Shown one piece after another: positions 1-38,973 of a stretch of 38,973 bases of DNA; position 1 is the first letter of the stretch, and each line of letters starts with the position of its first letter. The stretch comes from Acidobacteriaceae bacterium (GTDB taxonomy: Bacteria; Acidobacteriota; Terriglobia; Terriglobales; Acidobacteriaceae). The notes beneath the pieces were generated by a model. The model did no database searches. It was not told where the DNA came from and saw only the letters and a list, made by a program, of their open reading frames with translations. Location: positions 14,392 to 53,364 of the forward strand of contig PMWW01000132.1 of the NCBI GenBank assembly GCA_003165795.1, in the 5' to 3' direction. The position numbers were made by a program, and so were the translations under genes.

Positions 1-93
1 GGTGAGGACGTTCCGGCAACATTGTATCTTCGGGGTGACGACATGAAATTGCGGGACGGCGCACTAGAAACGCCCGTATTCTACGTTTGCGGA

Positions 94-142
94 GCTGAAG
101 TCCCGGAATATTTACGATAGCTTAGACGCCAACCGGAAGGCC
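94..142. repeat. Direct repeat copy 1, left of the glycosyltransferase-like gene
   Basis: This stretch is a close but imperfect match to 1018-1065. Both begin GCTGAAGT, both contain TATTTACG followed by AGCT and AGACGC, and both end GAAGGCC. By eye about three quarters of the bases agree. The similarity may extend some 20 bases further left. The two copies bracket the gene at 192-989 in the same orientation. It is probably an interspersed intergenic repeat of the host. Confidence 0.55.
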
Positions 143-191
143 GGCTTTACCCCGTCGTCCTAAACTTGTTTAGAGGACATAAATACCGGTC

Positions 192-989
192 GTGATGCGA
201 TTGCTCGGCGTTTTGCTCTGTTATAACGATGGTGACTTGCTGGCAGACTCCATTCGGTATCTGCTGCAACAGAACCACCATTTAATAGTGTGGGACCACG
301 GATCTACTGACGAAACCGGGGACATCATCGGGCAATACAAGAGCGAGTTGCTGGAATCCCGCTATGTCCCTAGAGAGTTCGACTTCTACGAACTCTATCC
401 CGCGATGTCGCGTCATTTGATGGAGAACTATGCATCCAACTACGATTGGATTTCATGGCCCGATCAGGATGAGATTCTGGAGGGACCCTCGCGCTCCAAG
501 ACTTACCGCGAATGGATCGAGGAGGTGCATGCTTCATCCTGCAACTGGATGCAATTTAATAATTATAACTACTGGTTTACGTCTGCCGACGACGTGGCCA
601 TCAAGTCTCCAGCGGCCCGTATCCGGCATTATTCTATTTTTCCCGATTGCGCGCCGAGAATTCGCGCCTGGCGAGCTTCCGCCACAAATATTCGCATTTT
701 CAATCACAACCTTCCGCTGGGTGGTCCCTGGCCGGCCCGTTTTAATTTGCGCCATTATTCCATGCGCTCGCAGCAGCAAATGTTAGCCAGGTTGCTCAAG
801 GACCGGTCCAACCTGCGTCGCGGCGGTGAAAACTATCACTATGACAATATGAAGCTTAACATCGACCGTCTTACCATCAGTCCTGAGCAGCTTCATTATG
901 ACGATGGACGTTCGGACCTCGATCCCTCGCCGGTTTTTAACTGGCGCTCTATTTATGGTTTCGGTCCGCCGCCAGATCCGGTTTCCTGA
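192..989 (+). CDS. Glycosyltransferase family 2-like protein
   Basis: The 265-residue product looks like a GT-A-fold glycosyltransferase of the Glyco_tranf_2_4 type, which would move a sugar from a nucleotide sugar to an unknown acceptor. Supporting signs are the N-terminal strand with a DHGSTDE motif at about residues 35-41 (nucleotide-binding turn) and a WPDQDE motif at about 89-94, a plausible DxD metal site. There is no signal peptide or membrane segment, so it is probably cytoplasmic. A GTG at 192 is followed at once by an ATG at 195. AGAGGA at 172-177 is a ribosome site at rather long spacing, so either start is possible. The gene stands alone between two direct repeats (94-142 and 1018-1065), and its neighbours do not suggest a pathway. 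The acceptor and sugar cannot be read from sequence. Confidence 0.7.
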   Translation: MMRLLGVLLCYNDGDLLADSIRYLLQQNHHLIVWDHGSTDETGDIIGQYKSELLESRYVPREFDFYELYPAMSRHLMENYASNYDWISWPDQDEILEGPSRSKTYREWIEEVHASSCNWMQFNNYNYWFTSADDVAIKSPAARIRHYSIFPDCAPRIRAWRASATNIRIFNHNLPLGGPWPARFNLRHYSMRSQQQMLARLLKDRSNLRRGGENYHYDNMKLNIDRLTISPEQLHYDDGRSDLDPSPVFNWRSIYGFGPPPDPVS

Positions 990-1017
990 AGTAAACCGGG
1001 ATTTCTTTGTTTTCAGG

Positions 1018-1065
1018 GCTGAAGTTCCAGGGTATTTACGGCAGCTGAGACGCGGCCTGAAGGCC
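1018..1065. repeat. Direct repeat copy 2, right of the glycosyltransferase-like gene
   Basis: This is the second copy of the repeat at 94-142, in the same orientation. It lies in the 115-bp gap between the glycosyltransferase-like gene and the convergent response regulator gene. The following bases, CCTGAAGGCCAGTTCG, resemble a stretch at 11590-11605 inside another intergenic repeat, so it belongs to the general repeat pool of this genome. Confidence 0.5.
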
Positions 1066-1104
1066 AGTTCGAGCTGAAGCTAAGTTGTTCACAGTTTCCC
1101 TAAA

Positions 1105-1473
1105 CTAACTTCTTAACTTGGCCAGTAAATCCGAAGGATGCACCGGTTTGGCGAGAATCTCAAACTCGTGGCCGTGGGCCCGTGCGTCCTCCAGCAGATC
1201 GGCAGTGGCGGCTTGGCCGGAGAAAAGCAGTATCTTGCAGGCCGGCAGGAAAGCGCGAATGCTAATAGCGGCCTCGATGCCGTTCATGTCTGGCATAATG
1301 ACATCGCTGATGATGAGGTCGGGCCGCAAGGAACGGGCACTCTCCACCGCTGCCGTGCCCGTGTAAACCGCCGAAGCGTCGTAGCCGTTGAGGTCGAGAA
1401 TTTTGGCCAGAGTGTCGGCGATGACTTGCTCGTCGTCAACCACCAGAACTCTCGGTTTCTTGCCCGCGTGCAT
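1105..1473 (-). CDS. Single-domain response regulator (CheY-like receiver)
   Basis: This 122-residue protein is a stand-alone receiver domain. Visible key residues are the acidic pair D13-D14 in VVDDE, the phospho-acceptor D57 in ISDVIMPD, S85 in LFSG and K109 in AKP. It should be phosphorylated by a histidine kinase and signal by protein-protein contact, because no output domain follows. I chose the ATG at 1473 because TAGGAG lies about 7 bases upstream and the receiver fold begins at once. An upstream in-frame start at 1563 would add 30 residues without family character. No kinase gene is nearby, so it is an orphan. It runs in the same direction as the permease gene upstream (ends at 1613), but the pair has no obvious functional link. 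Confidence 0.9.
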   Translation of the reverse strand: MHAGKKPRVLVVDDEQVIADTLAKILDLNGYDASAVYTGTAAVESARSLRPDLIISDVIMPDMNGIEAAISIRAFLPACKILLFSGQAATADLLEDARAHGHEFEILAKPVHPSDLLAKLRS

Positions 1474-1576
1474 GCAGTCGCTCCTACCAGAATTTGCGAA
1501 ACCGGATTGCCGATTATAGCGCACCAACTGGGGCGTTGGCCCACTGCCCAGCCTTGCACACACCGTGCAGGGCCTT

Positions 1577-1611
1577 GCTAAACCACTAACTCCTGACCCC
1601 TAACAACTGCC
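1577..1611. repeat. Heptanucleotide repeat array at the 3' end of the permease gene
   Basis: Five consecutive 7-base units can be read in register: GCTAAAC, CACTAAC, TCCTGAC, CCCTAAC, AACTGCC. The array ends one base before the stop codon of the permease gene, whose coding end is at 1613. It belongs to the same degenerate family as the arrays at 17748-17775, 18063-18132, 19318-19352, 19603-19637, 24561-24595 and 24689-24723. Confidence 0.55.
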
Positions 1612-1612
1612 T

Positions 1613-2476
1613 CTAAATTCCAACTTCAATCCGCGCTCGCGGATCGAGGTAGTCGCGCAGGCCGTCACCGATGAAGTTGAACGACAGCACCGCCAGCATG
1701 ACGGCGGCGGCAGGGAAGAGCACGAGGTGTGGCGAGTCGAACAGGTGGGAGCGTGCGTCGTTCAGCATGGTGCCCCAGCTCGCCGTGGGCGGCGGTACGC
1801 CCAGTCCGAGAAAACTCATGGTGGCCTCGGCCAGAATCGCTCCTGCCATGCCAATCGCCGCTTGCACAATGACTGGCTGAATGATGTTGGGCAAGATGTG
1901 GCGCACGATGATGCGCGTATCGCTGGCGCCGAGAGCCCGGGATGCCTCGACGAATTCACGCTCGCGGACGGCCAGTACCTGGGCGCGCACCAGCCGCGCG
2001 TAGCCCACCCATCCGCCGATGGACAGCGCGAAAATCAAGTTGAAAATCCCGGGCCCGAGAAATGCCACGAAGGCGATGGCCAGCAGGATTCCGGGAAACG
2101 ACATGAACGCGTTCATTACTACGACGTTGAGTACGCGGTCAGTGATGCCGCCGTAGTAACCGGCGATTGACCCGAAGATCAGTCCCAGCGTAAGGGAAGC
2201 GGCGACCACGCACCCGCCGACCAGCATGGAGATGCGCGCGCCGTAGATGATTCGCGAGAGGATGTCGCGGCCCAACTCATCGGTGCCGAACCAGTGCGAG
2301 GCCGACGGGCCCATGAGACGCGTGGGCAGATCGATGCGCGCGGGATCCTGAGGTGCGATCCACGGCGCGAACAATGCGCAAGCCAGGAAGATGATAACCA
2401 GCACCACTCCCGTGGTCGCCAGCAAGTTGTAGCGTGCGACGCGACGCAGCGAAGCGAGTTGAACGGCCGCCGCCAT
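1613..2476 (-). CDS. DppC/OppC-type ABC transporter permease (orphan)
   Basis: The 287-residue protein is the C-type inner-membrane permease of a peptide/nickel/opine ABC importer. It has an N-terminal membrane span at about 20-40 and the family hallmark HWFGTDELGRD at about 61-71. Four or five further spans follow, with the EAA loop (EASRALGASD, then a conserved RHILPN) at about 177-197 that contacts the ATPase. Length is typical. The DppB partner, the solute-binding protein and the ATPases are not in this window upstream or downstream, which is unusual because dppB and dppC are normally adjacent. It may use components encoded elsewhere or be a relic, although its sequence looks intact. Substrate is unknown. 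Confidence 0.9.
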   Translation of the reverse strand: MAAAVQLASLRRVARYNLLATTGVVLVIIFLACALFAPWIAPQDPARIDLPTRLMGPSASHWFGTDELGRDILSRIIYGARISMLVGGCVVAASLTLGLIFGSIAGYYGGITDRVLNVVVMNAFMSFPGILLAIAFVAFLGPGIFNLIFALSIGGWVGYARLVRAQVLAVREREFVEASRALGASDTRIIVRHILPNIIQPVIVQAAIGMAGAILAEATMSFLGLGVPPPTASWGTMLNDARSHLFDSPHLVLFPAAAVMLAVLSFNFIGDGLRDYLDPRARIEVGI

Positions 2477-2550
2477 GCACGGCCATCTTAAATGAAAATG
2501 CGACCCCGGCTGGTGGCCGGTGTCGCAGGGAGAGTCGAGAAATTGCAGAT

Positions 2551-2994
2551 TTACTTCAAGGCAACGTTTCGGATCAGGTAGCTGGCCACCGTCTGCATAT
2601 TTTCGATGCGCTGGTTGATCACGTGCTGCTCTTTACTCTTGTCCCCGTACTGCTTCATCCGCAGGTCAAGAATCTTCATTCCCAGACCGTCCAGGGCTGC
2701 CATGTTCTTGTAAGTAAGCGAAACGCCAATGTCCCAGTCTTCGGGATTGGCTTTGGTCTGGTTAGAGAAAACCTGGTAACCCTCGATAAGCCCGGCACTC
2801 TTCTCGGCCTCCCAGATGGGCTGAAGGTTTTTCTTCATGTCTTCCATGGCTGCGCTAAAGTGGCCGGGAAGGATGCGGAGGAGAATGACGCGTTCCACCG
2901 TTCCTTCGGTGTATTGGTCCTGAGCGGTTGCTGTCGCGAGTAAAATCACAGAGAGACAAAGTGACCCCACTGCAAGGCGCACAACTTGCTTCAT
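2551..2994 (-). CDS. Small secreted protein of unknown function
   Basis: This 147-residue protein starts with a clear Sec signal peptide: KQVVR, then a hydrophobic stretch, then ATAQD, with likely cleavage near residue 24. The mature part is charged, has no cysteines and contains VILLRILPGHFSAAMEDM, reminiscent of dimeric alpha/beta-barrel (NIPSNAP or ABM-like) proteins. That resemblance is weak. The ATG at 2994 is well supported by AGGAGG about 7 bases upstream. It is separated from the permease gene by 74 bp and transcribed in the same direction. Likely exported to the periplasm; no reaction can be assigned. Confidence 0.65.
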   Translation of the reverse strand: MKQVVRLAVGSLCLSVILLATATAQDQYTEGTVERVILLRILPGHFSAAMEDMKKNLQPIWEAEKSAGLIEGYQVFSNQTKANPEDWDIGVSLTYKNMAALDGLGMKILDLRMKQYGDKSKEQHVINQRIENMQTVASYLIRNVALK

Positions 2995-3255
2995 ACGTAC
3001 AGCCTCCTAATTTGGGTGATTGATGGAGTGTGCACGATATCGCCGATGTCGTAAAGCAAAAACTCGCTAACGACAGGCGCCTTGTCTGTTGGCCAGTTGG
3101 TGCAGCATTCGAGGACCCACGTCCGGTCACGAATCGGGTAGGTTGCCATCAAGCCCGACCACGAACGGGCCGCAAATATCATTCGCGGTATCGGGCTCGG
3201 CGTTCTAGAATCGGACTTTGAGTTGCGAATTGTCCTTAGCGTAAATCATCGGCCC

Positions 3256-4269
3256 ATGCTGCCCTTCAAGCTGGTCTATAGCGAGAAGTACTACCTGCCT
3301 ATCGGCGAACATGTTTTTCGCGCCGACAAGTATCGACTAATTCGCGAGCGCCTGCTGCAAGAGCACACGGCTGAGGAAGGCGATTTCATTACTCCCGGAC
3401 CAGCCAGCGAGTCCGATGTCCTGCTGGTGCATTCGCCGCACTACGTGAACAAATTGATGGAGGGCAGCCTGACCGTACGCGAAGAGTTGGAGATGGAAAT
3501 TCCCTACTCCCCGCAGGTGGTAGACGCTTTCATGCTGCACACCGGTGGATCGATCCTGGCCGCCGAGCGGGCGCTGCAGGACGGCTTGTGCGTCAACCTC
3601 GGGGGCGGTTTTCATCATGCATTTCCCGACCACGGAGAAGGCTTTTGCATGATCAACGATTTCGCGGTTGCCATCCGCGCCATGCAGAAACGGGGACGCA
3701 TTCGCCGCGCCATGACCGTCGATTGCGATGTGCACCAGGGCAACGGGACGGCCGCTATTTTTGGAGGTGCGGCGCACCGGGCGAATGCTTTGCCTTCGTT
3801 GCCGGCCGCGACGCGGGGCGCTTCTGCTGGCACGACCATCAGCGAAGGACCGCGCAAGGGAGTATTCACCATCTCGCTACACCAAGAGAACAATTATCCG
3901 TATATCAAGCCGGCGTCGTCCATCGACGTGAACCTGCCTGACGGCTGCGGAGACGCGGAATATCTGGCGTGGCTGGATAACGCCTTAAGCTCAGGCCTGC
4001 GGCAGTTTGAGCCTGAGCTTCTGTGCTATGTTGCGGGCGCAGATCCTTTCAGCCAGGACCAGCTGGGCGGATTGAACCTGACAATCGAAGGACTGAAGCG
4101 GCGGGACGAGTTGGTTTTTCGCGCCGCCCGCGCGCGCAATATACCTGTCATGACCACCTATGCCGGTGGATACGCAACTCACGTGGAAGACACAGTCACG
4201 ATTCATTGCAACACCGTGATTGCGGCGGCGGAGGTGTACAAGACGGTCGCGAGTGAAGCCGGGCGTTAG
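3256..4269 (+). CDS. Histone deacetylase family protein (class IV-like)
   Basis: The 337-residue product has the arginase/deacetylase fold signature of zinc-dependent deacylases. The charge-relay histidines H120-H121 lie in GGGFHHAFPDHGEGFC, zinc ligands D158 and H160 in DCDVHQGNG, the third ligand D263 in VAGADPF, and the catalytic tyrosine Y302 in YAGGYA. All key residues are present, so it should be active on an acetylated lysine, polyamine or similar substrate, which remains unknown. I prefer the ATG at 3256 because MLPFKLVYSEKYY is the usual family start. A TTG at 3223 would add 11 residues, and neither has a strong ribosome site. About 30 residues (172-202, Ala/Gly/Pro-rich) sit between the zinc-ligand strand and ISLHQENNYP and look like an insertion relative to the family as I recall it. 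Confidence 0.88.
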   Translation: MLPFKLVYSEKYYLPIGEHVFRADKYRLIRERLLQEHTAEEGDFITPGPASESDVLLVHSPHYVNKLMEGSLTVREELEMEIPYSPQVVDAFMLHTGGSILAAERALQDGLCVNLGGGFHHAFPDHGEGFCMINDFAVAIRAMQKRGRIRRAMTVDCDVHQGNGTAAIFGGAAHRANALPSLPAATRGASAGTTISEGPRKGVFTISLHQENNYPYIKPASSIDVNLPDGCGDAEYLAWLDNALSSGLRQFEPELLCYVAGADPFSQDQLGGLNLTIEGLKRRDELVFRAARARNIPVMTTYAGGYATHVEDTVTIHCNTVIAAAEVYKTVASEAGR

Positions 4270-4393
4270 GGCCGCAACGTCAATGAAGCTCGCAACGAGC
4301 GATACTCAATTAGCCGGTTGTTGCGTGATATCCTGATAGCCAGCGCGGAGGCTTAACGGCTCCGCGTATCCAGCCAATTTTGGACTCTTGACA

Positions 4394-5752
4394 ATGTTTG
4401 AGAACCTGACAGATAAGCTGCAGCGCGCCTTCAAGAACCTGCGAGGGCAGGGCACGTTGACGGAAGAGAACATCGGCGAAGCGCTGAAAGAAATCCGCAT
4501 GGCGCTGCTCGAGGCCGATGTCAATTTCAAAGTCGTTAAAGAGCTGATCGATCACATCCGCGAGAAAGCTGTAGGACAGGAAGTGCTGACCGCGCTGTCT
4601 CCGGCCGAGCACGTGGTCAAGATTGTTCGCGACGAACTGATTAACGTTCTCGGCAAAGACACCGCCAAGCTGAAGTTCAGCTCGCAGCCGCCAACGATTG
4701 TGCTGATGGCGGGTCTGCAAGGGTCTGGCAAGACTACCACGTCGGGCAAGTTGGCGAACTGGCTCAAGCAGGGTGGCCATCGGCCGATGTTGGTGTCGGT
4801 CGACGTTTATCGACCGGCGGCGCGCGAGCAGCTCAAAGTGGTGGCCAATGCCATTAACGCGAAAATCTACGAAGGCAAGGTCGAAGAGTCGAATACCGCG
4901 ACGGTTGAGCGCTTGGTGAAGGAAGCTCGCCGCGAAGCCATCAACAACGCCTGCGATGTGCTCATCGTCGATACCGCCGGCCGCTTGCACATCGACGAGC
5001 AGTTGATGGACGAGATGCAGTCGCTGAAGAAGATCCTGAATCCGCAAGAGATTCTCTTTGTCGCCGATTCCATGACCGGCCAGGACGCGGTGCGCTCCGC
5101 CGACGAGTTCCACAAAAAGCTGACGCTGACCGGCGTCATCCTCACCAAGATGGACGGTGACGCGCGCGGCGGTGCTGCGCTGTCCATCCGCAATGTGACC
5201 GGGCAGCCGATCAAGTTTATCGGCGTCGGCGAGAAGTACGATGCGCTGGAGCCGTTTCATCCTGATCGCATCGTGGGCCGCATTCTCGGCATGGGCGACA
5301 TTCTGTCGCTGATCGAGAAGGCCGAATCCAAGCTGGACAAATCGAAGTCGGAGGAGTTTGCCCGCAAGGCGATGAGCAGCGATGGCTTTTCGCTGGAGGA
5401 TTTTCGCGGCCAGTTACGGCAGGTGAAGAAGCTGGGATCGCTGCAGAGCATCATCGGCATGATGCCGAAGATCGGTCCGTTCGCCAACATGCAGCAGGCC
5501 GCCGACAAGGTTGACGATAAGCAGCTCAATCGCGTGGAAGCGATCATCAACTCCATGACGTCGCATGAACGCGAGCATCACGAGATCATCAACGGCAGCC
5601 GGCGCAAGCGCATCGCCCGCGGCTCGGGAACGACGGTGCAGGAAGTGAACCACCTGCTGCGGCAGTACGCGCAGATGCGCAAGATGTTCAAGAGCATGAG
5701 CAAGCCCAGCTTCGCCCGGCGCATGGCGGGGATGAAGATGCCGGGGATGTAA
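4394..5752 (+). CDS. ffh: Signal recognition particle protein Ffh (SRP54)
   Basis: This 452-residue GTPase binds SRP RNA and nascent signal sequences and docks with FtsY to deliver membrane proteins co-translationally. The N domain covers about 1-85. The G domain shows GLQGSGKTT (about 107-115), DTAGR (about 193-197), TKMDGDARGG (about 251-260) and the FIGVGEKYDAL segment. The methionine-rich M domain follows, with a GSGTTVQEVN RNA-binding helix and a C-terminus rich in Met, Lys and Gly. The ATG at 4394 gives the canonical MFENLTDKL start; an in-frame TTG at 4388 is less likely. Length and order are normal. The usual partner rpsP does not follow, as the next gene is unrelated. Confidence 0.97.
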   Translation: MFENLTDKLQRAFKNLRGQGTLTEENIGEALKEIRMALLEADVNFKVVKELIDHIREKAVGQEVLTALSPAEHVVKIVRDELINVLGKDTAKLKFSSQPPTIVLMAGLQGSGKTTTSGKLANWLKQGGHRPMLVSVDVYRPAAREQLKVVANAINAKIYEGKVEESNTATVERLVKEARREAINNACDVLIVDTAGRLHIDEQLMDEMQSLKKILNPQEILFVADSMTGQDAVRSADEFHKKLTLTGVILTKMDGDARGGAALSIRNVTGQPIKFIGVGEKYDALEPFHPDRIVGRILGMGDILSLIEKAESKLDKSKSEEFARKAMSSDGFSLEDFRGQLRQVKKLGSLQSIIGMMPKIGPFANMQQAADKVDDKQLNRVEAIINSMTSHEREHHEIINGSRRKRIARGSGTTVQEVNHLLRQYAQMRKMFKSMSKPSFARRMAGMKMPGM

Positions 5753-5922
5753 AGTGGCGCTGTCAGCGGTTGGCTGTTCGCGCCTAGCGGCTGTAAAGCC
5801 GCGTCAGGCTGGCCGTGGCAAAGAAATGATGGTTCCGGGGCAGCGATTTTGCTGGTGGGGCCAAACGAAATTGCGGCGCGACCTGTTCATTTCCAACCTT
5901 CCATTTACGACAAAATATCGGG

Positions 5923-5952
5923 TTGCTAAGCTACCGAAGTTCGTAGGATAAT
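5923..5952 (+). promoter_or_regulatory. Possible sigma70-type promoter for the beta-propeller gene
   Basis: TTGCTA at 5923-5928 and GATAAT at 5947-5952 are separated by 18 bases, and the downstream gene starts 70 bases later. The -10 box matches TATAAT at five of six positions, the -35 box matches TTGACA at four. The rest of this 270-bp gap (5753-6022) holds only a small perfect hairpin, GCGGCT-GTAA-AGCCGC at 5787-5802, without a T tract. Confidence 0.35.
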
Positions 5953-6022
5953 CACTCCACTTCAGCACGCGCCACACAGCTACTTCTGCAACCAAAAATA
6001 ATAAGAAGAAAGGTCCTATTGC

Positions 6023-7624
6023 ATGCAGCCCATGCGTAGTGTGTTCGTTTGTTCTGTTGTCGCGCTGTGCGCGTCCTTAGGTGCGGCACAAGTTGCCGTC
6101 ACAACCTATCACAATGACAACTATCGCTCCGGTGTAAACACGCAGGAGACTGAGCTCACCCCCGGCAACGTATCGCCACAGCACTTTGGCAGGCTCGCGA
6201 CTTTCCCGGTGCAAGGCCAGGTTTACGCTCAGCCCTTGTACGTACCCCAACTCAACATCGGCGGAAGCAGTCATAATGTCGTGTTGGTCGCGACCGAACA
6301 CGATCAGGTTTACGCTTTCGATGTGAACAGCGGCGGCCAACTTTGGCAAACCAATTTTCTGAAGACCCTCAGTCCGCTCACCGCTATCACTCCGATATCG
6401 AGTAATGACGTTGGTTGCCAAGACATAAGCCCCGAGATCGGAATCACCGGTACTCCAGTGGTCGATACCACGACCAATACCATGTACCTGGTGACCAATA
6501 CGAAGGAATATAACGCGGAAACGCAGACCACGACTTTCTACCAGACCTTGCATGTGCTCGACATCAGGACGGGCGCAGAAAGAGTCCTTCCCCACGTGGT
6601 TACTGCGACAGCCCGCGGCAACGGCAGCGGTTCGGTCGGGGGGGTGCTGACATTCGACCCCCTCATCGAGGGACAGAGACCAGGGATGCTGCTGGAAAGT
6701 GGGCAAGTGTTTGTGGGGTGGGCGTCGCACTGCGATCTTGGCACCTACCATGGCTGGCTGATGGCGTTCAGCCAGACGACGCTCGCTCCCAGCGGCGTAT
6801 TCGTCGATACCCCGAACGGTTATGAGGGAGGGTTTTGGGCCAGCGGCTCTGGCCCGGCGGCTGATTCCAGTGGCTCGATTTATGTTCCGACCGGCAATGG
6901 GGATTTCACCGGGTCTTCCGGCGGAACCGATTTCGGCGATAGTGTCCTGCGGCTGACGTGGTCGGGTTTGACCGAGAGCCTTACGGTGAGTGACTACTTC
7001 ACTCCCTGGGACGAGCAGACGCTGGACCAGGGTGACGGCGATGTAGCTTCTGGTGGGGTGCTGCTGCTGCCTGACCAGCCGGGTTTGCCTTATCCATATC
7101 TGCTGGTACAAGCCGGAAAAGAAGGCACGATTGACCTGATTAACCGGGACGATATGGGCCATTGGCATGCCGGAAACGACAGCCAAATCGTGCAGACGCT
7201 ACCCTACGTGATCGGTGCCCTGTTGGGCGCTCCGGCGTTCTGGAACGACACCGCATATTTTGGCGGTTCGTCCGACTACCTCAAAGCTTTTGCATTTGAT
7301 CCGCACCGGCAACTGCTGAGCACCAGTCCCACGTCCCGATCGGCAGAACAGTTTAACTATCCCGGTCCGACTCCATCCATCTCGTCCAACGGCGTTAACA
7401 ATGGAATCGTCTGGATCATTGAGAGCGACAACCTGAACAACGGTTACGCTGTACTACGGGCTTATCTTGCCCAAAACTTGGCGGTCGAACTCTACAACTC
7501 GGAGCAGGACTCCGGACGTGACCGCGCGGGTACGGCAGTTAAATTCGTAGTTCCGACGATTGCTGACGGACACGTGTTCGTCGGCGCCCAGAACCAGGTA
7601 GCGATGTACGGACTGCTGCCATGA
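6023..7624 (+). CDS. Secreted PQQ-like beta-propeller repeat protein
   Basis: The 533-residue product has a Sec signal peptide (Met-rich N-terminus, hydrophobic VFVCSVVALCASLGAA, cleavage near residue 22). It is followed by beta-propeller blades of the PQQ/quinoprotein type. Repeating elements such as VLVATEHDQVYAFDVNSGGQLW, MYLVTNTKEY and YVPTGNGDF fit this fold. I do not see the full set of residues that would bind PQQ and calcium in alcohol dehydrogenases, so it may be a structural or carbohydrate-binding relative rather than an enzyme. The start is supported by AAAGG about 9 bases upstream. It is a single-gene unit: a possible promoter lies at 5923-5952 and a strong terminator at 7631-7661. 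Expected location is periplasmic or extracellular. Confidence 0.72.
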   Translation: MQPMRSVFVCSVVALCASLGAAQVAVTTYHNDNYRSGVNTQETELTPGNVSPQHFGRLATFPVQGQVYAQPLYVPQLNIGGSSHNVVLVATEHDQVYAFDVNSGGQLWQTNFLKTLSPLTAITPISSNDVGCQDISPEIGITGTPVVDTTTNTMYLVTNTKEYNAETQTTTFYQTLHVLDIRTGAERVLPHVVTATARGNGSGSVGGVLTFDPLIEGQRPGMLLESGQVFVGWASHCDLGTYHGWLMAFSQTTLAPSGVFVDTPNGYEGGFWASGSGPAADSSGSIYVPTGNGDFTGSSGGTDFGDSVLRLTWSGLTESLTVSDYFTPWDEQTLDQGDGDVASGGVLLLPDQPGLPYPYLLVQAGKEGTIDLINRDDMGHWHAGNDSQIVQTLPYVIGALLGAPAFWNDTAYFGGSSDYLKAFAFDPHRQLLSTSPTSRSAEQFNYPGPTPSISSNGVNNGIVWIIESDNLNNGYAVLRAYLAQNLAVELYNSEQDSGRDRAGTAVKFVVPTIADGHVFVGAQNQVAMYGLLP

Positions 7625-7630
7625 GCTGGG

Positions 7631-7661
7631 GAGCGCCCGTGAAACCGGCGGGCGCTCTTTT
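7631..7661 (+). terminator. Rho-independent terminator after the beta-propeller gene
   Basis: A perfect 9-bp stem (GAGCGCCCG at 7631-7639 pairing with CGGGCGCTC at 7649-7657) closes a 9-base loop. It is followed by four T residues, 6 bases after the stop codon at 7624. It is a textbook intrinsic terminator and closes transcription before the convergent gene at 7784-8443. Confidence 0.85.
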
Positions 7662-7783
7662 CGTACTGGAGCTTTGATCGCTTCCTCTTCTTTAGCACGT
7701 CAGCGTCCGCGGCGGCTTGGCGTCCGCCCTTCTTCCGGGCGTCGGCGACGGGCGCAATTTCCGCGTGGGTGAGGCCCGCCCAG

Positions 7784-8443
7784 TCAGTTGTTGGGCGGTG
7801 CACTCTCGTTCGCACGATCTTTTTCGGCAGGGGCATTGTCGGCTGGGGCTGCAGTCCCACTCTGTGGTATATCGAGATTTGCCGGAGTGAGGCCCGCCGC
7901 TTCGGTCGCGACTTCCGCCGGGGCTGAAGCCACCGCTGGGGGCTGTCCAATGCCGGCGCTCTCCAGGCCGACGGGGGCCGCTAACGGTTGCGACTGCGCT
8001 GGTTCGGCCAGCGCCTGCTGCAATCCGTCAATCAGCTTCTGGATGTTCTCTCGGCCCAAGGGCTCCAACAATCCGCCCGCCAGCGATGCCAACTTGCCAA
8101 AGACGTTGGCCTCACTTTGCCAGGCGACCTTGGTGCTTTCGGAGGCGGGCGAAAGATCGAAACCGGCGCTGAGCGTGATCCGGCTGCCGACTGCCGTGCC
8201 TTGTCCCTGGTACTGCGCGCGATGCGGACGCGTGGCCTCGGCGAGCTCCATTCTGATTTCTGCGTTGCCGCGAAGGTTGCCCACGCCAGCCCGCAGCTTG
8301 ACCGTGAAGTGGGTGGGGTCTTGCACGCTCATGCTCTGGAAATCGGGAAGTAGTGGGCCGAACTTGTTGGGATCGGAGAGAAAATCGAAGACCTCGTCAG
8401 GATTGCCTGAGGTAGTGAACTCGCCAGAGAGATTGATGGCCAA
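7784..8443 (-). CDS. SRPBCC / CoxG-like lipid- or ligand-binding protein
   Basis: The first about 150 residues of this 219-residue protein match the CoxG (CO dehydrogenase subunit G) branch of the START/SRPBCC fold. Signs are the opening LSGEFTTSGNPDEVFDFLSDP, then strands, and a long C-terminal helix (FGKLASLAGGLLEPLGRENIQKLIDGL). Residues 150-219 are a low-complexity Ala/Pro/Glu tail, probably disordered. It uses a TTG start at 8443, supported by GAGGTG 7 bases upstream, and no better ATG follows. CoxG normally works with the CO dehydrogenase maturation genes, but no cox genes are visible here, so the role is uncertain. It converges on the beta-propeller gene, with the terminator between them. 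Confidence 0.75.
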   Translation of the reverse strand: MAINLSGEFTTSGNPDEVFDFLSDPNKFGPLLPDFQSMSVQDPTHFTVKLRAGVGNLRGNAEIRMELAEATRPHRAQYQGQGTAVGSRITLSAGFDLSPASESTKVAWQSEANVFGKLASLAGGLLEPLGRENIQKLIDGLQQALAEPAQSQPLAAPVGLESAGIGQPPAVASAPAEVATEAAGLTPANLDIPQSGTAAPADNAPAEKDRANESAPPNN

Positions 8444-8634
8444 CGTTTAGCACCTCGATCCTGCCTCCCCGACAAGTCCTACGCGGACTTGCAGCGCGGT
8501 GGGTTAGATTATCGCAAATTAAGGCGATCTGCGTTTCGCGGGCGTAATCGATGGATCGGGTATAGTTGGCTTTGCGGTTTCGCCCTGAACCCGCTGGTGC
8601 CGGAACCGAGCTGAAAGCTTACGGCAACTCTTCT

Positions 8635-9141
8635 ATGCCAGAGCCAGTCACACCGGACGCATTCCGCACCGCCTTGGGCCGCTTCGCCAGCGGCGTCACC
8701 GTGATTACCGTGGAGACGGCCGAGGGCGCAGTGCACGGCATGACCGCCAATGCATTTTGCTCGGTGTCGTTGCAACCGCCGCTGGTGCTGGTCTGCATCG
8801 ACCACCTGGCGGAAACGTATTTGCATCTGCGCGAGCGCGGCCAGTTCGGAGTGAGCGTGCTGAAACAGGAGCAGGAGGCGCTGTCGGAGTTTTTCGCCGA
8901 TACTGAGCGCAATCCGGACGCTGCCTATCGGCTGGGCATCGAGTATCGCCCGATGGAGAGCGGCATGCCCGTGCTCAAGGACGCCCTGGCCAACCTGGAC
9001 TGTACGGTTGTCGGTGCCCACGCGGCCGGCGATCACACCATCTTTGTCGGCGAGGTAAAGGAGATTGGCTGGGGCGAAGGCACGCCCCTGCTGTATTTTC
9101 GTGGGCGCTATGGATTGGACGGGGTGCCGCAGGAACGGTAG
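8635..9141 (+). CDS. Flavin reductase-like FMN-binding split-barrel protein
   Basis: The 168-residue protein belongs to the flavin reductase (PF01613-type) family. Hallmarks are FRTALGRFASGVTVIT at the N-terminus, GMTANAFCSVSLQPPLVLVCID as the FMN-binding core, and a final DHTIFVGEV strand with the H characteristic of the family. Members bind FMN or FAD and reduce it with NAD(P)H, often feeding a two-component monooxygenase. I chose the ATG at 8635; a start at 8566 would add 23 residues that do not fit the family. It lies 62 bp upstream of cofG on the same strand, so it may belong to the F420 operon. Whether it supplies reduced flavin or acts on F420 intermediates is inference only. Confidence 0.85.
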   Translation: MPEPVTPDAFRTALGRFASGVTVITVETAEGAVHGMTANAFCSVSLQPPLVLVCIDHLAETYLHLRERGQFGVSVLKQEQEALSEFFADTERNPDAAYRLGIEYRPMESGMPVLKDALANLDCTVVGAHAAGDHTIFVGEVKEIGWGEGTPLLYFRGRYGLDGVPQER

Positions 9142-9203
9142 GCTGGGACAGATGCAGGCGCGTTCTTCTTGCGTTATCCTTCGGTGAGGGCGCCAATCTC
9201 AGG

Positions 9204-10457
9204 ATGGAGCGCCGCGAGCCCAGCATGTTCTTGCCAGCCACTCTTAAAACACAGCGCAAGGCAGCCGAGTCTGTGTCGCCCGATTATCTGGTTGAGCGAC
9301 TGCGCGAAGTGATCGACGGACGGCCCGTGGCGGCGGAAGTTGCGGTGCAGCTTCTGCGCTGCGACGATGAGATTTTCCCTAACCTGCTAGCCACGGCTCG
9401 CGCGCTCAAAAATCAGTATCGCCCCGGCGTCATCACTTATTCGCGCAAAGTTTTTATTCCGCTGACCAACCTCTGCCGCGATTACTGCGGATATTGCACC
9501 TATCGCCGCGATCCGGGCGAAGCGGGCGCGCACACTATGACGCCGGACGAGGTTCTTTCGGTGGCCAAGGCGGGCGAAAAACTCGGCTGCACCGAAGCGC
9601 TGTTTTCACTAGGCGATCGCCCGGAGGCGCTGTTTCCCGAGATGCGCGAGACGTTGAAGCGCTTGGGCTATCGCAGCACGCTGCATTATCTGGAAGCCAT
9701 GTGCGAGCTGGTGCTGCGCGAAACCCGACTGCTGCCGCATGCCAATCCCGGCCTGCTGAGCGCCAACTGGATTGAACGGCTGCGGGTGAGCAATCCCAGC
9801 CTAGGGTTGATGCTAGAGAGCACCAACACTGACCTTTTGGCAGCGCATCCGGCGGGGCAGGCTCCGGACAAGCTTCCCGCGCTACGGCTCAGGACGATCG
9901 AAGACGCCGGCAAACTTGGCGTGCCATTTACCACCGGCATTCTGATTGGCATCGGGGAGACGATGGAAGATCGCGTGGAATCGCTGCTGGCCATCAAGCG
10001 CCTGCATGAGGAGTACGGTCACATCCAGGAAGGTATCATCCAGAATTTTCGCGTTAAGCCGCGAATTGCAATGGCGGCGTGGCCCGAGCCGGACCACGGC
10101 GACATGCTGCGAACCCTGGCCGTCGCGCGGCTGATTCTGCGCGACATGAATATTCAGGCGCCGCCGAACCTTACCGAGAGCGGCTACGAGCGGTTGCTGG
10201 AGGGAGGCATCAACGACTGGGGAGGAGTTTCGCCGCTGACGCCGGATTACATCAATCCCGAGGCGCCCTGGCCGCATCTGCTGGATTTGCAGCGACGCAC
10301 CGAAGCCGCAGGCGAGAAGCTGATGCAGCGTTTGCCCGTGTATCCGGAATTCGTGCCCGGTGTGGTGGCGCGAGGTGGACTGTTGAGCGACCGATTGAGG
10401 GAATTGTGGGCGGCTGGAAAAGCAGGTCCCTCGGGGGCTGAAGCCTGCTCGGGATGA
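9204..10457 (+). CDS. cofG: Fo synthase subunit CofG (radical SAM)
   Basis: CofG works with CofH to make 7,8-didemethyl-8-hydroxy-5-deazariboflavin (Fo), the deazaflavin core of coenzyme F420. The radical SAM cluster motif CRDYCGYC gives C91, C95 and C98 as 4Fe-4S ligands. Family features follow, such as CTEALFSLGDRPE, GLMLESTN and NFRVKPRIAM, and GGVSPLTPDYINPEAPWP near the C-terminus. Length (417 from the ATG at 9204) is slightly long. An ATG at 9225 is an alternative, and neither has an ideal ribosome site. The last about 12 residues (KAGPSGAEACSG) and the stop codon fall in an interspersed repeat (about 10422-10459), so the C-terminus may be a recent addition. It leads the cof cluster and has a separate cofH, unlike fused actinobacterial FbiC. 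Confidence 0.95.
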   Translation: MERREPSMFLPATLKTQRKAAESVSPDYLVERLREVIDGRPVAAEVAVQLLRCDDEIFPNLLATARALKNQYRPGVITYSRKVFIPLTNLCRDYCGYCTYRRDPGEAGAHTMTPDEVLSVAKAGEKLGCTEALFSLGDRPEALFPEMRETLKRLGYRSTLHYLEAMCELVLRETRLLPHANPGLLSANWIERLRVSNPSLGLMLESTNTDLLAAHPAGQAPDKLPALRLRTIEDAGKLGVPFTTGILIGIGETMEDRVESLLAIKRLHEEYGHIQEGIIQNFRVKPRIAMAAWPEPDHGDMLRTLAVARLILRDMNIQAPPNLTESGYERLLEGGINDWGGVSPLTPDYINPEAPWPHLLDLQRRTEAAGEKLMQRLPVYPEFVPGVVARGGLLSDRLRELWAAGKAGPSGAEACSG

Positions 10458-10459
10458 CA
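10422..10459. repeat. Repeat fragment forming the cofG C-terminus
   Basis: The 3' end of cofG reads AGCAGGTCCCTCGG...GCTCGGGATGACA. It contains two pieces that recur elsewhere as intergenic repeat: CAGCAGGTCC (also at about 13324) and GCTC(A/G)GGATGACA (also near 13392 and 25424). The TGA stop of cofG is the TGA inside GGATGACA. It looks like a class B repeat remnant read through in frame. Confidence 0.5.
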
Positions 10460-10482
10460 AGAACCAGAAAGAGACTTACGAC

Positions 10483-10502
10483 GGCGCAGCTAAAGCTGCG
10501 CC
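10483..10502. repeat. Perfect hairpin upstream of cofD
   Basis: GGCGCAGCT at 10483-10491 and AGCTGCGCC at 10494-10502 form a perfect 9-bp inverted repeat separated by two A residues. It lies in the 64-bp gap between cofG and cofD and ends 20 bases before the cofD start. It is followed by CCTTCAAAGGG rather than a T tract, so it is not a clear terminator. It might affect cofD translation or mRNA stability. Confidence 0.5.
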
Positions 10503-10521
10503 CCTTCAAAGGGCAGCATAG

Positions 10522-11466
10522 ATGATCGTGGTTTTCACTGGCGGAACGGGTGGCACCAAGCTGGTCCAAGGTCTGCAGCACATCGTTCCGCCCGAGGAGT
10601 TGACGGTCATCGTGAATACCGGCGACGACATTGAGTGGTGGGGGCTGCACGTTTCGCCGGATGTGGACTCCGTGCTCTATGGGTTGGCGGGGCTGTTGAG
10701 CAAGGAGCGAGGCTGGGGTGTCGAGGACGATAGCTTCCGCTGCCTGGAGCGGATGAAGCAGTTGGGCCAAGCATCGTGGTTCAGCCTGGGCGATCTGGAT
10801 CTGGCGACGCATCTGACGAGGACGATGCTGCTGCGGGCAGGGAAGAGGTTGAGCGAGGCGACGGCCGAGTTGGCGGCAAAGTTTGGGATTCGTGCCCGGG
10901 TGCTCCCTATGTCGGACGATCGCGTTTCTACAATGCTCGACACCGCCAAGGGAACTCTAACTTTTCAGGAATACTTTGTGCGCGAGCGGCATCAAGTGGA
11001 AGCTCGGGCGGTGCGCTTCGAAGGCGCGGAAAACGCACGGCCTGCGCCAGGCGTGATCGAGAGCATCGAGACGGCTGAGGCAATTGTGTTTGCGCCGAGT
11101 AATCCGGTGACCAGCATCGGTCCGATTCTGGCGGTGCCGGGGGTGCGCCAAGCTTTGCGGGAGACGAAAGCGACGGTCGCGGCCGTCAGTCCGATTATAG
11201 GCGGAGAGGCAGTATCCGGGCCGGCAGGTGTCCTGATGACGATGATGGGATGGCCGAGTACGATTGCCGGAGTTGCCAAGGCCTACGAAGACTTTCTCGA
11301 CGTGCTAGTCGCCGATCGCGCCGACGAAGCTCAGGCTCTGACTATGAGCACCACTGGCTTGCGAGTTCTGTCGACCAATACCATCATGCGTTCCATCGAC
11401 GACAAGCGGGAGCTGGCGGCGTTCGTTCTCGGCGCCTGCACGGCCCAGCAAAATGTGGTCGGCTGA
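10522..11466 (+). CDS. cofD: 2-phospho-L-lactate (or PEP) transferase CofD
   Basis: CofD/FbiA transfers the activated phospho-acid from a GDP adduct to Fo, giving F420-0 or dehydro-F420-0. The 314-residue product opens with the nucleotide-binding strand and glycine-rich loop VVFTGGTGGTKLVQGL. Next comes the family hallmark VNTGDDIEWWGLHVSPDVDSVLYGLAG (about residues 32-58). Later LGDLDLATHL, SPIIGGEAVSGPAG and the C-terminal DTIMRS-type segment (here NTIMRS) are present. Length is typical. The start is the first ATG, 20 bases after a hairpin, without a strong ribosome site. It is the second gene of the cof cluster. Whether its donor is phospholactate, PEP or 3-phosphoglycerate cannot be read from the sequence. 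Confidence 0.96.
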   Translation: MIVVFTGGTGGTKLVQGLQHIVPPEELTVIVNTGDDIEWWGLHVSPDVDSVLYGLAGLLSKERGWGVEDDSFRCLERMKQLGQASWFSLGDLDLATHLTRTMLLRAGKRLSEATAELAAKFGIRARVLPMSDDRVSTMLDTAKGTLTFQEYFVRERHQVEARAVRFEGAENARPAPGVIESIETAEAIVFAPSNPVTSIGPILAVPGVRQALRETKATVAAVSPIIGGEAVSGPAGVLMTMMGWPSTIAGVAKAYEDFLDVLVADRADEAQALTMSTTGLRVLSTNTIMRSIDDKRELAAFVLGACTAQQNVVG

Positions 11467-11507
11467 TGCGGTTCGGGCAAAGCCGGCGTTAGGCCTGTTT
11501 TTGGAAT

Positions 11508-11612
11508 TGTCATTACGAGCGAAGCGAGGAATCTGCTGTTATTTCACCGGGAACGACGGGCTGGGACAAAACAGCAGATCTTTCACGACCTGAAGGCCAA
11601 TTCGTGATGACA
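11508..11612. repeat. Class B inverted-repeat element between cofD and cofC
   Basis: The element begins TGTCATTACGA and ends TCGTGATGACA, so its ends are inverted copies with one mismatch over 11 bases. Inside, GGGACAAAACAGCAGATC (11563-11580) matches GGGACGAAACAGCAGGTC at 13313-13330, linking the two as one family. It occupies most of the 216-bp cofD-cofC gap and shows no coding potential. Confidence 0.6.
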
Positions 11613-11682
11613 AATCAGAAATCGTAAGAACAGTTATTAGCGGTCATTACCGATGCAGCGCTCAATAGCCCCGAAGGTATCC

Positions 11683-12354
11683 ATGCGTGGAATGCTCCTC
11701 ATCCCCTTCAAGAGTCTGGCCACAGCCAAGCAGCGGCTAGCCGAAGCTCTCGATCAGCAACAACGTTCGCAATTGGCGGAAGCCATGCTGCGCGACGTGA
11801 TGACCGCTGCTGCCGGAGTGCTGGGCCGCATTGACGTGGCGCTCGTCACCGGCGATGGGCGCGCCCAGGCTATGGCGAAAGAACTTGGCTTCGCCGTGAT
11901 TAAAGACACACACAACGAGAGCGAGACAGCGGCCATCGAGATGGCCACTGCGTGGTGCGAGCAGTGTGGCTACGATACGACAATCGTAGTGCCGGCCGAT
12001 ATTCCGCTCATCACCAGCGACGAGCTGCACCGCGTACTCGACGCCGCTCCCCACGAAGGCGTGGTGTTCGTCCCGGCGTACGACCGTCGCGGCAGCAACT
12101 GCATTCTGCGCCGGCCGGCGGCGATCATTCCGCTGCGCTTCGGCAACGACAGTTTTCTGCCGCATTGCGAGGCCATGAAGCGCACCGGCAAAGAGCTGAT
12201 CATTCTTGAGATGCCAGGCATAGGCCTCGATATCGATAATCCGCACGAGCTGGAATTGCTGGTGCAGCGCGAGGGCGATACCCATGCGCAACGGCTGCTG
12301 CGCTCGTGGGGCTTCGGCAAGCGCCAAGTCGACCCCTGGGAAGCGGCGGTATGA
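11683..12354 (+). CDS. cofC: 2-phospho-L-lactate guanylyltransferase CofC
   Basis: CofC/FbiD activates a phospho-acid (2-phospholactate, PEP or similar) with GTP to the short-lived dinucleotide that CofD uses. The 223-residue protein has a GT-A-like nucleotidyltransferase fold. It opens with LLIPFKSLATAKQRLAEAL (compare the family VIPxKxLxxAKxRL) and carries VPADIPLIT with the metal-binding Asp. A late DNPHELELL-type segment (IDNPHELELL) follows. I chose the ATG at 11683 because GAAGG lies about 7 bases upstream; an earlier ATG at 11653 adds 10 non-conserved residues. Its TGA overlaps the cofE ATG by 4 bases (ATGA), so the two are probably translationally coupled. Confidence 0.93.
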   Translation: MRGMLLIPFKSLATAKQRLAEALDQQQRSQLAEAMLRDVMTAAAGVLGRIDVALVTGDGRAQAMAKELGFAVIKDTHNESETAAIEMATAWCEQCGYDTTIVVPADIPLITSDELHRVLDAAPHEGVVFVPAYDRRGSNCILRRPAAIIPLRFGNDSFLPHCEAMKRTGKELIILEMPGIGLDIDNPHELELLVQREGDTHAQRLLRSWGFGKRQVDPWEAAV

Positions 12355-13136
12355 GGAAGAGTCCACAAGTCGCCACTCCGCCGAGCACCGGCGAAATCCG
12401 CGCGCTTCCGGTGCGCGGAATCCGCGACGTATTTCCCGGCGATTCGGTTGCGGACCTGGTTGTCGATGCGTTGGCGCTCGGCGGCCTGCGATTTCACGAA
12501 GGCGACATTTTGGTGGTGAAGCACAAGATTATTTCCAAGGCTGAAAAGCGGACGGTGGAACTTAACTCGGTGAAGCCATCGAAAGCGGCACAGCGCTTCG
12601 CGGAAGATAACGGAGTGGATGCGCGCGTAGTGGAACTAGCGCTGCGCGAGGCGAAGCGGGTGGTCCGCAAGAAGCATATCCTCATCACCGAGACCGAACA
12701 CGGCCTGGTGTGCGCCAACAGCGGGGTGGATGTCTCCAATGTGGACGGAGGCAAGAGTGCGGTGCTGTTGCCCGCCGATGCCGACCGTTCCGCGGCGCAA
12801 ATTCATCGCAAATTAGGAAAGCGGACGGGGTTGCACGTTCCGGTGATCATTGCCGACAGCTTCGGCAGGCCTTGGCGTGAGGGTTTGTGCGAAGTTGCCA
12901 TCGGCGTTGCCGGGATGAAGGTGATTCATGACTATCGCGGCCAACTCGATCCCTACGGGTACAAAATGCACGCCACGGAGGAGGCGGTGGCCGACGAACT
13001 GGCCTGCGTTGCGGGGCTGGTGTGCGGGAAGGATTCGCGGGTTCCGGCTTGTATAATCCGGGGGTATTGGTATCGCAAGGGAAATGGTAGCGCGCGCCAG
13101 ATGGTGCGTCCAGCGGAGAATGATTTGTTTCGATGA
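12351..13136 (+). CDS. cofE: F420-0:gamma-glutamyl ligase CofE
   Basis: CofE adds L-glutamate residues to F420-0 using GTP. Family hallmarks are RGIRDVFPGDSV near the start, GDILVVKHKIISKAE, TEHGLVCANSGVDVSNVD (metal and substrate loop, about residues 124-141), LLPADADRSA and DSFGRPWREG. The ATG at 12351 overlaps the cofC stop in an ATGA. An earlier in-frame start at 12306 lies inside cofC and is less likely. At 261 residues it is the single-domain form. It lacks the C-terminal nitroreductase-like FMN domain found in mycobacterial FbiB, which reduces dehydro-F420, so another enzyme must do that step if the PEP route is used here. Confidence 0.95.
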   Translation: MRKSPQVATPPSTGEIRALPVRGIRDVFPGDSVADLVVDALALGGLRFHEGDILVVKHKIISKAEKRTVELNSVKPSKAAQRFAEDNGVDARVVELALREAKRVVRKKHILITETEHGLVCANSGVDVSNVDGGKSAVLLPADADRSAAQIHRKLGKRTGLHVPVIIADSFGRPWREGLCEVAIGVAGMKVIHDYRGQLDPYGYKMHATEEAVADELACVAGLVCGKDSRVPACIIRGYWYRKGNGSARQMVRPAENDLFR

Positions 13137-13153
13137 TGAACTGTGTATGGGGT

Positions 13154-13301
13154 TTGTGTCAGGGCACAACTTTTAGTCGTGCCGTTAGAGGTCACCATCG
13201 ACTTGGGCTTCAGCCCCTGAGGGCCTGGGTTTTGCAGGGGGCTAAAGCCCTCATCCCTTTTGCGCCTGATCGGCACGACTGAAAGTCGCGCCCTGACACA
13301 A
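13154..13301. repeat. Class A inverted-repeat element, copy 1
   Basis: The first 31 bases (13154-13184, starting TTGTGTCAGGGCACAAC) are an inverted copy of the last 31 (13271-13301, ending GCCCTGACACAA), with three mismatches. Inside are further small palindromes such as GGGCTTCAGCCC and GGGGGCTAAAGCCCTC. It sits between cofE and cofH and has no reading frame of note. Related copies are at 17788-18030, 20453-20522 and 25473-25656. Confidence 0.75.
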
Positions 13302-13302
13302 G

Positions 13303-13404
13303 TCCGAGGGATGGGACGAAACAGCAGGTCCTTCGACTGAACGCCCGCCGACCCGCAAAAACAGCGGGTCGAAAAGGCTTGCGGGCACTTCGCTCAGGAT
13401 GACA
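13303..13404. repeat. Class B repeat fragment before cofH
   Basis: Directly after the class A element lies a stretch with GGGACGAAACAGCAGGTCC (shared with 11563-11580) ending CGCTCAGGATGACA. That end is the same as the right end of the 25304-25436 element. With the class A copy it fills the 314-bp gap between cofE and cofH. The only other signal there is the cofH ribosome site GAGAGGA at about 13438-13444. Confidence 0.55.
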
Positions 13405-13450
13405 AACAGTAGAGGGCGCGCGGGTTCAAAGTTGCGATGAGAGGAAGAAA

Positions 13451-14674
13451 ATGCAAGGGCTAAGTTGGTGCAATCGGCAGACTTTACAAAATACAACCTG
13501 GGAGGATGTGCAACGGCGGGTTTCGGCGCCGGTGAAAGCGGCGATCGAGAAAGTGATGGCGTCGCTCGATGGAGGTGTGCTCAGCCGGGACGAGTGCTTG
13601 CTGCTGGCCAACAGCGAAGGTGATGACCTCTTCGGGACGGTGATCGCCGCGAACCAGATCCGGCATCGTCTGGTCGGCGATGTGATCAGCTACGTGGTGA
13701 CCCGCAATATTAATTTCACCAACGTTTGTTTTGTCGGATGCAAGTTCTGCGCCTTCAGCGTTGGACCGCGCGACGAGACAGCGTACTTTCTCTCGCTCGA
13801 AGAAATGGAGCACAAGTGCCGCGAGGCTGAAGAATGGGGCGCAACCGAGGTCTGCATTCAAGGCGGCCTGCCGCGCAATCTGCCGCCGTTTTATTATCGC
13901 GACATTCTGCGCGCGGTAAAGTCTGCCACGCCCAAGATGCACGCGCATGCCTTCTCGCCGATGGAGATGGTCTACGGTGTCGAACTGACGGGCATGCCGA
14001 TCCGCGAATATCTGCTGATGCTGAAGGAAAACGGGCTCGACACTTTGCCGGGGACGGCAGCCGAGATTCTGGACGACAACGTCCGTCACGTTCTCTCGCG
14101 CAACAAGCTGACGGCGGCGCAGTGGCGCGAGGTGATCGAGACGGCGCACCAGTGCGGCATCCGCAGCACCTCGACCATGATGTACGGCCACAGCGAGAGC
14201 TATGAGCAGTGGGTAAACCAGATGCTGCTGTTCCGCGAAATCCAGTCGTGCACCGGCGGCTTTACGGAGTTCGTGCCGCTGGGCTTCATTCACGACAACA
14301 CGTTGCTGTTCGCGCAAGGATTGGCGCGCGACGGCGGGACGCTGACCGAGCACCTTAAGGTGCACGCGCTGGCGCGCATCGTTCTGGCCGGATCGATCAA
14401 TCACATTCAGGTTTCGTGGGTGAAGCTGGGTCGCGAAATTTCGCAACTGTCGTTGCTCGCCGGCGCCGACGACTACGGAGGCACGCTGTTCGAGGAGAAC
14501 ATCTCACGCCTGGCGGGATCGACTGCGGGACAGTACACCTCGGCGGCGGAGTTCCAGGAGCGGATTCTCGATCTGGGACGGGTGCCCGCGCAGCGCAATA
14601 CGCTCTACACGCAGTACACCTATCCGGCGGCAGGTTCTGCCGGTTCGTCGGGGGAAAAGACGCAAGTTGCGTGA
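13451..14674 (+). CDS. cofH: Fo synthase subunit CofH (radical SAM)
   Basis: CofH condenses a tyrosine-derived radical with 5-amino-6-ribitylamino-uracil to give the CofG substrate in Fo synthesis. The radical SAM cluster motif CFVGCKFC supplies C93, C97 and C100. Family context is strong: RNINFTNVCFVGCKFCAF, CIQGGLPRNLPPFYY, AFSPMEMVYG, PGTAAEILDD, TSTMMYGHSE and a late SWVKLGREISQLSL segment. Length (407) is normal. The ATG at 13451 has AGAGGA about 6 bases upstream. It shares direction with the other cof genes but is separated from cofE by 314 bp of repeats, so it may need its own promoter. Confidence 0.96.
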   Translation: MQGLSWCNRQTLQNTTWEDVQRRVSAPVKAAIEKVMASLDGGVLSRDECLLLANSEGDDLFGTVIAANQIRHRLVGDVISYVVTRNINFTNVCFVGCKFCAFSVGPRDETAYFLSLEEMEHKCREAEEWGATEVCIQGGLPRNLPPFYYRDILRAVKSATPKMHAHAFSPMEMVYGVELTGMPIREYLLMLKENGLDTLPGTAAEILDDNVRHVLSRNKLTAAQWREVIETAHQCGIRSTSTMMYGHSESYEQWVNQMLLFREIQSCTGGFTEFVPLGFIHDNTLLFAQGLARDGGTLTEHLKVHALARIVLAGSINHIQVSWVKLGREISQLSLLAGADDYGGTLFEENISRLAGSTAGQYTSAAEFQERILDLGRVPAQRNTLYTQYTYPAAGSAGSSGEKTQVA

Positions 14675-14725
14675 TCAGAAAAGAACTCCTGAGCTCGAGA
14701 CAGATTCTCTGCTTCAAGGTCGCGA

Positions 14726-14762
14726 CTTGAAGGGGCATGGCTTTGAGCCGTGCCCTTTCAAG
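14726..14762. repeat. Inverted repeat after cofH
   Basis: CTTGAAGGGGCATGGCT at 14726-14742 pairs with AGCCGTGCCCTTTCAAG at 14746-14762 with two mismatches, forming a long hairpin 52 bp after the cofH stop. There is no T tract, so it is more likely one of the genome's small palindromic repeats than a terminator, although it could slow transcription. Confidence 0.55.
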
Positions 14763-14855
14763 ACATTTCGAATCCAACTTTTTGAGCAAACTGTGAAGCT
14801 GTGCCCTGGCAAGAGCACGCTGCCGCAGAGCTGAGAAAATAAGCGGAGGGAACCG

Positions 14856-15521
14856 ATGATCGCCATCGTGGGAGGGACAGGGCCGGAAGGGTCTGGGCTG
14901 GCGCAGCGCTGGGCGCGCGCGGGGGAGTCGGTCGTGATTGGCTCGCGCGACGGCGAGCGGGCCAAGGCCGCGGCGGCGCAGATCGCCGAGAAAGCCGGAG
15001 CCCTGGGTAATGTCGAAGGCGTGGAGAACGCGGTCGCCGTCAAGATGTGCGACATTGTGGTACTTACCGTTCCCTTCGCCGGCCAGGCTGATTTGCTGAA
15101 GCAGCTTAAGCCGTTGTTCCGGCAGGGAACGGTGCTGATCGATGCCACGGTTCCGCTAGCGGCAGCCGTAGGCGGACGGCCTACGCGGGTGCTAGGGGTG
15201 TGGCAAGGCTCGGCGGCGGAACAAGCGCAGGAGATCGTGGGCAAGAACGTCGTGGTTGCCGGAGCGTTTCACAGTTTGTCGGCGACGGTGCTGAATGGCG
15301 ATGGCGACGTCGATTGCGACGTGATCGTGTGCAGCGACGACGATGGCGCCCGGCAAGTCGCCTCGGAGCTGGCAGCGAAGATTCCTGGCGTGCGCGCCAT
15401 CGACGGCGGCAAACTGGAGAACGCCCGCATCGTGGAATCGATGACCGCGCTGCTGATCACACTCAACATCCGGCACAAGGTGCATGGCGCGGGGTGGAGG
15501 GTGACGGGGCTGGGAATTTGA
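14856..15521 (+). CDS. npdG: F420H2:NADP+ oxidoreductase (Fno/NpdG-like)
   Basis: This enzyme moves hydride between NADPH and F420, giving the cell its reduced F420. The 221-residue protein starts with a Rossmann loop (AIVGGTGPEGSGLAQRWARAG). It continues with VVIGSRDGERAKAAA, in which the Ser-Arg pair fits binding of the NADP 2'-phosphate. Downstream are DIVVLTVPFAGQ, GAFHSLSA and a helical C-terminus. Length matches archaeal Fno and bacterial NpdG. The ATG at 14856 has GGAGGG 6 bases upstream. It closes the cof cluster on the same strand, which strongly supports F420 rather than another substrate. Confidence is high for the family, slightly lower for the exact direction of the reaction. Confidence 0.92.
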   Translation: MIAIVGGTGPEGSGLAQRWARAGESVVIGSRDGERAKAAAAQIAEKAGALGNVEGVENAVAVKMCDIVVLTVPFAGQADLLKQLKPLFRQGTVLIDATVPLAAAVGGRPTRVLGVWQGSAAEQAQEIVGKNVVVAGAFHSLSATVLNGDGDVDCDVIVCSDDDGARQVASELAAKIPGVRAIDGGKLENARIVESMTALLITLNIRHKVHGAGWRVTGLGI

Positions 15522-15599
15522 AGGCAGAGTTCCAGCTCGCACTCGCCCTCGTTGCCGCGGCGCGCCAAATGGCGTACTAAGAATGGCCAAGAGGCTACA

Positions 15600-16034
15600 A
15601 TGAATTCAGGGGCCATTGCCGAAATCCTGGGCGGCAAGAAAGTACTAGGACGCTCCATTAAGAGCTTCGCCGAACTTGCGGATCTGATTCGTAAAGGATT
15701 GCCCGTCGGCTCTCTCATCGTGCTGGGAGAAAAGCTCGATCTGAAGAACGCTGCTCTCTCGGAGAAACTCGGTATTCCACAGCGTACCTTGACTCGCCGG
15801 TTGAGCCAGCACTCCCGACTTACCGCCGCCGAATCGGACCGGACAGTTCGCTTAGCACGAGTGTATGCTACGGCGACCGAGATGATCGGCAATGCCGACA
15901 AGGCTGCCCAGTGGCTCCGTACCCCCAACCGCGCGCTGGGGGGCGAGATTCCCATCGACCAGTTAGACACCGACTTGGGTGCGAAAGAAATCGAAAATAT
16001 CCTGGGACGCATTGCCTACGGCGTCTATAGCTGA
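15600..16034 (+). CDS. MbcA/ParS/Xre-type antitoxin (DUF2384)
   Basis: The 144-residue protein fits the Xre-MbcA-ParS antitoxin family. An N-terminal helix-turn-helix-like region includes KLGIPQRTLTRRLSQ (about 58-72). The C-terminal toxin-binding domain includes AESDRTVRLARVYATATEMIGN and a GG-x-x-P-I-D-turn region (WLRTPNRALGGEIPIDQL). It should neutralise the adjacent RES toxin and repress the operon. I chose the ATG at 15600 because AAGAGG lies about 6 bases upstream. Its TGA overlaps the toxin ATG by one base (TGATG), showing an operon. It follows the Fno gene by 78 bp on the same strand. Confidence 0.9.
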   Translation: MNSGAIAEILGGKKVLGRSIKSFAELADLIRKGLPVGSLIVLGEKLDLKNAALSEKLGIPQRTLTRRLSQHSRLTAAESDRTVRLARVYATATEMIGNADKAAQWLRTPNRALGGEIPIDQLDTDLGAKEIENILGRIAYGVYS

Positions 16035-16501
16035 TGCGTCTTTGGAGGATTTGCCGCCAGCTCCATGCCTCCGACGCCTTCTCCGGCGAGGGCGCTCGTC
16101 TCTACGGCGGCCGCTGGAATACCCCGAGGGTAAGCATGGTATATACCTCGTCGTCCCTCGCCCTCGCGGCCGTGGAAACCTTCGTTCACCTGGAACCGAA
16201 TCTGCAGCCCGACGATCTGGTCTCGATTGAGTGCGAACTTCCCGACGATGTAGCTAGCGAACGCCTCGACATAAAGCCGCTTCCCCGCAATTGGCATGGC
16301 CTGCGGAACGAATCGCTGAGAGTGTTGGGCGACAGTTGGATTCGCCGAGGCCGGACCGTCGCTTTGCATGTACTGTCGGCAGCGGTGCGCGGAGAGTGGA
16401 ATGTGTTACTCAACCCGGCACATACCAACTATCGTGGGATCACGATTCGCAAGCCGGAGCGCTTCGAGTTTGACCTGCGGATGTTTCGCAATCGGAGCTA
16501 A
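16034..16501 (+). CDS. RES-domain toxin (NAD+-degrading type)
   Basis: The 155-residue protein is a RES-domain toxin of type II systems. Known members (MbcT, ParT, Res) destroy NAD+ or ADP-ribosylate targets. Visible family elements are RLWRICRQLHASDAFSGEGARLYGGRWN, with the conserved Arg in GGRW, followed by VYTSSSLALAAVETFVH with the conserved Glu. A C-terminal NVLLNPAHTNYRG has the Asn-Pro turn of the family. The start overlaps the antitoxin stop by one base. Length is typical and no frameshift is visible, so the toxin looks intact. A repeat fragment starts right after its stop. Confidence 0.92.
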   Translation: MRLWRICRQLHASDAFSGEGARLYGGRWNTPRVSMVYTSSSLALAAVETFVHLEPNLQPDDLVSIECELPDDVASERLDIKPLPRNWHGLRNESLRVLGDSWIRRGRTVALHVLSAAVRGEWNVLLNPAHTNYRGITIRKPERFEFDLRMFRNRS

Positions 16502-16531
16502 GAAGTCCTTATTGCTTCACTCGGGATGACA
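16502..16531. repeat. Class B repeat fragment after the RES toxin
   Basis: GAAGTCCTT followed by CACTCGGGATGACA matches the right-hand portion of class B elements (compare GAAGTCCTTCGAC and CGCTCAGGATGACA at 25390-25436). It fills the 62-bp gap between the convergent RES toxin and permease genes and has no T tract. Confidence 0.45.
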
Positions 16532-16563
16532 AAAGCAGAAGCGAACAGCGAACCGCAGGCTCT

Positions 16564-17730
16564 CTAAGCTTCCCTCAGCGCCCTTGTAATTGGCATGCGC
16601 GCGGCGCGGAAGGCGGGCAGCAATCCTCCCACGAATCCCATAATCACGGCGAAGCCAAGCCCGATCATCAGCAAATCCGGCGTGACCTTAAAGGCAAACG
16701 CGAGTTCGCTGAAGGAGTTGGTTCCGGTCGCGGCGGTGAAGCCATTCATCGGCAGCGCGATCAGGCAGCCGACCACGCCACCCACAAGGGCCAGCAACAC
16801 CGACTCCATCACAAACGAAATCAGGATGCTGAAGCGCGAGAAGCCCAGCGCGCGCAGGGTGCCGATCTCGCGGGTACGCTGCGAGACGATGGCGTACATC
16901 GTATTCATGGCGCCGAACACTGCGCCGATGCCCATCACGATCGCGACGAACGACGCCAGTATGATGAGCGCCGTGCCGATACTTCCGGCCAGGTTCTCGT
17001 AGTACTTGCGCTCCGAATCGGCCTGCACCTGCATTTGCGGATTGGCGCGCAGGTCTTTATCGAGCGACGCCAGCACCGAGGGATTCGTCAGCCGCACGGT
17101 CAGCGACTCGCACCCACCGTTGCGTCCGATGGCCGGCGCCATGGCATCATAATCGCCCCAGATCTCGCTCTCGAACGAGCTGTCGTCGGCGGCGAACAGT
17201 CCCACCACTTTCCAATTCTTGCGCTGGATGCTAATGGTCGAGCCGATGTCCACGCCGCTCACCCGGTCGGCAATCTTTTTGCCTACGATGACTTCGTACA
17301 ATCCCGGCGTGAAACTTCTGCCTTCGACCACCTTGATGTTATTGCGGACATTGAAGGCGATGGACGTCACTCCGCGGAAGGTGACGTTCAGCGGGATGTT
17401 GGTACCTTTCTTGGGCCGGGCAGTAATGACGACCACTTCGCAGGAAGCCAGCGGCTTGCCATCGGCGCCGCGCGCCACCCGCGGATCGACGGCGATGAGG
17501 TTCGCATTGCCGATATCGATCCACGACGACAACTCCGACATCGAGCCCCGTTGAGTCACGATGGCATTGTTGTCGGAGCCGGTGGAGCTTAAGGCGATGT
17601 TGAATCCGCGAGCCATGGACAGAATGGTCACGAAGGCCGCGACCACCAGCGCGATGCCGAAGATGGCCAGCAGGGTGACTTTCCAGCGGGAGCGCAGGTT
17701 GCGAACGTTATATGAGATCGGCAATGCCAT
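16564..17730 (-). CDS. MacB/FtsX-type ABC transporter permease 1
   Basis: The 388-residue protein has the FtsX-like permease layout. An N-terminal membrane span (about 16-40) and a periplasmic MacB-type domain are followed by three C-terminal spans. They are near residues 245-275, 300-325 and 345-375. The conserved cytoplasmic stretch VSQRTREIGTLRALGFSRFSI precedes the second C-terminal span. It would pair with the ATPase at 19640-20338 and the adaptor at 20670-21881 to form a tripartite macrolide, lipoprotein or peptide exporter. Substrate is unknown. The start ATG at 17730 begins MALPISYNVRNLRSRWK, typical of the family. It is separated from permease 2 by 409 bp. Confidence 0.92.
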   Translation of the reverse strand: MALPISYNVRNLRSRWKVTLLAIFGIALVVAAFVTILSMARGFNIALSSTGSDNNAIVTQRGSMSELSSWIDIGNANLIAVDPRVARGADGKPLASCEVVVITARPKKGTNIPLNVTFRGVTSIAFNVRNNIKVVEGRSFTPGLYEVIVGKKIADRVSGVDIGSTISIQRKNWKVVGLFAADDSSFESEIWGDYDAMAPAIGRNGGCESLTVRLTNPSVLASLDKDLRANPQMQVQADSERKYYENLAGSIGTALIILASFVAIVMGIGAVFGAMNTMYAIVSQRTREIGTLRALGFSRFSILISFVMESVLLALVGGVVGCLIALPMNGFTAATGTNSFSELAFAFKVTPDLLMIGLGFAVIMGFVGGLLPAFRAARMPITRALREA

Positions 17731-17747
17731 GTTTTAGAACCTACAAT

Positions 17748-17775
17748 TAGCAATCAGCGTTTAGCACTTACGTAC
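17748..17775. repeat. Heptanucleotide repeat array upstream of permease 1
   Basis: Units TAGCAAT, CAGCGTT, TAGCACT, TACGTAC read in 7-base register just upstream of the permease 1 start. Orientation on the + strand is TTAGCAA-like, opposite to the array at 18063-18132, so the two form an inverted pair around the class A element between them. Confidence 0.45.
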
Positions 17776-17787
17776 ATTCCTTACGGG

Positions 17788-18030
17788 TTGTGTCAGGGCA
17801 CGCCTTCAGTCGTGCCGTACCGTGGTCAACAAACACCGGGCTTCAGCCCGTGCAAAATCCTGCGTGGCGCGATCAAGCCCTCTGTTCCTAAGTCGCTCTT
17901 ACCTTCGTGCAATAACTTCGCATTTCGATTCGACACCAGAATGCGTCTGCGACGATCATGTTTGTGCAGGGGCTAAAGCCCTCAGCTTTATTGTGTCTGT
18001 CGGCACGACTAAAGTCGTGCCCTGACACAA
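17788..18030. repeat. Class A inverted-repeat element, copy 2
   Basis: The left end (17788-17817, TTGTGTCAGGGCACGCC...) is an inverted match to the right end (18001-18030, ending GCCCTGACACAA) with few differences. At 243 bp it is longer than the copy at 13154-13301, because the middle carries extra sequence. Inner palindromes GGGCTTCAGCCC and GGGGCTAAAGCCCTC are shared with the other copies. It occupies the gap between permease 2 and permease 1. Confidence 0.75.
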
Positions 18031-18062
18031 AAACGAGGTACAAGACATTCCCGACTCAAGGC

Positions 18063-18132
18063 GTTTTGCCAACAGCCAAGTGCCGATGGCGAAATGCCAA
18101 GAGCTAAGAGCTAAGAGCTAAGAGCTAATTGC
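18063..18132. repeat. Long heptanucleotide repeat array at the 3' end of permease 2
   Basis: Ten consecutive 7-base units, all ending in GC, can be read: GTTTTGC, CAACAGC, CAAGTGC, CGATGGC, GAAATGC, CAAGAGC, TAAGAGC three times, TAATTGC. The perfect core is four tandem GAGCTAA units at 18101-18128. The array ends 8 bases before the permease 2 coding end at 18140. It is the clearest member of this repeat family in the window. Confidence 0.7.
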
Positions 18133-18139
18133 TTCTTCC

Positions 18140-19315
18140 TCACACCTGCCTCAATACTTCCGTAATCCTGGCGCGATAGGCCAGCAGGGCCGGGACGAAG
18201 CCTGCCAGCAGGCCCAGTAGCAAAGCCGTACCCAATCCATAGGTAACGATCTTGGGCGACAGTCCCAGGCCCGGGAACTGCCGCACGACATCGCCGATAA
18301 ATGGAACGCCGGGCAACGCCATAATTGCGCCACCGGCGAAGAGCAGGCCCAGCGCGCCGCCCATCAGCCCCAGCAGCAGCGCTTCTATCAGAATCAGCGA
18401 CATGACCAGGCCGCTGGAAAATCCCAGCGTCTTCAGCACGCCGATTTCCTGCTGCCGCTCGCGGACCGCGATGGACATGGTGTTGGCCGTCACCAGCAAA
18501 ATGGTGAACGCCACCGCTAGGCCGATGCCGTTCAGCAGCAGCGCCAAGTTTCCCGCCATGGCGATAAAGCTGGCGCGGAACGCCTGTTCGGTCTCGGTCT
18601 TAGTCTGGGTATCGCTGTTCTCGAACTCGGCGTCGATGGCCTTGCTGATGCGGCCGGCGTTCTTGGGATCGTCGATCAATAACGTTACGGTGCCGATGCC
18701 GGCCTTCTGCCCGGTGGCTTCGTAGAGATACTTGTAGTTGAAGTACATCGAGTTGAGGTCGGTGGGGGGACTCTTCGCCGGGTCGGAATCGAAGATGCCA
18801 TCCACCACGAAATCGAATGGCTTGCCCACGCGGTACGGCGGAATGAAGCTTTCCAACTCGAAATGGTCGCCGATCTTCCAGCCCCATTTTTCCGCTAACT
18901 GGCGGCCGATGATGCAGCCTCGCCCATCGTGGAACCAGGCCTGCTTCTGGTCTTCCGGCAGCATGATCTCGGGATAGATTTCCAGGAACGGTTCGGGCTC
19001 GACCGCCATGTTGGCAAAAAAGTTTTTGGGATCGCGATACACGCCGCCAAACCAGTTGATGATGGTGGTTTTCTTCACCCCGGGAATGGCGTCGATCTTG
19101 GCTTTATAGGAATTGGGCAGGTTGAAGACCAGGCTCACGTAATCGCGGGTGACCAGCCGCGAGGCGTTGCCCGTCGACAAGCCATAGTTCACCGCGTCTA
19201 CCACGGTTTGCAGGGTGCAGATGAGGAAGATGCACACCGCCATTGCCAGCACGGTGCTGAGCGTGCGAATCCAGTTCTTGCGCAGATGTTTGAGAACGAG
19301 AGGGGCAAATTTCAT
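18140..19315 (-). CDS. MacB/FtsX-type ABC transporter permease 2
   Basis: This 391-residue protein is a second FtsX-like permease. The N-terminus MKFAPLVLKHLRKNWIRTLSTVLAMAV holds the first membrane span. A large extracytoplasmic domain (about 45-255) follows, then three C-terminal spans with the conserved SIAVRERQQEIGVLKTLGFSSG between the first two. Length and layout equal the permease at 16564-17730, but the two proteins are clearly diverged, so a heterodimeric transporter is plausible. Its start abuts one heptanucleotide array (19318-19352) and its end another (18063-18132). It shares direction with the ATPase and adaptor genes upstream. Confidence 0.92.
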   Translation of the reverse strand: MKFAPLVLKHLRKNWIRTLSTVLAMAVCIFLICTLQTVVDAVNYGLSTGNASRLVTRDYVSLVFNLPNSYKAKIDAIPGVKKTTIINWFGGVYRDPKNFFANMAVEPEPFLEIYPEIMLPEDQKQAWFHDGRGCIIGRQLAEKWGWKIGDHFELESFIPPYRVGKPFDFVVDGIFDSDPAKSPPTDLNSMYFNYKYLYEATGQKAGIGTVTLLIDDPKNAGRISKAIDAEFENSDTQTKTETEQAFRASFIAMAGNLALLLNGIGLAVAFTILLVTANTMSIAVRERQQEIGVLKTLGFSSGLVMSLILIEALLLGLMGGALGLLFAGGAIMALPGVPFIGDVVRQFPGLGLSPKIVTYGLGTALLLGLLAGFVPALLAYRARITEVLRQV

Positions 19316-19317
19316 AG

Positions 19318-19352
19318 TTAGCTGTTAGCAATTAGCATTTGGCAGTTAGCCA
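19318..19352. repeat. Heptanucleotide repeat array upstream of permease 2
   Basis: Five 7-base units in register: TTAGCTG, TTAGCAA, TTAGCAT, TTGGCAG, TTAGCCA. The array begins 2 bases from the permease 2 start codon, in the place where its ribosome site should be. It is inverted relative to the array at 19603-19637. Confidence 0.65.
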
Positions 19353-19416
19353 AAGCTGTCGCGTGAATCCTTTCCCTGTCTTGACTCCTGCGCGGTTTGC
19401 GTGTTCCGATACGCAC

Positions 19417-19575
19417 ATGGCCTACTGCCCATTTTGCAAGACCGAATATCCAGAGCTAAAAGAGCCTGCTCCATGCCCAAATCCAAGCTGTCAAGGCCAC
19501 CGTCTCATAACGAAAACTAAACGCAAGCGAGCGCCACTTAAAGGCGGAAACCGCAAGCCCTCCGGCAAGCTCTAG
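19417..19575 (+). CDS. Small putative zinc-ribbon protein
   Basis: A 52-residue frame starts MAYCPFCKTEYPELKEPAPC, with a CPFC knuckle at residues 4-7 and a second Cys group (C20 and C25 in CPNPSC), followed by a very basic tail (KTKRKRAPLKGGNRKPSGKL). This layout fits a small zinc ribbon that could bind RNA, DNA or a protein. It runs against the direction of the surrounding ABC genes and lies between the inverted heptanucleotide arrays at 19318-19352 and 19603-19637. No strong ribosome site is visible. It may be real or chance; the paired Cys motifs are the main support. Confidence 0.45.
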   Translation: MAYCPFCKTEYPELKEPAPCPNPSCQGHRLITKTKRKRAPLKGGNRKPSGKL

Positions 19576-19602
19576 CGATTTGTTCGCGGCCGCGCTTTTG
19601 AC

Positions 19603-19637
19603 TTAGCTAATTGCTAATTGCCAAATGCCAAGTGCCT
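19603..19637. repeat. Heptanucleotide repeat array at the 3' end of the ATPase gene
   Basis: Five 7-base units in register: TTAGCTA, ATTGCTA, ATTGCCA, AATGCCA, AGTGCCT. The array ends 2 bases before the ATPase coding end at 19640. Read in reverse complement it resembles 19318-19352, so the two flank the zinc-ribbon frame as an inverted pair. Confidence 0.65.
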
Positions 19638-19639
19638 GC

Positions 19640-20338
19640 CTAATTGCTCAGCACTCCCTTGTCCAGATGGTGCTGGATACGGGCGCGGGCGGCGGCGCGC
19701 GGATCGTGGGTGACCATGATGATGGTCTTACCGAACTCTTTGTTGAAGGTCTCCATCAGGGTCAGGATTTCCTCGGCGCTCTGATGATCAAGGTCGCCCG
19801 TAGGCTCGTCGGCCACCAGCACCGTCGGATCGGTGACGACGGCGCGAGCGATGGCGACACGCTGCTCCTGTCCGCCGGAGAGCTGGCGCGGATAATGCTT
19901 GGAGCGATCCGACAATCCCACGATGCGCAGCGCGGTCATGGCGCGCTCGCGGCGCTCGCGCTTGGAAAGCGGCGAGAGCAGCAGCGGTAGCTCGACGTTC
20001 TCCACCGCATTGAGCACGGGAATCAGGTTGTAGAACTGGAAGATGAATCCGATGTTCCGGCTGCGCCACTTGGCCAGTTCGCCTTCCGACAGCGGTCCGA
20101 GGTCGGTGCCGGCTACCGTGACTCGCCCTGAAGTAACGCGATCGATGCCGGCAATCAGGTTGAGCAAAGTTGTCTTGCCCGAGCCCGACGGCCCCATCAG
20201 GGCCACAAACTCGCCTTGTGGCACGTCGAGGTTGATGCCGTCGAGCACCTTGATCTGCAGACTGTCGCGCTGATAGACCTTGCGAACGTTTTGCACGCTG
20301 ACGGCGGCGGTCTTCGACGCCACTTCGGTTGTACTCAT
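19640..20338 (-). CDS. MacB/LolD-type ABC transporter ATP-binding protein
   Basis: This 232-residue ATPase powers the FtsX-type permeases nearby. It shows Walker [10 protein letters not shown] (about residues 49-57) and the Q-loop in [13 protein letters not shown]. The signature [14 protein letters not shown], Walker [13 protein letters not shown] and the switch His in MVTHD are also present, all intact. Length is standard for the MacB/LolD class. I chose the ATG at 20338, with GGAGAG about 6 bases upstream; an upstream in-frame start at 20425 would add 29 unlikely residues. Between its start and the adaptor gene lie 331 bp containing a one-ended class A repeat, so operon continuity is uncertain. 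Confidence 0.95.
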
Positions 20339-20452
20339 GATCTCTCCGTGGTTTCGCTCTGTCCGAAAATGTTCGTTAGGGAACGACCCTTGGTCGCGCC
20401 CTTGGGATTCGCATCTTCGTTCCAAAGAACGCTTACACCCGAATCCTGCCGT

Positions 20453-20522
20453 TTTGTATCAGGGCACGGCTTCAGCCGTGCAGCAAGCGAAGCACCTTAA
20501 TGGGCTTTAGCCCCTGCTGTCT
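20453..20522. repeat. Class A repeat, one-ended fragment
   Basis: TTTGTATCAGGGCACGGCTTCAGCCGTGC, followed by GGGCTTTAGCCCC, matches the left end and an inner palindrome of the class A elements, but no inverted right end follows. It sits in the 331-bp gap between the ATPase gene and the adaptor gene. The rest of that gap shows no other recognisable signal. Confidence 0.6.
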
Positions 20523-20669
20523 TTCGTTCTGCCAAGTTCGCGAAGCAATAGGGAAACGCCTCGGGCGAATCTGCTAGCCCCGCTCTTGTCGGGTTCTGAG
20601 CAATGTATTTCCGATGTTGCAAAAAGCTCTCCCGATTCGTCGACCCGCACTTCCGAAAATTTCTTATAC

Positions 20670-21881
20670 TTAGCTCTTCACCTTGACCGCATCCCCATCC
20701 TTCAACTTCTGCGGCGGACTGTTCACTAGCGTTTCCGAGCCCGCCAGCCCCTGTTTGACAATGATCTGCCCGTGCAAGTCGGCGCCCGTGATGACCGGCA
20801 GAGCGCGAGCCTTTTTTTCCGCGATCTCGAAGACCACGGATTTACCATCGCGAGTGACGACCGCTTCCTTGGGAACCGTCAAGATGCGTTGCGGCGCCAT
20901 GCCGGCGGTCTGCGTGTGCTTCTGCGGTTCGAGGAACGTCACATTGCAACTCATCTCCGGCCGCAGATACTTGTCCTTGTCGAGGATGGAGACTTTGACG
21001 GTGACGGTCGCTTTGGTGCGGTCCGCGGTGGGAATCACCTGGCGCAACACGCCTTTGTAGGTGTGGTTGGGAATCGCTTGCACCTGTACTTCCGCGGGCT
21101 GGTTCGGCTGTAACTGCCCCACGTTGGATTCATTCACATCGACTTCGGCTTCCAGCGAATTCATGTCGGCAATGGCGACAATCGCCCCCGAAGAAGTGGA
21201 GATGTTTACTCCCGGCGGAATAGGTGCGACGCTCTCGCCCACCTCGGTCATTTTCTTGACCACCACTCCGGCGAACGGCGCGCGAACTGTCGTGAAATCG
21301 AGATAGGCTTGCTGGACCTGCAGATTAGCCTGGTCCTGCACGATGGCGGCTTCTGCCAGGTTCACCTTAGCTTTCGTCGCGTCCATCGCGTCCTGAGAGA
21401 CGACCCGGCTGCGGAAGAGGTCCTGTTGCAGGCGCTCCTGGCGCTGGGCCTCGGCGAGATCGGCCTTGGCATATTCGATATCGGCTTTCGCCTTCACGAT
21501 GGCGGCTTCGGCGTCTTCATTGTCCAACGTAGCCAGAATGTCGCCGGCGTTGACGATGCTGCCTTCTTCCACTCGCAGCGAAGAAATGCGGCCCTGGATT
21601 TTCGACGAGACGACCGACTGCTTGCGTGCGACCAGATAGCCTGAGGCGGTAAGAATGGGCGTGCCCGCATTCGGGCCGCTGCTGCTTTGTATGGTCGGCT
21701 GCACGGTTTCCACTTCGGTCGCCCCAAAGGCCCCGAAGGCAGGGCGGGCCTTCACGAAGTACAAGCCGCCGGCCGCCGCAATTACGATCAGAAAGAGCCA
21801 CAGCAACCATCCCCATCGGCCCTTGCGCGGGGCTTCCCGATCAATGCGCAACGAGGCCAGGTCGTCTTTCAGTTCCCTCAT
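20670..21881 (-). CDS. RND/MacA-type periplasmic adaptor (HlyD family)
   Basis: The 403-residue membrane fusion protein links an inner-membrane exporter to an outer-membrane channel. The N-terminus is cytoplasmic and charged, with a membrane span at about residues 22-42. Next come a barrel/lipoyl half-motif (LVARKQSVVSSKIQGRISSLRVEEGSIVNAGDILATLDN) and a coiled-coil hairpin (about 115-185). The second lipoyl half (VRAPFAGVVVKKMTEVGESV) and a beta-barrel domain close the protein. I chose the ATG at 21881 since the upstream in-frame extension to 21995 lacks family character. An ATG at 21917 is also possible. It is the first gene of the exporter set and no TolC gene is adjacent; the czcC-type channel lies 4 kb away. 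Confidence 0.9.
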   Translation of the reverse strand: MRELKDDLASLRIDREAPRKGRWGWLLWLFLIVIAAAGGLYFVKARPAFGAFGATEVETVQPTIQSSSGPNAGTPILTASGYLVARKQSVVSSKIQGRISSLRVEEGSIVNAGDILATLDNEDAEAAIVKAKADIEYAKADLAEAQRQERLQQDLFRSRVVSQDAMDATKAKVNLAEAAIVQDQANLQVQQAYLDFTTVRAPFAGVVVKKMTEVGESVAPIPPGVNISTSSGAIVAIADMNSLEAEVDVNESNVGQLQPNQPAEVQVQAIPNHTYKGVLRQVIPTADRTKATVTVKVSILDKDKYLRPEMSCNVTFLEPQKHTQTAGMAPQRILTVPKEAVVTRDGKSVVFEIAEKKARALPVITGADLHGQIIVKQGLAGSETLVNSPPQKLKDGDAVKVKS

Positions 21882-22040
21882 GATAGCCACATCTTCCAAG
21901 ATGAGTATCTCTAGCATCGCATTCTTGCCGCAAGTTTGAAAGAGGGAAGCCGGAATTGCCGCTGATCGCGGCTGCCGCCCTTTGGCCCAAACCATGCTGG
22001 AATTCTGGGCCGAGCGGAAGAAGAACAGTAGTGTGGATTG

Positions 22041-23060
22041 TCAGCGCTGGGCGGTGACAATTGTCATGCTGGAGGGATCGCGATGGCGGACCAGCGAGGG
22101 TGGCGTGTGCCGGGCGAAGAACTCTTTGATGTCAGGCCAGAACTCGTTCAGGATGTCGGCCTGCGCCACCGATCCCAGTCCAGCCAGAGCGTTTTCGATG
22201 GTGCCGGGCACGGACTCGTTACGGTAGGGAATGTAGGCGTTGGAAACCGCGGCTTGCACAAACTGGGCGAGGATCTGGGAGGCGTTGAACACGTTGCGGC
22301 CGTCGTCGCTACGGCCAATGAGGACGCGGCTGGCAGCGTAGGCCAGGCGATCGGAGATGTCGTTCTCATGCGACCGGAAGAACCGCGGGTCCTGATGCAG
22401 CAGCGTGGGAAAGATGTAGCCGGAAAACAGCGTTGCGCTCTCCGCGCCGGCAACCGAGGCGCCCAGACGCTTGCCATAGCCGGCCATGCCTCCGCCGAAG
22501 CGGGGGTAAGCGCCTGTGGCCTCCGCGGTGAGCGAATCGATCACCGCTCCCACAGCGAAATCGGCGGAGTGGCTGCGGCGCAAGAACAGGTCCCACTTTT
22601 GCCGGCTGCTAAGCGGCACGTACGAAGGAGCGTCGGGCAGTGGCTGACCAGGGACGAAGTTGCGCGCCATCTTCACGAGATTTTCATGTCGGAAGGCACC
22701 CTTGAGGGCTGCGCTGCTGAATTGCAGGCGGTCAAAAGCGTAGTCGCTGGGCCGGTTCCACAGCCGGGACGGAAGCGCCTGCGTGCACACCGCTTCCTGA
22801 AGCTGCGGCGCTGCGGCTTGGCTGAGGGAAGAATCATTCGCCATTCCGAGGATGGGCGGGAGAGTCATGAATTCGGCAGAGGCGATGGGAGCCCTGATTT
22901 CCGGCGAAAAAGCTTCTGCGGCGGGAGAAGCAACCGCGTACGACGCTGATGGTGGAGTTGCGGGCCGGGACAGAACACCCGAGAGCAATACTTGTTGCCC
23001 GCAAAGCGAGGGGCCGCATAGCCCCAGCCACAAGCAACACGTTGCTCCGCGTTTCTTCAT
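22041..23060 (-). CDS. Exported protein of unknown function
   Basis: From the ATG at 23060 the protein is 339 residues, with a signal peptide (KKRGATCCLWLGLCG, then SLCGQQ). A Pro/Ala/Ser-rich stretch to about residue 90 follows. The rest is better ordered, with GGGMAGYGKRLGASVAGAESATLF and LLHQDPRFFRS, which I recall from a family of uncharacterised acidobacterial envelope proteins. The glycine-rich segments could lie in the membrane. No enzyme motif is visible. A longer start at 23093 would place 11 residues before the signal peptide. It is followed on the other strand by a lipoprotein gene, and the divergent gap is about 230 bp. Confidence 0.6.
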   Translation of the reverse strand: MKKRGATCCLWLGLCGPSLCGQQVLLSGVLSRPATPPSASYAVASPAAEAFSPEIRAPIASAEFMTLPPILGMANDSSLSQAAAPQLQEAVCTQALPSRLWNRPSDYAFDRLQFSSAALKGAFRHENLVKMARNFVPGQPLPDAPSYVPLSSRQKWDLFLRRSHSADFAVGAVIDSLTAEATGAYPRFGGGMAGYGKRLGASVAGAESATLFSGYIFPTLLHQDPRFFRSHENDISDRLAYAASRVLIGRSDDGRNVFNASQILAQFVQAAVSNAYIPYRNESVPGTIENALAGLGSVAQADILNEFWPDIKEFFARHTPPSLVRHRDPSSMTIVTAQR

Positions 23061-23287
23061 GCCGCACCCGCCCAATAAAGTCAGTGCGTGCATTATGTAC
23101 GAAGCCGGCCGCTTGGGAAAGAGCGTTTCTGCACACTGTGAAGATTATTTTTTGGCTCGTGACCGGGCGCGACGTAAGGCGGACCGCGCGGGCCATGCCG
23201 CCTTTCGTTGCCAACTTGCGCCCTGGAACCCTAACTCTCACCTTGGCCGGACTAGGCGAAGAAGGCCGCTCCAGATATTATGTCCAC

Positions 23288-23761
23288 ATGGCACAACGAC
23301 TAAGGTTTGCCCAAGCGGTTTTGCTAATACTACCTTTTACCCTGCTGGGCGGCTGCAAGCCTAAAACCAAGAACACACCCGTGGTGGTGCACGTCTTGCG
23401 CGATCTCAGGTCCGTTTATGGCGTTGAGCTGGACCGCAGACTGCTGGAGTTTCAAGGCAGCAACCCCCGCTTGAGCGACGGCCAACTGATTGTCATCCAG
23501 AGTGCGACCGGGGACTACAAAGACATGCTGCAGAAGCAAACCAGCAGCAGCGAGAACATCGACTTCATCATCCTGGACTCCCCGGATGACGCCAGCTCCA
23601 ACCCGGCGCTGCAGATTGCCATGACGCATGCAATAAACATCTGTGCCGGACTGAAGGCCTGCCCTGCCAACGTACCGTCCATCATTCCGCCGCAAATCAA
23701 AGGCAACCAGCAGGAGGCGGCCTTAGCGTTCCAGAACGCACTGCTTAAGACGCCGCAGTAG
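23288..23761 (+). CDS. Putative lipoprotein of unknown function
   Basis: From the ATG at 23288 the product is 157 residues. Its signal peptide ends in a lipobox LLGGC, so Cys24 would be lipidated and the protein anchored to a membrane. The mature part starts VVVHVLRDLRSVYGVELDRRLLEF and has IDFIILDSPDDASSNPAL. This vaguely resembles the first lobe of a periplasmic solute-binding protein, but it is far too short for a whole one. A pair of cysteines (ICAGLKAC) may form a disulfide. The frame runs open upstream to 22949, which I regard as chance. It converges on the DNA glycosylase gene with a gap of three bases. Confidence 0.6.
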   Translation: MAQRLRFAQAVLLILPFTLLGGCKPKTKNTPVVVHVLRDLRSVYGVELDRRLLEFQGSNPRLSDGQLIVIQSATGDYKDMLQKQTSSSENIDFIILDSPDDASSNPALQIAMTHAINICAGLKACPANVPSIIPPQIKGNQQEAALAFQNALLKTPQ

Positions 23762-23764
23762 AAT

Positions 23765-24556
23765 TCACGGGGAGGCGGCTTTGCGCTTGGCCGGTGCGGG
23801 TTTCTTAGCGGCAACCGCTATCCTGGTTTTCTTTTTGACTGGTTTTGCCACAGCCGGAACAGCGGTTTTCTTCGCCGCAACTGCCATCGGCAGGTCTTTC
23901 ATCTCGGCGGCACGCCACAGATACCAACTGGCGACGCTGCGATAGGGACGCCAGGGCTCGCCGTAAGGCATCAACTCCTTGGGTTTTGGCAGCTCGGCCA
24001 GCTTGCGCATCTTGGCAAAGCCCTTGCGCACGCCGTAATCGTCCACGGGAAAGACATCTGGGCGGCCCAGCCGGAAGATCAGGAGCATCTCGACCGTCCA
24101 GCGGCCAATGCCTCTCACCGCGACCAGGCGCTCGACTAGCTCGTCATCGCTCATCCGGCGGACTTGCTTTAGCGTGGGCACGGTGCCGTCGAGGGTCTTG
24201 GCGGAAAGATCGCGAATGGCCAGCAGCTTGTTGCGCGACAGCCCAGCGGAGCGCAACCGTTCCTCGGGCGCTGCCAGAATTTGCTCCGGCGTAGGGAAGC
24301 CCTCAACCAATCCCCGGCGAGTGCGAATGCGCTTGGTGTTCTCCGGAAACAGCGCTTTCACCCGCGCGGTTATGGTAGCGGCGACTTTGCCGTTGAGCTG
24401 CTGATAGATGATCGATTCCAGTAGAGCCTCGAAAATGCTTTGCGTCGTCTCCTGTTGCAGTCGGCAGGCGCCGGAGCGGGCGATGATGCTCGCCAGTCGG
24501 CGGTCGACGCGCGACAGATGTTCGCAGGCGGCAGTGTGATCGAGTTTCTTGGGCAT
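23765..24556 (-). CDS. AlkA-like DNA-3-methyladenine glycosylase with Lys-rich tail
   Basis: The 263-residue protein is a HhH-GPD base-excision glycosylase that removes alkylated purines. It shows IFEALLESIIYQQLNGKVA near residue 41, the helix-hairpin-helix LVAVRGIGRWTVEMLL (about 144-159) and the catalytic aspartate region FPVDDYGVRKG (D172/D173). It corresponds to the C-terminal half of AlkA without the N-terminal domain. Residues about 225-263 are an Ala/Lys/Pro tail (AAKK, PVKKK, AAKKPAPAKRK) resembling the tails of histone H1-like proteins. It probably aids non-specific DNA binding. The start abuts a heptanucleotide array (24561-24595). Confidence 0.9.
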   Translation of the reverse strand: MPKKLDHTAACEHLSRVDRRLASIIARSGACRLQQETTQSIFEALLESIIYQQLNGKVAATITARVKALFPENTKRIRTRRGLVEGFPTPEQILAAPEERLRSAGLSRNKLLAIRDLSAKTLDGTVPTLKQVRRMSDDELVERLVAVRGIGRWTVEMLLIFRLGRPDVFPVDDYGVRKGFAKMRKLAELPKPKELMPYGEPWRPYRSVASWYLWRAAEMKDLPMAVAAKKTAVPAVAKPVKKKTRIAVAAKKPAPAKRKAASP

Positions 24557-24560
24557 GGGA

Positions 24561-24595
24561 TTCAGTTGTCAGTCGTCCGTTGCCAGGTGTCACAT
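24561..24595. repeat. Heptanucleotide repeat array upstream of the DNA glycosylase
   Basis: Five 7-base units in register: TTCAGTT, GTCAGTC, GTCCGTT, GCCAGGT, GTCACAT. It begins 5 bases from the glycosylase start and is inverted relative to the array at 24689-24723, with a 93-bp unit between them that shows no gene. Confidence 0.5.
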
Positions 24596-24688
24596 CGTAT
24601 CAACCTGCCTGGTCGATACGAACCGGACTCGCTCCGATTTACGGTAGCTTCTTGTAATGCATCTGCCACAATGAAATTGAACACCGCG

Positions 24689-24723
24689 AACTGCCAACTG
24701 ACTACAGGCTACAGGCTACTGGC
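24689..24723. repeat. Heptanucleotide repeat array overlapping the recX stop
   Basis: Five 7-base units in register: AACTGCC, AACTGAC, TACAGGC, TACAGGC, TACTGGC. The stop codon of recX (24716-24718 on the opposite strand) lies inside the array, so the last residues of RecX (SSQ) are encoded by it or directly next to it. Confidence 0.6.
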
Positions 24724-25252
24724 TACTTCTTTCCTCCTCCAATGCCGCTAGCATCTCGTCGTCCACGTCCCACGTCTTCAGAATGCGAAAAATGATGCGG
24801 CTGGGGAAGCCGGCGCGCGTCATCATGCGAAAAATGCGGGCCGCCTGCTTCTGGCCCTCGGGTTTACCGACGCGCTTGCGCTGCAGAAACTCGCGCGCCA
24901 GTTGCTCCTCGTTGACATTGTCGTAGGCGGCTCCAACTACGCTATCGATGATGTCGGTGTGTACTCCCTTGATCTTGAGATCCTGTACCACGCGTAACCG
25001 GCCGAACTTTTCATTTTCCTTGCGAAAGCGCGAGTAGCTCTCGGCATAGTTCGTATCGTTGAGGTAGCGCTGGGCTTTGAGCCGCATGACCACCATTTCG
25101 ACCAGCAGCTCGCCCTCCGGTTGCGTCTTCACCCGATGGCGCATCAGGCGCTTAATCTCGGCGACGGTGCGCATCTGCCGGCCCAGCGCGCCCACGGCGT
25201 ATTCGTAGAGCGATTCTTCGTCGTAGATTTTGTGCGCGCGCTGGAAGGGCAT
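24716..25252 (-). CDS. recX: Regulatory protein RecX
   Basis: The 178-residue protein fits RecX, which binds RecA filaments and limits their activity. Family features are the repeated three-helix modules with YAVGALGRQMRTVAEIKRLMRHR, the segment NDTNYAESYSRFRKENEKFGRLRVVQDLKIKGV (about 66-98), and a third module toward the C-terminus. Length is normal. No recA gene is in the window, though recX and recA are often adjacent. The final codons and stop run into the heptanucleotide array at 24689-24723, so the natural C-terminus may have been altered slightly. Confidence 0.9.
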   Translation of the reverse strand: MPFQRAHKIYDEESLYEYAVGALGRQMRTVAEIKRLMRHRVKTQPEGELLVEMVVMRLKAQRYLNDTNYAESYSRFRKENEKFGRLRVVQDLKIKGVHTDIIDSVVGAAYDNVNEEQLAREFLQRKRVGKPEGQKQAARIFRMMTRAGFPSRIIFRILKTWDVDDEMLAALEEERSSQ

Positions 25253-25303
25253 GGCAGAGATTATAGCGGCGTTCCTTGTGGCGATAGGCTACAAGTATTG
25301 GAG

Positions 25304-25436
25304 TGTCATGCTGAGCGAGTGTTCGCCGGGGTTAGCGTACGCGAGTCGACGCATCGCTATAGCCGACCCAACCTCGTCCTAACGATAGAAGTCCTTCGAC
25401 CGCGGCGGCGAAGCTTCACCTCCGCTCAGGATGACA
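25304..25436. repeat. Class B inverted-repeat element after the recX start
   Basis: TGTCATGCTGAGCG at 25304-25317 is an inverted copy of CGCTCAGGATGACA at 25423-25436 with one mismatch in 14. The middle contains GAAGTCCTTCGACCGC, shared with the class B fragments elsewhere. It shares the 428-bp recX-czcC gap with the class A element at 25473-25656. Confidence 0.7.
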
Positions 25437-25472
25437 GATGTAAGAATGCCCGCAGCCCAGCGCGTCCGGCGG

Positions 25473-25656
25473 TTTGTATCAGGGCACGAGTTTACTCGTG
25501 CCGAACGAAGCGTAGAAACAGTCAGGGCTTTAGCCCCTGCAAAAAGAGCGCGCAGCGGCTGAAGCCCAAGTCATTCTTGACTCGGTTGTGAGCGGCTAAA
25601 GCCGTCCGTCATGTGCGGTAGTTACGGCATGACAAAAAGTCATGCCCTGATACAAA
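25473..25656. repeat. Class A inverted-repeat element, copy 4
   Basis: The left end TTTGTATCAGGGCACGAG and the right end ...CATGCCCTGATACAAA are inverted copies over about 30 bases with a few mismatches. Inside are GGGCTTTAGCCCC and CGGCTAAAGCCG palindromes as in the other copies. It ends 25 bases from the czcC coding end and could form a long RNA hairpin after that gene. Confidence 0.75.
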
Positions 25657-25680
25657 CCTGCCTGCGACGATTTATGAGCT

Positions 25681-27252
25681 CTAGCGCAAGTCCCGCGCGC
25701 CCACCGCGGCGCGCAGTTGCTCCAGCGAACTCATGTACTCTGCCAGGGCCTGGCGGTAGCTCAGTTCCGTGGCGCGATAGCTGCGCTCGGCATCGAGGAA
25801 GTCCAGCAGGGAAGCGGCGCCGTGCTGATAAGAGAATTGCGTGATGTCCAGCGCCTGTTGCGCCTGTTGTAGATAGCCGTTGTCATAGAGCTGGACAATT
25901 TCCTGGTTGTTGAGCAGCGTCTCATAGGCATTCTTCACGTCGGTCAAGACCTGCTGTTCGGCGGCCTTTTCCTGAAACTGCGATTGGGTGAGGGCATAGT
26001 AAGTGCGCGCCACCTCGCCCTGATTGCGATTGAAGATGGGCAGCGGAATGGTGACGAAGAACGCTCCCAGGTTGGACGCGTTTACGTGAGTGTAGTCGAA
26101 GGTAGCGTTGAGGTCTTGCTTGGAGTTGGCTTTCGCCAGGCCGATCTGACTGTTGGCGGCGGTGATGCCGCGCTGCGCGGCCTGCAGATCGGGCCGCAGG
26201 CTGCGCGCCCGCGCTTCCAGGTCGTACGCCGGCAAGGTCATGGGTTCGTACCCCAGAGTTCCGGCGACATCGTAGTTGCGGGGAACCGAATCGAAGCCCA
26301 TCAATTCTCGCAGCGAGTTCAAGGCCTGCGCCAGCGCAATGCGGGCGCTGGTGACGTCGGTTTGGAACTGTAGGGTCTGCAGTTGGATCTTCAGCAGATC
26401 GACCTTGCTCATCGCGCCAGCCTTATTTTGTTCCTGGCTGATGCCCACCGTGTGCTGGTAGCTCTGCAGAAACTGCAGGGCAAAATCGAGATTCGACTTG
26501 GCCAGCAAGGCGGCCACAAACTGCTGCGTGGTGTTGGCGACGGTCGTACGTTCCAGGTCCAGCGTCTGTGACTCGGTTACGGCGGTGACATCCTTGGCTG
26601 CCTGCAGCCGATGCTGCCGCTTTTGTCCGCGCTCGAAAAGATACCCAAGTCCCAGGTCGAACTGCGCTGTGTTGTCGATGTAGTTGGACGAAAACAGGTC
26701 GGGAGTGAACAGCGGAAGATACTGTGCGTCCGACGAGAGCACGGGATTGGGCCGCAGATTGGCGGTGACCTCCTGCTCTTTGTTCTGCCAGATCAGCGTC
26801 CGCTGTGCCAGCAGCGCGGGATTATTTTGCTTGGCCAGCTCAATGGCTTGATCGATCGTAATGACGACCGACGGCGCTTGCGGAACTCCCGGACCTTGCC
26901 GGGATGGAACGGGCGCTGGCGTGGGCGGCGTCTGCATTTGCGCCGGCAACTGGCCGCTAATTGAAACTACCAAGAGCAGGGCAACGAATCGAAGAGCTCC
27001 GCTCCAGTTGCGTGGAGTTAGCCGCAGGCGTAAAGCGCGCAGAAAATGCCGGAATAGCTTGGCTAGAACGAGTTCAGAGTTGGCATAGACCGGGTAGAGC
27101 CAGCCTTTAGGCTGGCGCCCGAGATTGCGCCACACCACGAAGCTTGAGCAATTTGTTCTTCGGCAGTGGAGGCGGCGCTGAAGCGCCGCTCTACCCGGGC
27201 TCGCGGGACCACGCCAACTCTGAAACCGGTCTAGCCGAAGCAGGGTTCTCAT
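25681..27252 (-). CDS. czcC: CzcC-like outer-membrane efflux channel (TolC family)
   Basis: The 523-residue product is the outer-membrane factor of the CzcCBA-type metal efflux pump. After residue 120 it has the family layout: ITIDQAIELAKQNNPALL, two outer-membrane-efflux repeats with long helices, and a final LLDFLDAERSYRATELSYRQALAEY. The ATG at 27252 overlaps the czcA stop in an ATGA and has AGGAGG in the end of czcA, so it is the coupled start. Codons about 6-64 are encoded by a 176-bp palindromic element (27061-27236). Without it, MRTLL would run straight into KLFRHFLRALRLRL and the hydrophobic signal segment FVALLLVVSISG. So an in-frame insertion ahead of the signal peptide is likely. 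Confidence 0.88.
   Translation of the reverse strand: MRTLLRLDRFQSWRGPASPGRAALQRRLHCRRTNCSSFVVWRNLGRQPKGWLYPVYANSELVLAKLFRHFLRALRLRLTPRNWSGALRFVALLLVVSISGQLPAQMQTPPTPAPVPSRQGPGVPQAPSVVITIDQAIELAKQNNPALLAQRTLIWQNKEQEVTANLRPNPVLSSDAQYLPLFTPDLFSSNYIDNTAQFDLGLGYLFERGQKRQHRLQAAKDVTAVTESQTLDLERTTVANTTQQFVAALLAKSNLDFALQFLQSYQHTVGISQEQNKAGAMSKVDLLKIQLQTLQFQTDVTSARIALAQALNSLRELMGFDSVPRNYDVAGTLGYEPMTLPAYDLEARARSLRPDLQAAQRGITAANSQIGLAKANSKQDLNATFDYTHVNASNLGAFFVTIPLPIFNRNQGEVARTYYALTQSQFQEKAAEQQVLTDVKNAYETLLNNQEIVQLYDNGYLQQAQQALDITQFSYQHGAASLLDFLDAERSYRATELSYRQALAEYMSSLEQLRAAVGARDLR
27061..27236. repeat. 176-bp element with 24-bp inverted ends inside czcC
   Basis: Positions 27061-27084 and the reverse complement of 27213-27236 agree at 21 of 24 bases, sharing GGCTAGA and TTCAGAGTTGGC. 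Inside is a second inverted pair, CGGGTAGAG (27091-27099) and CTCTACCCG (27189-27197), plus the palindromes AGCCTTTAGGCT and GGCGCTGAAGCGCC. It encodes no protein of its own and has no transposase, so it is MITE-like or a palindromic repeat. It lies wholly within the 5' part of the czcC frame and leaves that frame open. Confidence 0.7.
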
Positions 27253-30200
27253 TCGCTGAGGCCCTCCTCTTCCTCAGGCAGGATATCCATAGGCTTGGCT
27301 ACCCAGGTGTAGAACGTCGGCAGCAAAACCAGGCTGAGCGCCAACTCGGTCAGCAGGCCGCCGACGATCACGATGGCGAAGGGCCGCTGCGAGTCGGAGC
27401 CGATGTCGTGCGACATTGCCGCCGGTACCAGCCCCAGCGACGCTACCAGCATGGTCATCATGATGGGACGGAGGCGGCGGGTGGCGCCCAGCAGCGCTGC
27501 CTCGTGAACGCTGTGTCCACGCGCCCGCAACTGGTTGATGTATTCGATCATGATGACGCCGGTCTGCACCGATACTCCGAACAGCGCCAGAAATCCTACT
27601 CCGGTGGAAACACTGAAGTGAGTTCTGGTAATCCAAAGCGCTAACAGACCGCCCAGCGGCGCCATGCTGAGGTTGAGCAGCACCAGCAGCCCCCACTTGA
27701 AGGAACGAAACATGGAATACAGAACCAGCATGATGACCAGAATGGTCAGCGGGATGACGATAGCCATGCGGTGATTAGCACGCTTCTGACTTTCGTATTC
27801 ACCGGCCCAATCCAGGGTGTAGCCCTGCGGCAGCTTGACCTGCTTGTTGACCTTGTCCATGGCTTCTTCGACGGTGCTGCCCAGGTCGCGGCCGCGCACG
27901 CTGTATTTGAGCGCGATATAGCGCTGATTGCCTTCGCGGTAGATCATGGAAGCGCCGTCATCCACGGTGATGTCGCACAACGCGCCTAGCGAGACACGCT
28001 CGCCGGAAGGCGCCAACAGACGAATATTTTTTATATCGTCGAGCGAGGAGCGGAATTGTTCCTGATAGCGCGGCACCAGATCGAAGCGCTGCTCGCCAAT
28101 CAGGATTTGACTGACCGGATTTCCGCCGATCGCGGTCTGTACCGCGTCCTGGATGTCGGAAGCGTTGATGCCGTAACGGTCAGCCTTGACGCGATCGACC
28201 TTGATGTTGACGTTGGGCTGGCCAAGCACGCGGAACAGACCGAGGTCGGCGACGCCGGGAACCGTCTTCATGACGTCCATGATCTGCTCGCCTGTCTTCT
28301 CCAGGTCTTTCAGATCGGAGCCGAAGATCTTGACCGCGAGTTCGCCTTTTACACCGCTGACCGCCTCTTCCATGTTGTCGGCGATCGGCTGCGAGAAGCC
28401 CCACTCCACGCCGGGAATTTTTTCGACTTCCTTATCCATGGCGTCGATCAGCAACTCCTTGCGGCCGCGGAACTGCGGTCGCCATTGAGCGCGAGGTTTG
28501 AGATCGACAAAATATTCGGTGTTGAAGAAGCCAGTGGCATCGGTGCCATCGTCGGAACGTCCCACCTGCGACACCACCTGAGTAACTTCCGGAAAGCTGG
28601 CAAAGATTACCCGAGCCTGGTCCATCACGCGCATGCCTTCGCTGGGACCGGTGCTGGGCGCCAACGTCCCGCGCGCCCAGATGGAGCCTTCATCAAGATG
28701 CGGCAGAAATTCCGAGCCAATTACTCCCCCCGCTGCCAGGTAGAGCGATACGCTGAGGATCACGATCAGGGCGACCAAGGCCACCATGCGCCGCGCCATA
28801 ATCCAATCCAGGGTTCGTTCATAGGAGCTGGTGATCCAGCGAACCGCAGGGTTGTCCCAGGCTTTCACGCCTTTGCGGAAGATAAGGCTGGCCAGCACCG
28901 GCGCCAACAGAATGGAAAACAGGAGCGAGCCCAGCAGTGCAAAAGCTACCGTCCAGGCCATCGGACGGAACAAACGGCCTTCGACTCGTTGCAGGGTGAA
29001 GATGGGCAGGTACGACAGGATGATGATCAGGATGGCATAGAACACGGGTCGCTGCACTTCATGTGCGGCGGCGCGAATGGTCTCGTCCATCGAGCCATGA
29101 CCGGTGCGAATTTCCAGCCGCCGCTGGATGTTCTCCACCATCACCGCCGCGCCTTCCACAATCATTCCGAAGTCGAGCGCGCCCAGCGACAGCAAGTTCG
29201 CCGGGATATGCCGCAGGTCCAGCAAGATCGAGGCGAAAAACAGCGAGAACGGAATGGTGACCGCGACGATCAGCGCCGAGCGAATGTTCCCCAGAAAGAA
29301 AAACAGCACAATCACGACCAGCAGAATTCCCTCGGTCAAGTTGTGCAGCACGGTGTGGGTGGTGAGGTGGACCAGATCGTCGCGATTGATGTGCGGCACG
29401 ATCTTCACGCCCGGCGGCAACACGTGCTGGTTGAGGAAATCTACCTTCAGGTCGATGTTATGCAGCACGGCTTCGGCTTCGGCGCCCTTGCGCATCTGCA
29501 CAATGCCTTCCACCACATCGTCGTTGTCGATAACGGTTCCGTCTGCGTGACGAATGGCTTTGCCCAGCTTGCCCAAGCGGATCTTCGGGCCCTCGGTCAC
29601 CACCGCGATGTCGCGCACCCGAATCGGCGTGCCGTTCTGTACCTTCAACACGGTGGCGCCGATGTCGTCGGTGGTTTGCATCAGACCGACGGCGCGGATG
29701 TTATAAGCCTGCTGGCCTTTCTCGATGAAACTCCCGCCGCCGTTAACATTGTTGGCGGTCAGCGCCTGCTCCACCTGCGCCATTGCAATGCCGTACGCCA
29801 CCAGCTTGTCGGGATCGACTTGTACCTGATATTCGCGAGTCTCGCCGCCAAAAATCGATACCGCCGCGACATCGGGCACCGACATCAGGTGCTTAAAGAC
29901 GACCCAGTCCTGCAGCGCCTTCAGGTCCATGATGTCGTATTTGGGATTTGTGCTTTGCAGCGTGTAGAAGTAAATTTGGCCGGTGGGACTGAAGTCGGGT
30001 CCGATCTGCGGATTCAGTCCGGGCGGCAGATTCACCAGCGTTAGCTTCTCCAGCACTTGCTGGCGATTCTGCAGATTGTCGGATTCGTCGTCGAAGATGG
30101 CGGTGATGAACGACAAACCCGCCAGCGACGTGGAGCGCAAATGCGTTAAGTGCCCCAGGCCGTTCATCTGCGTCTCAATCGGAATCGTGACCTGCTGCTC

Positions 30201-30383
30201 AACTTCTTCGGCGGCGCGCCCCGGCCACTGCGTAATCACCCAGACATACTTGTCGGCTACGTCGGGATAAGCTTCTACGGGAAGGTTGTGGAACGAAATG
30301 ATGCCCCAGATCGCCAGGGCCACGCCCAGCGCCAGCACCAGCATGCGGTTCTTCAGCGCGAAGTCAACCAGGAAGCGGATCAT
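27249..30383 (-). CDS. czcA: CzcA-like heavy-metal efflux RND pump
   Basis: The 1044-residue inner-membrane proton antiporter exports divalent metal ions. It has the RND layout of 12 membrane spans with two large periplasmic loops (about 33-345 and 550-870). The HME-family motif in span 4 reads LDFGMIVEGAAVMVEN, giving D404, E410 and E417. In CzcA the equivalents are D402, D408 and E415, so the second acidic residue is Glu instead of Asp. Length and motif place it in the HME branch with Zn/Co/Ni-type rather than Cu/Ag-type pumps, though the metal is not certain. It starts 6 bases after the czcB coding end and overlaps czcC by 4 bases, so B-A-C is one operon. Confidence 0.94.
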   Translation of the reverse strand: MIRFLVDFALKNRMLVLALGVALAIWGIISFHNLPVEAYPDVADKYVWVITQWPGRAAEEVEQQVTIPIETQMNGLGHLTHLRSTSLAGLSFITAIFDDESDNLQNRQQVLEKLTLVNLPPGLNPQIGPDFSPTGQIYFYTLQSTNPKYDIMDLKALQDWVVFKHLMSVPDVAAVSIFGGETREYQVQVDPDKLVAYGIAMAQVEQALTANNVNGGGSFIEKGQQAYNIRAVGLMQTTDDIGATVLKVQNGTPIRVRDIAVVTEGPKIRLGKLGKAIRHADGTVIDNDDVVEGIVQMRKGAEAEAVLHNIDLKVDFLNQHVLPPGVKIVPHINRDDLVHLTTHTVLHNLTEGILLVVIVLFFFLGNIRSALIVAVTIPFSLFFASILLDLRHIPANLLSLGALDFGMIVEGAAVMVENIQRRLEIRTGHGSMDETIRAAAHEVQRPVFYAILIIILSYLPIFTLQRVEGRLFRPMAWTVAFALLGSLLFSILLAPVLASLIFRKGVKAWDNPAVRWITSSYERTLDWIMARRMVALVALIVILSVSLYLAAGGVIGSEFLPHLDEGSIWARGTLAPSTGPSEGMRVMDQARVIFASFPEVTQVVSQVGRSDDGTDATGFFNTEYFVDLKPRAQWRPQFRGRKELLIDAMDKEVEKIPGVEWGFSQPIADNMEEAVSGVKGELAVKIFGSDLKDLEKTGEQIMDVMKTVPGVADLGLFRVLGQPNVNIKVDRVKADRYGINASDIQDAVQTAIGGNPVSQILIGEQRFDLVPRYQEQFRSSLDDIKNIRLLAPSGERVSLGALCDITVDDGASMIYREGNQRYIALKYSVRGRDLGSTVEEAMDKVNKQVKLPQGYTLDWAGEYESQKRANHRMAIVIPLTILVIMLVLYSMFRSFKWGLLVLLNLSMAPLGGLLALWITRTHFSVSTGVGFLALFGVSVQTGVIMIEYINQLRARGHSVHEAALLGATRRLRPIMMTMLVASLGLVPAAMSHDIGSDSQRPFAIVIVGGLLTELALSLVLLPTFYTWVAKPMDILPEEEEGLSE

Positions 30384-30389
30384 GCCGGG

Positions 30390-31550
30390 CTACTCCTCCG
30401 CCGCGCTGGAGAACTGTAAACCATTGCTGACGATTTGATCTCCCGCCTTCAGCCCGCTGATGACCTGCTGATATCCATCCTTCTCTTGCGGACCAAGCTG
30501 CAGGGCGACGCGGCGAAAGCGATTGTCGCCGAGAGGCACGAACACCCAATCCTTATCGTGCAAGTGAACCACTGCCGAAGCCGGCACGACTACGCGATCG
30601 ACCAGGTTATGCGCGCGGAACATAGCGCTGACGTACATGCCCGCGCGCATGATGCCGTTCGGATTGGGCAGATCGATGCGCACTTTGGCGGTGCGCGTAG
30701 TGGGATCGAGGACCTCGCCGATGTTGATGACCTTGCCGGGAAATTGATCGTGCTGATAGCCATCAATGCTGATGTCAGCGACGTCGCCCACGTGCACCCG
30801 GGACAGCATGTCCTGATAAACGTCACAAACCACCCACACCCGCGAAAGGTCGGCAATGGTGAACAGAGCAGGCTGGTTGTCGAGCGAGCGGACACCGGTT
30901 CCGCCGGTAATCTGCTGGTCCACGATGACGCCGGAGATGGGTGCGCGCAACGGCAACAGCGGTGACGGATTGTTAATGTCGGCACCCAGAACTTTCACGT
31001 GAGCGACGGCGGTCTCCAGGTCCACTTTGGCCTTGGCGTGCGCGTCCTGAGCCGTTTCCAAGTCAGCCAGCGCGATGGCGCCCTTGTCATACAGCAGCTG
31101 CGAGCGCGCCAGTTGCTTGTCGGCCAACGCTTCGTCGGCCTTGAATTTTTGATAATCCGAAAATGCGCCGGAAACATCGGGGCTTTCAATGAGCAACAGC
31201 ACCTGTCCCTTCTTCACCGTATCGCCCAGCTTGACTTTAATCTCGACGACGCGACCGCCTCCCAGCGAGACGACGGGAACTGACCGATTCACGTCAGGCG
31301 TAACCGAGCAGTTCACGTGAACTTCGTCGCTTACTTTCCGGGCCTGCGCTGCCGTCAGCGAAAACTGGCTGGGGTCCTGCATGGTGAATACGTCCGGATC
31401 GGTGTTGGTTTCCACCACCTTCGTCGCCGGCGGCTCCGCCTTGCTCCCGGAACATCCGAGGGAAACGGACGCGATCGCCAGCAACAATAAAGAGCAGCCA
31501 ATGCGTGCCCTGCGCGGTCCACGATTCTTCTCGCTGCTTTCTTTCTTCAT
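30390..31550 (-). CDS. czcB: CzcB-like periplasmic adaptor lipoprotein
   Basis: The 386-residue membrane fusion protein joins the CzcA pump to the outer-membrane channel. From the ATG at 31550 it begins with basic residues, a hydrophobic stretch and a lipobox VSLGC (about residues 28-32), so it is probably lipid-anchored. Next are a lipoyl half-motif (VVSLGGGRVVEIKVKLGDTVKKGQVLL), a helical hairpin, the second half (LRAPISGVIVDQQITGG) and a C-terminal barrel with VVHLHDKDWVFV. The frame is open to an ATG at 31685 that overlaps the upstream gene stop (ATGA). That would put 45 residues before the signal peptide, so I prefer 31550. Confidence 0.92.
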   Translation of the reverse strand: MKKESSEKNRGPRRARIGCSLLLLAIASVSLGCSGSKAEPPATKVVETNTDPDVFTMQDPSQFSLTAAQARKVSDEVHVNCSVTPDVNRSVPVVSLGGGRVVEIKVKLGDTVKKGQVLLLIESPDVSGAFSDYQKFKADEALADKQLARSQLLYDKGAIALADLETAQDAHAKAKVDLETAVAHVKVLGADINNPSPLLPLRAPISGVIVDQQITGGTGVRSLDNQPALFTIADLSRVWVVCDVYQDMLSRVHVGDVADISIDGYQHDQFPGKVINIGEVLDPTTRTAKVRIDLPNPNGIMRAGMYVSAMFRAHNLVDRVVVPASAVVHLHDKDWVFVPLGDNRFRRVALQLGPQEKDGYQQVISGLKAGDQIVSNGLQFSSAAEE

Positions 31551-31681
31551 TCCACGAACTCTCTTCTGCTGCGTGGCATTCCGCGATGGGCGAGCGAACT
31601 CGCGCCGCTGGGACGCCAGAAATGCAAGAAATAAATATTGAGAAGCTGCCTCCACTATTTCCTGGGGCAGAGCTGGGCCAG

Positions 31682-32083
31682 TCATTTGCCGAAGGCAGGA
31701 GGCGCCCGTCCGCGCGGAGAGAGGCGGTAGCCGCTTAGCGCGTGGGTCTTCGCCTCGGCCGGCTGCCAGGGTCGCAACATCGTTAGCGTGAACAGGAGAG
31801 ACAAAGCTGGCAGCATGGGCAACATCGAAGCGGTGCGAGAAAACTGCAAAGGAGAAGCAAACTGCGGAATCCGCTTGCTGGCTTCTTCCATCAGTGTCTG
31901 GGTGGGATGCAGATCGTCACTGGCGGAAATAACCGGAAACAACAGCAGCAGAACACACGCCAGCGCCAGCAGCGCTCGACGATAAGGCAGTCTCTCCCAG
32001 CTCGATTGCGGGCGGCGCCGCGGGAAAATCAGGAACGCACCCATGCCCAAGGTGAACCAGACTAGATTGAGCAGCAACTCCAT
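31682..32083 (-). CDS. Small membrane protein upstream of czcB
   Basis: The 133-residue protein has two or three membrane spans: ELLLNLVWFTLGMGAFLIF near the start, RALLALACVLLLLFPVISAS at about 36-55, and a weaker one near residues 88-105. A short segment with DDLHPTQTLMEEASKRIP follows the second span. A His/Asp-bearing loop near a metal efflux operon is suggestive of metal sensing or binding, but that is inference. I know no named family for it. Its stop overlaps the longest czcB frame by 4 bases. It is the first gene of the probable czc operon. Confidence 0.6.
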   Translation of the reverse strand: MELLLNLVWFTLGMGAFLIFPRRRPQSSWERLPYRRALLALACVLLLLFPVISASDDLHPTQTLMEEASKRIPQFASPLQFSRTASMLPMLPALSLLFTLTMLRPWQPAEAKTHALSGYRLSPRGRAPPAFGK

Positions 32084-32228
32084 AGGAACGTTTTAGTAGT
32101 TTAGCATCCTCTGCGCAACCGTCGGCAACGGCAAACCTGCGCCGGGGCGAGGAATTCATCGGATATTCAAATCGGGTCTTACGCTGTCTGACTCCGGTAA
32201 CGGACCGGGTGGGAATTGGCCATGATGG

Positions 32229-33983
32229 TTATGCCGTCTCGATTCCGGCTTCGCTTTCCAGGCCAAGTTCTTTGACCGCGATCTCGCGCATCCGGAATTT
32301 CTGCACTTTGCCGCTGATGGTGATCGGGAACTCCTCGACAAACTTGACGTAATGCGGAATCTTAAAGCGAGCAATTTTGCCTTCGCAGAATTGGCGGACT
32401 TGTTCCGCCGTCAGCTCGGAGCCTTTTTCCCGCACGATCCACGCGGCCACCTGTTCGCCGTATTTGCGGTCCGGCACACCGATGACCTCTACGTCGCTGA
32501 TTCCCGGACAGGTGAAGAGGAATTCTTCGATCTCGCGAGGCGAGATGTTTTCTCCTCCGCGAAGGATCACGTCTTTCGCCCGCCCGGTAATTTTGCAGTA
32601 GCCATTTTCGTCGAGCACGGAAAGGTCGCCGGTATGCAGCCAGCCGTCGGCGTCAATGACCCCGCGCGTGGCGTCCACATCGTTGTAGTATCCCTTCATG
32701 ACGTGGTAGCCCCGCGTGTACAGCTCCCCTTGCTCGCCTAGCGGAAGGGTGGCTCCGGTTTGCGGATCCACGATCTTGACCTCAGTGTGAGGCAGCGCTT
32801 TGCCGACCGTGGTGACGCGAAGATTGATGGGATCGTCAGTAGTGGTTTGGGTGATTACGGGAGAAGCCTCGGTCAATCCGTAGGCGATGGTCAGTTCCCG
32901 GCAATGCATCTGGTTTACCACCCGCTTCATGATCTCGATGGGGCACGGCGAGCCGGCCATGATCCCGGTGCGCAGCGTGCTGAGATCGCAGCTGGCGAAA
33001 GCGGGATGCTCCAGCTCGGCGATAAACATGGTGGGGACGCCGTGCAGTGCGGTGCAGCGCTCCTCGACGACCGCCCGCAAGGTGGCTTCGGCGTCAAAGT
33101 AGGCCGCGGGAATCACCATTGTCGCGCCCGTCACCACGCAGGCAAGATTAGCCAACACCATGCCAAAGCAGTGATAGAAAGGCACGGGAATGCACAGCCG
33201 GTCGCGATGGGTGAAGCGCATTGCGTTGGCAATCAGCATCCCGTTGTTCACCACGTTGTGATGCGACAAGGTCGCGCCCTTGGGAAGCCCGGTGGTTCCC
33301 GAGGTGTACTGGATGTTGATGGCATCGTCGAAATTGAGGGTCGCCTCGCGCTCGCGCAGTTGAGCCAGCGGGACCTTGTCTCCCATTTCAAGCAACTCGT
33401 TCCAGCCCAGCATGCCTTGCGGTACGCCGTCGGCCTGTGCCACGCCCGGGCCGCAGCCGTTCGCGCCCAGGAAAATCAGACGGCGCAGATCCGGCAGTTT
33501 CTCGGCGTGCAACTCTCCGAACGGCGCCCGCTCAGCCTCGGGGCAAATCTCGCGTAGAATCTGCACGTAGTCGGCATCGCGAAAGCCTTGGATCAGCAGC
33601 AGCGTCTGACACTCCGACCGGCCCAGCGCATATTCCAGTTCGAAAGCGCGGTTGGAAGGGTTGATGTTAACCAGGATGGCGCCAATCTTGGCGGTGGCAA
33701 ATTGGGTGATTACCCATTGCGCACAGTTGGTGGCCCACAGCCCGATGCGGTCGCCCCGCTGAATTCCCAGCGCCAGCAGGCCGCGGGCGGCGCGCTCTAC
33801 CTCGGTGTGCAGCTCGGCGTAGCGGTAGCGCAGTTGCTGATGGCGAACGACCAGTGCGTCGTTTTCAGGATACGCAGCGGCAGTATCGTCCAGCACTTCG
33901 CCGAGGCACTTGCCGAGCAGCGGAACGGTTGCGGCTCCGCACGAATAGCTCAGCTTTTTCGCATTACGCGTTGCACTCGGCAT
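32229..33983 (-). CDS. Fatty acyl-CoA synthetase (AMP-binding, FadD/AcsM-like)
   Basis: The 584-residue enzyme activates a carboxylic acid with ATP to an acyl-adenylate and then a CoA thioester. The AMP-binding P-loop YTSGTTGLPKG is at about 226-236, YGLTEASPV at about 375, and the C-terminal hinge and lysine region (GRAKDVILRGGENISPREIEE and a late KFRMREIAVKEL) is intact. The layout resembles medium-chain or fatty-acid ligases rather than acetyl-CoA synthetase; the exact substrate is unknown. The start is the ATG at 33983. It is 206 bp from the aldehyde dehydrogenase gene and in the same direction; together they could convert an aldehyde to an acid and then to acyl-CoA. Confidence 0.93.
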   Translation of the reverse strand: MPSATRNAKKLSYSCGAATVPLLGKCLGEVLDDTAAAYPENDALVVRHQQLRYRYAELHTEVERAARGLLALGIQRGDRIGLWATNCAQWVITQFATAKIGAILVNINPSNRAFELEYALGRSECQTLLLIQGFRDADYVQILREICPEAERAPFGELHAEKLPDLRRLIFLGANGCGPGVAQADGVPQGMLGWNELLEMGDKVPLAQLREREATLNFDDAINIQYTSGTTGLPKGATLSHHNVVNNGMLIANAMRFTHRDRLCIPVPFYHCFGMVLANLACVVTGATMVIPAAYFDAEATLRAVVEERCTALHGVPTMFIAELEHPAFASCDLSTLRTGIMAGSPCPIEIMKRVVNQMHCRELTIAYGLTEASPVITQTTTDDPINLRVTTVGKALPHTEVKIVDPQTGATLPLGEQGELYTRGYHVMKGYYNDVDATRGVIDADGWLHTGDLSVLDENGYCKITGRAKDVILRGGENISPREIEEFLFTCPGISDVEVIGVPDRKYGEQVAAWIVREKGSELTAEQVRQFCEGKIARFKIPHYVKFVEEFPITISGKVQKFRMREIAVKELGLESEAGIETA

Positions 33984-34189
33984 GATGAATGGCCGCCTGG
34001 GCCAATAGACAAACTATACGAAAGGTCAGAGTGGGAAGCGTAGAAATCTGTGCTTGGTTTCTACCACGTTGGCGGTAGAGCAGTTTGATAAGAAACTCGA
34101 AATGAGGCGCTTTCGAAGGACTGGCCTTTGCAGGTGCTGAAAAACTCAAGTCTCCGACTGTTCTAAGGGGCATACCTTTAGGTGCCCAC

Positions 34190-35692
34190 TCAGATGGCGA
34201 CGCACACCGCTTTCACTTCGGTGTACAGCTCCAGCGCTTCGTGACCCATCTCACGGCCCCAGCCCGACTGCTTGTATCCGCCAAAGGGCAGCGCGGCGTC
34301 GAAGACGTTGTAGCAATTGATCCACACCGTGCCGGCGCGCAGCTTCTCGGCAATGCGGTGTGCTTTACTGATGTCGGTTGTCCAAACTCCCGCCGCCAGC
34401 CCGTATTCATTTTGGTTGGCTTCGGCAACCAGTTTGTCGATATCGCTGAAAGGCGAAGCAACCACTACCGGGCCGAAGATCTCCTCGCGGACCACCTTCA
34501 TTTTGGGATTGGTGTTGACCATCACCGTGGGTTCGACGAAGTAACCCTGACCTTCGCCGCGTTTGCCCCCTACGATTGCCTCGGCCCCCTCGCTCAATCC
34601 GGCTTCCAGATAACTGCAAACGCGGTTCAGCTGCTCTTGCGAGACCAGCGGTCCCATGCTGGTATCGGGATCGAAGCCGTGGCCCAGCTTGATGCCTTTT
34701 GCGTGCTCGGCAATGCCCTCCACGACGTCGTCGAAAATGTCCTGTTCAACATACAGTCGCGAGCCCGCGCAGCAGCATTGGCCGTGGTTGAAGAAGATGG
34801 CATTGGCGGCACCGGAAATGCTGGACTTCATTTCCGCGTCGGCGAAAACCAGGTTGGGCGACTTGCCTCCCAGCTCCAGCGAAACTTTCTTCAGATTTCC
34901 GGCGGCGGCTTGCAAGATCAATTTGCCGACTTCGGTTGAGCCAGTGAAGGCGATCTTGTCCACGTCGGGATGGGCCGCCAGCGCGGCCCCCGCAGTTTCA
35001 CCGTAGCCCGGTACGACGTTGACCACCCCGTCGGGGAATCCTGCCTCAATGATCAATTCGGCCAACAGCAGCGCGCTGAGCGGGGTCTGCTCCGCAGGTT
35101 TCAGCACCACGGTGCAGCCCGTCGCCAGCGCCGGACCCAGCTTCCACGCGGCCATTAACAGCGGAAAATTCCACGGGATGATTTGTCCCACCACGCCGAT
35201 CGGCTCCCGGCGCGTGTAAGCGAAATATTTCGCACGCTTCGATCCCGCGGAGATCGGAATGGTGTTGCCTTCAATCTTGGTGGCCCAGCCCGCCATGTAG
35301 CGAAACAGATCGACCGCCAGCGGCACGTCGGCAACGCGCGCCACGGCCAGAGGCTTGCCATTGTCCAGGCTCTCCAGTTGCGCGAACTCCTCCAAACGCT
35401 GTTCGATGAGGTCGCCCAGCTTCCAGATCAGGCGGCCACGTTGCGAGGGCGGCATCTCCGGCCAAGCGCCGCTATCGAACGCCTTGCGCGCCGCCTTGAC
35501 CGCGCGGTCGATGTCCTCGTGATCGCCTTCTGCGATCTGCGCCATCACTTCGCCCGTCGCGGGACTATAGGTAGGAAATGTCTTTCCCGATGCCGCCTCC
35601 ACCCATTTACCATCGATCAACATCTTGCGCGGTTTGGCGATGAACTCTTGCACACGACTGTGAATTTGCGGAGCGCTGACAGTGGTAGACAT
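34190..35692 (-). CDS. NAD(P)+-dependent aldehyde dehydrogenase
   Basis: The 500-residue enzyme oxidises an aldehyde to the acid. Family features are IPWNFPLLMAAWKLGPALATG (cofactor-binding region), FTGSTEVGK, the catalytic-Glu motif LELGGKSPN, and the active-site cysteine in NHGQCCCAGSR. A final GGYKQSGWGREMG is also present. It looks like the betaine/retinal-type ALDH class (about 490-500 residues). I chose the ATG at 35692, with GGAGGT 5 bases upstream; an earlier ATG at 35722 adds 10 residues. The downstream acyl-CoA synthetase on the same strand may use its product. Specificity cannot be read from sequence. Confidence 0.95.
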   Translation of the reverse strand: MSTTVSAPQIHSRVQEFIAKPRKMLIDGKWVEAASGKTFPTYSPATGEVMAQIAEGDHEDIDRAVKAARKAFDSGAWPEMPPSQRGRLIWKLGDLIEQRLEEFAQLESLDNGKPLAVARVADVPLAVDLFRYMAGWATKIEGNTIPISAGSKRAKYFAYTRREPIGVVGQIIPWNFPLLMAAWKLGPALATGCTVVLKPAEQTPLSALLLAELIIEAGFPDGVVNVVPGYGETAGAALAAHPDVDKIAFTGSTEVGKLILQAAAGNLKKVSLELGGKSPNLVFADAEMKSSISGAANAIFFNHGQCCCAGSRLYVEQDIFDDVVEGIAEHAKGIKLGHGFDPDTSMGPLVSQEQLNRVCSYLEAGLSEGAEAIVGGKRGEGQGYFVEPTVMVNTNPKMKVVREEIFGPVVVASPFSDIDKLVAEANQNEYGLAAGVWTTDISKAHRIAEKLRAGTVWINCYNVFDAALPFGGYKQSGWGREMGHEALELYTEVKAVCVAI

Positions 35693-35933
35693 AAGAACCT
35701 CCAGGAGCAGAACTATCTGCACTTGCGAGCGTCGCGAGTGATCGCGTCACCTTGCTGGAATGCCGGGTTTGTATCGCGCAGGCACAGTCAATGCGCCGAC
35801 GACGGATGCCCACATCCTTGCGGGAGAGTCTATCAGAGGAATATGAGACGTGCGAAGCGGCGATTGGAACTTCGGTCTAAGGTGTTTTGAAGGGACGCAG
35901 TTTCATCAACGCCGTTGCGAATCTTTTTATGTT

Positions 35934-35967
35934 TGTCATCCCGAGCGAAGCCGAGGGATCTGCGGTT
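35934..35967. repeat. Class B core repeat, copy in the ALDH-STAS gap
   Basis: This 34-base segment, starting TGTCATCCCGAGCGAAGC and ending GATCTGCGGTT, matches 38419-38452 inside argS at 33 of 34 positions. It lies in the 323-bp intergenic region between the STAS gene and the aldehyde dehydrogenase gene. I see nothing else recognisable in that region. Confidence 0.75.
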
Positions 35968-36015
35968 CCCTTTCCCGCGTTGCGCTCATGCTGGCCGCAA
36001 GACCTGCGCACGGTA

Positions 36016-36366
36016 CTAGCCGCCACTCACCTGTGCCAGCGCTGCCTGCACATCGGGCGCGAGGATGAATAACTGATCGACGCGCGTGACCTTCAGAGAG
36101 GTAAGCAGCCGGTCGTTGGCCCCGACCAGGACCAGCTTGCGGCCCGAGTTCTCGCGTGAGACGTGCGCCCCCACCAGGCAACCGATGCCGGCCGAATCAA
36201 TGTAGGGCATGTCGGCAACGTCGATGATCAGCAGGTTGGAGTTATCGGAGCGCACCATGGTCTGAAGCGGAAAGAAATTGCCTAGTAGCAGCGGCCCACG
36301 AAGGCGAAGCACGGTGGCCCCGGAAGCGTCGCCGATTTTCTCTATTTCCAATGGTTTCTCTTGCAT
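36016..36366 (-). CDS. STAS-domain anti-anti-sigma factor-like protein
   Basis: The 116-residue protein has a single STAS domain. Features are VLRLRGPLLLGNFFPLQTMVRS, DVADMPYIDSAGIGCLVGAHV with the conserved phospho-acceptor Ser in the DSAGIG motif, then RKLVLVGANDRLLTSLKVTRVDQLF. Such proteins are switched by an anti-sigma kinase, but no kinase or sigma factor is nearby. I chose the ATG at 36366; another at 36402 adds 12 residues and no ribosome site distinguishes them clearly. It is divergent from the dienelactone hydrolase gene with about 165 bp between starts. Confidence 0.88.
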   Translation of the reverse strand: MQEKPLEIEKIGDASGATVLRLRGPLLLGNFFPLQTMVRSDNSNLLIIDVADMPYIDSAGIGCLVGAHVSRENSGRKLVLVGANDRLLTSLKVTRVDQLFILAPDVQAALAQVSGG

Positions 36367-36532
36367 AGCCGACAATTCTATAATGCCCCGGTTCTCGCGC
36401 AAGTGTTAATTTCCGGTTACAAAAATACTGAAGGCTGCGATCAGGAGGCCGCTGGCATCCCACAACCTCTATGCTGGAATGGGAACAGCGAACCGGATCT
36501 GATTCGCGTTCCGAAATCATGGAGAAAGAAAA

Positions 36533-37234
36533 ATGTCTGATATTCAATCGGAATATGTGGAGCTGTCGGTCGCAGATGGCAGCACGATGCGCGCCTGGTT
36601 TACGCATCCGGCGAAGGAAGAAACCCGCGCAGGCTTGATGGTCTTTCAAGAAGCCTTTGGCGTCAACCCTCACATCCGCTCCGTAGCCGACCGATTTGCG
36701 AGAGCCGGATATGCGGCAATCGCTCCCGAGCTTTATCACCGCTCGTCGCTTGGCTTTGAGGGCAGCTACGACGACATGGCGCCCGCCATTGCACTGGCAA
36801 GGCAACTGAAACCGGAAGATACCGAGAACGACATCCGTGCTACCCACGCCTTTCTGCGCGGGCGCGTGGGCGACAACATCGCCTGCGTTGGCTATTGCAT
36901 GGGAGGACGAGTCTCGTTCCTGGCTAACATAACCGCGCCCGTGCGCGCGGCGGTTTCCTATTACGGCGGGGGCGCCGATGTCGTCGGTCGTGCCGCGGAA
37001 TGCTCCGCGCCCATGCTGTTCTTCTGGGGAGAGCAGGACCAGCACATCGGCAGCGAACATCGCCAGAAGGTCGCCGAGGGAATGCAGGCTTCCAAGCACC
37101 CGTCGGTGCAGGTCACCTTTTCCAACGCGGACCACGGGTTCTTTTGCGATCAGCGTTCCGGCTATAATCCTGCAGCCGCAAAGCTGTCGTGGGACCTGAC
37201 CCTGTCGTTCTTCGAGCAATACCTCGACAAGTAG
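36533..37234 (+). CDS. Dienelactone hydrolase family protein
   Basis: The 233-residue alpha/beta hydrolase has the dienelactone hydrolase layout. The nucleophile is Cys in GYCMGGRVS (about residue 123), the acid is in FFWGEQDQHIG, and the His is in NADHGFFCD, giving a complete Cys-Asp-His triad. An N-terminal FQEAFGVNPHIR with the family Glu is also present. Members hydrolyse dienelactones or other esters; here the substrate is unknown and no aromatic-degradation genes are near. The ATG at 36533 has GGAGAAAG just upstream. Length is typical. It stands alone between the divergent STAS gene and the convergent argS. Confidence 0.94.
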   Translation: MSDIQSEYVELSVADGSTMRAWFTHPAKEETRAGLMVFQEAFGVNPHIRSVADRFARAGYAAIAPELYHRSSLGFEGSYDDMAPAIALARQLKPEDTENDIRATHAFLRGRVGDNIACVGYCMGGRVSFLANITAPVRAAVSYYGGGADVVGRAAECSAPMLFFWGEQDQHIGSEHRQKVAEGMQASKHPSVQVTFSNADHGFFCDQRSGYNPAAAKLSWDLTLSFFEQYLDK

Positions 37235-37287
37235 AATTCCTCGCATCGCATGTCGAAGCGGCGCCGCCTGTCAGCGAGCATCCACGC

Positions 37288-38973
37288 TCACATAACCGGT
37301 GGGACGGTAATTCCCATCACCGCCAACACGCGCATAAGTTCGCGGCGGACTACGGCAGCAGTGGCCAATAGAAATTTCTTTCGATCCTCATCGGCCTCGG
37401 TGAGGATGTGGTGGCGATGATAAAAATTGTTGAACTGCTGCGCCAGTTGAAAAGCATGCTTGGCGGCGAACGCCGGCTCGGTGGTCGCAATGCATTGTTC
37501 AATAACGAATGAGGTCTTGCCGGCCAACAGCCATAGCTCCCAGATTTCGGTGCCGCTATCGGCGGCGAAATGGCGGGCGTAATCCACGTCGGCAGCCAGC
37601 GCCTGCTCGGGATCGATGCCGGCTTTCTTGAATATGCTCTCGGCTCTTACCACAGCGTACTGGATGTACGGGCCAGTTTCACCTTCAAACGCAAGCGCGT
37701 CGCTCAAGTCAAATGCAATTACCGTCGCTCGGGTGTATTTCAACATGAAATATCGAAGAGCCCCTGTGGAAACAATCTTTGCGATCCTAGAGGCGGGATC
37801 GGTCCAATTTGTGATTGCGTTTTGGACATCTTGAACAATAGCGTCATTTCCTTGCATAGCCTGTTGCGCTGCGTCACGATAGAGCGCCTGGTCGTCCATC
37901 TCCGGATTGCCCGCGATCACCTTGACCCTAGCTTTATGGATCGCCGCGTCGAGCAGGTCGTCGGCCTTAACGCCAAAACCCTTACGTCCAGATACCTCAA
38001 TGTAGGACTTGGCGCGATCTTCTTCCTTGATCTCGTAACCGAGCTCCAGCGCGCAGCGCGGCGTGAGCGCAACCATCTCATAGGAGAAATGCGTGTAATG
38101 CGCGGCTTGTTCGGTATAACCGAGCAGGCGGATGGCCTCGACCACGGTATTCTGCGGATCGGCCTGCCGCGAGTCGATGACGTTGTAGATGGCCGCCACA
38201 TTTCCGAAGTGCGGATGGTCAGGCTCTCCCAGCTCGGCGGAGATCCAGACTTCATGCTGGTTGGGATAGCGGTAGAAGCGGCGATAGCCGAAGTCGCGCC
38301 CCAGCAGACCAAACTTCCACAAGTGATACGCAATGTCTTTGCCGACATAGCCCACGGTGCCGTTGGAGCGCACGATGACCTTGGCGTCTTCGTCGGGCCC
38401 GATCTTTTCGGCTTCATCTGTCACCCCGAGCGAAGCCGAGGGATCTGCGGTTTCCGGGTGTCCCATCCAAGCTTCTCTTGCTTGGGTGGGGGTTTTCGTT
38501 GATAACGCGGAGTCCTCTATTTGTCGAGACAACTTCGGCCGCGTCATCACCCAGCAACCTTTATTCTTGCCCTCGGTCTCGAAATAGAGCACGCCTTTCT
38601 GTTTCATCAGCTCAAACGCCGACTCCCAGAAATGTAAGCGCAGGATTTCGCTTTCGCGCGGCAGAAAGTCGTATTCGATGTCCAACCGGTCCATGGTTTC
38701 CAGATGCCGCAGCAGAACTGCCCTCGAGATGAGTTCAGCAATCTCCGCCAGCTCGTTGCTGCCCTGCTCAATCGCGTGTAGCGCGTCCGACCGCGCCTTC
38801 AACCGCTCCTTGTCGCCTTCGTACCATTGGGAGACACGAGCGTACAAATCCCAACAGTAATAATCGAAACGCGATGTGGAATCGATAAGCGCCACAATGT
38901 CAGACTTCGACTTGCTTTGCAGTTGGGTAAAGCCGACGACCACGTCAGCAACCTGCACGCCGGTGTTGTCGAT
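37288..38973 (-). CDS. argS: Arginyl-tRNA synthetase (5' end beyond the window)
   Basis: ArgS charges tRNA-Arg. The frame enters at the window edge with IDNTGVQVADVVVGF, so the N-terminal domain and HIGH region are missing here. What remains is over 560 residues: the central catalytic part with FETEGKNKGCWVM and SNGTVGYVGKDIAYHLWKFGLLG, then EVSGRKGFGVKADDLL as the KMSKS-type loop. The DALR anticodon-binding domain (YIQYAVVRAESIF through LMRVLAVMGITVPPVM) closes the protein. Between CWVM and AKVIVRSNGTV lie about 45 residues of low-complexity sequence. Part of it (ETADPSASLGVTDEAEK) is encoded by the class B repeat at 38419-38452, read in frame. This ArgS resembles the archaeal/eukaryotic-type subfamily more than E. 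coli ArgS. Confidence 0.93.
   Translation of the reverse strand: MDNTGVQVADVVVGFTQLQSKSKSDIVALIDSTSRFDYYCWDLYARVSQWYEGDKERLKARSDALHAIEQGSNELAEIAELISRAVLLRHLETMDRLDIEYDFLPRESEILRLHFWESAFELMKQKGVLYFETEGKNKGCWVMTRPKLSRQIEDSALSTKTPTQAREAWMGHPETADPSASLGVTDEAEKIGPDEDAKVIVRSNGTVGYVGKDIAYHLWKFGLLGRDFGYRRFYRYPNQHEVWISAELGEPDHPHFGNVAAIYNVIDSRQADPQNTVVEAIRLLGYTEQAAHYTHFSYEMVALTPRCALELGYEIKEEDRAKSYIEVSGRKGFGVKADDLLDAAIHKARVKVIAGNPEMDDQALYRDAAQQAMQGNDAIVQDVQNAITNWTDPASRIAKIVSTGALRYFMLKYTRATVIAFDLSDALAFEGETGPYIQYAVVRAESIFKKAGIDPEQALAADVDYARHFAADSGTEIWELWLLAGKTSFVIEQCIATTEPAFAAKHAFQLAQQFNNFYHRHHILTEADEDRKKFLLATAAVVRRELMRVLAVMGITVPPVM
38419..38452. repeat. Class B core repeat inside argS
   Basis: This segment is 33/34 identical to the intergenic copy at 35934-35967, and it lies inside the argS reading frame without breaking it. 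The reading strand gives the residues ADPSASLGVTD. Flanking bases (to about 38530) also encode low-complexity residues (STKTPTQAREAWMGHP) that look like more repeat-derived sequence. Confidence 0.8.

Follow-up and report, generated by a model that had tools for sequence, protein, structure and literature searches.

An apparently mobile REP-type palindromic element lies in frame near the start of a czcC-like efflux gene in an Acidobacteriaceae genome

The window, i.e., the whole 38,973-nucleotide stretch of DNA that was analysed, belongs to an Acidobacteriaceae draft genome of 4.95 Mb (208 contigs, 99% complete) and carries a czc operon with a palindrome just inside one of its coding regions. 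What is this palindrome, how did it come to lie there, and what has become of the gene? All three genes of the operon are on the minus strand. The czcB-like periplasmic adaptor gene (30390..31685; PF16576 and TIGR01730 above cut-off) is upstream of the czcA-like RND pump gene (27249..30383; TIGR00914 CusA/CzcA above cut-off), whose stop overlaps the start of the czcC-like outer-membrane efflux gene (25681..27252; PF02321 OEP) as ATGA. The translation of the latter has 523 aa, with residues 8-63 derived from the element, and hydropathy places its most hydrophobic stretch, the signal core, at residues 86-98. The NCBIfam scan gave no match above cut-off for this last gene, which is therefore called czcC on the strength of PF02321 and its operon.

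The original prediction described a 176-bp unit in czcC with 24-bp inverted ends matching at 21 of 24 positions. The palindrome and this count were reproduced: 27061-27236 is an imperfect palindrome, and its outer arms extend to 31 nt with 81% complementarity, the left arm at 27061..27091 (plus strand) and the right arm at 27206..27236 (minus strand). Both arms were also covered by a search for the pattern TAGAMCGGNTTCAGAGTTGG, which at up to two mismatches occurs 20 times in the genome (reversed control: 0). The size did not hold, as the net insertion is 168 bp by the family edges and 176 is not a multiple of three. When the element was aligned with 15 other pieces from the same genome and four from sister genomes, the similarity ended at the TA of CTAG, at 27064-27065 and 27232-27233 (approximately TAGA...TCTA), and these conservation edges are the candidate left and right TA of the target site. 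The element thus measures 170 bp from TA to TA (27064..27233, no strand assigned; C178:41455-41624 in the assembly), and the net insertion corresponds to 56 codons. The DNA fold of 27055-27245 has an energy of -55.9 kcal/mol against -34.1 +/- 3.4 for shuffled sequences (z -6.4), while the RNA fold of the coding strand reaches -103.7 (z -7.7); in neither case was any of 200 shuffles as good. The palindrome is not a chance structure, since the unit recurs in the genome.

The mobile origin originally proposed could be checked through other copies, and these are present. The 176-bp query matched at least 47 pieces of its own genome at E<=1e-3, the czcC copy included (40 of 70 first-look candidates were scored), and 46 pieces were found in the sister genome G002. 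Two of the own-genome copies are full-length near-twins of the element, C88:2769-2942 at 97% identity and C143:11101-11274 at 95%; two more are nearly full-length at 78-79% identity, and the remaining listed pieces are partial, diverged or cut. Sixteen own pieces (counting the czcC copy) and four sister pieces share one layout, in which two outer arms enclose, in this order, REP unit A, a spacer and the inverted REP unit B. Unit A (27094..27117, plus strand) and unit B (27171..27194, minus strand) each consist of a short hairpin with the GTAG tag at its 5' foot, the stems of the two being different. At up to two mismatches, unit A has 25 matches in the genome and unit B 36 (the czcC copy of unit B having one mismatch), with none in the controls. 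When unit A is reduced to its general form and one mismatch is allowed, the count is 99, of which 67 are exact, against 0 in the reversed control. The two units are inverted and form one larger hairpin, as judged by alignment and folds, in the manner of a BIME or REPIN. Taken by its sequence and predicted folding, the element is a heterodimer of two head-to-head GTAG-tagged REP hairpins enclosed in outer arms.

Both units are present in all nine genomes of the genus that were searched, and in the own genome REP units are also found by themselves, outside the long element. A search for the A-B pair in 120 genomes returned eight matches, all in the own genome; this search took in two of the eight sister species and allowed no mismatch or central hairpin, hence absence elsewhere is not implied. 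A third hairpin is found at the centre of some copies, four by a perfect-arm test (L014 1622-1827, L016 1702-1860, L021 1466-1597 and L026 1560-1766) and three more by eye (L015 1535-1677, L025 1511-1720 and L012 4985-5180). Five of the 16 aligned own pieces contain N gaps, which indicates the assembly struggles at these palindromes; at least part of the central hairpin is present in four of the five gapped pieces (L015, L016, L018 and L021). Separately, the window holds a weak degenerate REP unit near its left end (94-176, minus strand; profile E 2.8e-5), probably what remains of an old member of this superfamily.

The copies are numerous and lie mainly between genes, as is typical of GTAG-type REPs; for position, the surroundings of 17 own pieces of the long element were read by eye from mechanical ORF calls. 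Convergent long ORFs flank 11 of the 17, same-direction ORFs flank three (L016, L017 and L026) and divergent ORFs one (L012:1271), L030 being ambiguous. The czcC copy is the only confirmed in-gene copy among them. Two pieces, L013 and L017, give a TAG stop to a long ORF, and in L016 a long frame has a possible start codon within the element. Three of the four sister pieces look convergent-flanked.

The czcC locus was compared with 29 relative loci, the upstream side being present in 28 (L040 ends before the leader). In three of the 29 czcA lies directly upstream: L033, L034 and L035, with 81.6, 86.0 and 84.6% identity over the CzcA end, respectively (L010 and L033 seem to be one contig, given their equal length and identical junction sequence). 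All three sister junctions keep the ATGA start, have a short leader and are without the insert, and the element profile gave zero matches across the 29 loci (28 with upstream side). The start at ATG 27252, originally deduced from the ATGA overlap, is thus well supported, given that the same overlap is kept in three of three sister junctions. The comparison of czcC N-termini and czcA-czcC junctions also agrees with the earlier placement of a mobile palindrome after the true start and before the signal peptide. The sister leaders are too diverged for the exact target to be aligned. The remainder of czcC is intact, being 78% identical to the nearest sister and without stops. The genome has a second czcC-like gene (G000:C35:51359-52564), 58% identical to the first, and among the matches listed no element copy lies on contig C35.

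Could relatives without the element simply share the long N-terminus, in which case the insertion would lose its basis? Two of the 29 loci, L053 and L054, which come from another family in the order, have an even longer open frame upstream than the window does, and several other loci have a long one, yet by eye the signal peptide is immediately preceded by an ATG in L041, L046, L049, L053, L054 and L055. A shared long leader was therefore rejected, and the insertion stands.

Within czcC the insert is read without interruption. Removal of the unit had been predicted to join MRTLL to KLFRHFL; when the 168 bp given by the family edges are removed in a script, the result is instead MRTLLRL-AKLFRHFLRALRLRL, in frame (MRTLLRLAKLFRHFLRALRLRLTPRNWSGALRFVALLLVVSISGQLPAQ). 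Only one of the six frames of the czcC copy is stop-free, and it is the frame in use. The same frame is open in both near-twins, so the idea that it was selected in place was rejected and the open frame is a property of the subfamily. The czcC copy differs from the near-twins at 6 and 8 of 170 positions (3.5-4.7%). Given this small distance and the absence from three sister junctions, the czcC insertion looks recent. Four substitutions set the czcC copy apart from both twins, and nothing shows selection on the peptide, because all four alter the encoded residue.

These results are best explained by the insertion of a non-autonomous REP heterodimer into czcC by a REP-transposase route, with the frame kept and little or no loss of function, a reading we hold with high confidence. 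The element would be a non-autonomous mobile repeat, made of two inverted GTAG-tagged REP hairpins enclosed by its own outer arms, and one of the genome's own REP-associated tyrosine transposases would most likely have copied it in the form of single-stranded DNA. Its target would have been a GGCTAGCC site in czcC, seven codons from the start. With a net gain of 168 bp and a stop-free frame among the six, the gene could stay open across the insert. CzcC would then most likely be translated from its old start, with a basic extension of 56 residues followed by a still recognisable signal peptide, and its function would be mildly reduced or unaffected.

The genome contains 13 Y1 transposase genes, 12 of which were covered by the NCBIfam scan (L073 was left out). 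Five of the 12 passed the REP-associated cut-off (NF047646, REP_Tyr_transpos), namely L067, L068, L070, L071 and L074; the genome thus has REP-associated Y1 (HUH) transposases, as in the REPtron/RAYT systems. Two more, L069 (62 bits) and L072 (79.6 bits), are under both cut-offs with a REP model as the best one (cut-off 80). Another five, L062-L066, passed the IS200/IS605 cut-off instead. The transposase at C121:10126, which is above the REP cut-off, is flanked on either side by inverted GTAGAGC...CCTTCAGG REPs, a REPtron-like arrangement; these share the signature of the element and have different stems. In the same region (L068 1474-2112), the 3' end of the transposase open frame extends across inverted REP copies, and REP sequence may form part of the C-terminus of this transposase. 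At the Y1 gene C130:56549, which is below the cut-off, a unit B differing at one position lies some 200 bp upstream, on this side only. No full-length element was found beside any of the 13 Y1 loci.

It may be asked whether the hairpin has been retained to set the level of czcC relative to czcBA, through mRNA protection, attenuation or slowed early translation. The RNA hairpin is very stable, with its stem starting near position +12 of the coding sequence, and roles of REPs and BIMEs in gene regulation are cited in PMC8266576. However, when the region was folded with and without the insert, the mean unpaired probability over -3..+12 was 0.46-0.47 with it and 0.18-0.20 without it, and that of the SD region was 0.20-0.24 against 0.24. 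Predicted accessibility of the start hence does not fall and the SD region hardly shifts, which does not support a hairpin hiding the czcC start. The insert is, moreover, absent at this position from the three sister junctions, and we regard a retained regulatory hairpin as unlikely.

Similarly unlikely, in our judgement, is that the extension blocks secretion and that czcC is being lost, with the C35 homologue possibly covering for it. The insert precedes the signal peptide, the net charge over residues 8-63 is +8, and a second homologue does exist in the genome; yet czcC has neither frameshift nor stop, and the hydrophobic core is retained. The original prediction also considered that a downstream start might be forced, which the codons do not bear out. 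In a survey that left CTG codons aside, no in-frame ATG, GTG or TTG was found between the insert and the hydrophobic core. ATG 1 has an SD-like sequence, whereas GTG 39 and 40, both in the element, are without one; the other start-like codons are TTG 94, within the core, and TTG 102 and ATG 106, beyond it. From the translated sequence, an extended yet still exported protein is the likeliest state of CzcC.

A different mode of transfer was also weighed, in which a DDE transposase of the cut-and-paste kind moved the element as an IS630/Tc1-type MITE, with the REP-like hairpins merely carried inside. Transposases of this type duplicate TA and often choose CTAG. Among 39 arm ends from several genomes, TA is at the edge in 36, a count biased by a search pattern that began with TA, and lacking in three, and a pyrimidine precedes the edge TA in 34. 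The target-site comparison at czcC fits TA edges with a candidate TA duplication, and a duplicated TA at an ancestral GGCTAGCC site would agree with the 168-bp length. A CTAG duplication of 4 bp is disfavoured, since L015, L016 and L017 each have different bases ahead of the TA at their two ends, unless one end mutated later. Speaking against the MITE, the search of the own genome with PF13358, the only family searched in this draft assembly, gave a single partial DDE_3 match in a 131-aa open frame, and no arm matching the element was found in the 3.2 kb around it. Furthermore, the hairpins have GTAG tags, REP units occur separately from the long element, and several transposases of the REP-associated group are encoded in the genome. 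We therefore consider the MITE rather improbable and retain the REP-transposase route, although the outer arms exceed a plain REP dimer and could point to a different mobiliser. An assembly artefact that put the repeat into czcC is extremely improbable: the genome is a draft with gaps at several of these palindromes, but the operon and the reading frame continue on both sides and the czcC copy is gap-free.

The known systems were compared by their published descriptions, and among the papers listed by the literature searches none was recognised as describing this element family. The closest in design are the GTAG-tagged REP heterodimers of Di Nocera et al. (2013; PMC3733652), which share the GTAG tag, the hairpin, the inverted pair with different stems and the structured spacer. 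There, heterodimers are described as lying mostly at gene 3' ends, with some lending a TAG stop, which resembles the 11 convergent positions and the two TAG stops among our 17 pieces; some REPs are inside genes, a share of these N-terminal. The czcC element differs in having an outer arm of about 24-31 nt and, in some copies, the third central hairpin, and its likeness to the 24 published families is one of overall design. The same paper describes degenerate GTAG-1 units joined to unrelated stem-loops across the genomes of P. putida and P. fluorescens, likewise a REP with extra structure; compared by description, the arms of the czcC element differ in enclosing a well-kept REP pair. The REPINs of Pseudomonas fluorescens (Bertels and Rainey 2011; PMC3116915) are also non-autonomous, and a doublet of inverted REPs is proposed to be what moves, whereas the czcC element is a heterodimer with outer arms and far fewer copies.

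In-frame residence within genes also has precedents. Rickettsia palindromic elements (PMC10969869, PMC3733652) are, by description, similar mobile palindromic repeats of about 150 bp found in frame in protein genes; unlike them, the present family was not seen to insert repeatedly into many genes (one confirmed case in the 17 own pieces examined, L016 being a possible further one) and has no sign of a selected peptide. REPs inside tnpA-REP genes of subclass 2.4 (PMC6006769) leave the frame undisrupted as well, but here the host is an efflux channel gene and the insert a long heterodimer before a signal peptide. The czcC element is thus an addition to the known in-gene, in-frame REPs, already published, at an unusual site. 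Nor are REPs in Acidobacteriota new, since the survey table of PMC12306157 includes three such genomes. For this phylum, tyrosine transposases that have terminal inverted repeats are named in the 2013 survey (PMC3733652).

The three most alike copies keep one stop-free frame. We regard it as quite doubtful, though conceivable, that the acidobacterial REP heterodimer with outer arms acts as a ready-made coding insert of 56 residues, here an unusually long basic leader on an exported channel protein. In czcC, the insert represents a clean, apparently recent in-frame REP-type element inside the leader of a secreted protein, and this leader would offer a natural test of the distance tolerated between a signal peptide and the N-terminus.
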